Assembly (NCBI GenBank): GCA_017433295.1
Contig: JAFRHL010000051.1
Coordinates: 1-64,000 of the forward strand
Origin: Eubacterium sp.
GTDB taxonomy: Bacteria; Bacillota; Clostridia; Lachnospirales; Lachnospiraceae
Reading direction: 5' to 3'
DNA length: 64,000 nucleotides
The notes beneath the pieces are model-generated. The model was not told the DNA's origin and made no database searches. It saw nothing but the letters and a program-made list of their open reading frames with translations. Below, one piece after another: positions 1-64,000 of this stretch. The first letter of the stretch is position 1; the number at the start of each line of letters is the position of its first letter. A program made the position numbers and the translations under genes.

Positions 1-276
1 ATAATTTGCATATCCAATCAATCAAATATTGTTGATCATTCCTGATAACCTGATCAGGGAAGGCGGTCGATTGCTAACTGGGTATTTTTATTTTATACCT
101 TCCGTTCATCTTAGCAAATACTAAGAAATTGCTAAGAAAACAAACTCAACACAGCATGACTGAAGACATTTTTGATGGACTGGATTCAACTTGCAAGTGC
201 CTGGAAAACCGCTTAAATAAAGGTTTTCCGCAACTCATACAAACCAAACAAAAACAGGATATCGAACATATGTTCT
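1..276. other. Non-coding stretch left of the tRNA fragment
   Basis: I find no convincing gene here. Three GCTAA/TTAGC motifs (73, 111, 131) match the array right of the tRNA fragment. A short perfect hairpin lies at 203-229 (GGAAAACC/GGTTTTCC) without a following T run. The 5' half of a tRNA-Arg is not recognisable next to the 3' half, so this is not a complete tRNA gene. Confidence 0.5.
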
Positions 277-320
277 CCCTCCTAAGCGGTAGGCCGGAGG
301 TTCAAATCCTCTCGGGGACG
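277..320 (+). tRNA. tRNA-Arg(CCT) 3'-end fragment, probable att core
   Basis: The stretch reads as the 3' half of a tRNA: anticodon loop CTCCTAA (anticodon CCT), anticodon-stem 3' strand GCGGT, a short variable loop, a T arm with stem GGAGG/CCTCT around loop TTCAAAT (296-312), acceptor 3' strand CGGGGAC and discriminator G at 320. The 5' half is missing. Many ICE integrases target tRNA 3' ends, and a segment running from the anticodon loop to the 3' end is a usual identity block. The orientation would put an element on the left, so a tandem junction or circular form is possible. Confidence 0.65.
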
Positions 321-325
321 CTGGG

Positions 326-371
326 AAAAAATGGAATGGCATGGACTTTTCTCCATCTCATTCCATTTTTT
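326..371 (+). terminator. Hairpin terminator after the tRNA fragment
   Basis: Arms AAAAAATGGAATG (326-338) and CATTCCATTTTTT (359-371) are perfectly complementary and end in a T run. The A/T tracts in both arms make it a candidate bidirectional terminator. Confidence 0.6.
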
Positions 372-729
372 GTTATCCTTTGAAATCATCAAAAATGCCC
401 TGATATCTGCTAATCAAACAGATAGCCAGATTAGCAGGCAGCTAACCAAAAAGGCTTTTAGCTAATCAATGAGAAATTATCCGCAGCTAATCAGAAGTGA
501 GTGAGTCGAATCAAGCCTGGATAAGATTGGGAAATCTGTGTAAAATGCAGTCTTTGAAGGAAGCACAGACCCTTTTCTGAAGCCATTTTTGAGGATGTCA
601 GCCTGAAAAAGGCCTTTGGGAATGAAGAAAAATCACTTCCTCAATGTCAGCTAATTATGACGGGGATGTGATTAGCAGAACAATAGAATAATATTTAGCT
701 GTGCTAAGCAGCTAATTTTTACAAATGGG

Positions 730-781
730 AAGCCCGTTTGGATTGGATCATTGTATATGGTTTTATCCAGACGGGCTTTTT
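730..781 (+). terminator. Leader terminator/attenuator upstream of the par operon
   Basis: Arms AGCCCGTTTGGAT (730-742) and ATCCAGACGGGCT (765-777) pair with one G-T wobble and are followed by TTTTTC. The hairpin ends about 25 bases before the first parB start, so it could attenuate par/rep transcription or insulate it from upstream reading. Confidence 0.65.
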
Positions 782-804
782 CTATTTAAAGAAAGGATGA
801 TGTT

Positions 805-1710
805 ATGGAAATTGTCAGCCAGAACCAGATTCCGAAGGAAGAAAGGGAGATGATCATCGAGATCGCTATAGAGAGGCTCCGCGATTTCAAAAGGCACCCT
901 TTTAAGGTCAAAGATGACTGGCAGATGAGGGAACTAAAAGACAGTATCGCAAAATATGGAGTGCTTATCCCTATCATCGTCAGGCCGGATCCGGATGGGG
1001 TCTATGAGATCATTTCCGGGCACAGAAGGAAATATGCAGCAAAGGAAGTCGGCTATGAAAAGGTCCCTGTCATCATCCGTGTCATGTCGGATGATGAGGC
1101 TGTCCTGGCCATGATCGACTCTAATCTGCAGAGAGACCAACTCAGTTATAGTGAGAAGGCCTTTGCCTACAAGATGAAATATGAAGCATTGAAAAAGGTC
1201 TCCAGAAAGAGAAAAAATGTTGGTGGTCAAGTTGGCCACTATCTCAAGGGAAAGAAAACCATTGAGATTCTGGGGGAAGAAGGCGGCGACAGCGCAAAAC
1301 AGGTTCAGAGATATCTGAAGATCGCAGACCTGATACCGGAACTCCTGGAACGGCTGGATGAAGGCGGAATATCCTTCAATCCGGCTTATGAGATCTCCTT
1401 CCTGTCAGAACTGGAGCAGAAATCCCTGATTGATGCCATGGAATATACACAGGCATCGCCCTCCCTCTCCCAGGCACAGAGGATGAAACGGCTCAGTAAA
1501 GAAAAGGCACTGACTTTAAAGGAGATGAAGAAGATCCTGGCAGAGATAAAAAAGGGAGAGATCAGCAGAGTTACTTTCAAAAATGAGCAGCTTCATCAGT
1601 ATTTCCCGAAGAATTATACAGCAGAAATGATGAAAAAAGAGATCCTGGATATCTTACAGATCTGGATGAATCATTACTGGACCAGAAAAGGAGGAAATGA
1701 AAATGTGTAA
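805..1710 (+). CDS. ParB/Spo0J-family partition protein (first copy)
   Basis: A 301-residue ParB-like DNA-binding protein. The N-terminal ParB/sulfiredoxin fold shows ISGHRRKYAA (about residues 71-80), corresponding to the nucleotide-binding GxRR motif, and DSNLQRD about 35 residues later. A helix-turn-helix region with SAKQVQRYLKIADLIPELL follows. It would bind a centromere-like site and be positioned by the adjacent ParA, stabilising the circular form. The start has an AAAGAAAGGATG leader. The end overlaps the parA start region, so the genes are coupled. A second ParB follows parA. The match to ParB is clear; the site it binds is unknown. Confidence 0.88.
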   Translation: MEIVSQNQIPKEEREMIIEIAIERLRDFKRHPFKVKDDWQMRELKDSIAKYGVLIPIIVRPDPDGVYEIISGHRRKYAAKEVGYEKVPVIIRVMSDDEAVLAMIDSNLQRDQLSYSEKAFAYKMKYEALKKVSRKRKNVGGQVGHYLKGKKTIEILGEEGGDSAKQVQRYLKIADLIPELLERLDEGGISFNPAYEISFLSELEQKSLIDAMEYTQASPSLSQAQRMKRLSKEKALTLKEMKKILAEIKKGEISRVTFKNEQLHQYFPKNYTAEMMKKEILDILQIWMNHYWTRKGGNENV

Positions 1711-2488
1711 GGTAATCTGTTTATGTAACCAGAAAGGAGGGGTTGCAAAAACAACCTCGACAGTAAATTTAGGTGTGGGGCTTGCAAGAGAAGGGAAAAA
1801 GGTCCTTTTAATAGATGCTGATCCCCAGGGGAGCCTGACTGCAAGTCTGGGATATGTGGAACCAGATGATATAGGCATTACTCTCGCATCAATTATGATG
1901 GCTATCATCAATGAGGAGGACTTTCTGCCAAAAGAAGGTATCCTTCATCATATGGAGAATGTGGATCTGCTGCCGGCCAACATCGAATTATCCGCACTGG
2001 AGATATCCATGGGGAATGTTATGAGCCGGGAAGTGATATTAAAGGAATATATTGAGATGATGCGGGCTTATTACGAATATATCCTGATTGATTGTATGCC
2101 CTCTCTCGGTATCATGACGATCAATGCCCTGGCAGCATCAGATTCCGTTATCATACCTGTGCAGGCAGCTTATCTTCAGGTAAAAGGTCTCCAGCAGCTG
2201 ATCCGGACCATATCCATGGTAAAGAAAAGGCTGAACAGGAAACTTTTCTTTGAAGGAATCCTGCTTACCATGGTTGATTTCAGGACCAATTACGCAAAAG
2301 ATGTATATGCCAGGGTGAAAGAGACATACGGCTCGCAGATCAATATATTTAATACCAGGATACCTATGTCAGTGAAAGCATCAGAAGCCAGTGCTGAGGG
2401 AGTGAGTATTTACCGGCACTGTCCCAAGAATAAAGTCGCTGTTTCCTATAGAAATTTCACAAAGGAGGTTCTGAGTTATGAAGGCTAG
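1703..2488 (+). CDS. parA: ParA/Soj-family partition ATPase
   Basis: A 261-residue ParA ATPase. It opens with the deviant Walker A motif KGGVAKTT (residues 11-18) followed by STVNLG, then LLIDADPQG (Walker A') and later ILIDCMPSLG (Walker B). Such ATPases move ParB-bound DNA over the nucleoid. I chose ATG 1703 because AGGAGG (1689-1694) is 8 bases upstream; the ATG at 1697 is only 2 bases from it. The gene overlaps the ends of both flanking parB genes, giving a compact parB-parA-parB operon. Confidence 0.93.
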   Translation: MCKVICLCNQKGGVAKTTSTVNLGVGLAREGKKVLLIDADPQGSLTASLGYVEPDDIGITLASIMMAIINEEDFLPKEGILHHMENVDLLPANIELSALEISMGNVMSREVILKEYIEMMRAYYEYILIDCMPSLGIMTINALAASDSVIIPVQAAYLQVKGLQQLIRTISMVKKRLNRKLFFEGILLTMVDFRTNYAKDVYARVKETYGSQINIFNTRIPMSVKASEASAEGVSIYRHCPKNKVAVSYRNFTKEVLSYEG

Positions 2489-3386
2489 AAGCGGAGAAAA
2501 AATTAAGATGGCAAGTCTGGAGGAACTGCTGGGAGTTCCCGGGGAAGAAAGTTCTTCTGAGGTAGAGATCAGACTGATCCACAGCTTCAAGAACCATCCT
2601 TTTAAGGTTATTGATGATGATAAGATGAATGATCTTGTGGAAAGCATAAAGGAACACGGTGTCCTCTCTCCTGTTTTGTTAAGACCTGATGGTAATAATA
2701 CCTATGAAATGATTTCCGGGCATAGGAGACTTCATGCAGCTGAGCTGGCAGGTCTTACTACGGTACCGGCATTTATAAGGGATATGACGGACGACGAATC
2801 GACCATAATTATGGTGGATTCGAACATCCAACGGGAGGAGCTGTTACCAAGTGAAAAGGCATTTGCTTATAAAATGAAAATGGCTGCAATGAAGAGGCAG
2901 GGAGCCAGAAGTGATTTATCTTCGTGCCAAAATGGCACGAGGTTTAGAGCAGATCATTTAATGTCTGAGCAATTTGGAGAAAGCGCACGAAGCATTCAAC
3001 GCTACATTCGTCTCACTAATCTAATACCGGATCTGCTGGATATGGTAGATAAAAAACGCCTTAACTTCACAATAGCTGTTGATATCTCCTACATTAACAA
3101 AGACATTCAAACCTGGATTTACGAATACATACGTGACAATGGATTTATAAAACCAAACCAGGTAGCAGCACTCAGAAAATATCTGGAGCAGGGAACAGTC
3201 AACCAACCATTGATGATCAGTATATTTAACAGCTGCATTGAGTTAAAACCAAAGGCCAAAAAGATAACACTGTCAGAAAAGAAACTAAAAAAATATTTTC
3301 CGCCAGAGTATTCCAATGAAGAAATGGAGCAGGTGATTGAAAATCTGCTGGAAAACTGGAAAAGACAACAGGAGGGTTCAAGATGA
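2478..3386 (+). CDS. ParB/Spo0J-family partition protein (second copy)
   Basis: A 302-residue ParB-like protein clearly paralogous to the one before parA: both have NHPFKV/RHPFKV, ISGHRR, DSNxQR, SEKAFAYKMK and a C-terminal YFPxxY segment. It has ISGHRRLHAAE and a helix-turn-helix region SARSIQRYIRLTNLIPDLL. An AGGAGG precedes ATG 2478, which overlaps the parA end. The stop overlaps the next start as ATGA. The two ParBs differ most between the nucleotide-binding and HTH regions, so they may recognise different sites or one may be regulatory. Confidence 0.88.
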   Translation: MKARSGEKIKMASLEELLGVPGEESSSEVEIRLIHSFKNHPFKVIDDDKMNDLVESIKEHGVLSPVLLRPDGNNTYEMISGHRRLHAAELAGLTTVPAFIRDMTDDESTIIMVDSNIQREELLPSEKAFAYKMKMAAMKRQGARSDLSSCQNGTRFRADHLMSEQFGESARSIQRYIRLTNLIPDLLDMVDKKRLNFTIAVDISYINKDIQTWIYEYIRDNGFIKPNQVAALRKYLEQGTVNQPLMISIFNSCIELKPKAKKITLSEKKLKKYFPPEYSNEEMEQVIENLLENWKRQQEGSR

Positions 3387-3733
3387 CAAAGAGATATTAT
3401 TACAGAAAGAATGCAGATGGTTACACATTTATCAGAATACCTAAGCTCCTGGTAACAGACGAACTTTTCTCTTCTGTTACGATTCAGGCAAAAATACTTT
3501 ACGGTCTTCTACTCGACCGGATGGGCTTGTCTGTCAAATATAAATGGATAGATGAAAAGAATCGGGTATATGTGATCTATCCCCTTCGGGAGATCCAGGA
3601 GGATCTGGGCATTTCCAGAAAGAAGGCATAGGAGTATCTAAAAGAGTTGGAATGTGCAGGACTTCTTGAAAGGCAGCACAGGGGATTCGGTCTCCCCTGC
3701 CTGCTCTACATCAAGAACTTTAATGCAGCCTGA
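3383..3733 (+). pseudogene. RepA N-terminal-domain copy broken by an in-frame stop
   Basis: The reading frame starts at an ATGA overlap with the second parB. It encodes a RepA_N-like domain (TFIRIPKLLVT, ILYGLLLDRMGLSVK) matching the start of the next gene (FYRVPKLLFT, LLYGLMLDRMSLSVK). A TAG at 3629-3631 interrupts it after 82 residues. The same frame then continues with family-like sequence (EYLKELECAGLLERQHRGFG) to a TGA at 3731-3733. Even with readthrough it lacks the C-terminal half of RepA. It is probably a decayed or truncated duplicate of repA; the 82-residue product could still be made. Confidence 0.75.
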
Positions 3734-3785
3734 TGATAAGGAGAGTTTGAAGGAACAAAAAATACTGAATGGAAGGAGGTATTGA

Positions 3786-4991
3786 ATGGCACAGAAAATG
3801 ACTTTTAACTATTTTTACGGGAATGAAGCGGATCAGTATAGTTTCTATCGTGTACCGAAATTATTATTCACCAATGATTATTTCAGGGATCTTTCCAGTG
3901 ATGCGAAGCTGCTTTATGGTCTGATGCTGGACAGAATGTCATTGTCAGTCAAGAATCATTGGTTTGATGATAAGAACAGAGCGTATATATACTTTTCCAT
4001 TGAGGACATTATGGAACTGTTGAACTGCGGTAAGAATAAGGCAGTAAAATCCCTTCGTGAACTTGATGATGAATCAGGAATAGGGCTGATTGAAAAACGA
4101 AGGCAGGGATTTGGAAAGGCAAACATCATCTATGTGAAATCTTTTCTCATAAATGAGGAATCGGACCAAAAAAGGGAATCTGTCATAGATAGTGACAGCA
4201 TTACTACCGTTATGCCCCAGGCAGGGAATATCATTTTGGAAGACTCCAATCAATATGACTATCAGCGAGTGAACGAAATCCCTGCAGGTTCTGAGCATGT
4301 GGCGGAGAAACAGAGGTTTACAGATCATACTTCTGATAAGGTGATCAATACACAAGAAGTTTATAATGTAAACTTCAAGAATCCCTTAAAACAAACTTCA
4401 AGAATCCCTCAAAATAAACTTCAAGAAGTTTACAAAACAAACCCTAATAATACTTACTATAGTGATACTGACAATAGTTATAATCAATCGTATCGAATCT
4501 CATCTGAGAACCAGAATTATATCCATAGTCCAGAGAATAACAAACGATGCGATAGCGATACGAGTTTCGGAACACAAGAAGCACAACTGGATCCAATCTC
4601 TATGTCCGATGGAGGTTTTGATACTTTGCGGACATATCAGGATTTTGTCAGAAAGAATATAGAGTATGACACCCTGATGGAGGCCAGGCCTGATGATAGG
4701 GATCTCATCCGGCAGATCTGTGACCTGATCGTTGAAGTAGTCTTAAGCAGGAGTAAAGAGATCGTTGTGGCAAGCTGCAGGTATCCGGCAGAGCTTGTTC
4801 GGAGCAGGTTCCTGAAGCTGAACTATGACCATATCTTGTACGTACTTGACTGCCTGGATAAAACAACCACAAAGGTTAAGAATATCAGGAAATATCTGAT
4901 GGCAGCACTATTCAATGCTCCGGTGACTATTGATGGATACTATCGGTCTGAGGTCAGGCATGATATGTCCGGAGATGCTGCTAACCTATAG
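3786..4991 (+). CDS. repA: Replication initiator protein A (RepA_N family)
   Basis: A 401-residue initiator. The N-terminal RepA_N winged-helix domain covers about residues 1-125 (FYRVPKLLFT, LLYGLMLDRMSLSVK, GKNKAVKSLRELD). A polar linker of about 150 residues follows, then a C-terminal DUF6017-type domain (LIRQICDLIVEVV, LNYDHILYVLDCLDK, NIRKYLMAALFNAP). RepA_N proteins start theta replication of Gram-positive plasmids and occur in many ICEs, where they probably support autonomous replication of the circle. GGAGG sits upstream of ATG 3786. The linker DNA holds 23-bp iterons, fitting the known placement of RepA_N origins inside rep genes. Confidence 0.9.
   Translation: MAQKMTFNYFYGNEADQYSFYRVPKLLFTNDYFRDLSSDAKLLYGLMLDRMSLSVKNHWFDDKNRAYIYFSIEDIMELLNCGKNKAVKSLRELDDESGIGLIEKRRQGFGKANIIYVKSFLINEESDQKRESVIDSDSITTVMPQAGNIILEDSNQYDYQRVNEIPAGSEHVAEKQRFTDHTSDKVINTQEVYNVNFKNPLKQTSRIPQNKLQEVYKTNPNNTYYSDTDNSYNQSYRISSENQNYIHSPENNKRCDSDTSFGTQEAQLDPISMSDGGFDTLRTYQDFVRKNIEYDTLMEARPDDRDLIRQICDLIVEVVLSRSKEIVVASCRYPAELVRSRFLKLNYDHILYVLDCLDKTTTKVKNIRKYLMAALFNAPVTIDGYYRSEVRHDMSGDAANL
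4353..4427 (+). repeat. 23-bp iterons inside repA, candidate replication origin
   Basis: CAAGAA recurs at 4353, 4376, 4399 and 4422, exactly 23 bp apart. The core AAACTTCAAGAATCCCT is identical in the second and third copies; AAACTTCAAGAA recurs in the fourth. Because 23 is not a multiple of three, the repeat is not a protein repeat, so it must matter as DNA. AT-rich DNA follows to about 4520. RepA_N replicons often carry oriV iterons within the rep coding sequence. Confidence 0.75.
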
Positions 4992-5018
4992 TAATACATT
5001 TACAGGTGAATAAAGAAA

Positions 5019-5693
5019 ATGTTTAAGAAAAATATATTCAATAATTTGGATTTGTCGTACATGGGCGATTATGAAAATGCCAGACAGCATATTGATATAC
5101 ATCTTGTAGACCAGAGTAAGAAAGGGACAGTAGATGATATTTTAGCCAAACAGGATTGCGGATTGTTTACAGCTACTTACCGGATTGTTCTGGAAGATGA
5201 TGAAGAGGGGAGGTATTTTATAGCTGTCACAAAAGAAATTCTGAAGGAATGGGATGTAACCTTGGAACAGATGCATGAAGATGCCCTTGCAAATCAGGGT
5301 GTATTCCTTTATGAACTCAAAAATGAGATTACCGATTTGGAAATGGATGGAGCCACCCAAGATATTAAGAAAGTCTCAGAGGATCAGTTAAAAGACAAGG
5401 GAAAAGCAAGAAAACCCGTGTATATTTTGACGAACGAGTCAGCAATGGATGGTTCATCTCTTATACTGAATTCCAGGATTATGAATGACTTATGCGCAGT
5501 TTTGGGTAGGAAGGCATATATACTTCCCTATTCTTCCAGCCATTCGGTTGTGATACCTTCAGGTGACAAGGCAAAGGAACTTGCCATTGAAATAAAAAAC
5601 ATTATCTGCGATAAGGTTTCAGAAGAAGAACGATTAACTGACAGGATATTTACATATAGCATAGGAAAAGGATTGGAACCATATGATATCTAA
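5019..5693 (+). CDS. DUF5688-like protein, short form
   Basis: A 224-residue soluble protein without a known reaction. Its second half (VYILTNESAMDGSSLILNS, KAYILPYSSSHSVVIPSG) matches the C-terminal half of the 374-residue protein at 53167 (IIVTNEAQVQGASAMFYDG, LYILPSSKHEVIVLP). The two are distant paralogues, and I place both in the DUF5688 family from memory. This copy is about 150 residues shorter. It follows repA by 27 bases and probably belongs to the same transcript. Function unknown. Confidence 0.65.
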   Translation: MFKKNIFNNLDLSYMGDYENARQHIDIHLVDQSKKGTVDDILAKQDCGLFTATYRIVLEDDEEGRYFIAVTKEILKEWDVTLEQMHEDALANQGVFLYELKNEITDLEMDGATQDIKKVSEDQLKDKGKARKPVYILTNESAMDGSSLILNSRIMNDLCAVLGRKAYILPYSSSHSVVIPSGDKAKELAIEIKNIICDKVSEEERLTDRIFTYSIGKGLEPYDI

Positions 5694-5720
5694 GCACAAT
5701 GGAAAGAATGAGGTGTGATT

Positions 5721-6008
5721 ATGATTATTATTAAGGCATTAGCCAAAGTGTTGTTATTCCCGATATGGCTTATACTTACAGCCTTATGGCTGGTTATGAA
5801 GGCCATTGTATCAGTATACAGCTTTTTAAGGATTTTCATTGGGACAGGCCTGACTCTTCTGATCATTGGGACAGCCATATGCTATCAGGACTGGATCCAG
5901 GTAATATTCCTGGGAGCTATTTTTGGATTTCTGTTTCTTATTATGGCAGCAGGAACATTTATAGAAGTGGTATTAGACAACATGAGGCAGGAAATCTTGG
6001 ATATGTAG
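5721..6008 (+). CDS. Small hydrophobic membrane protein
   Basis: A 95-residue protein, mostly membrane: hydrophobic stretches at about residues 5-35 and 42-85 suggest two to three helices, with a short acidic end (VVLDNMRQEILDM). I chose ATG 5721, 7 bases after TGAGG (5709-5713), over the in-frame GTG at 5715. A longer overlapping frame (5765-6145) lacks these features. It lies in the rep operon after the DUF5688-like gene. No family recognised; no function assigned. Confidence 0.6.
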   Translation: MIIIKALAKVLLFPIWLILTALWLVMKAIVSVYSFLRIFIGTGLTLLIIGTAICYQDWIQVIFLGAIFGFLFLIMAAGTFIEVVLDNMRQEILDM

Positions 6009-6081
6009 ATAATAGGCCTGCCAGCCAAATGGAAGACAACATCAATTTCAATCATGCTAAAATAAATACAAAGGAAGGAAC

Positions 6082-6474
6082 ATGGAAAAAAAGAACGATT
6101 ATATACAACTTCCGCCTATCCCAGGGGATGCAGATCCAGATGTAGTAAGGATGATCTGGGAGTATATGCAGATTACGGAAAAGATTCAGGAACAGGCTGG
6201 TAAAAAGACAGATTGGCCAGACCATGTCTTTAAAATTTGCATTGATGAGGAGGCAAAGATCAAGACCAGTTGTTCTGATGATATAGAATTCAGAGAATCA
6301 TTGAATGAATATCTTGCCGGTATCATATTAGAGATAAGTCAGTTTACATGCTGGTTTTACAAGCAGGCATACCACCACAGGAAAAGGATAGACAGGATCA
6401 TCAAAGAGCATCCCGAGATTAAAGATCTGTTCAGGGTCATAAACACTGTGTTTGGATCCATGCGGACATTATAA
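6082..6474 (+). CDS. Hypothetical protein, first of a tandem pair
   Basis: A 130-residue soluble protein. It shares its layout with the next gene: a start EKKNDYIQLPP matching EKKEYIQLPP, an early DPDVVRMIWEYMQ matching DPNLVKLMWVYVQ, and a central ISQFTCWFYKQAY matching TSQFACWLYETIY. The pair is an old tandem duplication. A GGAAGGAA sequence precedes the start. It is cotranscribed with the rep region. I do not recognise the family; the conserved SQF-x-CW-x-Y motif is the best handle for a search. Confidence 0.6.
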   Translation: MEKKNDYIQLPPIPGDADPDVVRMIWEYMQITEKIQEQAGKKTDWPDHVFKICIDEEAKIKTSCSDDIEFRESLNEYLAGIILEISQFTCWFYKQAYHHRKRIDRIIKEHPEIKDLFRVINTVFGSMRTL

Positions 6475-6520
6475 TTGTCTTTTACATAGGATAGGCCCTG
6501 TTGGAAGGAAGGATATTATT

Positions 6521-6928
6521 GTGGAAAAAAAAGAATATATACAACTGCCGCCATTTAATAGAGGTACTGACCCCAATCTGGTAAAGCTGATGTGGGTATA
6601 TGTACAGCTTCCGGAGGATGAGCAGAAGGAAGTTAAAAAAATCATAATGAAAATGGACAAATTTAACGCCGGAATGGAAGTGGATAAAGAGGATGTCCAT
6701 ATGGTATCTTCTGAATACATAGAACCATTTAGAAAGGCACTTAAGGAAGTAATTGGAACAATCATTTTTGAGACAAGCCAGTTTGCATGCTGGTTGTATG
6801 AGACAATCTATGTCCATAATATCCCGGTGGAACAACTGATTGATGGGAATCCGGAATCGGAGGATCTGATCCGGTTTATGGATCAGGTGTTTAAGGATTT
6901 GAAAAATGGAGATATTCAGGGCAACTAA
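6521..6928 (+). CDS. Hypothetical protein, second of a tandem pair
   Basis: A 135-residue paralogue of the preceding gene, with the SQFACWLYE motif. I chose GTG 6521 because it aligns with the paralogue's start and has GGAAGGAAGG just upstream (6503-6512); the earlier in-frame ATG at 6452 lies inside the upstream gene. The protein is charged and soluble. It is the last + strand gene before a terminator at 6969, so it probably ends the par/rep transcript. Function unknown. Confidence 0.6.
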   Translation: MEKKEYIQLPPFNRGTDPNLVKLMWVYVQLPEDEQKEVKKIIMKMDKFNAGMEVDKEDVHMVSSEYIEPFRKALKEVIGTIIFETSQFACWLYETIYVHNIPVEQLIDGNPESEDLIRFMDQVFKDLKNGDIQGN

Positions 6929-6968
6929 TATGTACATTCATTATGAACGGACAGGCATAGAACTATTG

Positions 6969-6999
6969 AACCCGCTCCTGATACCAGGGGCGGGTTTTA
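6969..6999 (+). terminator. Terminator ending the par/rep transcript
   Basis: Arms AACCCGCTCCT (6969-6979) and AGGGGCGGGTT (6986-6996) pair with one wobble and are followed by TTAT. It separates the + strand rep operon from the - strand defence island. Confidence 0.7.
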
Positions 7000-7085
7000 T
7001 CTCTGTAAGAGACCCTGCTAAAGACCATCAGACCCTTTGCCTCCGATCTTATCAGATATTCAAGCGAAAATATAGACACGGATTA

Positions 7086-7226
7086 TTACACACTCACGGC
7101 CATACAGACAATGTCATGGACGAGAGCTGCTTTATCATGATGGTGCTCCTGTTTGAAATCCCACCACTCATCTTCACGCTGAATCTCAATTAGCACTTTT
7201 ATTTTGGACAGCAACTCTTCTTCCAT
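7086..7226 (-). pseudogene. Truncated AlbA_2/Schlafen-like ATP-binding protein
   Basis: A 46-residue frame starting 5 bases after the restriction specificity gene. Its sequence EIQREDEWWDFKQEHHHDKA then LVHDIVCMA is the typical N-terminus of AlbA_2 (AAA_4) putative DNA-binding proteins, which are about 400 residues long and often accompany phage-defence and RM genes. The similarity ends after CMAVSV at a TAA, so nearly all of the protein is lost. The remnant shows that the - strand operon once extended further left. Confidence 0.65.
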
Positions 7227-7230
7227 TGAA

Positions 7231-8712
7231 TCACATCACCTCACTTTGCAAATGGATCTGATTTTGAATATAGACAATAGCTGCATCTTCATCCTGCTCT
7301 ATGGCTATCTCAACTGCTTTGACTGCTGTTTCTATGAGTTTTTCTGCCTGATGTCGTAAAACAAACGATTCCTGCACTCTTGCTTCTATTGCTATCTGTG
7401 TATCGTGTTTAATAAGTGGAACTGGTATTTTTCTTAATGTTTCTTGGTTTAATCTCTGTTGAACAGATCCTCGTGCCATACGTATTGTTAAAGCTTTAGC
7501 TAAGTCACTATTGAAATACAACGCATAGACATCTGGAAGATATCTGGGTGGCAAATGGAAGCAGAGGATATTATCTGAACAAATTGCACCATTCATATTA
7601 TCGGTAATAACTCCAAAGTTTCCAATTGTGCCAACTCGTCCAGTCACTATATCGCCGGTCGAAACGAATTTGCTAAATCCCTTAGGATTTACACAGTGAG
7701 TATCATCTTGTTCAACCTGACCAGACAGAATATCAGTACCACGAATATAGTTTCGTAAATTAGGTAAGTCGCCTTTGTTATAGTATTCTTCTGAATACTG
7801 TCCTGTGAAAACATAAGTTGCTATATCTGATAAGCTTGTGATACTGTGATCATACTCTTTCAAAATTGATTCTATATCATCATATTTTTGCTGGTAGTAT
7901 TCTGCATCCAGTCTTCCAGAAATACCAAATGAGTCAGATAATAACTTTTCTGAAGTACCTTTCTTCGATATTAAGTCAGGATTATATCTCAATGTAGACA
8001 TAAGAAACGCCATTGCGTTTTTATATACTTCTGATCCCTTTGCCATATTATTTTGAGCATAATGGATTATGTTTCTGACTTGTTCCTGAAACCGAGAAGA
8101 AAGAACAGGAACAAATAGTTGATCAAAATCCTCCAAAAGCAAACCTGTCTGTGCTGCTCCGCGTTTGAATTTCTGAATCTGATTCTGCCCATATTTAGTC
8201 TTTATGAAAGTGAGTAGAAATTCTGGAAGAATATCCTTCTGCTTACTTCTTATGATCGCCAACTTGCAACTACATGTAGCTTCAGAATCAGATGTTACAA
8301 TTGCACTATTGCCTACAATCGCACCTACGATAGACATGAGAACATCCCCGTTTTTAAGATGTGATCTGTTCATGTGAGGATGGTTATAGGTGTCCCTGTC
8401 GATGCAAATCGGTGATGCCTCTTCAATGAACACATTATAAATATCCTGGCCCCTGTAGTAGGGAATACCTTCATCACAGAAGGAATCGCTAATGGACATA
8501 TGGTTACCGTCTGACACGGAGAACGATTCCGTAAAGGGCTGTAATGTTTTTTTCTTCAGAAAAGCAGATATCTCCAGATTCCCTTTCCTATAGAATTCTG
8601 CATCTACACGAGCTGTTCTTTCTAAAGACGAAAAAAGAATCTCAGTACACTCCAGCCCATCCACCAAAGCCTTATATCTGGATTCATTGAAAGGTTCAGT
8701 GGATGGGCTCAT
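7231..8712 (-). CDS. hsdS: Restriction-modification specificity subunit (HsdS-like)
   Basis: A 493-residue S subunit with two target-recognition halves. Both show the family pattern of a DNA-recognition segment followed by a helical spacer: the first half ends near RGAAQTGLLLEDFDQLFVPVL, the second near GSVQQRLNQETLRKIPVPLI. Each half would read one part of a split recognition site and dock to the methylase. The start overlaps the stop of the upstream methylase gene as ATGA, so the two are translationally coupled. No separate HsdR helicase gene is nearby. The recognition sequence cannot be read from the protein. Confidence 0.88.
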   Translation of the reverse strand: MSPSTEPFNESRYKALVDGLECTEILFSSLERTARVDAEFYRKGNLEISAFLKKKTLQPFTESFSVSDGNHMSISDSFCDEGIPYYRGQDIYNVFIEEASPICIDRDTYNHPHMNRSHLKNGDVLMSIVGAIVGNSAIVTSDSEATCSCKLAIIRSKQKDILPEFLLTFIKTKYGQNQIQKFKRGAAQTGLLLEDFDQLFVPVLSSRFQEQVRNIIHYAQNNMAKGSEVYKNAMAFLMSTLRYNPDLISKKGTSEKLLSDSFGISGRLDAEYYQQKYDDIESILKEYDHSITSLSDIATYVFTGQYSEEYYNKGDLPNLRNYIRGTDILSGQVEQDDTHCVNPKGFSKFVSTGDIVTGRVGTIGNFGVITDNMNGAICSDNILCFHLPPRYLPDVYALYFNSDLAKALTIRMARGSVQQRLNQETLRKIPVPLIKHDTQIAIEARVQESFVLRHQAEKLIETAVKAVEIAIEQDEDAAIVYIQNQIHLQSEVM

Positions 8713-10691
8713 CGAAAAAAACTTAAACCTTCCTTCTTGGCAAATTCCGCAAATGCCTCAGCAATTCCGTCACTTGTCAGACCGTCGTGATTATACAGAT
8801 CATGATCCACAATCATATGTCCATGCTCGTCAAGAATAATATTCCCTCCACTATCCATGCAGACAATCTTATCTCCGGAATTATTCTTGCTAGGTTTTTG
8901 CATTGTAGCGAAGAAGATGGGATAGTCATCCTTTTTCGGGCAAAGCTCGTCATCCCATTTTTGCACGAACAATACTGAAGTTTTTGTGCTGGTATGTGGT
9001 TTGAATACATTCACATGCAAGCCTACAACAGCAAGTATACGGCAGTGCTCCGCAATGAAATCACGGATGTATTTATCGCTGGTATTGTTGAAACGTCCTT
9101 GCGGGAGAACAATTGCCATACGGCCACCGGGTTTCAGAAAACATAGATTTCGCTCGATGAACAGAATATCCCTGCCGACCTTGCTCAGGTATTTGCCTTT
9201 GGCATTTTTGCCCAGCTCGTATTTTGCGATGATTCGGCTTTCTTTGATATCCCCAGCAAAGGGTGGATTAGCCATGACGATATCAAAATTGAAATCCCGA
9301 TTCTCATTTTTGACTTTTCGAAGAGAGCGGAGTCCCTTCCATCCTTCAAAATAAATATCTTGCCAGGCCTCATCCTTCGTCACATCATCCCAACGATCAT
9401 AATCGAGTGTATTTAAATGCATCACATTGGTACGCCCGTCACCAGCGATCAGATTCAGCGTTCTGGCTACACGAACGGCTTTCTCATCAAAATCAATAGC
9501 AAATACATTTTTGTGAACGTAATCCTCACATTCCGCTGGCTTTTTCTCCGTGGTGAACAGATGGCTCTGCGCGATGCCTTTTTCTGTTAGGATTTTCTTC
9601 CATACATAGAAAATGGTATGAACAGGAAAACCACACGACCCTGATGCAGTATCAATCATTTTTTCAGTTTTCTTTGGATTCAGCATCCGAACGCACATGT
9701 CAATTACATAACGTGGCGTGAAGAATTGACCCTTTTCTCCCTTCTGCGACTTGCTCATTAAATATTCAAAAGCGTCATCCACAACATCGAGATTGGAATT
9801 GAACAGTTTCACATCTTGTAGAGATGAAACGCAGACAGAAAGATGAGACGGAGTCAGTGCGATGGTTGCATCAGTAGCAAACACACCTGGCCACTTGTCT
9901 TTTGCTTTTTCAAACAGTTTTTGGATATTGACCTTTAAATCCTCATCAGTATCTCCATAGTTACGGAATTCCAACGTCCGGCTGTGATCTCTGCCGCTTT
10001 CCATCTCATCATACAATTTTGTATAGATGAGTTTAAATACTTCTTCAAACACATCGACACCGGCATTGGCGAGAACTTCATCCTCCATCTCCTCAATCAG
10101 ACCTTTGAGAGATTTTTTCTCACTGACCAATTTATCCTTTTGAATGAGTTTATCTATTGTCCAGCGCTCCGTCAAAATATCTTTCAGCTTTTGCGTGGAC
10201 GTGGGAATGTTTGGAATATCCTCAAAGTAATTCGGGTCTTTTCTGTGATAATAGGAAATCTGCTGACCGTTTGTCCATACTCCCATGGTCGCGCCTGTTG
10301 CGTTGCAATAGGATTTGAGTTGTTCTTTCCCTTCCGACAATTTAGGTTTCTTGATCTCAATAATTATGTATTCAACATTTGGATGGCTCTTTTCAAAAAT
10401 GACGATATCCGCTCGCTTGATCTCACGACCAAAATGAATATGCCGTTCCAATTCCATTTGATCAGTAGAATAGCCATAATCATGTACGAGAGTATAGATG
10501 TATAGCTGACGGACCGCTTCTTCCGGAGTCAGTTTGATTGCCTTATTACGCACCAGGCAATTGATGTAAGGTATCTCGACATTCCTGATGGTTTTGGTAA
10601 AGATGGCATCCTCAATTGCCGCGATAGCCGCATCAGGGAAAAGTGTTCCCTTATGAGTGCTATCCCTAAATAATTGTTCTAATGAAAACAT
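8709..10691 (-). CDS. Nuclease-adenine methylase fusion (HSDR_N + N6-methylase)
   Basis: A 660-residue protein. The N-terminal part resembles the HsdR N-terminal nuclease domain: D95, then E112-I-K114, then Q124-x3-Y128, a complete PD-(D/E)xK plus QxxxY set. The C-terminal part is an HsdM-like N6-adenine methylase with SAM motif I (MIDTASGSCGF, about 345-355) and catalytic NPPF (475-478). With the S subunit downstream and no helicase subunit, the pair resembles BcgI-like type IIB systems, where one chain both cuts and methylates. A methylation-only role is the alternative. GGAGG lies 7 bases before the start. Confidence 0.85.
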   Translation of the reverse strand: MFSLEQLFRDSTHKGTLFPDAAIAAIEDAIFTKTIRNVEIPYINCLVRNKAIKLTPEEAVRQLYIYTLVHDYGYSTDQMELERHIHFGREIKRADIVIFEKSHPNVEYIIIEIKKPKLSEGKEQLKSYCNATGATMGVWTNGQQISYYHRKDPNYFEDIPNIPTSTQKLKDILTERWTIDKLIQKDKLVSEKKSLKGLIEEMEDEVLANAGVDVFEEVFKLIYTKLYDEMESGRDHSRTLEFRNYGDTDEDLKVNIQKLFEKAKDKWPGVFATDATIALTPSHLSVCVSSLQDVKLFNSNLDVVDDAFEYLMSKSQKGEKGQFFTPRYVIDMCVRMLNPKKTEKMIDTASGSCGFPVHTIFYVWKKILTEKGIAQSHLFTTEKKPAECEDYVHKNVFAIDFDEKAVRVARTLNLIAGDGRTNVMHLNTLDYDRWDDVTKDEAWQDIYFEGWKGLRSLRKVKNENRDFNFDIVMANPPFAGDIKESRIIAKYELGKNAKGKYLSKVGRDILFIERNLCFLKPGGRMAIVLPQGRFNNTSDKYIRDFIAEHCRILAVVGLHVNVFKPHTSTKTSVLFVQKWDDELCPKKDDYPIFFATMQKPSKNNSGDKIVCMDSGGNIILDEHGHMIVDHDLYNHDGLTSDGIAEAFAEFAKKEGLSFFR

Positions 10692-10902
10692 ACTTTAACC
10701 TCCATAATGTTTTATATGGGGAAATTGTCATTCGTTTCTTATTTTTGACCGTACAGACACAGATATGCTATTACTTTTGTTTAGTGTGCTTTGTTCCTGT
10801 GATCGGTTGAATTTTGTCCTTATAGAAGAATGGACGGTGGATTTTCCATTATCATCGAGCAGCGTGCACTTACGCAGTATATCCTCATAATCTACCTTCT
10901 TA

Positions 10903-11730
10903 TTATTCTATTCCAAATATATTATTAAGCGAGAAGCCGTCTTTTCTCACACATACAATATGAAGCTTGTATGATTCCTTCAATTTCCATGGGCTTAGTC
11001 TGTATGAATCAATCATGATATCCAGGAGTTCCTGCTGAGTAGGGTCTTTGTCTACGAAATGCACTATACCCGATCCCAGAATTGGAAGATAAACATCATA
11101 TGTTCCATGATAAATATGTATCTGCTTCCAGAGAGTGTTGAGACAGTCCAGATATTCTTCGTAAGTCATAGATCCACGCCCATTTTCATCTAACTTCGTA
11201 AATGCCATCAACAAGAATTTGTCACGTTGGATTACTACCCCCGGTTTGTAGCATACCTGTCGGTTAAACTTTGATTTCGTTTTCAGTGGCTTTAATCCAG
11301 CATCATCAATCAAAGCTTGCATATTATCAATAGGATATTTTTTCAGATACTGGCCACATACTGAGTCAGGTCTTATCTCATAAGGTGCATTACCTATAGT
11401 TGTCGTAAAACATTCATCGAAATTGATGACCACTTTGCCTTTAGGAATACTGAACAGATCACCATATTCAATTCTCATTGTATAGGTTTTACCCTTTATA
11501 GATACGGATGTTCGCATTTTACGATACATGCAATTGATTAAATTTGATATAACAAAAACCACAACACAAACAATCGCATGATTAACTATAACATTAACTA
11601 AAATCGGCCACTTATCGCATATTACAATCAATTTGAAAACATCCTCGGGGAGAAATGTAAATATAGCTGTGAGTATTGCATATGCTATGCTACTACCAGA
11701 GTTCAAAAAGATTATTTTCAGCTTATTCAT
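10903..11730 (-). CDS. Membrane-anchored macro-domain protein, ThsA-like (type II Thoeris)
   Basis: A 275-residue protein with two N-terminal membrane segments (about 11-37 and 43-66) and a cytosolic domain from about residue 75. That domain starts IEYGDLFSIPKGKVVINFD, matching the ThsA macro domain (formerly DUF6430). In type II Thoeris such a TM-macro effector senses histidine-ADP-ribose made by the TIR partner and damages the membrane. Here the partner is the TIR-like gene immediately upstream, overlapping by 8 bases. The assignment rests on domain order and gene pairing; activity is not proven. Confidence 0.72.
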   Translation of the reverse strand: MNKLKIIFLNSGSSIAYAILTAIFTFLPEDVFKLIVICDKWPILVNVIVNHAIVCVVVFVISNLINCMYRKMRTSVSIKGKTYTMRIEYGDLFSIPKGKVVINFDECFTTTIGNAPYEIRPDSVCGQYLKKYPIDNMQALIDDAGLKPLKTKSKFNRQVCYKPGVVIQRDKFLLMAFTKLDENGRGSMTYEEYLDCLNTLWKQIHIYHGTYDVYLPILGSGIVHFVDKDPTQQELLDIMIDSYRLSPWKLKESYKLHIVCVRKDGFSLNNIFGIE

Positions 11731-12322
11731 AGCCCAGTGCCTGCTTTATATATTGATAATCGCCGACTTTTTCTCCAAGAATATTCGTTGTCCAGAATGG
11801 ATGAGCATCATCTTCGTATCCGTTCATATATGATGGAAGCCAACTTGGCTGATTATTTAGAGAGTTATAAAGAACAATTATCTTCTTCCCTCGTTTCTTT
11901 GCTTGTTCAAACTCATGACGTATGTACGAATAAGAATTAATGCTGCCAACATTATCGCCTGCGGATACCGTGCTTCCAACCTTACATGGTTTAAGTCCAT
12001 TCGTATTCTGTTTGTATGGAGTACAATAACATTCAAACTGATTCTTATGTCCTCGCTTGCATCCGTTTCCTGCAGTCCGTTGTGCTGTCTTATCACCTAT
12101 TACTACGATAACGTAAGATGAAGCATTGATCTGACGATTGAATTCATATTTTAGATCACAGATTCTGCAATCAGGATCCTTTGCAACACTTCCTGAATTT
12201 ACCTTTGCCGTATCCACAAAGTCAACTTTGTGTCGGTTATCCGAACCCCATGTATTTAACAGATCTACAACTTCTCTATCGCCACTTTTTTCTGCATAAT
12301 CTGCACTAATATAAACTCTCAT
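11723..12322 (-). CDS. TIR-like domain protein, ThsB-like (type II Thoeris)
   Basis: A 199-residue TIR-like protein. It begins with MRVYISADYAEK as its first strand, has ASSYVIVVIGDKT in the middle, and YIRHEFEQAKKRGKKIIVLY, where E137 is the probable catalytic glutamate. In Thoeris, ThsB senses infection and uses NAD to make a signal for ThsA. A cysteine-rich insertion (C88, C98, C100, C113, with C52 and C55) is unusual and might bind metal. It overlaps the macro-domain gene, so the two are coupled. A stand-alone TIR toxin is a less likely alternative. Confidence 0.72.
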   Translation of the reverse strand: MRVYISADYAEKSGDREVVDLLNTWGSDNRHKVDFVDTAKVNSGSVAKDPDCRICDLKYEFNRQINASSYVIVVIGDKTAQRTAGNGCKRGHKNQFECYCTPYKQNTNGLKPCKVGSTVSAGDNVGSINSYSYIRHEFEQAKKRGKKIIVLYNSLNNQPSWLPSYMNGYEDDAHPFWTTNILGEKVGDYQYIKQALGYE

Positions 12323-12526
12323 TATTTCTCACTTCCTTAATATTTAATAATAACTACAAAGTTTCCATACACATTTACTTATCGAGCAGTTCTTTGAACT
12401 TATCTTTTATTTTCTATAACAATTCTTTCCCAGAGAGTGTCCATATGGTTCCAAACAAAAAATATTATATCATAAGTGATGCTTGAAAAAAATATTTTTT
12501 AGAACATTGCGAGCATCAGAGAATAG

Positions 12527-13084
12527 TCACAAAGAGAATTCCTGATTCCTCTCATACAAATCCCCGGAAAGATCAATAACATAATCTAATGGTATCGCTA
12601 TATCATCAATGACCATCATCTTTGTGATGACAATATCTATCTTTTGGATATATCCTGTATAAGTAATATAATTACCACCAACACCATAGCTGTCACTTTC
12701 GATATCCGTACAGGGGGAGAAGTAAGTGACTGTGATCCGGGAACATACCTTTCGGCCATTCTTTCTGTGCTGCAGAATATCATGAAGAATGGATATCTTT
12801 CTATTAAGTTCTTCCTGTTCATTGTCAGTAAGCATTCTTCTTTCTTCATACAGGACTTCCTTGTTTGCAATCCGCTCATCGAAACCAGCCAGAGCATCAA
12901 AGGGAGCAAAAATCTTTGCCCTTCTGGAGCAGGGCATTTTTGGGTGTTTTCTCCTGAATTCTGACGTGCCCTCATGTCTGGGCCTGCCCTGCAGCATAAT
13001 TTTAAAATAAGGAAAATCTACCGGCATGGGCATATAGCCGATAGCCGGTAGATTGGCATATTCTGAAACTGCGATAGCTGACAT
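12527..13084 (-). CDS. YolD-like protein
   Basis: A 185-residue protein. Residues about 45-100 carry the YolD-like signature (RRAKIFAPFDALAGFDE) followed by an E-rich helix (RRMLTDNEQEELNRKISIL). YolD-like proteins usually sit beside Y-family DNA polymerases of the UmuC/DinB type and are linked to the SOS response. No such polymerase gene is present here, although the LexA/UmuD-like partner is at 13509-14246. AAAGGAGAAGGA precedes the start. The C-terminal 80 residues look like a separate beta-rich domain. Confidence 0.65.
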   Translation of the reverse strand: MSAIAVSEYANLPAIGYMPMPVDFPYFKIMLQGRPRHEGTSEFRRKHPKMPCSRRAKIFAPFDALAGFDERIANKEVLYEERRMLTDNEQEELNRKISILHDILQHRKNGRKVCSRITVTYFSPCTDIESDSYGVGGNYITYTGYIQKIDIVITKMMVIDDIAIPLDYVIDLSGDLYERNQEFSL

Positions 13085-13138
13085 AGCTTCCTTCTCCTTT
13101 CATTTATTGTTTATATGGGTGGAAAGAGATAATGTTGC

Positions 13139-13318
13139 TCATCCTGGAATCACTCCCAGGCGGATCTCTTCTCTTATAATCTCCTGAAACTGTTTATACT
13201 CATGCCGCTCTTTATAGCTGGCATATCGAACTTTTTTTGCACCGCAGTCCGGACAGGCCCCGGGCAGATGGGCAGATGGGAAGATAAACCGGCATTCTAC
13301 ACAAAAACAGATATTCAT
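13139..13318 (-). CDS. Small zinc-ribbon protein
   Basis: A 59-residue frame with cysteines arranged CVEC (6-9) and CPDC (22-25), preceded by another cysteine at residue 4, followed by a charged helix (ERHEYKQFQEIIREEIRLG). This suggests a small zinc ribbon with a helical tail. AAAGGAG lies upstream on the - strand. It sits between the S24-like gene and the YolD-like gene and is probably cotranscribed. Function unknown. Confidence 0.6.
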   Translation of the reverse strand: MNICFCVECRFIFPSAHLPGACPDCGAKKVRYASYKERHEYKQFQEIIREEIRLGVIPG

Positions 13319-13332
13319 ACTGATACTCCTTT

Positions 13333-13449
13333 CTATGCTGCATCTTCTATATCATTTAAGTACTCCCTGTAATCCTGTTCACTGGCGAACAGGAGATAGC
13401 GCCCTTTTACATAACCCATGTAACCGATAGCTGTAATATATCCTTTCAT
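13333..13449 (-). CDS. Small hypothetical protein
   Basis: A 38-residue frame (start KGYITAIGYMGYVKGRYL, end acidic NDIEDAA). A GGAGG lies just before the start on the - strand, and 14 bases separate its stop from the next start, so it fits the operon. Low-complexity evidence only; no family recognised. Confidence 0.45.
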   Translation of the reverse strand: MKGYITAIGYMGYVKGRYLLFASEQDYREYLNDIEDAA

Positions 13450-13508
13450 ATCCTGCCTCCATTCTTGAAAAAATACCTTCTTAACAGCTCATAAAACGGA
13501 TCTGCTGT

Positions 13509-14246
13509 TTACCATCTGAGATGTCTGATATCAAATCCATGACCTTCCAGGTTGGCAAGCACCTTTTCATAAGCTCCTTTCCCAATCCCAGGAATGGCAA
13601 GCATGGCTTCCTTGTCCGGAACTGCCAGGAGATCTTCCGCCGTGTGCATCCCGATATTGAGGAAACAATTCATGATCCGGGTGGGAAGGCCGAGTTTGGT
13701 AATGCTGGCGGAACTGTCTAAATGACCATCTTTTTCCTGTGCAGGAACAGACCCTTTATCCTTCCGGCCCTGGCCAGCTGTTCTCTCCTTTTTGATCTTT
13801 TCCTCTGTTTCTTCCGGTGAAAAATACTGGTAATGAGGACTCCGCGTTTTTTTGCTCTTCCTGCAATTCCTGATCAGCCCTGAAAAGACTCCTAGGATCC
13901 GGACATCTTCGGCATCTGCTTTCAGATCAGGAGTGATGGTATCTTCCCTGCGGATGCATAGTTGTAACAGGGATCCACCATCATCTTTTATAAAGAAAAC
14001 TCTTCTGATCAGCCTCTGCCCGAACACTTCAAGACAGACAATCTCCCCGTCTTCCGGCTGGGCATCAGGGTCAAAGATCAGCCAGTCATTATGATAGATA
14101 CCGGCTCCCTCCATACCGTTCCCGTCTACCAGACACAGGAAAGAACTCTGGCTCATACCCTCTGTAAATATGCTGTCCATGGTCACAAATGGTGGAAAGG
14201 ATCGGGCCGGTTGTAATTCTGCTTGTAATGATTGTTTCAATGTCAT
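13509..14246 (-). CDS. LexA/UmuD (S24)-like protein with RpoA-CTD-like tail
   Basis: A 245-residue protein. Residues 20-125 match the S24 fold of LexA/UmuD, but the catalytic serine of GxSM is glycine (GNGM, 42-45) and the lysine position is arginine (LIRR, 79-82), so self-cleavage should be lost. Residues about 185-245 (ITKLGLPTRIMNCFLNIGM, LLAVPDKEAMLAIPGIGKG) resemble the helix-hairpin-helix C-terminal domain of RNA polymerase alpha. The start at 14246 has GGAGGTG upstream; the longer frame to 14282 has no such signal. It may be a decoy or cofactor rather than a protease. Confidence 0.65.
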   Translation of the reverse strand: MTLKQSLQAELQPARSFPPFVTMDSIFTEGMSQSSFLCLVDGNGMEGAGIYHNDWLIFDPDAQPEDGEIVCLEVFGQRLIRRVFFIKDDGGSLLQLCIRREDTITPDLKADAEDVRILGVFSGLIRNCRKSKKTRSPHYQYFSPEETEEKIKKERTAGQGRKDKGSVPAQEKDGHLDSSASITKLGLPTRIMNCFLNIGMHTAEDLLAVPDKEAMLAIPGIGKGAYEKVLANLEGHGFDIRHLRW

Positions 14247-14405
14247 AAAAGCACCTCCGTTATCGAATGTATGTTCGCCCAAAGTGTAAAAATAATAAGG
14301 GCCAGGCCCGTTATTATTTTTGTGATGTTGAAATGTGATTACATATCGTTTGTCTGTCAGCCATCCTATGGCCTAAGACAATATCTGAGGGATACGGAAA
14401 AGATC

Positions 14406-14918
14406 TTATCCCTTTAGGAACTTGCTGCTGTAGTCCTGCGGACGGAAAGAATAGCCTCTCCGGGACAGGTCTGCTGCTTTAAGAGCGACCAGGTTGATGT
14501 CAGAGTTCATCATGGCAGCGATCTGGTCTACACTGTAGCCCTCCATGATGTACCCGATCATCTCTTCGTCCGGCAGCATGATATGAGCGGCAAAGAGGTT
14601 TGCTTCATACTCCATACGGCTTTTGCTCATATCAAAGAGGCTTAACTCTTTAAACATGCTTGCCTCTTTCCTGTGGAGCATGTCATGTCCGATCTCATGG
14701 AGTATGACTATAGCCCGCATGACTTCATCAAGATCTTCTTTAATAAAGATATAGCGGTTTTTTTTGATGACTATATAGGAACCTTTCAGCTTTTCCGATT
14801 GCATCCCGATGATCTTGATCCCCAGTTCTTTGGCAATCTGTTCTGGCTTTCTGGTTCCCAGGCGCTTTACGATGAGGTCTGCTTTTTTTATGATGGCATC
14901 ATAATTGTTCAAATGCAT
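14406..14918 (-). CDS. ImmA/IrrE-family metallopeptidase
   Basis: A 170-residue zinc peptidase with HEIGHD in VILHEIGHDMLHR, the HExxH motif, and EYEANLFAAHIMLP downstream, which supplies the third ligand. In ICEBs1 the related ImmA cleaves the repressor ImmR to switch the element on. Here the XRE regulator lies 122 bases upstream on the same strand, the same arrangement. AAGGGGTGA precedes the start. It likely controls induction of this ICE by cleaving the neighbouring repressor; that target is an inference. Confidence 0.85.
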   Translation of the reverse strand: MHLNNYDAIIKKADLIVKRLGTRKPEQIAKELGIKIIGMQSEKLKGSYIVIKKNRYIFIKEDLDEVMRAIVILHEIGHDMLHRKEASMFKELSLFDMSKSRMEYEANLFAAHIMLPDEEMIGYIMEGYSVDQIAAMMNSDINLVALKAADLSRRGYSFRPQDYSSKFLKG

Positions 14919-15040
14919 ATCGTCACCCCTTTTATCCCATGTTTAAGCTTAAGAATCGAAAATGAAACGAGTAACTATAGCATATCAAATTAGGAGTCCG
15001 AAATTCTACCCTTCTTTTAATTGACAGCAAAGGTGAATAT

Positions 15041-15454
15041 TTACTCATCTTCTTTTCTGTATTTCTTCGGGGTATACTTTTTATTCGTTCTCTTTGCATC
15101 AACATAAGCCTGCTGGACCGCAAGCATGAAGGTATCCATATCTTCCTCAGCCATCTCGCCACCGGCAAAAAGCCCGGTCACTTCGGCCATGAGGGCAGCA
15201 GCATCCTTTGCTCCCCGGTATCCAAACATGCTTCCTGAATCTGTGATAAAAGACTCCTTCTCTGTCATCAGATAATCTGTATCGCAACCCAGGGCCCCGG
15301 CAAGCTTTGCATAAAGGTCCCTGCTCTTCGGATATCGGCCCTCGACCTCCCAGCCCCGGATCGTGCGCAGGGAAACGCCGATAGACTTGCCTAATTCTGT
15401 CTGGGAAAGTTTTTTCTTTTTCCGTAATTCCCTGATCTTTTCACCAAATGTCAT
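15041..15454 (-). CDS. XRE-family transcriptional repressor
   Basis: A 137-residue regulator. Residues 1-65 form a Cro/C1-type helix-turn-helix (EKIRELRKKKKLSQTELGKS, RTIRGWEVEGRYP). The C-terminal part may be the oligomerisation and protease-sensitive part. I chose ATG 15454, 7 bases from CCTCC on the + strand (GGAGG on -), over the upstream TTG. It lies directly downstream of a strong - strand promoter with repeated TTGCCT/AGGCAA motifs, so autoregulation is likely. With ImmA/IrrE it forms a typical ICE control pair. Confidence 0.88.
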   Translation of the reverse strand: MTFGEKIRELRKKKKLSQTELGKSIGVSLRTIRGWEVEGRYPKSRDLYAKLAGALGCDTDYLMTEKESFITDSGSMFGYRGAKDAAALMAEVTGLFAGGEMAEEDMDTFMLAVQQAYVDAKRTNKKYTPKKYRKEDE

Positions 15455-15508
15455 GGTCAAACCTCCTTCATATGGGAAATGTATTTCCTTTTTGTTTCAA
15501 GTTGCCTC

Positions 15509-15537
15509 TTGACAAAGGAAATTGTGTGGCCTATAAT
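15509..15537 (+). promoter_or_regulatory. Rightward sigma-A promoter
   Basis: TTGACA (15509-15514), 17-base spacer, TATAAT (15532-15537): a perfect consensus promoter reading right toward the zinc-ribbon gene. It faces the leftward promoter at 15571-15599. Confidence 0.75.
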
Positions 15538-15570
15538 GTGAACCACAATAAAGGCAACTAACTTGCCTAT

Positions 15571-15599
15571 AATATAAACTTTATTGCCTATATTGTCAA
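15571..15599 (-). promoter_or_regulatory. Leftward sigma-A promoter and operator region of the XRE repressor
   Basis: On the - strand TTGACA (15599-15594), 17-base spacer and TATATT (15576-15571). It reads left into the XRE gene. TTGCCT or AGGCAA motifs at 15502, 15552, 15563 and 15584 surround both promoters; 15552 and 15563 make an inverted repeat. CCTATAAT is also repeated at 15530 and 15566, 36 bases apart. Confidence 0.75.
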
Positions 15600-15802
15600 G
15601 GAGGAAATTGAAAATTGCCATATTTTTTAGTTGACTGATAAGTCAGATGTTTTTTCAACAGCAATAATACATGCGGCAGCGCATGAGCGTTCGGAACTTG
15701 CCGCCATGTAAAAAAGATCAGCAGAGTTATCAATCATTTAGCCCATCGACGGTTTTTCCCTTTCCGTTTGATGGATACATACTATTCATTGGAGGATGTT
15801 TG

Positions 15803-16060
15803 ATGGGTAAGATTCATGGAGCAGCTACAGGTTCATATATATGCTGTCCGGGATGCGGGAAACCTCTCCATCAGAGCAATCTGACAGATTCTACAGTGAC
15901 ATGCCAGAAATGCCATAAGCGTATATATGCATTTAAATCAGGTGATCTTCTGATCCAGACTTCCGCCTCAAGGCTGGAAGACGATGCATTTGTCGAAAGG
16001 ATGCAGTCTTTTGTGTTTGAGATTGGCGGAATCCGCAGACAGGAGTACTTAGGCTACTAA
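15803..16060 (+). CDS. Small zinc-ribbon protein under the rightward promoter
   Basis: An 85-residue protein with CPGCGKPL (residues about 18-25) and CQKCHKRIY (about 38-46), a two-CxxC zinc ribbon. The rest is a short alpha/beta tail ending EYLGY. GGAGG (15791-15795) lies 7 bases before ATG 15803, so I prefer this to the longer frame starting at 15671. As the first gene under the rightward promoter it holds the place of a Cro-like or excision-control gene, but its sequence does not show that function. The same frame stays protein-like after its stop codon. Confidence 0.6.
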   Translation: MGKIHGAATGSYICCPGCGKPLHQSNLTDSTVTCQKCHKRIYAFKSGDLLIQTSASRLEDDAFVERMQSFVFEIGGIRRQEYLGY

Positions 16061-16322
16061 CCGGTTTATGCCGGCAGATCAAAACAGAATATAGTAAGTT
16101 ATCTGTACGATTTACAGGTTGAGGGGCAGATTGAACCGTCAGACCCGCAGATCACCGCCATATCATCCTGATATGGTTTTTGAGAGAAAAGCGGAGATAC
16201 TTCATCTTATCATCCGGGTGGTTTAAGCGAGGAGATTCGGCGTCTGTTTCCAAGAGTTTGTCAGCGGTTGGAACTGGCAGGAACCATTAGGAACCGGGCA
16301 AAACATTTTTATTGCGCATAGG
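16061..16322 (+). pseudogene. In-frame continuation of the zinc-ribbon gene with stop codons
   Basis: In the frame of the 15803 gene, after the TAA at 16058, the sequence stays protein-like: VYAGRSKQNIVSYLYDLQVE, then TGA at 16169 and TGA at 16181, then EEIRRLFPRVCQRLELAG to a TAG at 16319-16321. All pieces are in one frame. It could be the decayed second half of a longer gene. The alternative is chance; the composition is only suggestive. Confidence 0.3.
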
Positions 16323-16442
16323 GCTTTCCGGCAGGAGTGCATCATAGCATTTCCAGTCTGAAGAGCCTGTGCAGAATACAGTCTGATCACAGGCTGGGAA
16401 TTCTGCAGCTATGCCTTTAAGAGTGTTTTGCCCGGTTTTTTT
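16292..16442 (+). ncRNA. Structured RNA candidate ending in a U run
   Basis: Outer arms AACCGGGCAAAACA (16292-16305) and TGTTTTGCCCGGTT (16424-16437) are perfectly complementary over 14 bases and end in a T7 run. Inside, GCATAG (16316-16321) pairs with CTATGC (16409-16414), and CCTGTG pairs with CACAGG near 16365-16395. This gives one long multi-part stem of about 150 bases closed by a terminator. It could be a non-coding RNA, a large terminator, or a long leader. No matching known family comes to mind. Confidence 0.45.
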
Positions 16443-16446
16443 ACTG

Positions 16447-16616
16447 TATAAGTCCAGTGCGCAGCGGCTGAGCATGACGTCATGCTTGCACGTAAGTCTG
16501 TTCAGACATTGCACATGACAAGCGATATTGAGACGAAGCACGATCAGTGCGGAATCGAGATGTCGCCTAGCACGGTGGAAGTTGCATAGCAACGAAGCCG
16601 TGCGGTGGGACTTATA
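16447..16616. ncRNA. Second structured element closed by TATAAGTCC/GGACTTATA
   Basis: A 9-bp perfect closing stem (16447-16455 with 16608-16616) encloses a 16-bp perfect palindrome AGCATGACGTCATGCT (16471-16486), a GTCTG-TT-CAGAC hairpin near 16496, and a nested hairpin GCACGG/CCGTGC (16570-16603) with GTTGC/GCAAC inside. No good reading frame covers it. It starts five bases after the previous structured element. It could be an RNA of either strand or a protein-binding/recombination site. The strand is unknown. Confidence 0.45.
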
Positions 16617-16731
16617 CATCCATGTGGTGTCGGCATCAGCCGGCATGGTAGTTTTGTTTATTACTACTGCAGTGGAGGTGGTTACTTTGATTGTTTAGTT
16701 TTTGTAACAGGTGAATGATGCTGGCCCTGAT

Positions 16732-16810
16732 GGGCATCAGTGGAGTCGCAGGCTCCCGTTTTAAAAAAAACGGGTGGTCTGGGACCCTTTCTGATGTCCA
16801 TTTTTCTTTT
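16732..16810 (+). terminator. Long leader hairpin before the sigma-like gene
   Basis: GGGCATCAG (16732-16740) pairs with CTGATGTCC (16791-16799). Inside, CCCGTTTT (16755-16762) pairs with AAAACGGG (16767-16774). A TTTTTCTTTT run follows. It lies about 50 bases upstream of the sigma-like start and may be an attenuator. Confidence 0.55.
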
Positions 16811-16857
16811 AAAGAATAGCAGGCCGCCCGTGCCAAAAGGCAGAAAGGCGGTCAGTT

Positions 16858-17499
16858 ATGATGACATTAAAAGAATTAAGGGAACTGGTAGACATGGATA
16901 GCTTTTCCGGAAACATTCCGAAAAAAGAAAATCTCCATAAGATGGGAGCAGAGATTGTAGCCAAGGAAGTGATCAGAGAGGGGACAGAGATCATCGTATA
17001 TAAAAACGGGATCGTTCTTTACCGTGATGGGAAGAACGCAACCGTTTTTCCCATGCCGGAAAAGAAAGATTATCAGTATGACGGTGTGTCCGGATCCAGT
17101 GTGCTTGACGCGGAATTCTTTGAAAATGAGAACTGGTATTACCGGCTGATCATGGAGGGGGAAGACAGGCTTGCAGAAAACCAGAGGAGGCTGTACAGCA
17201 ATCATTCCGTTTACTCCTATTCTTTAAAAGGGGAACATGAAAGTGCGGACCTGATAGATGACAAACCGGACATGCTGGATCAGATGATACGGGAGGAAAC
17301 GATTAGGGAAATATGGGACATTCTGACAGAGAAACAAAAGGAAATAATGTATGGGGTATTTTTTGAGGAGATGTCTAAGAGCAGTATCGCCAAAAAAAGA
17401 GGAGTGAGCCAGCAGGCAGTCAGTAAGATGGTGGAAAAGTGCATCCGTAAAGTGAGAATTACTATGGGACAGGACCTCCTTGATATGTTCATTTTATAA
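16858..17499 (+). CDS. Sigma-70 region 4-like protein
   Basis: A 213-residue protein. The C-terminal part (about 140-205) matches sigma-70 region 4: EIWDILTEKQKEIMYGVFFE, then SIAKKRGVSQQAVSKMVEKC, the promoter -35-binding helix-turn-helix. No region 2 is evident, so it may act as a sigma-like regulator rather than a full sigma factor. Similar proteins are common in CTn-type ICEs. It sits behind a leader hairpin and upstream of the adhesin gene; the repeated GTGAAAAGGGGG sequences after it are candidate targets. The start ATG 16858 has a weak ribosome site. Confidence 0.7.
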   Translation: MMTLKELRELVDMDSFSGNIPKKENLHKMGAEIVAKEVIREGTEIIVYKNGIVLYRDGKNATVFPMPEKKDYQYDGVSGSSVLDAEFFENENWYYRLIMEGEDRLAENQRRLYSNHSVYSYSLKGEHESADLIDDKPDMLDQMIREETIREIWDILTEKQKEIMYGVFFEEMSKSSIAKKRGVSQQAVSKMVEKCIRKVRITMGQDLLDMFIL

Positions 17500-18048
17500 A
17501 AAAATATAATTTTTTTGATTCAGGGGGTTGTGAAAAGGGGGTTTTTCAGTGCGTTAGGTGAAAGGGTTTTTCATTTCCTTTCCAAGACGCACCTTGAAAA
17601 GCTCCATACACCTGCCTGGAATGATACCGCCTGAATTGAATGTGCATACTCCGCTCGTCTTTCAGATCACAACGGCCCGGAAACATCAGAACCCGGGTCA
17701 GGAACGGTTCCAGGGAAGAACACAGGAAATTTCATACCTTAACATTTAAATTCATTTTAAAGATAACAGTAGAAACCGTACAGAGGCCGGCAACTAAGAA
17801 GATCTTTTTTGCCTGCCTCTGTATCTTTGTGCTGTTATCTGCGGCTTACTGGCCACTTGAAGCCGATATAAACAGTGCAATACATGTGAAAAGGGGGTGG
17901 ATAACCATGCAAAAACTGTGGATAGACAGTGGATAGAGCTGTTGAGAAAAATATCAATTACGAACAAAAAGACGGGCATCATCCATTATCCAAATATCAG
18001 GGCGATGGATGATGTCCTTTTATGTTGTGGACAAAGAAAGGAGAAAGA
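17500..18048 (+). promoter_or_regulatory. Regulatory intergenic region before the adhesin gene
   Basis: No convincing gene. The exact 12-mer GTGAAAAGGGGG occurs at 17530 and 17886. At 17531-17548 and 17559-17573 two small palindromes (TGAAAAGGGGGTTTTTCA and TGAAAGGGTTTTTCA) lie 28 bases apart. Three GTGGATA sequences (17896, 17917, 17928) resemble DnaA boxes (TGTGGATAA) with one mismatch each. A leader terminator ends the region at 17974-18021. Confidence 0.5.
17974..18021 (+). terminator. Leader attenuator hairpin before the adhesin gene
   Basis: GGGCATCATCCAT (17974-17986) and ATGGATGATGTCC (18005-18017) pair over 13 bases with one wobble, followed by TTTTAT. The GGGCATCA/TGATGTCC arms resemble the leader hairpin at 16732. 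Confidence 0.6.
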
Positions 18049-21000
18049 ATGATTTTAAAGAAAAAGGTCATCAAAGTGATGTCCGGGATGCTTGCAGCAG
18101 TGACTCTGTTTACTTCCTGCCTCTCTCCGGTCCCGGTTTATGCTGCAGGCGAAAAAACGGGAGAGGAACTTGACGCCTATGTGGCTTCTCTTCCTGAACT
18201 GACTGAAGTTGCAGACCACCTTTACCCCTATGAAGCAGTATCAGTGAAAGAACTGACCGTAACGGTGGGTGATAAGACAGATCTGGCCGGAGATTTTTCC
18301 GGTATAAGCTTTGATAATAAAAAAGTAAAGCTCCATTTTTACCGGGCAGTCGATGACCAGGGAAAAACCTTCAGTACAGAAAAACCGGGGACCTTTATGG
18401 CGACCTATTATGCGGAAGCCCTCTTAAGCCACAATGATTACCGCTTTACAAGAAGAGTGATCGTGAATGAAAAAGGGGGTGCTGATACAGTTGCCACGCC
18501 AGCGTCAGAAGGCACTACAGAGGGAAAAAACGGTTCCGGCAATGAATCTGCTAAAACCAGTTCTTCTGAAAAGGAGGACGAGGAAGACGGAGCAGATACT
18601 GCAAGCCTGCCGGAAGATGAGTATGTGCCCGAAGACTATGTAGATAAGAGCGAAGAAAATGACGATCCTGCTGATGCAAAAGAGGATAACCAGGGCACTG
18701 CCGAACTGGAAGAAAGTTCATTAAATGCCAGCAAGGCAGACCAGCTCTCCTATAACATCCTCTATGTGAAAAAGTATGGCAATAAGGATTATGTCAATAC
18801 GGATACCCTGGATTATTCCTCCATGGTATTTCCGGTGACCGTGATCCGTGGACTTGCCACTTACAACGTAAAAAAGCAGAAGGAATTTGAGGTCACCAAT
18901 AACTTCATCGCAGGCATGACCTACTCTCTTCCTGTTTATGACGTAGACGAGAAGAGTGATTACTATGTCGCCATGCCGGATGTCAACCTGTTTAGCAGGG
19001 AACTGGCTTCTTATGACATCACTGTGATCTATAATAACGATTACGCTGAAAAGATTGAAGGCTATCATTACGAGGATAAGATCCTATACATCCCAAAAAA
19101 TGTGATCGAAGATCCCCAAAATGAAAATCCCCTGTATGAGGGCGGACCCCTTGCGGTCCAGCTGAACTACGCGTTCGGCGGATTGGATACCGATCCTGAA
19201 GGAAATGCCGACTTTGGCAAGACATTGCCTGTGCAGGTCTTAAATACCAAAAAAGCAGTGCCTGTAAATAAAAGCATTAAAGTAGACAATGTTTTTGAGG
19301 AATCCGTTACGATCCCTGATGTAGTAAGTGGGAAAGACGGCTATAAAAAAGAGGATTTCAGCATCTTCTTAAACGGCATGATGGTACCGGTCGATGATAA
19401 AGTCTGGGATTATGAGGATGGGGATATCGTGATCCACTCCTCTCCTGCCATCATCTCCAATATCAACGTGGTCTATGATGGGAAAGGACTTGTATCGAAA
19501 GCACTGAGTTTCCTTAACAGGCTGACATCCGCCCAGGTAAGTGCCCAGGCAAATGGGACAAGGACCACAACAGCGGATATGAAGGTCTATAAGAATAAGG
19601 ACAAGGAAGTAGTCACACTGGGGTTTGATACGGACAAGATGTATGTCGGCTGGAGGGGAACCTTTGAATCAAGAGTCCTCTTCGCACCGCATGTTGGTGA
19701 GGACAATTACAATACGGTAAAGAACCTTAAGAATTATGATGAACTTGAGAATTCCACCTATTACCTTTATGGAGGTTTTACCCCTAACCACAGCGTATCT
19801 GACAGCGACTGGCAGTGGGCCATTGAGTCTTACACCATCGGTAAGAACAAGGCGGAAGGTGTCGGGGACAACTTAAGCAGAAACAAACTTATTGAGAGGA
19901 ACGAAGGGGAGAATTCTGATCAGAAACTCACTATTTACCAGTGGTTCATCAAGGCAAAGAATAACCTGGAGAAATCAGTGAACCACTTCGGTGCAGGGAC
20001 ATCCTGGGGCCAGGACAATGGCTCTGACTGGTATGTGCTTGAGTCCGACGGCGGCCACTCCAACGGGATCGGCGGGGATACCAACTTTGCCTTCCGGGTG
20101 CCGAAAAAAGTGACCGGTTCGTCCGTCAACCTTGTTTCTGATGAGAATAATAAAGGGTATGGTTCCGGCAATCCGGATATCACTTTCTCCTATGATAACC
20201 TGGATGTTTCCAACAATGACATCTACTTTGCTGCAGGCTGTACCCATTTTGATTCGACTGCGGGCGGTACCGATGACAATGGAAATGACATGAACCGGAT
20301 GTATGTATCCTGCCTTGACCTTAAGGATGATTATGTGGTCCTTGCCTTTACCTCCGCCATCAAGTCAAAGGACAATTCCTCCCAGGAAGCCTGTGCAGTA
20401 TATAAGTTTAAGATCACAAGGCCGATCAGCATTAAGAAAGAATCAGGGAACGCCGGCATCAGTGAAGGGAACAGCTGTTATGCCGATCTTTCCGGTGCAA
20501 CCTATGGCCTGTATGCATCAGGTGAAGATGCTGCATCTGATAAAGACCGGGTGGGAACCTTTACAACAAAGGCTGACGGTACGACCAATGAGGTCTCTGT
20601 ATCCCCGGGGACCTATTATGTCAGGGAACTGGCAGCCCCGAAAAACTATGCCATTAATGGCGAAGCAGTAAAGATCACTGTCACAGGCAGCAGTGAAAGC
20701 CAGATCTTTAAGATGAGTGACCCTCCACAGAATAATCCTCTGGATATCGTCCTTGTAAAGATCGATAAAGAAACTGGCAAGCCGGAACCACAGGGGGCGG
20801 GAGCGTTAGCCGGAGCCCAGTTTACTGTGAAGTATTTTGACAATGAAAACGGCATAACGAACGGCAGCCCCAAAAAGACCTGGGTATTTAAGACTGACGA
20901 TAAAGGGGAAGTCCATCTGACAGATGCCTATAAAGTATCCGGTGACGATCTTTATAAGAATACTACAGGCACAGGGGCCCTTCCCATTGGCACTTATTCC

Positions 21001-24000
21001 ATTCAGGAGACCAGGGCCCCGGCAGGATACCTGATCGTGGATAACAGCGTGGACGTACAGGCAGTGAAAGCTTCCGGCAATGCTGAGACTTTTTCCGCCT
21101 TTGTTACGAAGAATGTTGCGGACCAGGTCATCCGGGGTGGTGTCCAAATGAAAAAAGAGGATGCCATCACAGGCAGCACACCCCAGGGTGATGCAGACCT
21201 TTCCGGGATCACTTTTGAGATCACAAATGCAAGCCCCCACAGTGTGAGGGTTGATGGAAAAGACTTCGCCAAAGGTGCAGTCGTCAAGTCCATCGTAACA
21301 GATGCAAAGGGGATCGCAAAAACCGGAAATAAAGACCTGCCCTATGGTGACTACACGATAAGAGAGGTTAAGACCAACTCTTCTTATCTCCTGACCGATG
21401 GAAAGGCAAAGTCCTTCCAGATCCGGGAGGATGGAAAGACCGTAGAGATTAATGAGGCCTTTAAGGACCAGGTGGTAAGAGGTGATGTTGAAGTCGAAAA
21501 ACTTGACCGGGAGACGGATGCCCGTGTTCCCCTTGGATCTGCGACCCATGTAGGGACCACCTTTGAGATCACAAATAAAAGCCTTCATCCGGTATATGTT
21601 GATGGTAAACTCTACGAACCTGGAAAAGTATGTAAAAGCATCCGTGTAGAGAAGGAAAAAGAAACTGCAAAGACTACAGGAAAGGCCCTTCCCTATGGCA
21701 GCTATAGCATAAAGGAAGTGGCTGTCGGGACAGGTTATCTCCTGACGGATACCAAAGAGCGGACCTTCCAGATCCGCGAAGATGGAAAGACAGTCAGTAT
21801 CTCTAAGGACGGGGATGTAAAGGAACCCGTCCTCAACCAGGTCAAACGCGGAGACTTTAACTTCATAAAGGTCTTTGAAGATGCTGAGAGCAACGCCAAC
21901 ATGAACGCCCTTTCCCACATTCCCTTTGAGGTCATCTCAAAGACTACCGGGGAAAAGCACATCATCGTGACCGATGAGAATGGCCAGTTTGATTCGGATA
22001 ATGGCTGGACCTCCCACAGCAAAAACACCAATGCCAACGATGCTGCGGTGGATGCCGACGGCAAGGTCGATGAATCAAAGCTGACTTCCGAAGCCGGGGT
22101 ATGGTTTGATACTGACCGGGAAGGCAATAAGGCAAAGAAGGTGGATGATACTTTAGGCGCTCTGCCTTATGATACTTATGTCTTAAACGAGCTTTCCTGT
22201 AAGGCAAATGAAGGAGCGAAACTGATCAAAAACAAGGAGTTTACCATCCGTGTGGATAAGAGGGATATCTCCCTTGGTACCATGGATGACCCGGCTGACC
22301 GGAGTATCGGAACGGTTGCAGCAGACGGAAAGACGAAAGATCATTTCGGTTCCAATGATTCTGAGACCATCATCGATACCGTAAGCTATAAGGGACTGAC
22401 GAAGGGACAGAAATACACCATGAAGGGAACCCTGATCGACAAGGAGACAGAGGAACCGGTCGTGATCAGTGGTAAAAAGGTCACTGCAAAGGAGTCCTTC
22501 CTGGCAGCCGGAAGCTCCGGCACCATTGAGATGGAATTTGTCTTCCCCAAAGATGCCTTAAAGGGCAGGGAAGTCGTAGCCTTTGAGACCTGTGAGACCG
22601 GAGGTAAGGTCATCACTGCCCATGAAGACATTGAGGACGCAGACCAGACCGTATCCTATCCTGATATTGAAACAGAAGCCAAAGACGGCCAGACAGAAAG
22701 CCATTTCGGTCTCAATGATTCCACTACCATCAAAGACACCGTAAAGTATATCAACCTCAAACCAGGAAAGGGATACACCATGACCGGGACACTCATGGAT
22801 AAAGCGACCGGTAAAGCAGTCCTTTCTGAAGGAAAAGAGATCACTGCCGAAAAGAAGTTCACACCGGATAAGAAGGACGGGGAAATAGAGTTGTCTTTTG
22901 AAGTCCCGGCAGGCCTGCTTACCGGAAAGAGCGTTGTCGCTTTTGAACGATGTGAACAGGATCAGATGGAGATCGCGGTCCACACCGATATCAAAGACGA
23001 GGACCAGACCGTCCATTATCCGGATATCGGAACGGAGGCAAAGGACTCTGTAAGCCACACCCATTATGGGGAAGGAAGTTCAGAGAAACTGGTTGATATC
23101 GTATCTTATGTAAACCTGGAGCCCGGAAAGGAATATACCTTAACCGGTGTTTTGATGGATAAGGAAACCGGGAAGGCACTTCTTAATGGCGATAAGGAGA
23201 TCACGGCAGAAGCAGTTTTTACCCCCGAGGAAAAGGACGGGCAGGTGGAGATGGACTTTACCTTCCCGGCTGAGATCATGAAGGGAAAGGCTGTCGTGGC
23301 TTTTGAGACCTGCTATCGGGAGAAAAAACAGATCGCAGTCCACACTGACATTAAAGATGAGGACCAGACAGTATATTATCCTGAGATCGGGACTGAAGCC
23401 GCCGATGATGAAACGAAGACCCATTACGGTGTTTCCAGTTCAACAAAGCTTATTGATACGGTAACGTATAAAAACCTTGAACCCGGAAAAGAATACCGCA
23501 TGGTCGGCACCCTGATGGACAGGGAAACGGGAGAAGCCATCTTAAGTAACGGTAAAGAGATCCGGTCTGAAGCAGCCTTTACCCCGGAAGAAAAAGACGG
23601 GGAGATGGAACTGACCTTCGAGTTCCCCGAAAACCTCCTTGCCGGGAAAACGGTCGTGGCTTTTGAGTCCCTTCATCTGGAAGAAAGGGAGGTGGCCGTC
23701 CATGCTGATATCTCCGATGAGGCCCAGACGGTTTACTATCCGGGGATTGGAACAGAAGCAAAGGATGAAGGGAGCCAGAGCCATTACGGTCTGAATGCTT
23801 CCATAAAACTTATCGACAGGGTGACCTACCAAAACCTTGAGCCAGGCAGGGAATATATCATGAAGGGAACTCTGATGGATAAGGCGACCGGAGAGGCTGT
23901 CCTTGCTGACGGCAAGGAGATCACTGCTAAAGCAGCCTTTACCCCTAAGAAAAGGGATGGGGAATTAGAGCTTGTCTTTGAATTTCCGGCAAATACCCTG

Positions 24001-25143
24001 GCAGGAAAGAGTGTTGTAGTTTTTGAGACCTGCTGCCAGGAGGAAAAGGAAGTGGCAGTCCATGCCGATATCCAGGATGAAGCCCAGACAGTCCATTATC
24101 CAAAGATTGGGACAACCCTTAATGACAGCCAGACAAAGGACCATGTGGCTGCAGCCGGGGAGATGTTCACCCTGATCGATACCGTAGCTTATCAGAACTT
24201 TGAGCCCGGAAGGAAATATACCATGCAGGGCAGGCTTATGGACCAGGCTACCGGTAAAGCATTCCTGGAGAATGGGAAGGAAGTCACTTCTGAGATTTCC
24301 TTTACCCCGGAAGCCAAAGACGGGACCGTGGTACTGAAATTCATCGTAAGCCGTAAGAACCTGGAATCCGTAAGCCTGGTTGCTTTTGAAAAAGCGATAA
24401 CAGCAGCTGAGGATACTGCAAAGGAGGATCAGGAAAAAGCAGGTACTTCCTCTGAGGAAGCCCAAAAGGAAAATCAGGAACCGACTCTTGTTGCCTCCCA
24501 TGAGGATCTCAAAGATGAGGCCCAGACTGTCCACGTTCCCCATATCGCCACTAACGCTACAGATGCAGGCACAAAGAGCCATACCGGGAAAGCTTCAAAG
24601 ACCGTAACGGTCCAGGATAAGGTGACATATAAGAACCTGATCCCGAAAAAGAAGTATAAACTGACCGGGATCCTGATGGACAAGGCCACTGGCAAAGCAT
24701 TCACAGACAGCAAAGGCAAAACCTTTAGTGCAACGAAGGAGTTTACACCCGATAAAGCGGATGGGAATGTAACCCTGTCCTTTAAGGTCTCCGGAGACCT
24801 TGTCAGTGGAAAGAGCCTTGTTGCTTTTGAACATTTAAGCCTTAACAGCGTGGATGTTGCAGTCCATACGGATATATCTGATAAAGACCAGACTGTGGCT
24901 TACAAGAAAGCGGAGGCTACTATCCAGAAGAAATCAGGAACATCCAGCTCCGGCGGAAACAGCGGCACTTCCGGCAGCAGTGGAAAGAGTTCAGGAAAGA
25001 GTGTCCTGTCCCGTTACCTGCCAAAGACAGGTGACAATAACAATATCGCATTCTGGATCATTGTAATCCTTGCATCCAGTCTGGCACTAGGAGGATGCGT
25101 GACTTATCTGTACCGTAGCAAAAAGAGAAAACCAAATCATTGA
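18049..25143 (+). CDS. Giant LPxTG-anchored surface adhesin with Cna-B/SpaA and VaFE repeats
   Basis: A 2,364-residue surface protein. A signal peptide (about 1-33, ending VYAA) is followed by an acidic linker and a large N-terminal region (about 230-790). SpaA/Cna-B-like domains (about 790-1420) contain KIDKETG and APAGYLIVD. Seven VaFE-type repeats follow, with YTMxGTLMDK, VAFE and DEDQTV motifs, then a Ser/Gly linker, LPKTG (about 2324), a membrane helix and a KKRK tail. Isopeptide or ester cross-links are expected. It probably mediates cell contact and may aid mating. ATG 18049 has AAAGGAG 6 bases upstream, so I prefer it to 18022. Confidence 0.88.
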   Translation: MILKKKVIKVMSGMLAAVTLFTSCLSPVPVYAAGEKTGEELDAYVASLPELTEVADHLYPYEAVSVKELTVTVGDKTDLAGDFSGISFDNKKVKLHFYRAVDDQGKTFSTEKPGTFMATYYAEALLSHNDYRFTRRVIVNEKGGADTVATPASEGTTEGKNGSGNESAKTSSSEKEDEEDGADTASLPEDEYVPEDYVDKSEENDDPADAKEDNQGTAELEESSLNASKADQLSYNILYVKKYGNKDYVNTDTLDYSSMVFPVTVIRGLATYNVKKQKEFEVTNNFIAGMTYSLPVYDVDEKSDYYVAMPDVNLFSRELASYDITVIYNNDYAEKIEGYHYEDKILYIPKNVIEDPQNENPLYEGGPLAVQLNYAFGGLDTDPEGNADFGKTLPVQVLNTKKAVPVNKSIKVDNVFEESVTIPDVVSGKDGYKKEDFSIFLNGMMVPVDDKVWDYEDGDIVIHSSPAIISNINVVYDGKGLVSKALSFLNRLTSAQVSAQANGTRTTTADMKVYKNKDKEVVTLGFDTDKMYVGWRGTFESRVLFAPHVGEDNYNTVKNLKNYDELENSTYYLYGGFTPNHSVSDSDWQWAIESYTIGKNKAEGVGDNLSRNKLIERNEGENSDQKLTIYQWFIKAKNNLEKSVNHFGAGTSWGQDNGSDWYVLESDGGHSNGIGGDTNFAFRVPKKVTGSSVNLVSDENNKGYGSGNPDITFSYDNLDVSNNDIYFAAGCTHFDSTAGGTDDNGNDMNRMYVSCLDLKDDYVVLAFTSAIKSKDNSSQEACAVYKFKITRPISIKKESGNAGISEGNSCYADLSGATYGLYASGEDAASDKDRVGTFTTKADGTTNEVSVSPGTYYVRELAAPKNYAINGEAVKITVTGSSESQIFKMSDPPQNNPLDIVLVKIDKETGKPEPQGAGALAGAQFTVKYFDNENGITNGSPKKTWVFKTDDKGEVHLTDAYKVSGDDLYKNTTGTGALPIGTYSIQETRAPAGYLIVDNSVDVQAVKASGNAETFSAFVTKNVADQVIRGGVQMKKEDAITGSTPQGDADLSGITFEITNASPHSVRVDGKDFAKGAVVKSIVTDAKGIAKTGNKDLPYGDYTIREVKTNSSYLLTDGKAKSFQIREDGKTVEINEAFKDQVVRGDVEVEKLDRETDARVPLGSATHVGTTFEITNKSLHPVYVDGKLYEPGKVCKSIRVEKEKETAKTTGKALPYGSYSIKEVAVGTGYLLTDTKERTFQIREDGKTVSISKDGDVKEPVLNQVKRGDFNFIKVFEDAESNANMNALSHIPFEVISKTTGEKHIIVTDENGQFDSDNGWTSHSKNTNANDAAVDADGKVDESKLTSEAGVWFDTDREGNKAKKVDDTLGALPYDTYVLNELSCKANEGAKLIKNKEFTIRVDKRDISLGTMDDPADRSIGTVAADGKTKDHFGSNDSETIIDTVSYKGLTKGQKYTMKGTLIDKETEEPVVISGKKVTAKESFLAAGSSGTIEMEFVFPKDALKGREVVAFETCETGGKVITAHEDIEDADQTVSYPDIETEAKDGQTESHFGLNDSTTIKDTVKYINLKPGKGYTMTGTLMDKATGKAVLSEGKEITAEKKFTPDKKDGEIELSFEVPAGLLTGKSVVAFERCEQDQMEIAVHTDIKDEDQTVHYPDIGTEAKDSVSHTHYGEGSSEKLVDIVSYVNLEPGKEYTLTGVLMDKETGKALLNGDKEITAEAVFTPEEKDGQVEMDFTFPAEIMKGKAVVAFETCYREKKQIAVHTDIKDEDQTVYYPEIGTEAADDETKTHYGVSSSTKLIDTVTYKNLEPGKEYRMVGTLMDRETGEAILSNGKEIRSEAAFTPEEKDGEMELTFEFPENLLAGKTVVAFESLHLEEREVAVHADISDEAQTVYYPGIGTEAKDEGSQSHYGLNASIKLIDRVTYQNLEPGREYIMKGTLMDKATGEAVLADGKEITAKAAFTPKKRDGELELVFEFPANTLAGKSVVVFETCCQEEKEVAVHADIQDEAQTVHYPKIGTTLNDSQTKDHVAAAGEMFTLIDTVAYQNFEPGRKYTMQGRLMDQATGKAFLENGKEVTSEISFTPEAKDGTVVLKFIVSRKNLESVSLVAFEKAITAAEDTAKEDQEKAGTSSEEAQKENQEPTLVASHEDLKDEAQTVHVPHIATNATDAGTKSHTGKASKTVTVQDKVTYKNLIPKKKYKLTGILMDKATGKAFTDSKGKTFSATKEFTPDKADGNVTLSFKVSGDLVSGKSLVAFEHLSLNSVDVAVHTDISDKDQTVAYKKAEATIQKKSGTSSSGGNSGTSGSSGKSSGKSVLSRYLPKTGDNNNIAFWIIVILASSLALGGCVTYLYRSKKRKPNH
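22318..24900 (+). repeat. 360-bp tandem VaFE-type repeats
   Basis: Repeat units start at 22318, 22678, 23038, 23398, 23758 and 24118, exactly 360 bp (120 codons) apart, with a seventh at about 24556 after an Ala/Glu-rich insertion. Exact spacing over five intervals suggests unequal crossing-over or gene conversion keeps the length constant, although the units differ clearly in sequence. Confidence 0.85.
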
Positions 25144-25180
25144 TGTGACAAGATGGACATAGTATAGCCATGATCATTAA

Positions 25181-25234
25181 AGCAGCCCCAGGGAATCCCG
25201 GACCTTTAAACGGGTTTTCCACAGGCTGCTTTTC
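25181..25234 (+). terminator. Terminator after the adhesin gene
   Basis: AGCAGCC (25181-25187) pairs with GGCTGCT (25224-25230), with CCCG/CGGG inside, followed by TTTTC. Confidence 0.65.
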
Positions 25235-25284
25235 TGATTGACGGCAGTCACACAGTCAGTAAAAACAGATGGAGGAAAGAAAAA

Positions 25285-25533
25285 ATGACCGAACCATATA
25301 TCCTGATAGACGGAATCAAATACAGTGCTTACAGACCCAGGGACTGCCGTTACTGCTATTTCTGGGAAGGGAAGAAAGAGGGATGCAACCAGAAGGAATG
25401 CTATTACCTGTTAAAGGAGGAGGCTTCAAAGAAAGCAAAGACCCCTCCGGAACCGGGCAGATGCCCCGGCTGTCCCTATGGGCGGGTACACAAATGTATC
25501 GGTTACTGTACAGCAAAGCTCCTTTTAAGGTAA
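25285..25533 (+). CDS. Small cysteine-rich protein
   Basis: An 82-residue protein with nine cysteines, including CRYC (21-24), a CNQKEC pair, CPGC (60-63) and two more near the end. The pattern suggests one or two zinc sites. GGAGG precedes ATG 25285. It starts the gene group leading into the PcfB/VirD4 region, so it may belong to the transfer operon. Family not recognised. Confidence 0.65.
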   Translation: MTEPYILIDGIKYSAYRPRDCRYCYFWEGKKEGCNQKECYYLLKEEASKKAKTPPEPGRCPGCPYGRVHKCIGYCTAKLLLR

Positions 25534-25583
25534 TTGAAGATCATTCATCCCTCATCTGACCGGAAAGGGAGGTGAAGAAGGGA

Positions 25584-26144
25584 TTGCAGGAAGAAACGAC
25601 CAATAAGACCATCAACCTATATATCAAAGGCGGAAAGATCTCTGCCAGTATCCTGAAGGTGGCCATAAGAAAATACCTTGGACATCTGGAAAAGCAGATA
25701 AAAAAAGAACAGGACCGCATGCAGCTTACAAAAAACGAAAAGATCAAAGCCAAAGCCAGGGCTAAGGCTGAAAAAAAGCTGAAGCAGAAGCAGCCCCATG
25801 GGAAACAGTCCATGAAAAACCTGATGAGCTATGGGGACCAGCTGACCAATATCAAGATCACGGACAACAATATTCGTTCTTTTGACCGTGTAGCCAGAAA
25901 GTACAGTATCGACTACAGCCTGAAAAAAGATCACAGCGTTGATCCCCCCAATTACATGGTCTTCTTTAAGGCAAAGGATGTAGATGTGATGACGGCAGCA
26001 TTTAAGGAATATGCAGGTGTCTCATTAAAAAAGTCCAAAAAGCCATCCCTGAGACAGAAACTGGTTAAGACCATGCAGAAAGCCAAAGGCCAGCACAGGC
26101 AGAGGCAGAGGGTCAGCCAGAAAGACAGGGGGCAGGTACGATGA
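25584..26144 (+). CDS. PcfB-family (DUF3801) conjugation protein
   Basis: A 186-residue protein of the PcfB family. The N-terminus QEETTNKTINLYIKGGKISA is typical (commonly starting MQEEV-x-NRT). A basic Lys/Arg-rich middle part and a globular segment (NIKITDNNIRSFDRVARKYS, PPNYMVFFKAKDVDVMTAAF) follow. PcfB of pCF10 works with the relaxosome and coupling protein. I chose TTG 25584, 9 bases after GGAGGTG, because the alternative GTG at 25572 lies within that ribosome site. It overlaps the virD4 start by 4 bases. Confidence 0.78.
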   Translation: MQEETTNKTINLYIKGGKISASILKVAIRKYLGHLEKQIKKEQDRMQLTKNEKIKAKARAKAEKKLKQKQPHGKQSMKNLMSYGDQLTNIKITDNNIRSFDRVARKYSIDYSLKKDHSVDPPNYMVFFKAKDVDVMTAAFKEYAGVSLKKSKKPSLRQKLVKTMQKAKGQHRQRQRVSQKDRGQVR

Positions 26145-26820
26145 AGAAAATAGTACATTCCAGGAAATATCCCAGGGCTGGCCCGGCCAGACGCAGAAAA
26201 AGAAAAGGCAGACAGCTGGGAGCAGGACGGTTAATGAAGGAAAGGGGAAAGAAACTCCTGACAAAGATTACGGGCCTGGCCAGGGAGAAATGGAGCCGGC
26301 TTGATGTAAAAAAGCTTCTGCTTTCCAATCTCCCATACCTGGCTGTCTTCTATGCCGTAGATAAGTGTTCCTGGCTGTATGGATACTGCGCCGGTAAGAC
26401 GGCCCTGGAAAAACTGATCACCATGGTCATGTATTTAGAGCTTGCCTTTAAAAGCCCCTGGCTAAGCCTTAAGATCAAGGATATCTTAACCGGCATTGCG
26501 GGGGCTGCCCTGGTAAAAGGCTTTTTGTATTACCGGAGGAAACAGGCAAAAAAGTTCCGACCCGGGCAGGAATACGGCTCTGCCAGGTGGGGAACCCCAA
26601 AGGACATTGAACCTTTTATCGACCCGGTCTTTGAGAATAACATCATTCTCACCCAGACCGAACGGCTCACTATGAGCAGCAGACCGAAGCTGCCGAAAAA
26701 CGCCAGGAATAAAAACGTTATCGTGATCGGAGGTTCCGGCTCCGGTAAGACAAGGTTTTACGTGAAGCCGAACCTGATGCAGATGCCCAGGAAGGTATCC
26801 TACGTGGTCACCGATCCGAA
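26141..26820 (+). pseudogene. virD4: virD4/traG coupling protein gene, 5' part, split by an insertion
   Basis: The frame encodes about 226 residues of a VirD4/TraG-type coupling ATPase: a basic N-terminus, two membrane segments (about 62-82 and 110-132), the conserved EYGSARWGTPKDIEPFIDP, TQTERLTMSSRPKLPKNARN, and Walker A GGSGSGKT (197-204). It breaks at YVVTDP, where the family continues KGT. The insertion adds only two codons before a stop. The rest of the gene resumes at 41465. Joining the flanks at CCGAA restores TDPKGTIIVECGKMLEKEGY. The coupling protein normally feeds the relaxase-DNA complex to the channel. Confidence 0.9.
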
Positions 26821-26875
26821 CTGTTAAACTATGCTAAGATAGAAAATGTGGAATTTGCATAAGGTTTTCCGTTAA

Positions 26876-29203
<2,328 letters not shown>

Positions 29204-29291
29204 GGCAAAAATCCAGATCATGATTTAGAAAAATTGTAATGCTCTGGTGAAGATAAAAAAGTATCACGAAAGAAAGGAGACGAAAGAGGTC

Positions 29292-29585
29292 ATGCTAAAC
29301 AGCACATTAAAAGAGATGGTGGACTTAATTATCCATGAACGGATGCAGAATGCATTCAGCCAGATCAAACTGGCTCCGGAGGATTATGATGGGGCAGAAC
29401 AGGGCTACCTCAAAGTAATGGACACACTTCCGCCGGAACAGGAAAAGGCGATCAAGACATATTGTGATATGGTCTTTGTAAGCGGAGCCAGGACGGAGGA
29501 GTTTTACTACCGTCAGGGATTAAAGGACGGAATTAACCTGAAACATACCATGAAAAAAGTCCTGAGATCATTATCCGAGAGCTGA
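29292..29585 (+). CDS. Hypothetical protein of the mobilizable element
   Basis: A 97-residue mostly helical protein (LKEMVDLIIHERMQNAF, YYRQGLKDGINLKHTMKKV). Its ribosome site is GAAAGGAG. It follows the recombinase by 88 bases and ends just before a terminator. The pattern resembles small helical proteins common in Clostridia elements, but I cannot name the family. Confidence 0.6.
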   Translation: MLNSTLKEMVDLIIHERMQNAFSQIKLAPEDYDGAEQGYLKVMDTLPPEQEKAIKTYCDMVFVSGARTEEFYYRQGLKDGINLKHTMKKVLRSLSES

Positions 29586-29622
29586 AAACAGACATAAACT
29601 AAATATGATGATAGCAATAATA

Positions 29623-29659
29623 ATGAGCATGAGCCGCAACAGGCTGATGCTCATTTTTT
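29623..29659 (+). terminator. Terminator after the recombinase gene group
   Basis: ATGAGCATGAGCC (29623-29635) pairs with GGCTGATGCTCAT (29642-29654), followed by TTTTTG. Confidence 0.8.
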
Positions 29660-29689
29660 GTGGAATACCGATGGAAGGAGTGGGATTAT

Positions 29690-30097
29690 ATGAATAAAGT
29701 ATTTTTGATCGGACGATTGACCAGAAACCCGGAGGTGAAGTATGCAGGCAAAGACAATAACATGGCAGTAGCGAGGTATACGCTGGCAGTAAACCGTAGA
29801 TACAGGAAAGACGGGGAACAGGAAGCGGACTTTATCCCCTGCGTTGTCTTTTCAAAAGGAGCTGAGTTCGCCCAGAAGTATCTGCGGAAGGGAATGAAGA
29901 TCGCAGTGTCAGGCAGGATCAGCACCGGAAGTTATAAGGACAAAGACAGAAAAACAATCTACACCACGGATGTGATCGTAGAGGAACATGAATTCGCAGA
30001 GAGTGCCAGGGAGAAAGAAAGCACCGGGAAGGAAGACAAAGCCCAAGACGAGGGATTCATGGATGTTCCTTCAGATGAGGAGCTGCCTTTTGAGTAG
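29690..30097 (+). CDS. ssb: Single-stranded DNA-binding protein
   Basis: A 135-residue SSB with the OB-fold core (KVFLIGRLTRNPEVKYAGKD, ARYTLAVNRRYRK, DFIPCVVFSKGAEFAQKYL) and an acidic tail ending DEELPFE, like the SSB tail that recruits partner proteins. It would protect single strands during transfer or replication of the mobilizable element. GGAAGGAG is 9 bases upstream of ATG 29690. A separate terminator-promoter interval precedes it. Confidence 0.93.
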   Translation: MNKVFLIGRLTRNPEVKYAGKDNNMAVARYTLAVNRRYRKDGEQEADFIPCVVFSKGAEFAQKYLRKGMKIAVSGRISTGSYKDKDRKTIYTTDVIVEEHEFAESAREKESTGKEDKAQDEGFMDVPSDEELPFE

Positions 30098-30239
30098 ATT
30101 CCTCATTGATAGTGAAGTTCAGATAACAATGAGTCTTCATTTAATAGAAACAGGCAAGAATCCCTTTATAGTTCAGAACTACAGGAGCTGTCCTTATCAT
30201 TATATAGACAGCTCTTGAGTTGAGAGTGTGAGGAGGAAG

Positions 30240-30548
30240 ATGGATAAGAGACAAGTTACTAAGGCAGAGAAGGAAACAATCCTTTTAACATCGGAAGCTG
30301 ATGATGTGTGGAGCATTTTTACTTACAATAGCAGACTGAAGAAAAGACTGAGAGAATTTGCGGCTCAACACCCGGATATTTGTAAGCTGACACATGAGGA
30401 CAGGGAACTGGGCAGTGTTATATATAGAGTCCAGAAATCCCGGCTCTCGATCCGGCTGACTGCGCCGTATAGTGAGGCCAGGAGAAAAGCTGCAAGTGAG
30501 TATGCGAAGAAGAACAATAATTTCAGTACATCCATTCAGCATGATTAA
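30240..30548 (+). CDS. Hypothetical protein next to ssb
   Basis: A 102-residue basic protein with VWSIFTYNSRLKKRLREFA and SRLSIRLTAPYSEARRKAAS. The second half, rich in arginine and lysine, suggests nucleic-acid contact. GAGGAGGAAG precedes ATG 30240. Its stop overlaps the start of a 30-codon frame. Similar small proteins are frequent in Lachnospiraceae elements; function unknown. Confidence 0.6.
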   Translation: MDKRQVTKAEKETILLTSEADDVWSIFTYNSRLKKRLREFAAQHPDICKLTHEDRELGSVIYRVQKSRLSIRLTAPYSEARRKAASEYAKKNNNFSTSIQHD

Positions 30549-30633
30549 ATTCACAGGGTCCGAAGATAAAATTGTCAGGATGCCGAGCCGATTATCAGAT
30601 AAGTTATCAGATAAGCTTTCAGATAAAAAATGA
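30541..30633 (+). CDS. Small frame with tandem SDKL repeats, probably a gene remnant
   Basis: A 30-residue frame ending RLSDKLSDKLSDKK. The DNA has a 12-bp unit repeated three times (30592-30627, TTATCAGATAAG twice then CTTTCAGATAAA). Such LSDKLSDK runs occur near the winged-helix ends of AlbA_2-type proteins, so this may be a relic or a short peptide gene. It overlaps the end of the preceding gene. Confidence 0.35.
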   Translation: MIKFTGSEDKIVRMPSRLSDKLSDKLSDKK

Positions 30634-30925
30634 CACTCAAACAGACTGACAAAACCGGCTGAATGCCGGAAGGGACCGTCTGTGGGAAGGCAAGAAAGTC
30701 TGAAAAGCCGGATTAACCAAAATCAGGTAATAATCTGGAATATACCCAGAAGAGGATGGACCCCTCCTCTATAGGAGGGGGAGAGTTAAATAAACTCAGG
30801 AGGGGCCTAATCCTCTTCTGAGTAGCCTCCGGCGGATGCCAGGGTTGCGCAAGGGTAAGTGTCAGCAAAGCTGACGCGCAGCCCGGCGCAAGTCTGGCAT
30901 AGGCCGGACTTGAATATCTCGAAAA
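30634..30925 (+). other. Non-coding region with competing hairpins
   Basis: CAGAAGAGGAT (about 30750) and ATCCTCTTCTG (about 30810) pair perfectly. Between them CCCCTCCT can pair with either of two downstream GGAGGGG copies, so two structures compete. Further on are a perfect GTCAGC-AAA-GCTGAC hairpin and a CAAGTCTGG/CCGGACTTG hairpin (about 30888-30912). It may be a regulatory leader or a structured RNA. No gene seen. Confidence 0.45.
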
Positions 30926-30929
30926 TTTG

Positions 30930-30958
30930 TTGCTTTCAGGTGGGGATTCTGCTATAAT
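30930..30958 (+). promoter_or_regulatory. Promoter of the PD-(D/E)XK nuclease gene
   Basis: TTGCTT (30930-30935), a 17-base spacer and TATAAT (30953-30958), about 100 bases before the gene. Confidence 0.6.
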
Positions 30959-31058
30959 TTGTTAGTATCTTTATGCTCACGTGCAGAGGTAAAGAATCTG
31001 CGCTGGCAGGCCGATACATGAATGAATGCGGCAGTTTGCCGAAGGAGATAGATTGCCG

Positions 31059-31955
31059 ATGACGGAACAGGAAATACTACAACAGATGGAAGCGTTGCAG
31101 GAAAAGCTCAATGAGATACGAGCGGGAAAAGCTGCCTTATCTGTGGGCACATCCATAACGGAGGCGGAAAAGGAAAAACAGCATCAGGAAGACCTTCAAC
31201 GGCTCAGAGGCTTGCGCTTGATTGATGACGATTTTATGAACGCATGCTTTGACGGATATACTGATGGAGCGGAGCTTCTGCTTAGGATTATCCTGAACAA
31301 GCCGGATCTTCGTGTTAAAAGCGTTAAGACGCAGCGAAGGATGAAAAACCTGATCGGAAGGGATATCTGCTTGGATATTGACGCGGATGATGATGCCGGG
31401 AAAGAATACAACATTGAAGTACAGAGAGCCGAAAAGGGAGCGGATAGAAAACGGGCAAGATATCACTCCAGTATTCTTGATGCGCATCTGCTTCATCCGG
31501 GAGATGATTTCAGCAATCTGCCGGAAACCTTTGTGATTTTCATCACTGAGAATGATGTGATTGGAAAAGGGAAACCTATTTATAGGATAGATAGACGGAT
31601 AGATGATACAGATGAACTGTTTGGTGACGGTGAGCATATCATCTATGTAAACGGTGCAGCCAAGGACGCATCTACAGAACTTGGAAAACTGATGCACGAT
31701 TTCTTCTGCACAGACCCAGACGATATGCATTACAAAGAATTAGCTGATAAGGTTCGTTATTTCAAGGAAGACGAGAAGGGAGTGGCGGCTATGTGTAAGG
31801 TTATGGAAGATATGAGGAAGGAATCTAAATGGGAGCAGATTGTTGCCAGTGTACTTCGGTGGCTTGCTATGGGATTATCATATGAGCAGATTGCCAAAGG
31901 CGAAGGCATAACGCTTGAGCAGGTTCACGAGATAGCGGGTATGAAAAAAGCTTGA
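31059..31955 (+). CDS. PD-(D/E)XK nuclease family transposase-like protein (Rpn-like)
   Basis: A 298-residue protein of the PDDEXK nuclease/transposase family common in gut Clostridia. A coiled-coil start is followed by DDDFMNACFDGYTDGAELLL, then DICLDIDADDD and YNIEVQRAEKGADRKRARYH, giving D and E-x-Q catalytic residues. The end LRWLAMGLSYEQIAKGEGIT looks like a helix-turn-helix. Such proteins can promote recombination and are often mobile by themselves. GAAGGAG lies upstream of ATG 31059, behind its own promoter. Confidence 0.8.
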   Translation: MTEQEILQQMEALQEKLNEIRAGKAALSVGTSITEAEKEKQHQEDLQRLRGLRLIDDDFMNACFDGYTDGAELLLRIILNKPDLRVKSVKTQRRMKNLIGRDICLDIDADDDAGKEYNIEVQRAEKGADRKRARYHSSILDAHLLHPGDDFSNLPETFVIFITENDVIGKGKPIYRIDRRIDDTDELFGDGEHIIYVNGAAKDASTELGKLMHDFFCTDPDDMHYKELADKVRYFKEDEKGVAAMCKVMEDMRKESKWEQIVASVLRWLAMGLSYEQIAKGEGITLEQVHEIAGMKKA

Positions 31956-31962
31956 GTCAGGA

Positions 31963-32148
31963 GTGGCGGCCATGTGTAAAGTGATGGAAGATATGAGAAA
32001 TGAAAACACAAAGCAAGTCATGGAAAGTAATATCCGGAGTATTATGAAGAATTTAAAACTTACGGTTGAGCAAGCTATGGATGCATTGAGCGTACCTCAG
32101 GCACAGAGGGAAATGTATGCCGGACTCGTAGGAAAGAAACCACAGTAA
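31963..32148 (+). pseudogene. Leftover C-terminal tail of a second PD-(D/E)XK protein
   Basis: A 61-codon frame starting VAAMCKVMEDMRNE, almost identical to an internal part of the preceding gene (VAAMCKVMEDMRKE, near 31783-31822), then continuing with a different tail (SIMKNLKLTVEQAMDALSVP) typical of other family members. The DNA repeats about 40 bases between the two places. This is the end of a related gene whose body was lost, or an alternative tail left by recombination. Confidence 0.65.
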
Positions 32149-32246
32149 AGATTCAGAGTGCACTGTGACGATGAGCACAGTCAAAATTCATCAGAAGAAT
32201 TTTACGGAAAGGGACTTGACAGACATGCGGAAATCGGACACACTTA

Positions 32247-32271
32247 ATCGCATCGCATCGCATCGCATCGC
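32247..32271 (+). repeat. Pentanucleotide microsatellite (ATCGC)5
   Basis: Five perfect tandem ATCGC units, about 150 bases upstream of the secreted Ig-like protein gene and upstream of its leader hairpin. Short tandem repeats change length by slippage, so expression switching is possible. Confidence 0.85.
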
Positions 32272-32339
32272 ATGGGCTAACTGCGCTTTTTTTGCGTCTT
32301 GCGAGGCGCTTGAAACTGAATACAACATTCGTGATGGAT

Positions 32340-32392
32340 AACCGTCGGACTTGATGGGGTTATTATACCCTGTTAGGTTCGGCGGTTTTTTC
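32340..32392 (+). terminator. Leader terminator before the secreted protein gene
   Basis: AACCGTCGGAC (32340-32350) pairs with GTTCGGCGGTT (32377-32387), using two wobbles, followed by TTTTTC. The coding region starts 30 bases later. Confidence 0.6.
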
Positions 32393-32422
32393 ATACAAAA
32401 ATTATTTCAAGGAGGAACACAA

Positions 32423-34723
32423 ATGAAACGAACAAGAACAAGCAAACGGCTGCTGTCGTGGGTGATAGCGCTGGCAATGGTAGTCGGGCTGTTGCCGGGG
32501 ATGAGCTTGACGGCGCTTGCAGATGGAACACCCGCTTACAGCGGCGGCACAGGAACAGAGGCTGACCCGTACCTCATCTCAACAGCTGATGACTGGAAGG
32601 CACTGGCTACTGCGGTCAACGGAGGAACAAACTATTCCGGCAACTATTTCAAGCAGACAGCAAATCTTGATATGAGCGGAGCAGGCAATTTAGAGCCGGT
32701 TGGCACGTTGACGGCTTCTTTTGCAGGCAATTATGACGGTTGTGGCTTTGCAATATCTGGAGCGAAGATTGAAGGAGTGTCGAGTACCGTAAGCAGACAG
32801 AAATATATGGTTGCGGGTGCCTTCGGCGTTCTTGAAGGTGGCGGCAGCGTGACAAATCTTCGGGTTAAAAATTCAGAGATTACTGCGAACACTACAGAGT
32901 ACAGTCAGGCATATGCTGGCGGCATTGCTGCTATAGTCGAAAATTTTTCCGTTACTGACTGTTGTGTAATGGATTCAACGATTAAAGCTAAGGCCACAGG
33001 TCGCGCTGCGTTTTGCGGAGGAACTGTCGGTTTTGCACAATCTAACACCGGCGAGACAACGACATTTGAGAGATGCGCATCTGAAAAGAACACAATCACT
33101 ACTGATGCCACAAATAATCAAGTGGGCTATGGGGGAGGCTTTGTAGGAGCTATTATCAATGTAAGCGGACTGACCTTCACAGACTGCTACTCCGCGAAGA
33201 ATACAATCAGTTCCTCTAATCGAACAATGAACGGTGCGTTCTGCGGCGGGCATCAATTATACGGAAACGCCACTCTTACCAATGGTTTTGTGTATGGTTG
33301 TACTGTTACAACAGGCGAAAATGGAATTGCAAGCCTGTTTGGCTACGAATCTGATTCTACTAAATATTCGGTGTCTGCTACCAACACCTATTACTATGAT
33401 ACGCAGTCACTTCCGGTTAACGCTTCGGCCACATCCGCAACTGCGGACGAAATGAAATCTCTGAAATCTTCGCTGGGAGATGCATTTTTCCAGGGTAATG
33501 ATTATCCTGTCCTGCAGCATTCCATAAGAATTGGAGTCACTGCTGAGGACAGAGTTTACGGAGAAGACGCAGAAGAGCCCAGTGTTACTGGCAACAGCAG
33601 CGATGGTACGGTAACATTCCAATACAAAACGAAGGACGCAGAGGATAGTACTTATTCCGAAACCGTTCCAACCGATGTGGGAGAATATACTGTTAAGGTC
33701 ACTGTCAAAGAAACAGATCACTTCAAGGGCGGAGAAGCTACAGCGAATTTCACCATCACAAAAGCAAATGCAACTGTCACTACCGCACCGAAAGCAAAGA
33801 CTCTTACCTATACAGGCTCCGCCCAGGAGCTTGTGACGGCAGGCAAAGCCACGGGCGGTACGATGCAGTACGCCCTCGGTAAGAATGCTACCACCGCCCC
33901 GACAGAGGGCTGGAACACATCCATTCCTAAAGAAACCAACGCCGGAACCTACTATGTCTGGTACATGGTTAAGGGCGATGCAAACCATAATGATTCGAAA
34001 GCAGCTTCTGTCAAAGTAACGATTGGTGAGAAGAAAACCAACCCGACAACTCCTACTACAACAAAGAAGCCATCTACTACACCATCAAAATCTGCTGCTA
34101 CAACAACTCAAAAGAAACAGGAAACTATTCCAGTTAAGACGAACAGGATCCTGATCCTTAAGGGAAGCCAGACAGGTTCTAAGATCACAACCAAATGGAC
34201 ACGCATACCGGATGCATCCATGTATAAGGTATACGGTTCATACTGTGGCAAGAAGATGAAGCTTCTGAAAACCATCAAAGGGAATAAAACCACGAAAGCA
34301 GCCTTTACAAAGCTGAACGGAAAGAAGCTGAATCCGAAAAAAGATTATAAGTTCCAGGTGATTGCCTATAAGAAGGTGAATGGTAAATCGAAAGCGATTG
34401 CAAAATCTTTACTCGTCCATTTCACCGGACGAAAGAATGCAAAATATACCAACGCCAAAGCCGTAAAGATCACAAAGAAGACCTATAGTTTAAAGGTTGG
34501 TAAGAAAGCGAAGATCAAAGCCAGTCTGGTTCTGGCAAATAAGAAGAAAAAAGTTCTTCCGGTATCCCATGGACCGAGATTCCGCTATGTGAGCAGCAAT
34601 AAGGCTGTGGCATCTGTAAGCAAAGGTGGTAAAATCACCGCAAAGAAAGCAGGAACCTGTACCATTTATGTTTGTGCCATAAATGGATACAGACAGAAAG
34701 TGAAGGTAACAGTAAAAAAATAA
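32423..34723 (+). CDS. Secreted Ig-like/MBG-domain surface protein
   Basis: A 766-residue exported protein. A signal peptide (about 1-33, LLSWVIALAMVVGLLPG, ALAD) is followed by a beta-rich repeat region (TADDWKALATAVNGG, AFAGNYDG-like segments), an MBG-type domain (ITKANATVTTAPKAKTLTYT), a Thr/Lys/Pro linker, and a lysine-rich C-terminal pair: a fibronectin-like and a BIG2-like Ig domain (VSSNKAVASVSKGGKITAKK). No LPxTG or membrane anchor, so it is secreted or held by charge. GGAGG precedes ATG 32423. It is unusual cargo for a mobilizable element. Confidence 0.8.
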   Translation: MKRTRTSKRLLSWVIALAMVVGLLPGMSLTALADGTPAYSGGTGTEADPYLISTADDWKALATAVNGGTNYSGNYFKQTANLDMSGAGNLEPVGTLTASFAGNYDGCGFAISGAKIEGVSSTVSRQKYMVAGAFGVLEGGGSVTNLRVKNSEITANTTEYSQAYAGGIAAIVENFSVTDCCVMDSTIKAKATGRAAFCGGTVGFAQSNTGETTTFERCASEKNTITTDATNNQVGYGGGFVGAIINVSGLTFTDCYSAKNTISSSNRTMNGAFCGGHQLYGNATLTNGFVYGCTVTTGENGIASLFGYESDSTKYSVSATNTYYYDTQSLPVNASATSATADEMKSLKSSLGDAFFQGNDYPVLQHSIRIGVTAEDRVYGEDAEEPSVTGNSSDGTVTFQYKTKDAEDSTYSETVPTDVGEYTVKVTVKETDHFKGGEATANFTITKANATVTTAPKAKTLTYTGSAQELVTAGKATGGTMQYALGKNATTAPTEGWNTSIPKETNAGTYYVWYMVKGDANHNDSKAASVKVTIGEKKTNPTTPTTTKKPSTTPSKSAATTTQKKQETIPVKTNRILILKGSQTGSKITTKWTRIPDASMYKVYGSYCGKKMKLLKTIKGNKTTKAAFTKLNGKKLNPKKDYKFQVIAYKKVNGKSKAIAKSLLVHFTGRKNAKYTNAKAVKITKKTYSLKVGKKAKIKASLVLANKKKKVLPVSHGPRFRYVSSNKAVASVSKGGKITAKKAGTCTIYVCAINGYRQKVKVTVKK

Positions 34724-34737
34724 TATATTACTATCCG

Positions 34738-34770
34738 GGCTGCCGTATTGCTATGCGGCAGCCTTCGTGT
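34738..34770 (+). terminator. Terminator after the secreted protein gene
   Basis: GGCTGCCG (34738-34745) pairs with CGGCAGCC (34756-34763), followed by TTCGTGTTTT. Confidence 0.65.
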
Positions 34771-34834
34771 TTTAGCCCAGTCCAAATGACTGGGAACCCT
34801 GTGTGACGGATACTCCACGAATTCTCTTAGCAAC

Positions 34835-34879
34835 GCTAAGAGCGCACTTCTATACATAGGCAGTATAGCTGCCATGTAT
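34835..34879 (-). other. oriT: Candidate oriT of the mobilizable element (MOBQ-like)
   Basis: Read on the - strand, a hairpin (ATACATGGCAG/CTGCCTATGTAT, 34879-34852) is followed directly by AGAAGTGCGCTCTTAGC (34851-34835). MOBQ origins of the RSF1010/R1162 type have an inverted repeat followed by a nick region like TAAATGCGCCCT or AAGTGCGCCCT; this differs from the latter at one base. A second hairpin CTCTTAGC/GCTAAGAG (34824-34842) overlaps the end. The MobA/MobL gene lies 620 bases downstream. Confidence 0.55.
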
Positions 34880-35014
34880 CGTGCGTCCTGCGGAGCTTCG
34901 TCTGGATTGACGGTTCCGGCAATCTGACAGAGAAAGCGAAATAAGTATTTCGGTCAAGGGCTCCCCTTGCGGCACACGTGCCTATCCCATTTTTAATTGA
35001 ATAATGTATAAGCC

Positions 35015-35056
35015 AAAGGGCATCAACTGAAATTAAAGGTTGGTGCCTTTTGTTTT
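35015..35056 (+). terminator. Leader hairpin before the mobilization genes
   Basis: AAAGGGCATCAAC (35015-35027) and GTTGGTGCCTTTT (35039-35051) pair with two wobbles, followed by GTTTTG. It could attenuate the mobilization operon. Confidence 0.55.
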
Positions 35057-35162
35057 GTCCATTACCACATGGATGCCGCTTTATATTCACAATCCGGAAT
35101 GAGCCTGCAGACAGACACATGCCGGATTATTTAATTTGTCGTAAGACAGGAAGGAGAAAAGC

Positions 35163-35498
35163 ATGGAAAACAGGAAGAATATTAGAAACGAAACACTTGA
35201 TGATCTGCAGAAAGATATTAAAAAAACAGAACAGCAGATTGATGTAGAGGAGCACCGGATGAATCTCGCCAGACAAAAGATGAAGAAAGCAGAAAGAAAA
35301 GCCAGAAACCACAGGCTGATTGTCACCGGAGCAGAACTGGAGAGAGTATTGCCGGAGATTAAAAGTCTGACAGAAGCAGAGTTGAAAGTTCTGTTGGATA
35401 TGGTTTCCCATATACCGGAAGTTCGTGACCAATCACTATGGATGGCAGAATACTCCGCAAGTCGTCGTCTGGAAAAAGGTTCAGAAAGGGAGCAGTAA
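35163..35498 (+). CDS. DUF3847 mobilization accessory protein
   Basis: A 111-residue DUF3847-type protein: a coiled-coil first half (LDDLQKDIKKTEQQIDVEEH, ARQKMKKAERKARNHRL) then VTGAELERVLPEIKSLTEAE. Genes of this family regularly precede MobA/MobL relaxase genes in Clostridia elements. Its stop overlaps the relaxase start as TAATG, so the two are coupled. It is probably a relaxosome accessory or DNA-binding protein. The start has GGAAGGAGAAAAGC upstream. Confidence 0.78.
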   Translation: MENRKNIRNETLDDLQKDIKKTEQQIDVEEHRMNLARQKMKKAERKARNHRLIVTGAELERVLPEIKSLTEAELKVLLDMVSHIPEVRDQSLWMAEYSASRRLEKGSEREQ

Positions 35499-37117
35499 TG
35501 TCCCTCTATCATTTCTCTGTCAAACAGGTTTCCAGGGGAAAAGGACAGTCTGTCCTGAACTCTGCAGCCTATATATCCGGACAGAAGCTTCACAGTGATT
35601 ATTATGAGCAGACTTACAATTTCACAAAAAAGGGCGGCGTGCTCTATACGGAAATAATGCTGCCTGACTATGTACCGGAATCCTTCTCTGACCGTGAAAC
35701 ACTATGGAATCAAGTGGAACATGCTGAAAAAGGGAAGAAGGCTCAGCTGGCCTATTCCTTTGATATTGCCCTGCAGAATGAGCTGACCATTGATGAGAAT
35801 ATCAGTCTGGCCAGGAAATTCTGCAGGGAACAGTTTGTGGCAAGGGGGATGATCGTAGATATGGCGGTGCATGAAGGGCATTCTGATGATCCGGCGATGG
35901 CAGATAATCCTCATTTCCATGTACTTATCCCAATCCGGCCAATGAAGGAAGATGGCACATGGGGAAACAAACAAAGAAGGGAATATCTGCTTGATGAAGA
36001 TGGAAACCGTGTCCGTGACAATAATGGAAAATACATTTTCAAGGCAGTATCCACCACAGGATGGAATTCGCCGGAATTACTGGAGGAATGGCGCCAGGTA
36101 TGGGCGGAAAAGGTTAATACAAAATTCCAGGAGAATGGGCTGGTAGCCAGAATTGACCATCGCTCTTTTGAAAAACAGGGAATTGAACTGATCCCCACAA
36201 TCCATGAAGGATATGAAGTCCGGGCTATGGAGAAGAAGGGGATTCGGACTATAGTTGGAGACCTGAATCGGGAGATCCGTTCTCTTAACCGGATATGGAT
36301 TCAGATCAAAGAGTCCATCCACTGGGCAAAGACCTTCCAGGAAGAAGTCAGTGCAGAAATCTACCGTCGGAAAAATCCAACAATCATTGATAGCCTCAGG
36401 GATTATTATGACCGACGTAATTCTGTAGCAGACACATACCGATATGGCCGTGGTAAAGCGCATCTGACCAATCTGAAAGAATTCTCTGAAGTGATCAGCT
36501 ATCTGACAGCAAAACAGATTACCACCATCGAAGAGCTTAACGGGAAAATAGAAGAACTGTATATAATAGTAGACGGATTAAGGGCAGAAACGAAATCCCG
36601 GAGAGCAGAGATCAGCCAGTACAGGGAGCTTCTTGATTATGACAGGAAGATGAACAAACTTCAGCCAGTCATAGATAAGTACAATTCGATCTTCTTTAAA
36701 AGTTCAAAAAAGAAATACTATGCGGAGCACAAGAAAGAAATCGACCTGTACCGTATGTGTGAAAGAAGGCTTAAACCATACCGAAATGATAAAGGACAGC
36801 TTCCTCTATCGGAATGGAAGAATCATCAGGTAGAATTGTCCAAATTAAATGATGGAACTTACACGGAACTCATTCCTTATGAAGAAGAACTGGAGATGGT
36901 CAGGAAAGTCAGGAACTGTATCGACATTATGCATGACGACAAACAGCAGAGCCAGCCGGACAGCACCGGGCGGACAGAAGAAAAATTGAAGCCTGTGCAG
37001 CAACAGGGAGAGAAGGGGTCGGTCCTTGTTAAATTGAACCGCAATAAGGAGAATATCCAGAGACAGAAGAATAGTCCTGGAAAAAAGAATGTAAGAAGGA
37101 GAGAGGTGGGTAGATAA
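35498..37117 (+). CDS. mobA: MobA/MobL-family relaxase
   Basis: A 539-residue relaxase. The N-terminus has FSVKQVSRGKGQSVLNSAAY and SGQKLHSDYYEQTYNF, with candidate catalytic tyrosines, and NPHFHVLIPIRPM (near residue 139) supplies the metal-binding histidines. The C-terminal half is helical and basic, with a charged disordered end. It would nick the element's oriT and lead the strand into a helper's channel. It is coupled to the DUF3847 gene by a TAATG overlap. The ICE's own virD4 is split by this very element, so the needed coupling protein must come from elsewhere. Confidence 0.92.
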   Translation: MSLYHFSVKQVSRGKGQSVLNSAAYISGQKLHSDYYEQTYNFTKKGGVLYTEIMLPDYVPESFSDRETLWNQVEHAEKGKKAQLAYSFDIALQNELTIDENISLARKFCREQFVARGMIVDMAVHEGHSDDPAMADNPHFHVLIPIRPMKEDGTWGNKQRREYLLDEDGNRVRDNNGKYIFKAVSTTGWNSPELLEEWRQVWAEKVNTKFQENGLVARIDHRSFEKQGIELIPTIHEGYEVRAMEKKGIRTIVGDLNREIRSLNRIWIQIKESIHWAKTFQEEVSAEIYRRKNPTIIDSLRDYYDRRNSVADTYRYGRGKAHLTNLKEFSEVISYLTAKQITTIEELNGKIEELYIIVDGLRAETKSRRAEISQYRELLDYDRKMNKLQPVIDKYNSIFFKSSKKKYYAEHKKEIDLYRMCERRLKPYRNDKGQLPLSEWKNHQVELSKLNDGTYTELIPYEEELEMVRKVRNCIDIMHDDKQQSQPDSTGRTEEKLKPVQQQGEKGSVLVKLNRNKENIQRQKNSPGKKNVRRREVGR

Positions 37118-37236
37118 GAATCAAATCTGCAAATAGCATTTGATTTATTGCGCAATCACTAATAAATGTGTGATATACTTCTTTTACAATATTATCAAAA
37201 ATAACAAAAACAGTAGATTGATTTGAGGTTTTTAAA

Positions 37237-38289
37237 ATGGGAAAATTATTTAGTGTTCCACCGGATAAAAATAAAATAGAGATAAGAAAAGTAATAAATA
37301 AAATGCTTTCTGAAGCAAGAAACAGAGCAAAGCCAAAGGTATGTATTATGTGTGGAAAAATGAAAACAAGTTTTTGTAAATCACACTCCGTGCCTCAAAT
37401 GGTTCTGCGCTCAATAGCTGATAATGGTATAGTTTTACAAGCTTCAGCTGCACTGGGTGTTGATGAAGAAATAATTGATATCGAAAATGGTGTAGGTAAG
37501 TCGGGAACATTCAACTATATATGTAACGATTGTGATGGAGTCTTTTTTCAGGATTATGAAAATCCAGATAATATTATTCTGCAACCTACTGATAAAATGC
37601 TTGCTGAAATCGCTGTAAAAAACTTTTTGCTTCAGTTAAGTAAAAGAGCTATAGAGATGGAATTGCTTAAAATTAACCAAAGAGAATTTAATGCATTTGA
37701 AAATCTCGAAATCGGATTGAATATCAAAGAAATAGATTATTTTGAGTTTGAATCTGAAGTCAAATTCCATAAACATATTGCAGATCATAATTTGAAAGGA
37801 GGATATCAGATTGTATTATGGAAAGTATTACCATACAAAGTACCTATTGCTATGCAAAGTGCTATTGCAATAACTAAAGATATAGAAGGGAATGAAATTA
37901 ATAATATCTATGATTTGGATCCTAATGTAAGAATGCAATATATCCATTTGGCAATATTTCCTCTTGATAGTAAAAGCGTTATTATAGCATTCTATCATAA
38001 ACGTGATAAGAGATATAGAAGGTTACGTCACCAAATAAATAGTATGTCTGATGATGAGGTCTTAAAGTATATTAATTTTTTGGTATTTAAGTATACTGAG
38101 AATTATTATATTGCAAAAAGCATAAAAAATGAAATAGACACCAATGAGTATCTGCAAGGATTAAGCCAGGAAAGTGACGAACAGCCTAAATTAGGTCTTT
38201 TAGGATCAGAAAATCATTATGGAATAGGATATACTCCTGTAAATAGCAATGATATACCAAATTTTTTAGCAAAGGAATGGGCTGTCTAA
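37237..38289 (+). CDS. HNH-like zinc-motif protein, AT-rich cargo
   Basis: A 350-residue protein. The start has CIMCGKMKTSFCKSHSVPQM (about 36-55), a CxxC followed by C-x-SH-x2-P as in HNH-like nucleases, and a second pair CNDC (about 96-99) before DGVFFQDYE. The rest is alpha/beta with no clear domain. The DNA is much more AT-rich than its neighbours and uses different codons, so it came from another genome. A restriction or phage-defence nuclease is the best guess. It has weak upstream signals and stands alone. Confidence 0.55.
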   Translation: MGKLFSVPPDKNKIEIRKVINKMLSEARNRAKPKVCIMCGKMKTSFCKSHSVPQMVLRSIADNGIVLQASAALGVDEEIIDIENGVGKSGTFNYICNDCDGVFFQDYENPDNIILQPTDKMLAEIAVKNFLLQLSKRAIEMELLKINQREFNAFENLEIGLNIKEIDYFEFESEVKFHKHIADHNLKGGYQIVLWKVLPYKVPIAMQSAIAITKDIEGNEINNIYDLDPNVRMQYIHLAIFPLDSKSVIIAFYHKRDKRYRRLRHQINSMSDDEVLKYINFLVFKYTENYYIAKSIKNEIDTNEYLQGLSQESDEQPKLGLLGSENHYGIGYTPVNSNDIPNFLAKEWAV

Positions 38290-38365
38290 AGAACATTTTA
38301 CAAAGTAGAAATCTTACTGTTATGTAAACCATGTGTTAAATGGATTTAAAAAGAAAATTCCCAAC

Positions 38366-38399
38366 AGCGATTATCTGTAACAGGATAGTCGCTTTTTTT
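38366..38399 (+). terminator. Hairpin before the primase gene
   Basis: AGCGATTATC (38366-38375) pairs with GATAGTCGCT (38384-38393), followed by TTTTTTC. The same hairpin, with the gene start behind it, is copied at 54742. Confidence 0.8.
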
Positions 38400-38424
38400 C
38401 GTCTGCAGAAGAAAGGAGAAATCA

Positions 38425-40320
38425 ATGCATTATTCGGAGGAACAGATTAAGAAGGCAAAGTCGGTTGACCTTTCAGAGTTTTTAAGATCACGGGGAGAAC
38501 AATTAATAAAAAGTGGTCGGGAATACCGCTGGGCTGTCCATGACAGCCTGACAGTCAGGGAGAACAGGTGGTTTCAGCATAGCCGGGGAGTCGGTGGCGG
38601 CCCCATTGATTTTGTAATGGAATTCTATGGCCTTACCTTCCCGGAAGCGATGAAGATGCTGACCGGTGAGGACAGACGGCAGAAGGCGGAGGATGCCCCG
38701 GGGAAGAGCATCCCCGCCCCTTTGCCTGAGTTCCGGCTTCCAAAAAGAAACAGGGACGAAAAAAGGGTATTGGAGTATCTGACAAATGAAAGGGGGTTAA
38801 ATGAAGATCTGGTGCTGCAGTTCATTGGCAGTGGTGAGATCTATGAAGATGAAAGACACCATAACGTTGTATTCGTAGGGAAAGATCCCAATGGCATTCC
38901 TGCTTATGCTCATTATCGAGGGACTGGAGAAAAAAAGTTCCGGGGAGACGTAACAGGATCAGTGAAGGATTATGGGTTCTGTTACAGGGGAGGGGGAGAA
39001 AAACTATATGTCTTTGAGGCCCCGATTGACATGCTGTCTTTTATCCAGCTTTTCCCGAATGACTGGGAGAAGGAGAATTACCTGAGCCTGGGCGGTACAT
39101 CTGACCGGGCACTGACAGCTTTTCTTTCTGCCAGCCCACAGATCACTTCTGTTTTCCTCTGTCTTGATAATGATAAAGCAGGAAACGAGGCCTGCGGTAA
39201 ACTGCTTTCGACCTTTGAAGGTCGCAAAAGGGTAATCCGACTAAAGCCAGCTTTAAAAGACTGGAATGAAATCCTTTGTGAAAGAGAATCCGAAAAGGAC
39301 TTAAGCCCGATCATAGAAACAGTCATTCTGAAGGTTCCGGAAGAGGAAGAGATCGTACCAATGATTTGTTATGAGGACGTGGAGCAGACGAGTGTGGACT
39401 GGTTATGGTTCCCATACATCCCGTTCGGGAAGCTAACAATCATCCAGGGCAATCCCGGTGAGGGAAAGACATATCTGGCCATGAAGCTGGCCGCAGCCTG
39501 CACGAACCGGAAGTATCTCCCGAATATGGAAGAGATCGAACCGTTCAAAGTGATCTATCAGACTGCGGAGGATGGAGCTGGTGACACAATTAAGCCGAGA
39601 CTGAAAGAGTGCGAAGCGGACCTGTCCAAAGTGCTGATCATTGATGAGACAGAGACGCCCTTGACATTAACGGATGAGCGGATTGAGAGAGCTATCCGTC
39701 AAAATCAGGTGAAGCTTCTAATCATCGATCCTGTGCAGGCCTTTATCGGACCTGATGTAGATATGAACAGGGCAAATGAAGTCCGTCCGGTTTTCAGGAA
39801 GCTGGGAATGATCGCTGATAAGACCGGATGCGCCATCGTTCTAATCGGGCACCTGAACAAAGCATCCGGTGCACAGAGCACCTACCGGGGATTAGGCTCT
39901 ATCGACATCATGGCTGCAGTAAGGAGCCTGCTATTTATCGGAAAGGTAAAAAAAGACCCAACGACCAGAGTACTGATCCATGAGAAAAGCTCCCTTGCTC
40001 CACCTGGTGAGACGATTGCTTTTAAGCTGGGAGATGAAGGCGGATTCCGGTGGATAGGAGGATATGATATCAATGCTGACGATCTGCTGAATGGAAAAGA
40101 AGGTAGGAAGGTAGAAACAAAACTGGAACGAGGGACAAAGCTTATCGAGGGACTGCTGGTAGAAAGAAAGGTCATCTCTCTAAAAGAACTGCAGGAGAAA
40201 GCAACAGAGCTGAATATATCACCCAGGACAATGAGGGATGTCAGGAGACGAATGGGCGACCGTCTGGAGTATGGAAAAGGGGAGGGAAGAGAAAATACCA
40301 TCCGGTTGAAAACACAATAA
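38425..40320 (+). CDS. Primase-helicase: DUF3991/toprim plus RecA-like ATPase
   Basis: A 631-residue replication protein. Residues about 1-95 resemble the DNA-binding start of CHC2/DUF3991 primases without the zinc cysteines. A toprim domain (about 190-270) has FEAPIDMLS and CLDNDKAG, the metal-binding E and DxD. The C-terminal RecA-like ATPase has Walker A GNPGEGKT (about 343-350), Walker B LLIIDPVQAF and GHLNKASGAQSTYRGLGS. It probably primes and unwinds the element's DNA, allowing replication of the circle. GAAAGGAG precedes ATG 38425. Confidence 0.85.
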   Translation: MHYSEEQIKKAKSVDLSEFLRSRGEQLIKSGREYRWAVHDSLTVRENRWFQHSRGVGGGPIDFVMEFYGLTFPEAMKMLTGEDRRQKAEDAPGKSIPAPLPEFRLPKRNRDEKRVLEYLTNERGLNEDLVLQFIGSGEIYEDERHHNVVFVGKDPNGIPAYAHYRGTGEKKFRGDVTGSVKDYGFCYRGGGEKLYVFEAPIDMLSFIQLFPNDWEKENYLSLGGTSDRALTAFLSASPQITSVFLCLDNDKAGNEACGKLLSTFEGRKRVIRLKPALKDWNEILCERESEKDLSPIIETVILKVPEEEEIVPMICYEDVEQTSVDWLWFPYIPFGKLTIIQGNPGEGKTYLAMKLAAACTNRKYLPNMEEIEPFKVIYQTAEDGAGDTIKPRLKECEADLSKVLIIDETETPLTLTDERIERAIRQNQVKLLIIDPVQAFIGPDVDMNRANEVRPVFRKLGMIADKTGCAIVLIGHLNKASGAQSTYRGLGSIDIMAAVRSLLFIGKVKKDPTTRVLIHEKSSLAPPGETIAFKLGDEGGFRWIGGYDINADDLLNGKEGRKVETKLERGTKLIEGLLVERKVISLKELQEKATELNISPRTMRDVRRRMGDRLEYGKGEGRENTIRLKTQ

Positions 40321-40338
40321 GTGAAGGGCATACAGGAA

Positions 40339-40368
40339 GCGGCAGCTAATAATATTTTAGTCTGCCGC
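40339..40368. terminator. Bidirectional terminator between primase and toxin genes
   Basis: GCGGCAG (40339-40345) and CTGCCGC (40362-40368) flank an AT-rich loop between converging genes. Confidence 0.6.
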
Positions 40369-40400
40369 TCATGTTTTCCATCTACGGGATTGATACTACA

Positions 40401-40679
40401 TTACATTTTGAAAAGGTCAGAATGGGTGCCTGTATCCACTAAAGTAAGGGTAAGAATATCATTCTCAATAAGATAGATCAACAGCCAGTCGGGCTTGATA
40501 TGGCACTCACGAAATCCGGCATAATTCCCTTTTAATTCATGGTCATGATGTTTCTTTTCAAGGGGAATACCCTGGCGGAGCTTATCAACGATATCATCCA
40601 GAAGAGATATATCCATACCACGCTTTTTCATTAGCTTATATCCCTTTTTATAAGCTGATGTGAATTTTACCTGGTACAT
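40401..40679 (-). CDS. yafQ: YafQ-family mRNA interferase toxin
   Basis: A 92-residue RelE-superfamily toxin of the YafQ type: start YQVKFTSAYKKGYKLMKKRG, then HELKGNYAGFRECHIKPDWL and YLIENDILTLTLVDTGTHSDLF, the usual YafQ core and end (the family uses C-terminal His and Asp). It cleaves mRNA in the ribosome. The start is one base from the antitoxin gene's stop, so the pair is coupled. It probably stabilises the mobilizable element. Confidence 0.9.
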   Translation of the reverse strand: MYQVKFTSAYKKGYKLMKKRGMDISLLDDIVDKLRQGIPLEKKHHDHELKGNYAGFRECHIKPDWLLIYLIENDILTLTLVDTGTHSDLFKM

Positions 40680-40680
40680 A

Positions 40681-40953
40681 TTAATCCTCCAGAGCCTTTT
40701 TCAGTTCTTCCATGCTGGTATACCCTTTGATGTCAGGGTCAGAGGAGATCCTTCTGGCTTCAGCCATGGCATCAAGTGTTTTCTGATTATATTGAGGAAC
40801 TTCCACAGGGAAAGGAAGCCCGCCTCGAAGAATACACTGATGAAGGAAAAGATTCACAGCAGTGGACATATCAAGACCAAGGTCTTTAAAAAGAGAAATT
40901 GCCTGTTTTTTAATATCAGCATCAATACGAACTTGCGTTGGAGCTGTTGCCAT
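40681..40953 (-). CDS. dinJ: DinJ/RelB-family antitoxin
   Basis: A 90-residue ribbon-helix-helix antitoxin: TQVRIDADIKKQAISLFKDL, GLDMSTAVNLFLHQCILRGG, then the toxin-binding tail. I start it at ATG 40953 (ATAPTQ), 5 bases after AAGGTGGTG, instead of 4 codons earlier. It neutralises YafQ and represses its operon. The pair lies between the primase and TnpW. Confidence 0.9.
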   Translation of the reverse strand: MATAPTQVRIDADIKKQAISLFKDLGLDMSTAVNLFLHQCILRGGLPFPVEVPQYNQKTLDAMAEARRISSDPDIKGYTSMEELKKALED

Positions 40954-41072
40954 ATTAATCACCACCTTTCAATTACTAGAATAAGCTTTTTGGTATACAA
41001 TGTCAATCATTTTGCAAATTATTATAGCATTTCATCATGAATACATAGTTTATGTAAAGGGATATTTGGTAA

Positions 41073-41139
41073 GGTGGCAGACTAATCAGAGAAAGTGGCA
41101 GGATTCTATAGATACCTTAAAGCCTGCCACCCTGCCACC
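41073..41139. repeat. Double inverted repeat (GTGGCAG twice, CTGCCAC twice)
   Basis: GGTGGCAG (41073-41080), GTGGCAGG (41095-41102), CCTGCCACC (41123-41131) and CCTGCCACC (41131-41139) give nested arms that can pair in two ways. It lies before tnpW near the right end of the mobilizable element and may be a regulatory hairpin or a recombinase-related site. Confidence 0.5.
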
Positions 41140-41217
41140 AAAACTCTTTAATCTAAATTTATCAATATAGTTCTGATAAGGCTAAGCCTTGTTTTATTGC
41201 AGAAGGGAGAAAAATAC

Positions 41218-41406
41218 ATGACAGAAACTAAAGGAGAAGAAAAAATAACCACCCAAACTGAACCATCTGATCAGCCGATTTTGCCTATAAGGGTTGGGAA
41301 AACGACCTACACGGTCAGACTGCACTTTAGTGAGAACAGCAGGGAAACAATGGAAGAAAAAGTTAAAAAACTGATTCGAAGGGATATTCAGGAAGAAAAC
41401 TTCTAA
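41218..41406 (+). CDS. tnpW: TnpW-family transposon protein
   Basis: A 62-residue protein of the TnpW type: ILPIRVGKTTYTVRLHFSEN, then ETMEEKVKKLIRRDI. TnpW is a small protein found in Tn4451-type elements; its role is not established. I start it at ATG 41218, 8 bases after GGGAG. It is the last gene before the right junction at 41464. Confidence 0.78.
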   Translation: MTETKGEEKITTQTEPSDQPILPIRVGKTTYTVRLHFSENSRETMEEKVKKLIRRDIQEENF

Positions 41407-41464
41407 AAAGATACCCTTTTCGTGCGAAAATTTACCTTTTTCTAACCTAATTCACTTGCCCGAA

Positions 41465-42594
41465 AGGCACGATCATCGTTGAATGCGGAAAAATGTTAGA
41501 GAAGGAGGGCTATAAGATCAAAGTGTTAAATACGATCAATTTCAACAAATCCATGCATTATAACCCATTCCACTATCTCCACAGTGAGAAGGATATCTTA
41601 AAACTGGTCAACACCATCATCGCTAACACTAAGGGGGAGGGTGAGAAGTCTTCGGAAGACTTCTGGGTCAAGGCAGAGAGACTTCTGTACTCTGCCCTGA
41701 TCGGTTACATCTGGTATGAAGCCCCGGAGGAGGAACAGAATTTTTCCACCCTTTTGGAATTCATCAATGCCAGCGAGACCAGGGAGGAGGATGAAGAATT
41801 TAAAAATGCCGTGGACATGCTCTTTGAGGAACTGGAGGAAGAGGCTCCGGAGCACTTTGCAGTAAGGCAGTATAAGAAATACAAACTTGCTGCAGGTAAG
41901 ACAGCCAAGTCCATCCTGATCTCCTGCGGGGCAAGGCTGGCCCCCTTTGATATCGCGGAGCTTCGGGAGATCATGGGCTATGATGAGATGGAGCTTGACA
42001 TGCTGGGAGACCAGAGGACGGCCATGTTCGTCATCCAAGCTGATCGCTACGATCCGAAGCCGTGAGATCTCGGCTTCCATCATCCTCCAGTCTCAGAGCC
42101 AGTTAAAGACCATCTATAAGGATGCCGCTGAGACCATCCTTGGCAACTGCGATACCATGCTCTTTCTGGGAGGCAAGGAGGGAAGTACTTTAAAGGAAAT
42201 CTCTGAGACTTTGGGCAAGGAGACCATCGACCTATATAATACTTCGAATACCAGGGGGCAGAGCCGGTCTTACGGGATGAACTACCAGAAGACCGGAAAG
42301 GAACTGATGAGCCGGGATGAGCTTGCGGTCATGGATGGCAACAAATGTATCCTGCAGCTTCGGGGTGTGCGGCCCTTCTTAAGTGATAAGTTTGATATCA
42401 CAAAACACAAACGCTACCGGGAGCTTGCCGATTATGATGAGCGCAACAGCTTTGATGTGGAGAAATACCTGCAGCATAAGCTGGTCCTTCCAAAGCAGGC
42501 CCTGTTTGAGACTTTTGAGTGTGAGGTCACCGAGGAAGAGCTCGCACAGCTTCTTGCAGAGGAAACGGAGGATGGAATAGAAAGCGAAGGATAA
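41465..42594 (+). pseudogene. virD4: virD4/traG coupling protein gene, 3' part, with frame-shifting deletion
   Basis: The frame resumes with GTIIVECGKMLEKEGY and runs through the ATPase middle part (NPFHYLHSEKDILKLVNTII, EDFWVKAERLLYSALIGY) to TAMFVI at 42035. Here the sequence jumps to KLIATIRSREISASIILQSQ in a different frame. VirD4 homologues have about 55-60 residues between these points, including the LLDEFANIGQIP Walker B motif. The rest runs to EDGIESEG at 42594. The gene is thus broken twice: by the mobilizable element and by this deletion. The second lesion could also be an assembly error. Confidence 0.85.
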
Positions 42595-42643
42595 CACCGG
42601 TTTTTTGGGAAAGCGAAAATACCAGAAATAAGAACGAGCAAGG

Positions 42644-42667
42644 ACTGTCTGAAGGGGCAGTTTTTTT
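42644..42667 (+). terminator. Terminator after the virD4 remnant
   Basis: ACTGTC (42644-42649) pairs with GGCAGT (42656-42661) with one wobble, followed by TTTTTT. Confidence 0.5.
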
Positions 42668-42796
42668 CATGCATGAAAGAGGGGGAAAGATGAAGACAAG
42701 GATCCGGGCTCCATGCGGGCAGCCTGAAAAAGAAGGAAACAAAAAAGGCATCTTCCGGTGCCTGAAAAGCCGGGAGAGAAAAAGGAGGAATATCAT

Positions 42797-43012
42797 ATGG
42801 GTTTTTTCACCAGTTCAATCTCTATCTTACAGAAGCTGGTCGTTGCCATCGGGGCAGGCCTCGGTGTATGGGGTGCTGTCAACCTGATGGAGGGTTACGG
42901 AAATGACAATCCCGGCGCCAAGTCCCAGGGGATCAAGCAGCTGATGAGCGGCGGAGGTGTTATCCTGATCGGAACACAGCTGATCCCCCTTCTCAGTAAC
43001 CTGTTCAGCTGA
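42797..43012 (+). CDS. Maff2-family small membrane protein
   Basis: A 71-residue protein of the Maff2 family with two membrane helices (about 8-28 and 50-68) and the typical QKLVVAIGAGLGVWGAVNLM and GGGVILIGTQLIPLL. Such proteins are conserved in Tn1549/CTn conjugation modules and have the size and layout of VirB2-like pilins, though a pilin role is unproven. AAAGGAGGA precedes ATG 42797. It starts the intact channel operon after the virD4 break. Confidence 0.88.
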   Translation: MGFFTSSISILQKLVVAIGAGLGVWGAVNLMEGYGNDNPGAKSQGIKQLMSGGGVILIGTQLIPLLSNLFS

Positions 43013-43033
43013 CCATAAGGGAGGAGGACATCC

Positions 43034-43906
43034 ATGTTTAATGACATTTTTAAAGAAATCGAAACGTGGATGCGGACACTTCTTACTGGGATCATCAATG
43101 CCAACCTGGACCGGATGTTTACGGACGTCAATGAAAAGACAGGCCAGATCGCCAGCCAGGTTGGCCAGACTCCCCAGGGGTGGAACTCCGGCATCTTTAC
43201 CATGATCCGGTCCCTGTCCAATTCGGTCATCGTACCGATCGCAGGGATGATCATCACTTTTGTGCTCTGCTATGAGCTGATCACCATGCTGACGGAAAGG
43301 AACAACATGCATGACCTTGATACATGGATGTTCTTTAAGTATTTCGTAAAGGCCTGGATCGCCATCTACCTGGTGACCAACACATTTACCATCACCATGG
43401 CAGTCTTTGATGTAGGCCAGCATGTGGTGAATTCTGCATCCGGTTTTGTCACGGGAAGTACAGCCATCGATATCAATTCAGTAGTCACGGATATTGATAC
43501 CAGCCTGCAGACCATGGAGATCGGTGAAATGGTGGTGCTTGCTTTGGAGACCCTGATCGTCAGTTTCTGCATGAAAGTCATGTCTGTACTCATCACGGTC
43601 ATCATGTATGGCAGGATGATCGAGATCTACCTGTACACTTCGGTAGCCCCGATCCCCTTTGCCACCATGACAAACCGGGAGTGGGGCCAGATCGGGACCA
43701 ATTACTTAAGAGGGCTCTTTGCACTGGCCTTCCAGGCATTCCTGATGATGGTATGTGTGGCTATCTATGCAGCACTGATCTCCACTTTGTCCGCATCCGC
43801 AAACTTAAGCTCAGCCCTGTTCGGGGTCATGGCTTATTCCGTGGTCCTGTGCTTCAGCCTGTTTAAGACAGGATCACTGAGCAAATCAATCTTTAATGCC
43901 CACTAA
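43034..43906 (+). CDS. VirB6/TrbL-like channel protein, CD1112 family
   Basis: A 290-residue integral membrane protein with about six hydrophobic segments (for example SVIVPIAGMIITFVLCYELI and AFQAFLMMVCVAIYAALIS) and an N-terminal amphipathic region. It matches the VirB6/TrbL-like family of CTn elements, which forms the inner-membrane part of the mating channel. The start has GGAGGAGG upstream, and it ends 19 bases before prgI, in the same operon. Confidence 0.88.
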   Translation: MFNDIFKEIETWMRTLLTGIINANLDRMFTDVNEKTGQIASQVGQTPQGWNSGIFTMIRSLSNSVIVPIAGMIITFVLCYELITMLTERNNMHDLDTWMFFKYFVKAWIAIYLVTNTFTITMAVFDVGQHVVNSASGFVTGSTAIDINSVVTDIDTSLQTMEIGEMVVLALETLIVSFCMKVMSVLITVIMYGRMIEIYLYTSVAPIPFATMTNREWGQIGTNYLRGLFALAFQAFLMMVCVAIYAALISTLSASANLSSALFGVMAYSVVLCFSLFKTGSLSKSIFNAH

Positions 43907-43925
43907 AGGAAGGAGGCAAGAGCAT

Positions 43926-44318
43926 ATGGCATACGTCACAGTTCCTAAAGACCTGTCAAAAGTAAAAAATAAAGTCGCATTTAATCTGACCAGAAGGCAG
44001 CTTGTCTGCATCGGCATCGGGGCAGCCATAGGTATCCCGGCCTATTTCCTTACCAGGGGGCTGATCGGGACCAGCAATGCAGCTACCCTGATGATGGTCC
44101 TGATGATCCCGGAATTCCTTTTTGCCATGTATGAGAAGGATGGGATGCATCTGGAGCAGGTCCTTACCAATATCATCAATGTCAGGCTAAAAAGGCCGGC
44201 TGTCCGGCGTTATGAAACAGTCAACCGGTATGAAAAGGACCTTCCGGTGGCAAAAGGGAAGTCCGGGAAGAAAGGAGGAGGCAAGCCGCATGGAAAGAAA
44301 AACAGAAAGCATTTATGA
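43926..44318 (+). CDS. PrgI-family (VirB3-like) conjugation protein
   Basis: A 130-residue PrgI-type protein with two membrane helices (about 27-45 and 52-70), the family start YVTVPKDLSKVKNKVAFNLT and a basic tail. It is the VirB3-like partner of the VirB4 ATPase. ATG 43926 has GGAAGGAGG upstream. Its end overlaps the virB4 start by 29 bases, a common coupling in these modules. Confidence 0.88.
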   Translation: MAYVTVPKDLSKVKNKVAFNLTRRQLVCIGIGAAIGIPAYFLTRGLIGTSNAATLMMVLMIPEFLFAMYEKDGMHLEQVLTNIINVRLKRPAVRRYETVNRYEKDLPVAKGKSGKKGGGKPHGKKNRKHL

Positions 44319-47088
44319 TACAGAGATCCGGGAGGAAAGTTATGAAGAAGAAAGCGCTAAAGAGGCCATGGGAAAAGAAGTGCAGGAGGAAGACCATCCC
44401 ACCGAGGCCATGTCCCGAAGGGAACGCAGGATCTATAAACAGAGGAAGAAACAGGAGGCCCAGCTTGAAAAGATCCGCGCCAGGGAGGAGGCCGAGAGGT
44501 TAAAGAGGGAGGAAAAGGAAAGAAAGAGGGAAGAAAAGGCCCTGTTAAAAGAACAGAAACGCCTTGAAAAGGAGGCAAAGAAAAAGAAGTACAGGTCCAT
44601 ATATAATGATGACAATCCTGGGAAGGCAGGAACTTCCGGAGGGAAAAACAAAGCGAAGGGGAAAACACTGCCAGATAAGAAAGCAGGAAAGAAATCCGGA
44701 AAAGCAGGGAAAGGTATTCTTAAAAAAGGGAAAAAAGAGAAGCATATATCTGCCCAGGACAGCATCCGTTATAAGGAGATGGGGAGGGACGGGATCTGCA
44801 GAGTCCAGGGTAAGACCTATTCCAAGACCATCCAGTTCAACGATATCAACTACCAGCTGGCCCAGAATGAGGATAAGAACGCCATCTTTGAGAACTGGTG
44901 TGATTTCTTAAACTACTTTGACAGCAGCATCCACTTCCAGCTTTCCTTTATCAACCATAAGAGCAGCATGGAGGAGTTTGAAAATGTGATCCGGATCCGG
45001 AGGCAGTTTGACGCCTTTGATGATGTCCGCATGGAATATGCCCAAATGTTAAAGAACCAGCTGGCCAAGGGCAATAACGGTCTGGTGAAGTCAAAGTACA
45101 TCACCTTTTCCATCGAGGCAGCAAACATCCATGAGGCTAAGCCTAAGCTTGAGAGGATCGAATCGGATATCATGAATAACTTCAAGATCTTAGGTGTCCC
45201 GGCTTACCCTTTAAACGGGGCTGAGAGGCTGGAGATCCTACGGCAGACCTTTAACCCGGAGGACATGGCAAGCAGGGAGTTTGACTATAACAGCATCATC
45301 ACTTCCGGCATGAGCACCAAGGATTATGTGGCTCCCACCAGTTTTGTCTTCCGGGACGGGAAGACCTTCCGGATGGGAAATACCATAGGGGCAGCCTCTT
45401 ACCTGCAGATCCTGGCTCCGGAGCTTAATGATAAGATGCTGGCGGAGTTTTTGGATATGGACAGGAACCTGATCATCAACCTCCATGTGGATTCAGTGGA
45501 CCACATGAAAGCCATCAAGATGGTCAAGTCCAAAGTAACAGACATTAACCGGATGAAGATCGAGGAACAAAAGAAGGCAGTACGGTCCGGATATGATATG
45601 GACATCATTCCATCAGACCTTAATACCTATGGAGGGGAAGCGAAGCACCTCTTAGAGGACCTGCAGTCCAGGAATGAGAGGATGTTCATGGTGACTGTGA
45701 TATTTTTAAATACGGCAGATAACCGGAGAGACCTTGAAAATGCTGTTTTCCAGACTGCCGGCATCGCCCAGAAATATAACTGCAGCCTGCGCCGTCTTGA
45801 CTATCAGCAGGAGGAGGGGCTGATGAGCAGCGTGCCTTTAGGGGTCAACCATGTGCCCATCAAGAGAGCCCTGACTACCACCAGCACGGCTATCTTCGTT
45901 CCCTTTACCACCCAGGAACTCTTTATGCCGGGAGAATCTCTTTATTATGGATTAAATGCCTTATCAAGCAACATGATCATGGTGGACAGGAAGAAGTTGA
46001 AGAATCCCAATGGCCTGATCCTTGGCACGCCAGGTTCCGGTAAATCCTTTGCCGGGAAGAGGGAGATTTCCAATGCATATTTCGTGACCAATGACGATAT
46101 CATCATCGGTGACCCGGAGGGTGAATACTATCCCCTTGTCCATGCACTGGGAGGGCAGGTCATCCATATCTCCCCTACCAGCAAGGATTACATCAACCCC
46201 ATGGATATCAACATGGATTATTCCGATGACGATAATCCCCTCGGCGTAAAGTCAGACTTTGTCCTGTCCTTATGTGAACTGATCATGGGGAGCAGGAACG
46301 GGATCGAAGCAGAAGAAAAGTCCGTGATCGACCGCTGTCTGCCTATCGTCTATCAGAAATACTTTTCCGACCCAAGGCCGGAGAACATGCCGGTATTGGG
46401 AGATCTCTATGACTGTCTCCGCTCGCAGGAGGAAGCGCAGGCCCAGCGGATCGCCACGGCACTTGAGATCTATGTCAACGGTTCCTTAAAGGTATTCAAT
46501 CACCAGACCAATGTAAAGCTGGATAACCGGATCGTCTGCTTTGACATCAAGGACCTGGGAAAGCAGCTTAAGAAACTGGGGATGCTGATCGTCCAGGACC
46601 AGGTGTGGAACCGGGTGACCATCAACCGAAATTCCAACAAGTCAACCAGGTATTATATCGACGAGTTCCATCTGCTCCTCAAGGAAGAACAGACGGCAGC
46701 CTACTCGGTGGAGATCTGGAAGAGGTTCCGTAAATGGGGCGGTATCCCCACCGGGATCACCCAGAATATCAAAGACCTGCTGGCCAGCCGGGAGATCGAG
46801 AACATCTTTGAGAACAGTGACTTCATCCTCATGCTCAACCAGGCTGCAGGGGACCGGCAGATCCTTGCAAAGCAGCTGAACATCTCCCCTTACCAGCTCT
46901 CTTACGTGACCAACAGCGGAGAAGGCGAGGGCCTGCTCTTCTATGGGAGTACCATCATCCCCTTTAAGGATAAGTTTGATAAGAGCCTGAAACTCTATTC
47001 ACTGATGACGACGAAACCTTCAGAGATTGAGGCAAGGAAGAGGCTTGAGATGGAGGAGAAAATATATGAAAGAACAGATCACATATGA
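44290..47088 (+). CDS. virB4: VirB4-like conjugation ATPase, CD1110 family
   Basis: A 932-residue ATPase that powers the mating channel. Walker A is GTPGSGKS (about 579-586) and Walker B is YYIDEFHLLL (about 788). TTTSTAIFVPFTTQELFMPG and GIPTGITQNIKDLLASREIE are typical of the family. The first 160 residues are an unusually long, Lys/Glu-rich coiled coil and linker (EKIRAREEAERLKREEKERK). ATG 44290 follows GGAGGAGGC and lies inside the end of prgI. The gene overlaps the next gene by 23 bases. Confidence 0.92.
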   Translation: MERKTESIYDTEIREESYEEESAKEAMGKEVQEEDHPTEAMSRRERRIYKQRKKQEAQLEKIRAREEAERLKREEKERKREEKALLKEQKRLEKEAKKKKYRSIYNDDNPGKAGTSGGKNKAKGKTLPDKKAGKKSGKAGKGILKKGKKEKHISAQDSIRYKEMGRDGICRVQGKTYSKTIQFNDINYQLAQNEDKNAIFENWCDFLNYFDSSIHFQLSFINHKSSMEEFENVIRIRRQFDAFDDVRMEYAQMLKNQLAKGNNGLVKSKYITFSIEAANIHEAKPKLERIESDIMNNFKILGVPAYPLNGAERLEILRQTFNPEDMASREFDYNSIITSGMSTKDYVAPTSFVFRDGKTFRMGNTIGAASYLQILAPELNDKMLAEFLDMDRNLIINLHVDSVDHMKAIKMVKSKVTDINRMKIEEQKKAVRSGYDMDIIPSDLNTYGGEAKHLLEDLQSRNERMFMVTVIFLNTADNRRDLENAVFQTAGIAQKYNCSLRRLDYQQEEGLMSSVPLGVNHVPIKRALTTTSTAIFVPFTTQELFMPGESLYYGLNALSSNMIMVDRKKLKNPNGLILGTPGSGKSFAGKREISNAYFVTNDDIIIGDPEGEYYPLVHALGGQVIHISPTSKDYINPMDINMDYSDDDNPLGVKSDFVLSLCELIMGSRNGIEAEEKSVIDRCLPIVYQKYFSDPRPENMPVLGDLYDCLRSQEEAQAQRIATALEIYVNGSLKVFNHQTNVKLDNRIVCFDIKDLGKQLKKLGMLIVQDQVWNRVTINRNSNKSTRYYIDEFHLLLKEEQTAAYSVEIWKRFRKWGGIPTGITQNIKDLLASREIENIFENSDFILMLNQAAGDRQILAKQLNISPYQLSYVTNSGEGEGLLFYGSTIIPFKDKFDKSLKLYSLMTTKPSEIEARKRLEMEEKIYERTDHI

Positions 47089-47368
47089 TGCGAAGCAGAT
47101 TATTAACATTAACAGGGATGCATTACACAGGGAGTTAAGGAATGTCCTGGCAGAACAGAATGTCCCGGAGGAATATCGTATTTATCTGGAGATGCTTGAA
47201 GATATGTTCACCATCGCAAAGGCAGCCGACAGTATTTTCAAACTTGCTGACTCCCTGACATTGCACACATCGTTAAACGCAGATACCCTTACTTCCTGCA
47301 GATCCATGATCTCCGGGAATGATGAACTGCTGGAAAAATGGGAGCAACTCCTGCTTCACAAGAAATGA
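47066..47368 (+). CDS. Hypothetical protein after virB4
   Basis: A 100-residue helical protein (ALHRELRNVLAEQNVPEEYR, LEMLEDMFTIAKAADSIFKL). ATG 47066 lies inside the end of virB4, with GGAGG 10 bases upstream. It sits where CTn modules often hold small unnamed proteins. Predicted cytosolic; function unknown. Confidence 0.65.
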   Translation: MKEQITYDAKQIININRDALHRELRNVLAEQNVPEEYRIYLEMLEDMFTIAKAADSIFKLADSLTLHTSLNADTLTSCRSMISGNDELLEKWEQLLLHKK

Positions 47369-47403
47369 AGCAATAAAAAAGAACCCCGATTGGAGGTGAC
47401 AGG

Positions 47404-49791
47404 GTGCCAGGACAGGAATTTAAGGCCAGGGGACGGGCCGTAAAAAAGATGACCCGTAAAGGGCTTGTAGAGGAGAACTTACGGGAAGGGACTGTGAAAG
47501 ATATCTCTTCCAAAGACCCGGAAAAAAACGGGATAAAAGAAACAGACTTCTCTTCTACAAAGGATCGTTCCAACCATGACCCGCCGGAAAGTCCCCAGGC
47601 CCGGAATAAAAGATACAGAAACATCCGGGATATTAAATTAAATACAGAAAGATTCACAGGGGAACCGTCAGAAAATGAGGTTCCTTTTTCTTTTGGGCTA
47701 AAAGGAAATGAACAGGATCCTGATAAAACCGACCCAGTGAAAAAGAACCGGTCAGCCCGGAGGTTTTCGGACCGAAAGACGGAAAAGGAAACCAGCAGGG
47801 AAGATGGTTTTTCCAACAGGCTCCATGAGCAGGAAACTGCCGGGGACAAAGACCTGTCAGATTTTCAGGAAACAGTCAGTAAAAAGAGAAAACGTAAACA
47901 GCTTTATGAGGTTCGGGAGCAGAGAGGCAGACTCAGCTTTTCCGGTATGGAACAGATTTCCGGGGGAAAAGAGGGGATCCGGCAGGCCGTAAGGACTGCA
48001 CAGGTTCTTTCAGACAACCTGCAGGACAATCCCGAGAACCGGGAGGATAACAATGCAGCGGCAGATGCCCTTTATGCCGGCCATGACGCGGCAGAGAAGG
48101 CAGCTGGAAAGCTTAGGGAAGCACAGCGCAGGAGCAACCGTACATCCGGGCGGCTGATGCGTAAAGGTTACAGACAGACCGGAGATATGGCCGTTGGAAG
48201 CCGGCTTCACTTCAGCCGGGCTGAAGAAGGGGCAAAGGCAGACGCTGCCCTGCAGGCAGGCCATAAAGCCGATGCGGAAGCAAAGCGTGTAAAAAAAGCC
48301 AGCCGGTTCTGGCAGAGGAAAAGGTACAAGGAGGCTTACCGGGCTGCCGGAAAAGGAAGCCAGGCTGCAGGGGGAGGCGTTATCAGCGGCGGAGGCGTGG
48401 TGATGGAAAGCCTGACAGAGAAGGGGAAACGAGCCGCCCGGGAGATCTTCGCGAGAAACCAGGCAGTTTTTGTCAGCCTGGGCGTCATGGCCCTGCTCTT
48501 TATCATAGTCTCTGTTTCCCTCTTCTCCTGTTCCTCATCCCTTCAGGGTGCCGGTTCCCTGATCCGGATCACCACCTACCAGAGCACAGACCAGGATATC
48601 TATGCCGCCGAAAACGCCTACCGGGCATTGGAAAGGGATCTGGACAGACAGATCAATGAGATGCAGGAAAGACACCCCGGGCATGACGATTACCGGTACC
48701 AGATTGATGAGATCGGCCATAATCCCTATCACCTCATCTCCTACCTGTCGGCGAAATACGGTGTATGGGCCTATGATGATGTAAAGGATGAACTTAAAAC
48801 ACTCTTTCAGCAGCAGTACACCCTGGAGACCAGACATGAGCCGGTGGGTTCCACGACAACAAAAACTGTCCGTGTGGGGGAATCCCTGGGAAATGTAGTG
48901 ACCAGCGGTTACTGCAACTGCTCCCTCTGCTGCGGAGAATGGGCCGGAGGGGCAACGGCAAGCGGTGTCATGCCCACGGCGGACCATACCATCGCAGTGG
49001 ATAAGAACAATCCGACCGTACCGATGGGTACAAAAGTTGTAATGAATGGCGTGGAATACACCGTGGAAGATACGGGCAGCTTTGACCGTTATGGGGTGGA
49101 TTTTGATGTCTACTATGATGACCATGATACAGCACAGGCCCACGGCCACAAGACATGGGAGGCTTTTATCGCAGATGATAACGGGGACCGTGAAGTGGAA
49201 GTCCGAGTCACTACAAGACAGGATACTTTCAGCGTAACTCTTACAAACAGCGGATTTGACGCAGTGGCAAAAGCGAATCTAAGCAGTAAGGAGCTGATGA
49301 TCTATGAGGCCTTAAACATCACCCTGGGCAACCGGGATTATCTGTTTGACCTGTCCAATGAGTACGCAGGCGGAGGCGGCCAGGATTACCAGATCCCGCC
49401 GGAGGCCCTGTCTGATGAACAGGCAGCAAGAATGATCCGTGAGGCTCAGAAGTACCTTGGTACGCCCTATGAATGGGGAGGCAGTTCTCCTTCGGGATTT
49501 GACTGCTCCGGCTTTGTTTCCTATGTGATCAATCACTGCGGAAACGGCTGGAATGTGGGAAGATGCAGCGCCAATGAGCTTAAAAACAAATGCGCCTACG
49601 TCTCACCTGCTCAGGCCAGACCGGGAGACCTGATCTTTTTCCAGGGGACCTACAATACCAGTGGTGCCAGTCATGTTGGTATCTATATTGGCAACGGAAT
49701 GATGATCCACTGCGGGAAACCGGTCCAGTATGCCAGCATCAACCGGGATTACTGGAAGCGCCATTTCCTAAGCTTTGGAAGGATACGATAA
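47404..49791 (+). CDS. Conjugation cell-wall hydrolase: 3D domain plus NlpC/P60
   Basis: A 795-residue VirB1-like enzyme. A long basic, low-complexity N-terminal half (1-350) is followed by one membrane helix (about 358-378). Outside the membrane come a 3D/RlpA-like domain (about 500-590; SGYCNCSLCCGEW, GVMPTADHTIAVD, VEDTGSFDRYGVDFDVYYDD) and an NlpC/P60 peptidase (about 680-794; catalytic Cys in FDCSGF near 700, His in SHVGIYIG near 756). It would open peptidoglycan for the mating channel. GTG 47404 has GGAGG 7 bases upstream. Confidence 0.9.
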   Translation: MPGQEFKARGRAVKKMTRKGLVEENLREGTVKDISSKDPEKNGIKETDFSSTKDRSNHDPPESPQARNKRYRNIRDIKLNTERFTGEPSENEVPFSFGLKGNEQDPDKTDPVKKNRSARRFSDRKTEKETSREDGFSNRLHEQETAGDKDLSDFQETVSKKRKRKQLYEVREQRGRLSFSGMEQISGGKEGIRQAVRTAQVLSDNLQDNPENREDNNAAADALYAGHDAAEKAAGKLREAQRRSNRTSGRLMRKGYRQTGDMAVGSRLHFSRAEEGAKADAALQAGHKADAEAKRVKKASRFWQRKRYKEAYRAAGKGSQAAGGGVISGGGVVMESLTEKGKRAAREIFARNQAVFVSLGVMALLFIIVSVSLFSCSSSLQGAGSLIRITTYQSTDQDIYAAENAYRALERDLDRQINEMQERHPGHDDYRYQIDEIGHNPYHLISYLSAKYGVWAYDDVKDELKTLFQQQYTLETRHEPVGSTTTKTVRVGESLGNVVTSGYCNCSLCCGEWAGGATASGVMPTADHTIAVDKNNPTVPMGTKVVMNGVEYTVEDTGSFDRYGVDFDVYYDDHDTAQAHGHKTWEAFIADDNGDREVEVRVTTRQDTFSVTLTNSGFDAVAKANLSSKELMIYEALNITLGNRDYLFDLSNEYAGGGGQDYQIPPEALSDEQAARMIREAQKYLGTPYEWGGSSPSGFDCSGFVSYVINHCGNGWNVGRCSANELKNKCAYVSPAQARPGDLIFFQGTYNTSGASHVGIYIGNGMMIHCGKPVQYASINRDYWKRHFLSFGRIR

Positions 49792-49800
49792 GGAGGAACA

Positions 49801-50127
49801 ATGGGAACAAAGAATAAGAAGATCGAAAAATATCAGAATGAGATCAGAAAGACCAGGAAGAAGATCGCTGACCTGCAGCAACACCTGAAGAGCCTCCTGG
49901 CTATGCTCAAAAAGGAGGAAGACCTGGAGATGGTAAGAAGTTTTCGTAGCAGGGGTATCGACGGAGACTCTCTTTATGATCTCTTAAACGGCATCCAGGA
50001 CGGGTCCATCCAGTTTTATAAAAACGGGAAACCCGTGGATACCGGAAGCATGGAACCTATAAAACCAGAAGGACAGGAAGAACCAGAAAAGGAGAATGAC
50101 CATGGAAAAGCTGAAAAGAATAACTAA
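49801..50127 (+). CDS. DUF4315-family conjugation protein
   Basis: A 108-residue protein of the DUF4315 type: coiled-coil start (KNKKIEKYQNEIRKTRKKIA, LQQHLKSLLAMLKKEEDLEM), then MVRSFRSRGIDGDSLYDLL and an acidic tail. It lies between the cell-wall hydrolase and DUF4366 genes as in CTn elements. AAGGAGG precedes the start. Its end overlaps the next gene by 26 bases. Biochemical role unknown. Confidence 0.85.
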   Translation: MGTKNKKIEKYQNEIRKTRKKIADLQQHLKSLLAMLKKEEDLEMVRSFRSRGIDGDSLYDLLNGIQDGSIQFYKNGKPVDTGSMEPIKPEGQEEPEKENDHGKAEKNN

Positions 50128-50947
50128 GAAGCTCGCAGTATTAATCCTGTCAGCATTACTGCTGACCGGCTGTGCTGTAAATGCCTTTGCCTATGCGGAT
50201 GAAAATGAGGAGACCAGGACGGAAAGTACATCAGAAAAAAGCACGGAAGAAGAAGGAAACTCCGGATCCACTCCCCAAAGCAGCGGCACCAGTGAAACAG
50301 AAAAGGCTGCGGACGGGAATACAACGGTAGTCCTTGATGAGGAAACTTCGGATGAAAGCACGAAGTCAGAGGGCGGTAATACCACTGAGCCAGGGCCAGC
50401 GGACTCTACCCGGAGTACTGAAAAGGCTGAAGGTGAAAAGATCGACCGGAGCAATTCCTTTACCACACTCGGCAGTGCCCAGGTAAAGGACGACATTAAG
50501 GACGGTTCCTCAAAGGAATTCTTAACCATCCTGACAAAGAACAACCAGACCTTTTATTTGGTGATCGACCGTAGTACTACAACAGACAATGTATACCTGC
50601 TCTCCAATGTCGATGAAAATGACTTATCCGAATTCCTGGACGGAGCGGCAGCAAGTACGCAAGCCCCGGAGCAGACGCCTTCCCTGCTTCTCCCGGAGAT
50701 CACCAGGGAAGCAGAAGCGACGACAGCTGCAGACCAGAAAGAGGAAGAAGAAAAGGAGGATAAGCCAGTCCTTCCATCCGGAGGAAACGGGTTTATGATC
50801 TTCATCCTTCTGGTAGTGCTCGCCGGGCTTGCGGGAGGATATTACTTCAAGATCTATAAACCATCCCACGAGGAGGATGATGACCAGGAGAATGAAGGCC
50901 TGGAAGACGACCAGGGTTATGATGAAAACGAGATCGATGAAGGGTAA
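50102..50947 (+). CDS. CD1107/DUF4366-family surface protein
   Basis: A 281-residue exported membrane protein. A lipoprotein-like signal (LILSALLLTGCAVNA) is followed by a Ser/Thr/Glu-rich linker (about 30-110), a globular part (DIKDGSSKEFLTILTKNNQT, YLVIDRSTTTDNVYLLSNVD) and one membrane helix (NGFMIFILLVVLAGLAGGYY) with an acidic tail. This is the DUF4366/CD1107 layout always found near DUF4315. ATG 50102 is 7 bases after AAGGAG, better than ATG 50096. Probably part of the outer mating apparatus. Confidence 0.87.
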   Translation: MEKLKRITKKLAVLILSALLLTGCAVNAFAYADENEETRTESTSEKSTEEEGNSGSTPQSSGTSETEKAADGNTTVVLDEETSDESTKSEGGNTTEPGPADSTRSTEKAEGEKIDRSNSFTTLGSAQVKDDIKDGSSKEFLTILTKNNQTFYLVIDRSTTTDNVYLLSNVDENDLSEFLDGAAASTQAPEQTPSLLLPEITREAEATTAADQKEEEEKEDKPVLPSGGNGFMIFILLVVLAGLAGGYYFKIYKPSHEEDDDQENEGLEDDQGYDENEIDEG

Positions 50948-51055
50948 GACATGCGGTATCTGCATGAAGGCAGAGCTGTTTAAAATATCAAGATAATAAT
51001 TTGGGGAGGCAGACTGGATGTCTCCCCATTCCTGTTTTATGAAGGGAGGACAAAG

Positions 51056-53146
51056 ATGTATTTAGTGATCGCTGAGAAACCCAGTGTCGGTATGAGCATC
51101 GCAAATGTACTGGAGGCATACAAAAAGGGAAAAGGTTACCTGGAGGGAAGGGACTGTATCATTACCTGGTGTCTGGGGCACCTGGCCCAGTATGCTTCCC
51201 CCGAAGCCTATGATGAACGGTATAAAAAATGGAACTATGAAGACCTCCCCATCATCCCGGACAAATGGAGACTGATGATACCTTCAGAAAAAAAGGAGCA
51301 GTTTAATACCGTGAAGGGCCTTATCAACCGCCCGGATATTTCCTACGTCGTCAATGCCTGTGATGCAGGAAGGGAAGGGGAACTGATCTTCTGGTGGGTT
51401 TACTGCCTTTCCGGAAAGCAGATCCCGATAAAGCGCCTCTGGATCAATTCCATGGAGGATACTGCCATTCGGGAAGGGTTTGCCAGTTTAAAACCGGATG
51501 AGGAGTATAGAAATTTAAAGTTTTCGGCTGTCTGCCGGGCTCAGGCCGACTGGCTGATCGGTATGAATGCCACCAGGGCTTACACTAGCAAATATGCAAA
51601 ACGTCTGGTGGTAGGCAGGGTCCAGACACCTACCTTAAATATGATTGTCGTAAGGGATAAGGAGATCTCAGAATTTAAAAAAGAGAAATACTTTAATATA
51701 TCCCTAGAACTGGGAGCCTTTAAAGCAGAAAAAAAGAAGATCTTTAATGAAGCAGAGGCAGAAAGGATCTGCCGCCAATGCAACGGAGCGGATGCGGTCG
51801 TGATCAATATCTCCACTGCCGATAAAAAGGCCAGTCCGCCACAGCTCTATGACCTTACCTCTCTCCAGAGGGAAGCCAACCGCTATTACGGCCTGACTGC
51901 TCAGGAGACACTGGCCGCCGCCCAATGTCTCTATGAAAATAAGCTGATCACCTATCCCAGGACCGACAGCCGTTTTCTTTCTGAGGATATGGAGAGGACC
52001 GTTCGAGATATTCTGCCCTTGGCCCGCCAGAAATGCGGCCTCTTCCTGCCGGACCGGGTGGGGGCTGATATCAAAAAGGTGATGGATGATAAGAAAGTTT
52101 CTGACCACCATGCCATTATTCCAACGAAAGAGATTGGCAAAGATGAAATGGAAGCTTTAAAGCCGGACGAAGAAAAGATCCTTAAGATGATCTGCCTAAG
52201 GCTCTTAGAAGCTACAGGGGAAGACCACCTTTATACAGAGACTCTTGCGGAAATTGGCTGTGGGGAGGAGATCTTTACCGCAAAAGGGAAGATGGTCAAA
52301 CAGCTGGGATTTAAACAATATGAAAAGTTTAAGGAAGTAAGGCCGGATACTGGTAAAGAAAAAGAAGAGTACGATCCTTCCCTTCCGGCCATTTGGAAGA
52401 ACCAGATCTTTCCCCATGTGAAAGCTGAAAAGACAGAACATTATACGAAACCTCCCCGCCATTTCAGTGAGGACACCCTGCTTTTGGCCATGGAGACAGC
52501 GGGAAATAAGGAATTTGAACCTGACACTGAAAAGAAAGGCCTGGGAACACCGGCTACCAGGGCAGGCATCATTGAAAAACTGATCCGGTCAAAGTATGCC
52601 GAGCGGAAAGGAAAGCAGATCCTTATCACCGACGCAGGGAAGGCCCTTGTGGAAGTCCTGCCTGACTTTTTGAAATCCCCCAGTATGACAGCAGAATGGG
52701 AAAACCAGCTCCTTCTGATGGAAAAGGGACAAATGGACAGTGGGACATACATGACCGGGATCCGGAACATGATCACCATGATGTTAAACAGCTGTGACAC
52801 CATTCCGGAAGAAGAGCTCTGCCGTTTCCGTGAAAAGGAAAGTATAGGGGTCTGCCCTCTATGCGGGAAGCTGGTTTACATTGGCAGGAAGAATTACTAT
52901 TGTTCTGACCGTAACTGCCGTTTTGCCCTGTGGAAAGAAAACCGGTATTTTGAGAGCATGAAAAAGACCATTGATGATAAAACGGCAGCCGCTTTATTAA
53001 AGTCCGGCAGGGTGACCATGCACAACCTGTATTCCAGAAAGAAAGACAAGTATTTTGATGCCGATATCATCATGAAGGCCCAGCCGGACGGAAAAGCGAG
53101 CTTTTCCATGGAGTTTCAGAATAAGAATAACAATCATGATCAATGA
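51056..53146 (+). CDS. topB: DNA topoisomerase III
   Basis: A 696-residue type IA topoisomerase. The toprim start has YLVIAEKPSVGMSIA and NACDAGREGELIF; the catalytic tyrosine is Y300 in LITYPRTDSRF. The C-terminus has a zinc-ribbon-like segment (CPLCGKLVYIGRKNYYCSDR). TopB in CTn modules probably separates strands during transfer and replication. AAGGGAGGAC precedes ATG 51056, behind a small leader hairpin (51003-51027). It is 20 bases from the DUF5688 gene downstream. Confidence 0.95.
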   Translation: MYLVIAEKPSVGMSIANVLEAYKKGKGYLEGRDCIITWCLGHLAQYASPEAYDERYKKWNYEDLPIIPDKWRLMIPSEKKEQFNTVKGLINRPDISYVVNACDAGREGELIFWWVYCLSGKQIPIKRLWINSMEDTAIREGFASLKPDEEYRNLKFSAVCRAQADWLIGMNATRAYTSKYAKRLVVGRVQTPTLNMIVVRDKEISEFKKEKYFNISLELGAFKAEKKKIFNEAEAERICRQCNGADAVVINISTADKKASPPQLYDLTSLQREANRYYGLTAQETLAAAQCLYENKLITYPRTDSRFLSEDMERTVRDILPLARQKCGLFLPDRVGADIKKVMDDKKVSDHHAIIPTKEIGKDEMEALKPDEEKILKMICLRLLEATGEDHLYTETLAEIGCGEEIFTAKGKMVKQLGFKQYEKFKEVRPDTGKEKEEYDPSLPAIWKNQIFPHVKAEKTEHYTKPPRHFSEDTLLLAMETAGNKEFEPDTEKKGLGTPATRAGIIEKLIRSKYAERKGKQILITDAGKALVEVLPDFLKSPSMTAEWENQLLLMEKGQMDSGTYMTGIRNMITMMLNSCDTIPEEELCRFREKESIGVCPLCGKLVYIGRKNYYCSDRNCRFALWKENRYFESMKKTIDDKTAAALLKSGRVTMHNLYSRKKDKYFDADIIMKAQPDGKASFSMEFQNKNNNHDQ

Positions 53147-53166
53147 TTTAGAGAGGAGAATCATTT

Positions 53167-54291
53167 ATGAGAGAGGACAAATTATCTTTTGAGGACTTTA
53201 AAGATTATGTGACGGGACATATCAAAGAATTTCTGCCGGACCAGTACACTGAAGCAGAAATCCATGTAGGAGAGGTCATGAAGAAAGACTATTCCTATCA
53301 GGGAATGAAGATCATAAGGCCAGGGGACAGGATCGTCCCAACTATTAATCTTGACATGTATTACAGCGATTACATAAGCAGCAGAAATCCGGACATTATC
53401 CTTAAACATATTGCTTCTTTTATGGAGGAGAATACCATCCCGGATATTATCATCCCTGATCTTTCAGATTATGAAGCAATAAAGGAATCTCTTTTCATCC
53501 AGATATGCGACCGGGATTCCAATATGAAATACCTCACAGACATTCCTCATAGAGAAACGGACGGACTGGCGGTGACATCACATATCCTGTTCCAGAATGA
53601 AAATGGAAACAATGACCAGATTTCCAGTACTCCGGTTACAAAAGAAATGCTTAAAAGCTGGGGAATCACAGAGGAACAGCTGGCGGAGGATGCCAGGAAT
53701 AACTCGGCTAAGATACTGCCGGCAAAATACGCTCCCTTAGAGGGCATATTAGCAATCATGTCGTCAAATGATGAAGTACATATGCCGGATTCTGAGAATC
53801 TTGAGGATAGTATTTCTATGATCATCGTGACTAATGAAGCACAGGTGCAGGGGGCATCGGCCATGTTTTACGACGGTCTGATGGACAGGCTGTCTGATAT
53901 GGCAGGGTGTGACCTTTATATATTGCCTTCTTCGAAACATGAGGTTATAGTCCTTCCGGAAAAGATGGTCGAAGACTATCATGGATTGGAAGACATCGTA
54001 TATCAGGTAAACAGCACAATTGTGGATAAAAAGGACTGGCTCTCCGACCACGTGTATCACTATGATGCAAAAGATAAGATACTGGAAAGGGCCGAGACCC
54101 ATGAACAGAGGTTGTCACAGAAGAAGAAGGAAAAAGACAGCCAGACAAAAGAACAAAAGGAAGAAGTGCGTTCCGGCAATAAGAAACCGGAAAAAAGGTC
54201 AGTCCTTGACAGGCTAAATGAAAAGAAAGCCCAGGTTGCCGGTCATTCAAAGACAAATGAAAGGCACAGGGCAAGTGAGGTATCCATATGA
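53167..54291 (+). CDS. DUF5688-family protein, full-length form
   Basis: A 374-residue protein of the DUF5688 type, of unknown activity, regularly found beside topB and the giant helicase in CTn elements. It has YLTDIPHRETDGLAVTSHIL, ILPAKYAPLEGILAIMSSND, MIIVTNEAQVQGASAMFYDG and LYILPSSKHEVIVLP, then a charged disordered tail ending SVLDRLNEKKAQVAG. The tail's SVLDRL-x-EKK also ends the 2,670-residue helicase nearby. GAGAGGAG precedes the start. A shorter paralogue is at 5019. Confidence 0.82.
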   Translation: MREDKLSFEDFKDYVTGHIKEFLPDQYTEAEIHVGEVMKKDYSYQGMKIIRPGDRIVPTINLDMYYSDYISSRNPDIILKHIASFMEENTIPDIIIPDLSDYEAIKESLFIQICDRDSNMKYLTDIPHRETDGLAVTSHILFQNENGNNDQISSTPVTKEMLKSWGITEEQLAEDARNNSAKILPAKYAPLEGILAIMSSNDEVHMPDSENLEDSISMIIVTNEAQVQGASAMFYDGLMDRLSDMAGCDLYILPSSKHEVIVLPEKMVEDYHGLEDIVYQVNSTIVDKKDWLSDHVYHYDAKDKILERAETHEQRLSQKKKEKDSQTKEQKEEVRSGNKKPEKRSVLDRLNEKKAQVAGHSKTNERHRASEVSI

Positions 54292-54330
54292 TAAAAGGGC
54301 CTGTCAGAATCCAGGAAGGGGGTGAGAGGT

Positions 54331-54414
54331 ATGAAAGAAAAACAGAGTGAGCGTATGAAGGAATATTATAAAATTCTTCTGAAACTGTATAAGAGAAACA
54401 AAGCAGATCAATGA
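54331..54414 (+). CDS. Very small hypothetical protein
   Basis: A 27-residue basic frame (SERMKEYYKILLKLYKRNKA) with GGGGGTGAGAGG just upstream. It follows the DUF5688 gene by 39 bases. Supported only by the ribosome site and position. Confidence 0.35.
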   Translation: MKEKQSERMKEYYKILLKLYKRNKADQ

Positions 54415-54552
54415 CTATATTAATTTAGTCGAAGGGTGGAGACTGTGTTTTTCGTGATAAGGTTTTCATACATTGATAAACAGGATGTTTCTGAGTAAAC
54501 TGTGAATACAGGTGCGAAACTTTAATAAATTTTCAATTTCGGAAGTGAGACT

Positions 54553-54723
54553 ATGAACTATATTGAAAGACCTGAATATATGCAGCGGCTTCTTGACCTT
54601 ATGGGTACACCGGACATAAAGATTATTACCGGGGTACGCCGTAGCGGCAAGTCTGAACTGATGAAGGCATATATGCGTAAAATCAGAGAGATACAGCCAG
54701 ATGCTAATATTATTTTTAACTAA
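54553..54723 (+). pseudogene. Truncated AAA ATPase (DUF4143-type) N-terminus
   Basis: A 56-residue frame with YIERPEYMQRLLDLMGTPDI and Walker A GVRRSGKSELM, the typical start of AAA_14/DUF4143 ATPases of about 400 residues. It stops at NIIFN with TAA, directly before a copied piece of the mobilizable element's primase region. The rest of the gene is gone, most likely by insertion and later deletion. Confidence 0.7.
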
Positions 54724-54740
54724 ATATCAAAATATTACAT

Positions 54741-54904
54741 GAGCGATTATCTGAAACAGGATAGTCGCTTTTTTCGTTGGCAAAAGAAAGAAGGAATTCA
54801 TGTATTATTCAGAGGACCAGATTAAGAAAGCAAAGTCGGCAGATTTTCCAGAGTTTTTAAGATCACAGAGTGGGCAGTTGATAAAGAGTGGAAAGCTGTT
54901 ATGA
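54741..54904 (+). pseudogene. Copied terminator and start of the primase gene, remnant of a second mobilizable element
   Basis: The stretch repeats 38365-38530: the same hairpin (AGCGATTATC/GATAGTCGCT with T run) followed by a frame YYSEDQIKKAKSADFPEFLR, matching HYSEEQIKKAKSVDLSEFLR of the primase, ending after 34 residues. It differs at many positions, so it is not a recent copy. It is probably the relic of an older, related element inserted after the AAA ATPase start. Confidence 0.75.
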
Positions 54905-54979
54905 ACAAACAGAAAAAAGAGAGGTATCTGATGCGGAATACAGAGAACGAATATTAACTCATAAATAGGAATAATCATA

Positions 54980-55007
54980 TTGCACATTACGTCTAAAAGA
55001 GTATAAT
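54980..55007 (+). promoter_or_regulatory. Promoter and operator of the Phd-RelE pair
   Basis: TTGCAC (54980-54985), 16-base spacer, TATAAT (55002-55007). An inverted pair ATTACG (54986-54991) and CGTAAT (55022-55027) brackets the -10 and may be the antitoxin operator. Confidence 0.6.
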
Positions 55008-55058
55008 ATAATTACATGTGGCGTAATTTTATCTAAATTATGATAAAGGAGTGATAAT

Positions 55059-55316
55059 ATGATTCAGATTAGACCAGTTTCAGATTTGAGAAATAAGTTT
55101 ACAGACATTGAAAATCTTATAAAGACGGGGCAACCCGTATATCTTACCAAAAATGGTTATGGTTCCATGGTTGTTCTTAGCTTAGATGCTTATTCAAGAC
55201 TTACAGATGATGTTGAGTATGCTTTAGATGAAGCCGACAGACAGGCTAAGGAAACGGATGTAAGGTATACACATGAAGAGATGTTTTCTAAATTGAGAGG
55301 AGCCACTAATGGATAA
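55059..55316 (+). CDS. Phd/YefM-family antitoxin
   Basis: An 85-residue antitoxin: IQIRPVSDLRNKFTDIENLI, VYLTKNGYGSMVVLSLDAYS, then a toxin-binding tail (YTHEEMFSKLRGA). It would bind the operator at 54986-55027 and neutralise the RelE-like toxin. AAAGGAG precedes ATG 55059. The end overlaps the toxin start by 8 bases. It is the second toxin-antitoxin pair in the window, lying in the ICE itself. Confidence 0.9.
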   Translation: MIQIRPVSDLRNKFTDIENLIKTGQPVYLTKNGYGSMVVLSLDAYSRLTDDVEYALDEADRQAKETDVRYTHEEMFSKLRGATNG

Positions 55317-55632
55317 TGAATATGGGCTAAGATATTTGCCTCTCTTTTATGAAGACATGTACGAAAAGATTACTTATATCAGAGAGAAGCTTCTTAATCC
55401 TGAAGCTGCAGATGATCTGATTGATGCTGTAGAAAAAGCTATATTGAAAAGACTTCCAAATTGTGAGAGCTTTGAGCCGTATTATTCAGTGAAAGAGCGT
55501 GAGTATCCATATTATAGGATATATGTAAAGAATTTTACTGTTTACTATGTTGTCATACACACGGACGATAGAAAGATTATGGAAGTAAGAAGATTTTTAT
55601 ACAACAGACAAGATAGAGACAGAATTATTTAA
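55309..55632 (+). CDS. RelE/ParE-family toxin
   Basis: A 107-residue toxin: YLPLFYEDMYEKITYIREKL, RLPNCESFEPYYSVKEREYP, YRIYVKNFTVYYVVIHTDDR, and MEVRRFLYNRQDR at the end, the RelE/ParE fold with the usual C-terminal R-x-LY. It overlaps its antitoxin. RelE members cleave ribosome-bound mRNA while ParE members poison gyrase; the sequence does not separate them clearly. It probably keeps the ICE in the population. Confidence 0.87.
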   Translation: MDNEYGLRYLPLFYEDMYEKITYIREKLLNPEAADDLIDAVEKAILKRLPNCESFEPYYSVKEREYPYYRIYVKNFTVYYVVIHTDDRKIMEVRRFLYNRQDRDRII

Positions 55633-55731
55633 TGATATAGTAAAACAGCGTTAAGGCCTTTGCGAGTAATGAAAAACTGAGCAAGGTACAGTTTGATCAA
55701 GTATAAGCAAAACTCAATATCTGTTAAAAAT

Positions 55732-55768
55732 GCCCCTGGAAAAGACTGCAATTTCCAGGGGCTTATCT
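55732..55768 (+). terminator. Terminator after the Phd-RelE pair
   Basis: GCCCCTGGAAA (55732-55742) pairs perfectly with TTTCCAGGGGC (55752-55762), followed by TTATCTTTT. Confidence 0.85.
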
Positions 55769-55817
55769 TTTAATAAAAGAAAACCGCCCATCGGACGGCT
55801 TTCAGAAAGGAGAGAGT

Positions 55818-55844
55818 ATGAAAAAAATTTATCTGAATGTTTAA
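55818..55844 (+). CDS. Possible 8-residue leader peptide or gene relic
   Basis: A frame MKKIYLNV with a strong ribosome site (GAAAGGAGAGAG) ends at TAA 55842. It lies 137 bases before the giant helicase gene. It could be a translated leader, or the beginning of a lost gene. Confidence 0.25.
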   Translation: MKKIYLNV

Positions 55845-55980
55845 CTTATTGTCTTTTGATGTCTATATGATACTGGGAAGATGTGAAAAGTCTGTGATAA
55901 ACAAATAACGATAATCTGACGAAACAGGAAAGAACTTTTGAACATGGAAACTGCATATATGAACGAAAGAGGAGGAAGCA

Positions 55981-58900
55981 ATGGCGAAATACAATGATAT
56001 AAGGCGTCTGGCAGGGCAGCACGCAAAAGAGATCACACGGTTCCCCAGGGATTATCTCGATTACCTTGATACTGCTGCCAGACTGTACCGGTATGATTTT
56101 GGTGATACCCTTCTGATCCATGCCCAGAAGCCGGAAGCGACCGCCTGTGCGGAACTGGAGATCTGGAATAACCGGATGGGCCGGTGGGTCAACCGGGGAG
56201 CAAAAGGGATCGCACTCATTGATGACAGCACCCACAGAAAAGCATTACGGTATGTTTTTGATCTCTCAGACACCCATATGGTCAAAGGAGGGAGGTCACC
56301 CTGGCTGTGGCAGCTGACCCCGGAGATGGAGATCCCCATCATGGACCATCTGGTGGATACCTATGACCTGGATCCCTCTGATATCCGCACTGTCCCTGAT
56401 GCCATCAGGGAGATCGTTCGGCTTTATACAGAGGACAGCTTAAGGGATGCCATGGACGGCCTGGGATACGAACTCCATGATTCCCTGCTCGAAGGGATGG
56501 ACGAGGATGCCCTCAGTCATTCTTTTAAGTTTCTCCTGGAGCATTCGGCATTTTATATGATTATGAGACGGTGCAGGCTGGAACCGCTGGCATATCTTTC
56601 AGCCGAAGACTTTCAGGGGATCACGGATTACAATACCCTTTCCGTGCTCTCTTTTTTGGGGAACGGGGTCCATGACATTGCCGAACCTGTATTAAGGGAT
56701 ATTGGACGGACCCTGATGCGCCTGTATCAGGAAAAAGCCAGGGAAGAAAAGCAAAAAGAACTTGATAATTCATTTAATACAGGCTATAATGAATTTAACA
56801 CTTTAAATCAAGAAAGCATAGAGCAGGAAGGAGCGGATGGACATGACACAGAGGATGGAGATCACATACCAGCGCAAAGGGGACTACCTCTTCCCCAACC
56901 TGACCATAGAAGAGAGTCCCCTGACTTATGGGAAATATGGGATGCTGAGGGAGAACTATCTACGGGAGAACCGGAGGAACTGGTACCGGAGCATGAGCCT
57001 GACGGGGAAATTGCCAGAGCACCTGCGGGAAATAGACAGGAAGGCAGCCGAGAGGATGGAACAGATCACGGATCAGATAGCGGTGAAGGAGAAGGTAACA
57101 CAGGAACTGAAAGCCAGGGACATGATGGAATGGATACAGCGGATGAACAACATCCGCAGCCGGGCCGAGGAGATCGTCCTGGCGGAATTAGTCTACAGCT
57201 GACGGACAATGATGAATGGAGAGATATAGACGGAGCAGAGGATGAATTACCCTCTGCTTTTTCTTTGCCCGAATACCCCTCCACAGAAGTACAGAAAAGG
57301 AAGATCACCGAAAGGGTGCAGGCCCTTTTTGCGGTGCAGATCCCGATTTCTGCTGATATGGTAGATGAGATCTTAAGGACCGGCAGCAACCATACCGGGA
57401 GCCAGTTGCGGCTTATCTTCCAGTTTATGAGCGAGCAGACCCCGGAAGAATACACGGATTTTGTTAAAAGGGAGTATGGCAGGGGAGGGAAAGGACTTGT
57501 CATCAGAGGCAGGGAATACTCTGTCTGGTTTGACGAGCCCGGCATGCAGATTGCCGTAGGGCATTCCGTGGAGGATAAGATGCTGGATAAGGCCCTTCTT
57601 TCCTGGGAAGACATTTCCGAAAGGATCCGCCAGCTGCTCCTGCAGGGTGAGTACGCCCCGCAGCCGGTCCTTGATGCAGCCAGGGACAATGCAGTAAAGG
57701 AACATGCCCAAGTCCTTGCCTATATGGAAAGGGAAATGGATAAAGAAGTAGCCCAGATCGTTTTCGGGGATACAGAGATGTTTGCCGGGGGTTTTCCCGA
57801 TGTGACCGATAAGATCTCTACCTATCTTTCATCCCCTTCCAATGTGGATGAGCTGGTGGAAAGGCTGTCCGGCCTTGCAGCAGCCTGGAGGGATGAACCG
57901 GACATCATGCGGTCCCGTTTTTATAATCCGGAAAGAGTGTTAAAGCAGTTTGTGAACTTTGCAAAGGAAAGGATCCCTTTTGATGCGAGGGAAGGCTTTG
58001 CCTGGGAGGAACTTAAGGTTTTCATCACCCAGGATGAGATCGATGCCTTCCTTGCTGACGGCGGGCCATATTCGGATGGGAGACTTTCCACCTACTCTTT
58101 TTATCTCAGGCATGAGGATGAGAAAGAACGGATTGATTATATCAGGAACAGGTATGGGACCGGAGGCAGGAGCCATGCCTTATCCGGTGCAGACGATTCC
58201 CATGCTGATTATGACGCAAAAGGGCTGCGGCTGGAAAGGGGAAATTACGGGAATCCCAAAGCCAGTGTTTTGCTGACCTGGCCGAAGGTAGCCAAACGGG
58301 TGGATTATCTGATTAAAAATGACCGCTTCCTCACAGCAGGCGACCATGCCCGGATACCGGCTTACGAGCGGGGACAGATGGCCAGACAGGTTATTCTTTT
58401 TTATTCCCGTCTGCCAGAGGATATCCACAGGCCATTTACCAGGGAACTGTTTAATGACACCTCCATAAAAGAAGTGACAGTGATGCTGTCGGAACCAGAG
58501 AACACAGATCACCTGCTCTCTATGATGGATGAAGCCCTGGCATCCCTTCCCCTTGACTATGAAGGATATGAACAAAAAGTACGGATACTCTCGCAGATCC
58601 ACTCTTATGCGGATGGTGACTTCACCATCTTCCCACAGCATGTTGTGGAACCGGAACCCTGGAGTCCTTCCAGACAACAGCTCAGCTTTTTTGATCTGGT
58701 TACCGCTCCACTGGAGCAGTCCATGGAAGAAAGCGGAGAAGCAGAAAAAGAGCCCGGTCAGGAGCCTGGACAGGAAGCCGGTGAGACAGACCACGGTAGT
58801 GCTGATGGGATTTTCGTTGGTACTGAAGAACAGGAGGAGCCTGATAAAGAACTATCCGTCGAAAATCCCGTGGATCAACCCATTCCATTAAACGGGGCCA

Positions 58901-61900
58901 TCTACATAGAGGGAAGGGAGTTCCGGATCGACAACGTGGACTATGACAGAGGAGTGGTCAGCCTGCAGGACATGACAATGGCAAGGGAGGCCAGGTATCC
59001 AATTTTCCGGGAGGAACCTCTGGAGCGGGTGCGGACACTTCTTCGGGAAGAGGGTATTAAGGATCAGGAAGATTTTCAAAATCATGGAGAACCGGATGAA
59101 CATGAAACAGCCCATGAGCCAGTCAATTTTCGGATTACTGCTGATGATCTGGGAGCCGGTAGTCCAAAGGCTAAATTCAATGCCAACATGGAAGCCATCT
59201 ACCTGTTAAAAGCCCTGGAAGATGAGGGCAGGCTGGCGAATGCAAAAGAGCAGGAAGTCCTGTCGGGATATGTCGGATGGGGAGGACTGCCCCAGGCCTT
59301 TGACCTGGAAAACAAAGACTGGGAGGAGGAAGCCCGTGAAGTAAAGAGTATCCTGAACCCGGAAGAATACCGGGCAGCCAGGGCTTCGACCTTAAACGCT
59401 TTTTATACCCCTCCCACCGTGATCAAAGCCATGTATGAGACCCTGCAAAGGATGGGGCTGTCTTCCGGCAACGTCCTGGAGCCTTCCTGCGGTATCGGCA
59501 ACTTCATGGGCCTGGTACCGGATGGCATGCAGGATATCCGGATGTACGGTGTGGAGCTTGACAGCATCTCCGGGAGAATCGCAGCCCAGCTCTACCAGAA
59601 AAACCGGATCGCCATCCGGGGTTTTGAGGAGACCGACTTCCCTGACAGTTTTTTTGACTGTGTGATCGGCAATGTCCCTTTTGGCCAGTACAAGGTGCCT
59701 GACCGCAGGTATGACCGCCTGGGTTTCCTGGTCCATGATTACTTTATTGCAAAAGCCCTGGACCTGACCAGGCCGGGAGGCGTGGTAGCTGTCCTGACTT
59801 CTTCGGGAACTATGGATAAGCTGAGTGAATCTGTCCGGGAATACCTTGCAGGCCGGGCTGACCTGCTGGGGGCTGTCCGTCTTCCCGACAACGCCTTTAT
59901 GCGTAACGCCAACACCAGGGTAGTGGCGGATATCCTCTTCTTCCAGAAACGGGACCGGGCTCCCCTCACCCTGCCTGACTGGGTGCATCTGGCAGATACA
60001 CCAGAAGGGTACCGGGTCAATTCCTACTTTGTGGAACATCCGGAGATGGTCCTTGGTAAATTTACCATGGAAAGCACCCAGTACGGGAGACAGGAGCTGA
60101 CAGTAAAAGCCTTTGAAGGGGCCGTCCTTGCCAGCCAGCTTGCCGAAGCGGTCAGGGGGATCGAAGGGACTATAGAGGAAGCAGAACTAACTGACTCCGA
60201 GATTGATGATGAGACGGAGATTTCTATCCCTGCAGACCCGGAAGTAAAGAACTTCGGCTATGCCAATGTCAATGGGGAGGTCTACTACAGGGAGAATTCC
60301 CGGATGCACCTTATGGACCTCCCGGTAAGGACAAAGGAAAGGATCCTGGGGATGATCGGGATTCGGGATGCCACCCAGGAGCTTCTGGACCTGCAGATGA
60401 ATGATGGCAGTGATGCAGAGGTGAAAATCCTGCAGGACAGGCTGACAGACCTTTATGACAGCTTTACGGCCAGCTACGGTCTGATCAGTTCTACAGCAAA
60501 CCGGAGGGCTTTTGCCCAGGATTCCAGTTACTGCCTTCTCGCTTCCCTGGAAATCCTGGATGAGGAAGGAAAGTTGCTTCGTAAGGCGGATATCTTCAGC
60601 AAACGTACTATAAGAAGGGCAGAACCGGTGACCAGCGTGGATACCCCCAGTGAAGCCCTGGCTCTTTCCATCGGGGAGAAGGCCGGGGTGGACCTGCCTT
60701 TCATGTCCGGACTCTGCGGCAAAACAGAGGAAGAGATCATACAGGATCTTTCCGGTGTGATATTTAAGAATCCCCTGACGGAACAGTTTGAAACATCAGA
60801 TGAATATCTTTCCGGGAACGTCCGGGAGAAACTATCCATCGCAAAAGACTTTGCCGCAAGGGATCCGGATTATCAGGTCAATGTGGAATACCTGGCCCGG
60901 ATACAGCCCAAAGACCTGGATGCTTCCGAGATCGAGGTCCGTCTGGGTGCCACCTGGGTAGATCCTGCTTATGTGCAGCAGTTCATGGAGGAGACCTTTC
61001 AGACTCCATGGTACCTTGCAGCAAAGGAGATCCGGGTGGAGTTTTCCCCGGTAAACGGCCAGTGGAACGTCTCCGGTAAGACAAAAGACCCGGGCAATGC
61101 CCTGGTCAATTCCACCTATGGCACAGGAAGGGCCTCTGCCTACCGGCTTCTGGAGGATGCCTTAAATTTAAGGGATACCAAACTTTATGACACTGTGGAG
61201 GACGCCGAAGGGAAGGAACACCGCGTACTCAACAAAAAAGAGACCATGCTGGCCCAGCAGAAGCAGGAAATGATCCGTGAAAAATTTAAGGAATGGATTT
61301 TTTCGGATATGGACCGCAGGGAGGACCTCTGCAGAACATACAACGAACTTTTTAACAGCATACGTCCCAGGGAGTATGACGGGTCTCATATCCGTTTTGT
61401 GGGAATGAGCCCGGAGATCACCCTGATGGACCATCAGAAGAATGCGGTAGCCCACATCCTTTACGGGCACAATACCCTGCTCGCCCACTGTGTCGGAGCA
61501 GGAAAGACCTTCCAGATGGTGGCTGCAGGAATGGAAAGCCGAAGGCTGGGACTGGCAAGGAAATGCCTCTATGTCGTGCCAAACCATCTGACAGAGCAGT
61601 GGGGAAGTGATTTCCTGCGTCTTTATCCGGGAGCCAATATCCTGGTAGCCACAAAAAAAGACTTTGAACCAGCCAACAGGAAAAAGTTCTGTTCCAGGAT
61701 CGCCACCGGGGACTATGATGCTGTGATCATCGGACATACCCAGTTTGAGCGGATCCCCCTCTCCCGGGAAAGGCAGATGGCTTCCATCCGGAAACAGATC
61801 GATGACATAGAGATGGCCATCGAGGATGCTGCAGACCAGGAAGGGACCCGTTATTCCATCAAACAGATGGAAAAGACCAGAAAAGCCCTGGAGGTAAGGC

Positions 61901-63993
61901 TGGCAAAGCTGAATGACCAGGAGCGGAAAGACGATGTGGTGACCTTTGAACAGCTTGGAGTAGACCGGCTCTTTGTGGATGAATCCCATAATTTCAAAAA
62001 CCTCTTCCTCTATACAAAGATGCGGAATGTGGCAGGTATTTCCCAGACAGATGCCCAGAAATCTTCAGATATGTTCATGAAATGCCAGTATTTAGACGAA
62101 CTCACCGGAGGGAAGGGAGTGACCTTTGCCACGGGCACCCCGGTCAGCAATTCCATGGTCGAACTGTATACCATCATGCGTTACCTGCAATATGATACCT
62201 TGCAGAAGCTTGGCCTCTATCACTTTGATTCCTGGGCAGCTTCTTTTGGGGAAACAGTAACAGCCATCGAGCTGTCACCGGAAGGGACGGGCTACCGGGC
62301 AAAAACACGCTTTGCCCGTTTTTTCAACCTTCCGGAGCTGATCTCCCTCTTTAAGGAGGCAGCAGATGTGCAGACAGCAGACATGCTGGATCTTCCCGTA
62401 CCGGAAGCCGAATACATCAATGAAGTCTTACGTCCCAGCCAGATCCAGAAAGACATGGTCGCATCCTTTGCTGACCGGGCAGAGGTGGTCCGAAATGGCG
62501 GTGTGGATGCCAAAGTGGACAACATGCTCAAGATCACAAACGATGGAAGGAAATGTGCCTTGGACCAGAGGCTCATTAATGACATGCTCCCCGATGAACC
62601 CGAGAGTAAAGTCAACCTCTGTGTGAAAAATGTCTACGATGTCTGGAAGGAAACCGGGACTGACCGACTTACCCAGCTGATATTCTGTGACCTTTCTACA
62701 CCGAAAGCAGACGGAAGCTTCAATGTCTACGATGATATCCGGGAAAAGCTGTCTGCAAGGGGAGTTCCCCGGGAGGAGATCGTTTTTATCCATGAAGCCA
62801 ATACAGAGACCAGGAAAGCAGAGCTCTTTGCAAAGGTCCGTTCCGGCCAGGTCCGGATCCTTCTGGGGTCCACCCCGAAACTGGGAGCCGGGACCAACGT
62901 CCAGGACAGGCTGATAGCCCTCCATCACCTGGACTGCCCCTGGAAGCCCTCTGACCTTGAGCAGCAGGAAGGGCGGATCCTCCGGCAGGGGAACCGGAAC
63001 CCTAAGGTCAGGATTTTCCGCTATGTGACAGAGGGGACCTTTGATGCCTATATGTGGCAGATCCTTGAGAACAAGCAGAAGTTCATCTCCCAGATCATGA
63101 CCTCCAAATCCCCGGTCCGGGCCTGTGAGGATGTGGATGATGCCGCCCTTTCCTATGCAGAGATTAAAGCCCTTGCTACCGGCAACCCTTATATCAAGGA
63201 AAAAATGGATCTGGATATCCAGGTCAGCAAGCTGAAACTTTTAAAGGCAAGCCACACCAGCAACCGTTACCGGCTGGAGACCGATATCGCCAAACGCTAC
63301 CCTCTGGAGATCGCTGCAGCCAAAGAGCGGATCGAAGGCCTTACCAAAGATGCCAAAGCGGCAGCCCCGGTGATCGAAAAAGACAAAGATGACTTTTCCA
63401 TGGTAATCGGCGGTAAGGAATATACCGACAGGAAGGAAGCAGGTACCGCCCTGATCGCTGCCTGTGCCGGATTAAAAGCCGTGGGGTCCGGGGGTACAGT
63501 CGGGGATTATCAGGGATTTTCCCTCTCTTCTTCCTTTGACAGTTTCTTTCAGACCTACAGGCTTACCATCAAACGCCAGTGCAGCTATACCATCGAAGTC
63601 GGCAGGGATCCATACGGGAATATCCAGCGTATCAATAATGCTTTATCCGGTATCACAAAACAGCTGACCGAAACAGAACAGAAGCTTGAAAACCTGAACA
63701 GGCAGCTTGCTACTGCAAAGGAAGAAGTGGCAAAACCCTTCCCCCAGGAAGAAGAGTTAAAGGCGAAAAATGAGAGGCTTGCTGAGCTAAACAGCCTTCT
63801 TAACATGGATGAGAGGGATGCTGCAGGAACCTTGGGCCTTGATGAAGAAACCGAGGTAAACGTTTCCGAAGTTGAGTCCAGGATCGCTGACCGAAAACCG
63901 TCCGTCCTTGACCGCCTGCAGGAGAAAAAAGAGGCCGTCTCAAATTCACTGGAAAAGGGTACAAAATCCAGGAAGCTGGCTCCAGCCTTGTAA
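55981..63993 (+). CDS. Giant methylase-helicase (LtrC/SNF2-like) of the ICE
   Basis: A 2,670-residue protein. The N-terminal part (1-280) has FGDTLLIHAQKPEATACAEL and NRGAKGIALID, an ArdC/LtrC-like region. A disordered linker (about 280-430) follows. Then come an N6-methylase-like domain (EPSCGIGNF near 1167, GNVPFG near 1231) and a SNF2/DEAD helicase (GAGKT near 1838, VDESHN near 1999, EQQEGRILRQGNRNPK near 2330), and a coiled-coil end finishing SVLDRLQEKKEAVSN. It may protect or remodel entering DNA. NVPF replaces the usual NPPF. GAGGAGG precedes ATG 55981. The linker DNA also encodes TnpV in another frame. Confidence 0.9.
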   Translation: MAKYNDIRRLAGQHAKEITRFPRDYLDYLDTAARLYRYDFGDTLLIHAQKPEATACAELEIWNNRMGRWVNRGAKGIALIDDSTHRKALRYVFDLSDTHMVKGGRSPWLWQLTPEMEIPIMDHLVDTYDLDPSDIRTVPDAIREIVRLYTEDSLRDAMDGLGYELHDSLLEGMDEDALSHSFKFLLEHSAFYMIMRRCRLEPLAYLSAEDFQGITDYNTLSVLSFLGNGVHDIAEPVLRDIGRTLMRLYQEKAREEKQKELDNSFNTGYNEFNTLNQESIEQEGADGHDTEDGDHIPAQRGLPLPQPDHRRESPDLWEIWDAEGELSTGEPEELVPEHEPDGEIARAPAGNRQEGSREDGTDHGSDSGEGEGNTGTESQGHDGMDTADEQHPQPGRGDRPGGISLQLTDNDEWRDIDGAEDELPSAFSLPEYPSTEVQKRKITERVQALFAVQIPISADMVDEILRTGSNHTGSQLRLIFQFMSEQTPEEYTDFVKREYGRGGKGLVIRGREYSVWFDEPGMQIAVGHSVEDKMLDKALLSWEDISERIRQLLLQGEYAPQPVLDAARDNAVKEHAQVLAYMEREMDKEVAQIVFGDTEMFAGGFPDVTDKISTYLSSPSNVDELVERLSGLAAAWRDEPDIMRSRFYNPERVLKQFVNFAKERIPFDAREGFAWEELKVFITQDEIDAFLADGGPYSDGRLSTYSFYLRHEDEKERIDYIRNRYGTGGRSHALSGADDSHADYDAKGLRLERGNYGNPKASVLLTWPKVAKRVDYLIKNDRFLTAGDHARIPAYERGQMARQVILFYSRLPEDIHRPFTRELFNDTSIKEVTVMLSEPENTDHLLSMMDEALASLPLDYEGYEQKVRILSQIHSYADGDFTIFPQHVVEPEPWSPSRQQLSFFDLVTAPLEQSMEESGEAEKEPGQEPGQEAGETDHGSADGIFVGTEEQEEPDKELSVENPVDQPIPLNGAIYIEGREFRIDNVDYDRGVVSLQDMTMAREARYPIFREEPLERVRTLLREEGIKDQEDFQNHGEPDEHETAHEPVNFRITADDLGAGSPKAKFNANMEAIYLLKALEDEGRLANAKEQEVLSGYVGWGGLPQAFDLENKDWEEEAREVKSILNPEEYRAARASTLNAFYTPPTVIKAMYETLQRMGLSSGNVLEPSCGIGNFMGLVPDGMQDIRMYGVELDSISGRIAAQLYQKNRIAIRGFEETDFPDSFFDCVIGNVPFGQYKVPDRRYDRLGFLVHDYFIAKALDLTRPGGVVAVLTSSGTMDKLSESVREYLAGRADLLGAVRLPDNAFMRNANTRVVADILFFQKRDRAPLTLPDWVHLADTPEGYRVNSYFVEHPEMVLGKFTMESTQYGRQELTVKAFEGAVLASQLAEAVRGIEGTIEEAELTDSEIDDETEISIPADPEVKNFGYANVNGEVYYRENSRMHLMDLPVRTKERILGMIGIRDATQELLDLQMNDGSDAEVKILQDRLTDLYDSFTASYGLISSTANRRAFAQDSSYCLLASLEILDEEGKLLRKADIFSKRTIRRAEPVTSVDTPSEALALSIGEKAGVDLPFMSGLCGKTEEEIIQDLSGVIFKNPLTEQFETSDEYLSGNVREKLSIAKDFAARDPDYQVNVEYLARIQPKDLDASEIEVRLGATWVDPAYVQQFMEETFQTPWYLAAKEIRVEFSPVNGQWNVSGKTKDPGNALVNSTYGTGRASAYRLLEDALNLRDTKLYDTVEDAEGKEHRVLNKKETMLAQQKQEMIREKFKEWIFSDMDRREDLCRTYNELFNSIRPREYDGSHIRFVGMSPEITLMDHQKNAVAHILYGHNTLLAHCVGAGKTFQMVAAGMESRRLGLARKCLYVVPNHLTEQWGSDFLRLYPGANILVATKKDFEPANRKKFCSRIATGDYDAVIIGHTQFERIPLSRERQMASIRKQIDDIEMAIEDAADQEGTRYSIKQMEKTRKALEVRLAKLNDQERKDDVVTFEQLGVDRLFVDESHNFKNLFLYTKMRNVAGISQTDAQKSSDMFMKCQYLDELTGGKGVTFATGTPVSNSMVELYTIMRYLQYDTLQKLGLYHFDSWAASFGETVTAIELSPEGTGYRAKTRFARFFNLPELISLFKEAADVQTADMLDLPVPEAEYINEVLRPSQIQKDMVASFADRAEVVRNGGVDAKVDNMLKITNDGRKCALDQRLINDMLPDEPESKVNLCVKNVYDVWKETGTDRLTQLIFCDLSTPKADGSFNVYDDIREKLSARGVPREEIVFIHEANTETRKAELFAKVRSGQVRILLGSTPKLGAGTNVQDRLIALHHLDCPWKPSDLEQQEGRILRQGNRNPKVRIFRYVTEGTFDAYMWQILENKQKFISQIMTSKSPVRACEDVDDAALSYAEIKALATGNPYIKEKMDLDIQVSKLKLLKASHTSNRYRLETDIAKRYPLEIAAAKERIEGLTKDAKAAAPVIEKDKDDFSMVIGGKEYTDRKEAGTALIAACAGLKAVGSGGTVGDYQGFSLSSSFDSFFQTYRLTIKRQCSYTIEVGRDPYGNIQRINNALSGITKQLTETEQKLENLNRQLATAKEEVAKPFPQEEELKAKNERLAELNSLLNMDERDAAGTLGLDEETEVNVSEVESRIADRKPSVLDRLQEKKEAVSNSLEKGTKSRKLAPAL
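56843..57202 (+). CDS. tnpV: TnpV-family protein nested out of frame inside the helicase gene
   Basis: A 119-residue frame, one base shifted from the helicase frame. It has the TnpV pattern: ITYQRKGDYLFPNLTIEE, LTYGKYGMLRENYLRENRRN, LTGKLPEHLREIDRKAAERM, VTQELKARDMMEWIQRMNNI and RSRAEEIVLAELVYS at the end. AAGGAG (56828-56833) lies 9 bases before ATG 56843 and 3 before an earlier in-frame ATG at 56837. The helicase reads the same DNA as a low-complexity linker of about 120 residues. TnpV is a small transposon protein of unknown role. Confidence 0.78.
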   Translation: MTQRMEITYQRKGDYLFPNLTIEESPLTYGKYGMLRENYLRENRRNWYRSMSLTGKLPEHLREIDRKAAERMEQITDQIAVKEKVTQELKARDMMEWIQRMNNIRSRAEEIVLAELVYS

Positions 63994-64000
63994 TCTGATT

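Follow-up and report, generated by a model that had tools for sequence, protein, structure and literature searches.

The tnpV gene of this Eubacterium sp. lies, one base out of frame, within the gene for a giant DarB-like methyltransferase-helicase, and the overlap of about 120 codons recurs across the phylum with a constant frame, place, and start signal. The window, that is, the whole stretch of 64,000 nucleotides that was analysed (positions 1 to 64,000 of contig JAFRHL010000051.1), had been the subject of an earlier note which proposed such nesting from the letters alone. The gene-in-gene arrangement is confirmed in the window and it is wider than was first noticed. The explanation that we favour, at a probability of roughly 86%, is that tnpV is a genuine gene in the helicase linker, that it came there by an ancient insertion, and that both frames would have been translated since then, with an occasional escape of tnpV from the nest. 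Judged from sequence, this appears to be an unusually well-supported case of a stretch of bacterial DNA that encodes two proteins. The features in the window are as follows.

55981..63993 (+), outer gene, a giant DarB-like N6-methyltransferase/SNF2-type helicase; a single ORF of 2670 aa with N6_Mtase, ResIII, and Helicase_C domains
55981..56832 (+), helN, the conserved N-terminal block before the nested gene; ArdC-N-like by its relatives
56828..56833 (+), Shine-Dalgarno sequence AAGGAG inside the helicase coding sequence; best aSD energy in the window, -12.5
56836..57201 (+), dual-coded stretch; helicase residues about 286-407, an acidic low-complexity linker
56837..57202 (+), nested tnpV ORF of 121 aa, +1 relative to the helicase, from PF14198 and the ORF list; first in-frame ATG at 56837
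57331..57960 (+, approximate limits), block B, the next conserved helicase block and the end of the linker; profile match
59374..59955 (+), N6 DNA methylase domain; PF02384, E 5.6e-9
61417..62991 (+), ResIII/SNF2-type helicase to Helicase_C domains; PF04851, PF00176, and PF00271

In the ORF list, 56837-57202 (+) is wholly within 55981-63993 (+) with an offset of one base (+1). The TnpV of the window matches PF14198 over model positions 1-111, which is the whole model, with an E value of 4.8e-40 and 136.4 bits where the Pfam cut-off for this family is 27 bits, and it also matches phrog_24764, a phage-family profile of unknown function, with an E value of 3.4e-38. Thus the claim that the +1 frame encodes a full TnpV-like protein was borne out, and so was the description of the helicase frame over tnpV as a low-complexity linker, the same bases giving a Gly/Asp/Glu/Ser-rich sequence in that frame. 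This tnpV is the sole TnpV match in its assembly, which is rated 91% complete, and by its context, not by its protein family, it is not a free-standing recombinase-type transposon gene because it sits inside the helicase ORF. When the window gene was taken alone, the helicase frame stayed open in 31% of 5000 synonymous shuffles of the tnpV frame and the tnpV frame stayed open in 6% when the helicase frame was shuffled synonymously, so that this permutation was not significant. Since the openness of either frame is not improbable in this one gene, the case for nesting rests on homology and on the family-wide data.

The outer ORF unites an N6-methylase and an SNF2-type helicase in one chain, as seen with Pfam and phrog profiles, and positions 60001-61998 match phrog_10089, a DarB-like antirestriction family, with an E value of 7.9e-194. 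The helN block of the window has no Pfam match, and the related block of a Listeria locus (L251) scores 25.9 bits with ArdcN. The neighbours in the window include a VirB4-type ATPase of the CD1110 family, a CD1108-family protein, topoisomerase III, and a MobA/MobL relaxase, and from these neighbours the setting of the helicase is that of a conjugative element. Other genes were seen nearby. A PhdYefM-type antitoxin gene and then a ParE-like toxin gene lie directly 5' of the helicase at 55059-55632 (+), the toxin match of 21.4 bits being slightly below the Pfam cut-off of 23. On the same contig, a helN-like stretch at 64209-64409 is part of a second ORF (802 codons) immediately 3' of the giant helicase. 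An ORF of 2373 residues at 18022-25143 (+) has SpaA prealbumin-like repeats in the part that was tested and probably codes for a surface protein.

The relatives used for comparison were 80 helN places fetched by the helicase N-terminus and not by tnpV, with the window and L002 added; these places are nearly all of the top helN matches listed and some of the weaker ones, selected by hand. Eighty ORFs have a complete helN (77 distinct blocks), and in 77 of these ORFs a TnpV ORF was found directly behind it; all 77 were in the +1 frame, none being in +0 or +2 even though any frame had been allowed. The tnpV frame is thus free of frequent stops in the relatives, which the earlier note had named as a refuting observation, and it is kept at the same place and in the same frame. 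The helicase frame was open past the end of TnpV in 75 of the 77 loci. The two exceptions are L108, where the contig ends, and L075, which has one helicase-frame stop within the overlap and an intact tnpV, showing that the outer frame can be lost. TnpV was absent behind a complete helN in L122, L124, and L127. L130 and L144 are outside this tally because their helN is incomplete, and both have a +1 TnpV-like ORF. Four other loci, L132, L133, L136, and L142, had been considered as helicases with a long linker and no tnpV, and were rejected as such because each has a divergent +1 TnpV, the Pfam score having been taken for L133 only. In the class as a whole, TnpV was present in 140 of 391 genomes (130 above the cut-off) and helN matches in 96 of 391, and 45 of the 150 TnpV matches listed, out of more than 150 in all, come directly after a helN match. 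Degenerate peptide patterns of the helicase N-terminus gave three loci in genome contigs and none in viral contigs. A scan with the single TnpV of the window as the query gave no matches; profile scans from small TnpV alignments did retrieve loci.

The arrangement is also found beyond the class. The N-terminus of a Streptococcus suis relative was searched over 398 genomes of a phylum sample, with matches in 25, and 30 of the 40 matches listed were examined. In all 20 loci with helN above 180 bits there was a nested +1 TnpV; 16 of these loci are outside the class of the window and the remaining four include the window itself. In this sample no nested tnpV was found in L281 (476 codons) and L284 (299 codons), in which helN is weak with full coverage. 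Long out-of-frame ORFs without a TnpV match are present in L268, L270, L273, L277, L287, and L288, and therefore the case is carried by homology, place, and start signal and not by the length of the ORF. Among plasmids, 9 of 294 plasmid records were checked for nesting and 8 of the 9 have it, namely, those of Cohnella herbarum, Monoglobus pectinilyticus, Subdoligranulum variabile, Ruminococcus albus, Streptococcus agalactiae, Streptococcus suis, Anaerococcus prevotii, and Listeria monocytogenes; the Enterococcus faecalis record (L249) is without it. The outer ORF of the Listeria record is merely a 386-codon ArdC-like gene, and in the Monoglobus record the beginning of helN is on an ORF of its own. 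The most divergent nested TnpVs were detected with a profile trained on these loci, and Pfam, which is independent of that profile, confirms three of six such ORFs: it passes the TnpV of S. suis, R. albus, and Listeria, and those of A. prevotii (24.8 bits), S. agalactiae (16.2), and L133 (20.1) are below its cut-off.

The nested gene has a Shine-Dalgarno sequence of its own, as had been claimed, but the start at 56837 that was assigned to it is not the likelier one. AAGGAG is separated by 3 nt from the ATG at 56837 and by 9 nt from 56843, where the next in-frame ATG lies, and by this spacing the start would more probably be 56843, giving a protein of 119 aa; a start scan by aSD energy likewise selected 56843. 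The aSD energy at the nested tnpV start was -8 kcal/mol or lower in 72/72 genes compared to 12.5% of 3865 control groups (p 1.3e-45), which were matched for size and made up of same-frame start codons from other parts of the helicases, and the medians were -11.9 and -5.1, respectively. The helicase's own start has a median of -12.4 in 71 loci, which is about equal to that of nested tnpV. It could be argued from the constant strand and +1 frame of tnpV that TnpV is made from the helicase by a +1 ribosomal slip and not by internal initiation. We regard this as extremely unlikely because of the strong Shine-Dalgarno sequence, because the start codon is ATG in 71/72 nested genes, mostly where the conserved domain begins, and because the distance from the upstream stop to the tnpV start has a median of just 14 codons.

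Substitution patterns in both frames had been suggested as a check on the overlap. In 21 pairs of loci (2353 codons), each locus being used once and some pairs being closely related lineages such as L098 and L099, the differences at codon positions 1, 2, and 3 of the tnpV frame were 0.127, 0.089, and 0.243, and thus the pattern follows the tnpV frame, which is under purifying selection of the coding type. Four-fold sites differed at 188 of 694 positions (0.271) in tnpV and at 455 of 1428 (0.319) in helN (p 0.027). Most four-fold sites of tnpV alter helicase residues, and since these sites are only slightly slower in the overlap, the residue-level constraint from the helicase side is weak. If tnpV were a fossil which landed in the linker and is no longer translated, so that only the helicase frame matters, it would agree with gene tables of plasmid records in which the helicase or ArdC gene is the only one given (four of seven annotated records, see below). 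Against this are the coding-type substitutions, the start signal in every one of the 72 genes, the conservation of the protein across the phylum, and the complete absence of stops from the tnpV frame, in which 2.3 per gene are expected when the helicase frame is permuted synonymously. A fossil is therefore scarcely credible, and we hold to tnpV as a gene whose frame is presumably translated.

The helicase frame looks to be selected as well, from its avoidance of stops and from its composition. There was no stop in this frame in 72 different nested genes compared to 2.6 per gene expected on synonymous permutation of the tnpV frame, a zero that is partly definitional because nested genes are by definition inside an open helicase ORF, and the fair control is therefore the stand-alone tnpV. 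In the third frame the nested genes have 14.6 stops, about equal to the 14.0 obtained by shuffling. Among the 28 stand-alone tnpV genes are second copies at L077 and L083, L122, and also L046, which belongs to the L075 locus with its broken helicase frame. The helicase-equivalent frame is open in none of the 28, the number of stops being 1-11 with a mean of 6.0. In a further stand-alone set that partly repeats the places of the 28 genes, this frame was open in one of 61 rows (L201). Of 34 IMG/VR loci, some of them near-copies and two taken from a single place, seven were open, each with helicase blocks in the open frame; the remaining 27, examined only in the helicase-equivalent frame over tnpV, have 2-18 stops.

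The composition of the helicase reading differs in the same comparison. In 54 well-scoring nested genes it is 22% acidic and 12.6% hydrophobic with 0.0% cysteine, and in the 28 stand-alone genes the same frame gives 6.7% acidic and 23.9% hydrophobic residues; the unusual make-up of the linker, for which an overlapping gene had been offered as the explanation, thus belongs to the dual-coded stretch. Compared to their own synonymous permutations the nested genes are more acidic (21.8% and 19.2%) and less hydrophobic (12.6% and 13.5%), with p about 1e-9 to 6e-9, a shift that is consistent but small. The stand-alone genes shift the opposite way relative to their own permutations (p 0.003 to 4e-6). 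These data bear on whether the helicase frame is one chain at all, for tnpV could be made together with separate pieces of the helicase, the last of them from an internal start after tnpV. The stop in L075, the shortened helicase ORFs in L069, L083, L084, and L116, and two plasmid gene tables that give TnpV without a helicase would fit such a split gene. This is nevertheless very unlikely because the helicase frame is open in 75/77 loci compared to a mean of six stops in stand-alone tnpV, because the acidic composition departs from the permutations (p about 1e-9), albeit with a small effect, and because the helicase's own start has a strong Shine-Dalgarno sequence in the 71 loci.

Helicases without tnpV had been expected to have a short linker, and all three do: the distance from helN to the next conserved block is 54-80 residues in these (n=3) and 132-431 residues, with a median of 157.5, in the helicases that contain tnpV (n=66). 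A Q[LI]S[LF]F motif, which we take to resemble a sliding-clamp-binding motif, was found in 18 of 68 helicases compared to 0.2 expected on shuffling. It is 39 residues past helN in L124 and L127, which are without tnpV, and 120-152 residues past helN in 14 helicases with tnpV before the motif. From this spacing tnpV is an extra block between helN and the motif in those 14. In the window and in L002 the motif is far downstream, near residue 900 in the window. The motif was seen within the linkers of L086, L092, L107, L124, L127, and others. In the tnpV-less, short-linker locus L122 a separate tnpV gene is present just 5' of the helicase (1046-1560), with what by eye is an apparent hairpin and T-run between the two.

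The distances of TnpV and helN between loci are correlated (r 0.81 over 57 loci, a value not reached in 2000 permutations), and therefore the tnpV/helN pair has for the most part been inherited as a unit. A tree of 113 TnpV rows, 48 nested and 65 stand-alone, needs eight changes of state, five of them forced by starred branches, compared to about 36.6 when the labels are shuffled; the tree has 117 columns and is unrooted and weakly resolved. Loci below set TnpV scores were excluded from the tree, distance, and composition counts, and near-copies from the tree. A clade of 51 rows has 44 nested genes and seven stand-alone genes, L243, L147, L190, L193, L221, L223, and L239 (on a long branch), whose old helicase frame has 3-10 stops each. 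L147, L190, and L193 are directly 3' of a large serine recombinase and L243 is near one on the other strand. These seven read as escapes from the nest, the likely direction of change being outward. More generally, a large serine recombinase is within 400 nt upstream of stand-alone tnpV in 5 of 61 rows, and the 10 neighbouring ORFs of stand-alone genes that were tested are mixed, two being Mob_Pre relaxases and the others of various kinds. In another large but weakly supported group of the tree, 53 of 56 rows are stand-alone.

How tnpV came to be in the linker can be read in two ways. If it arose de novo by overprinting of the helicase linker, every stand-alone TnpV would be an escapee, and the stand-alone copies at several places in the nested-rich clade are in keeping with this. 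It is unlikely, however, because the linkers of the tnpV-less helicases (n=3) are too short as a template, because the conserved Pfam protein is TnpV and the low-complexity one is the helicase reading, which is the reverse of the usual outcome, and because the other large tree group is almost wholly stand-alone. The short linkers, the conserved inner family, and the low-complexity outer reading favour insertion, and with the many stand-alone TnpVs also among the grounds we infer that insertion was the origin. The supposition that tnpV may have landed in the linker and that the helicase then read through it is therefore retained as to the insertion, but not as an event local to this genome since the landing is an old one that relatives across the phylum share.

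Taken in order, the events may have been these. A stand-alone gene of the tnpV type would have been inserted long ago into a short disordered linker of the helicase, which joins the N-terminal ArdC-like block to the remainder of the DarB-like methyltransferase-helicase, in an orientation and register that let the helicase frame read through tnpV. The tnpV frame would give a conserved protein, begun at an internal ribosome-binding site that belongs to tnpV, and the helicase frame, kept free of stops, acidic, and hydrophilic, would serve as a flexible tether, with both proteins presumably made from a single transcript. Some copies of tnpV would later have left the nest, some of them to lie beside serine recombinases, and the old helicase frame would then have gained stops. 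It is possible, and we propose it only tentatively, that this is an ancient phylum-wide dual-coding module in which a guest gene in the linker of an antirestriction helicase yields an acidic tether by out-of-frame reading, in which the two proteins are an obligate pair whose co-expression and co-transfer are assured by the shared DNA, and in which passage into and out of the nest is reversible.

TnpV has been postulated to aid excision by its resemblance to lambda Xis (PMC3158075), and according to a review the recombinase of Tn4451 carries out both integration and excision with no such factor (PMC5704250). PADLOC, PHROGs, and NCBIfam returned no function for TnpV, and its profile had no credible match to solved structures, the best being a designed protein with an E value of 0.039. 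As a working reading, TnpV may be a small helper in the processing or protection of DNA during transfer that is made from the same message as the methyltransferase-helicase, and thus a small partner in DNA-transfer or antirestriction functions.

Several known systems resemble this one in part. With the embedded spanins Rz/Rz1 of lambda, too, a whole gene is read in the +1 frame inside a longer one, and other phages have overlapped or separated versions (PMC6139136). Rz and Rz1 are both short lysis proteins with a known joint function, whereas the outer gene here is in most loci a helicase of about 2000-3700 codons and, unlike in Rz/Rz1, the guest comes from a family of mobile elements whose members are often free-standing genes. 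Mobilizable transposons of the Tn4451/Tn6104 type have a TnpV of the same family, PF14198, which is free-standing there and nested here. DarB-like and polyvalent antirestriction proteins of Tn1549-like elements have the methylase-helicase dyad in conjugative elements of Firmicutes, as is the case here (PMC5512222); a word search of the main text of that paper gave neither TnpV nor any word starting with "overlap". IMEs that carry tnpV have been described in the snf2 genes of ICEs (PMC9815147), thereby combining tnpV with a helicase gene of this kind, and a second paper also describes IMEs in SNF2 genes (PMC5704250). Such IMEs are whole elements that interrupt snf2, whereas a nested tnpV does not close the helicase frame and is passed on together with the helicase. 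Therefore gene-in-gene overlap, TnpV, DarB-like proteins, and IMEs in snf2 are all known already, and the new part would be the nesting, which was not met in the titles and the beginnings of abstracts listed by searches of open-licence papers, nor in the passages cited here; this does not imply that it is absent from print.

A layout with a second tnpV was seen in some loci. L099 has a nested tnpV and another at the end of the helicase ORF, and in both L136 and L099 a stand-alone tnpV starts where the helicase ORF ends early, the nested copy being divergent in L136. A tnpV by the helicase 3' end as an alternative layout of the pair was considered and dropped because an IME in snf2 would fit better (PMC9815147, PMC5704250). 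In L083 (G076:C216) there are two tandem copies of tnpV and the helicase ORF, of 392 residues, ends near the second.

The pair also exposes a gap in annotation, for the gene tables never give both genes. Seven annotated plasmid records have the pair; two give TnpV only, four give the helicase or ArdC only, one gives neither, and none gives both, these tables being incomplete by their own description. Since the overlap recurs, and since the free-living relatives of TnpV are a natural control for each frame alone, the origin and the upkeep of dual coding in bacteria are directly testable with this pair. In L145 and L146 the public tables show TnpV, and not the helicase, over enclosing ORFs of 2086 and 2193 codons.
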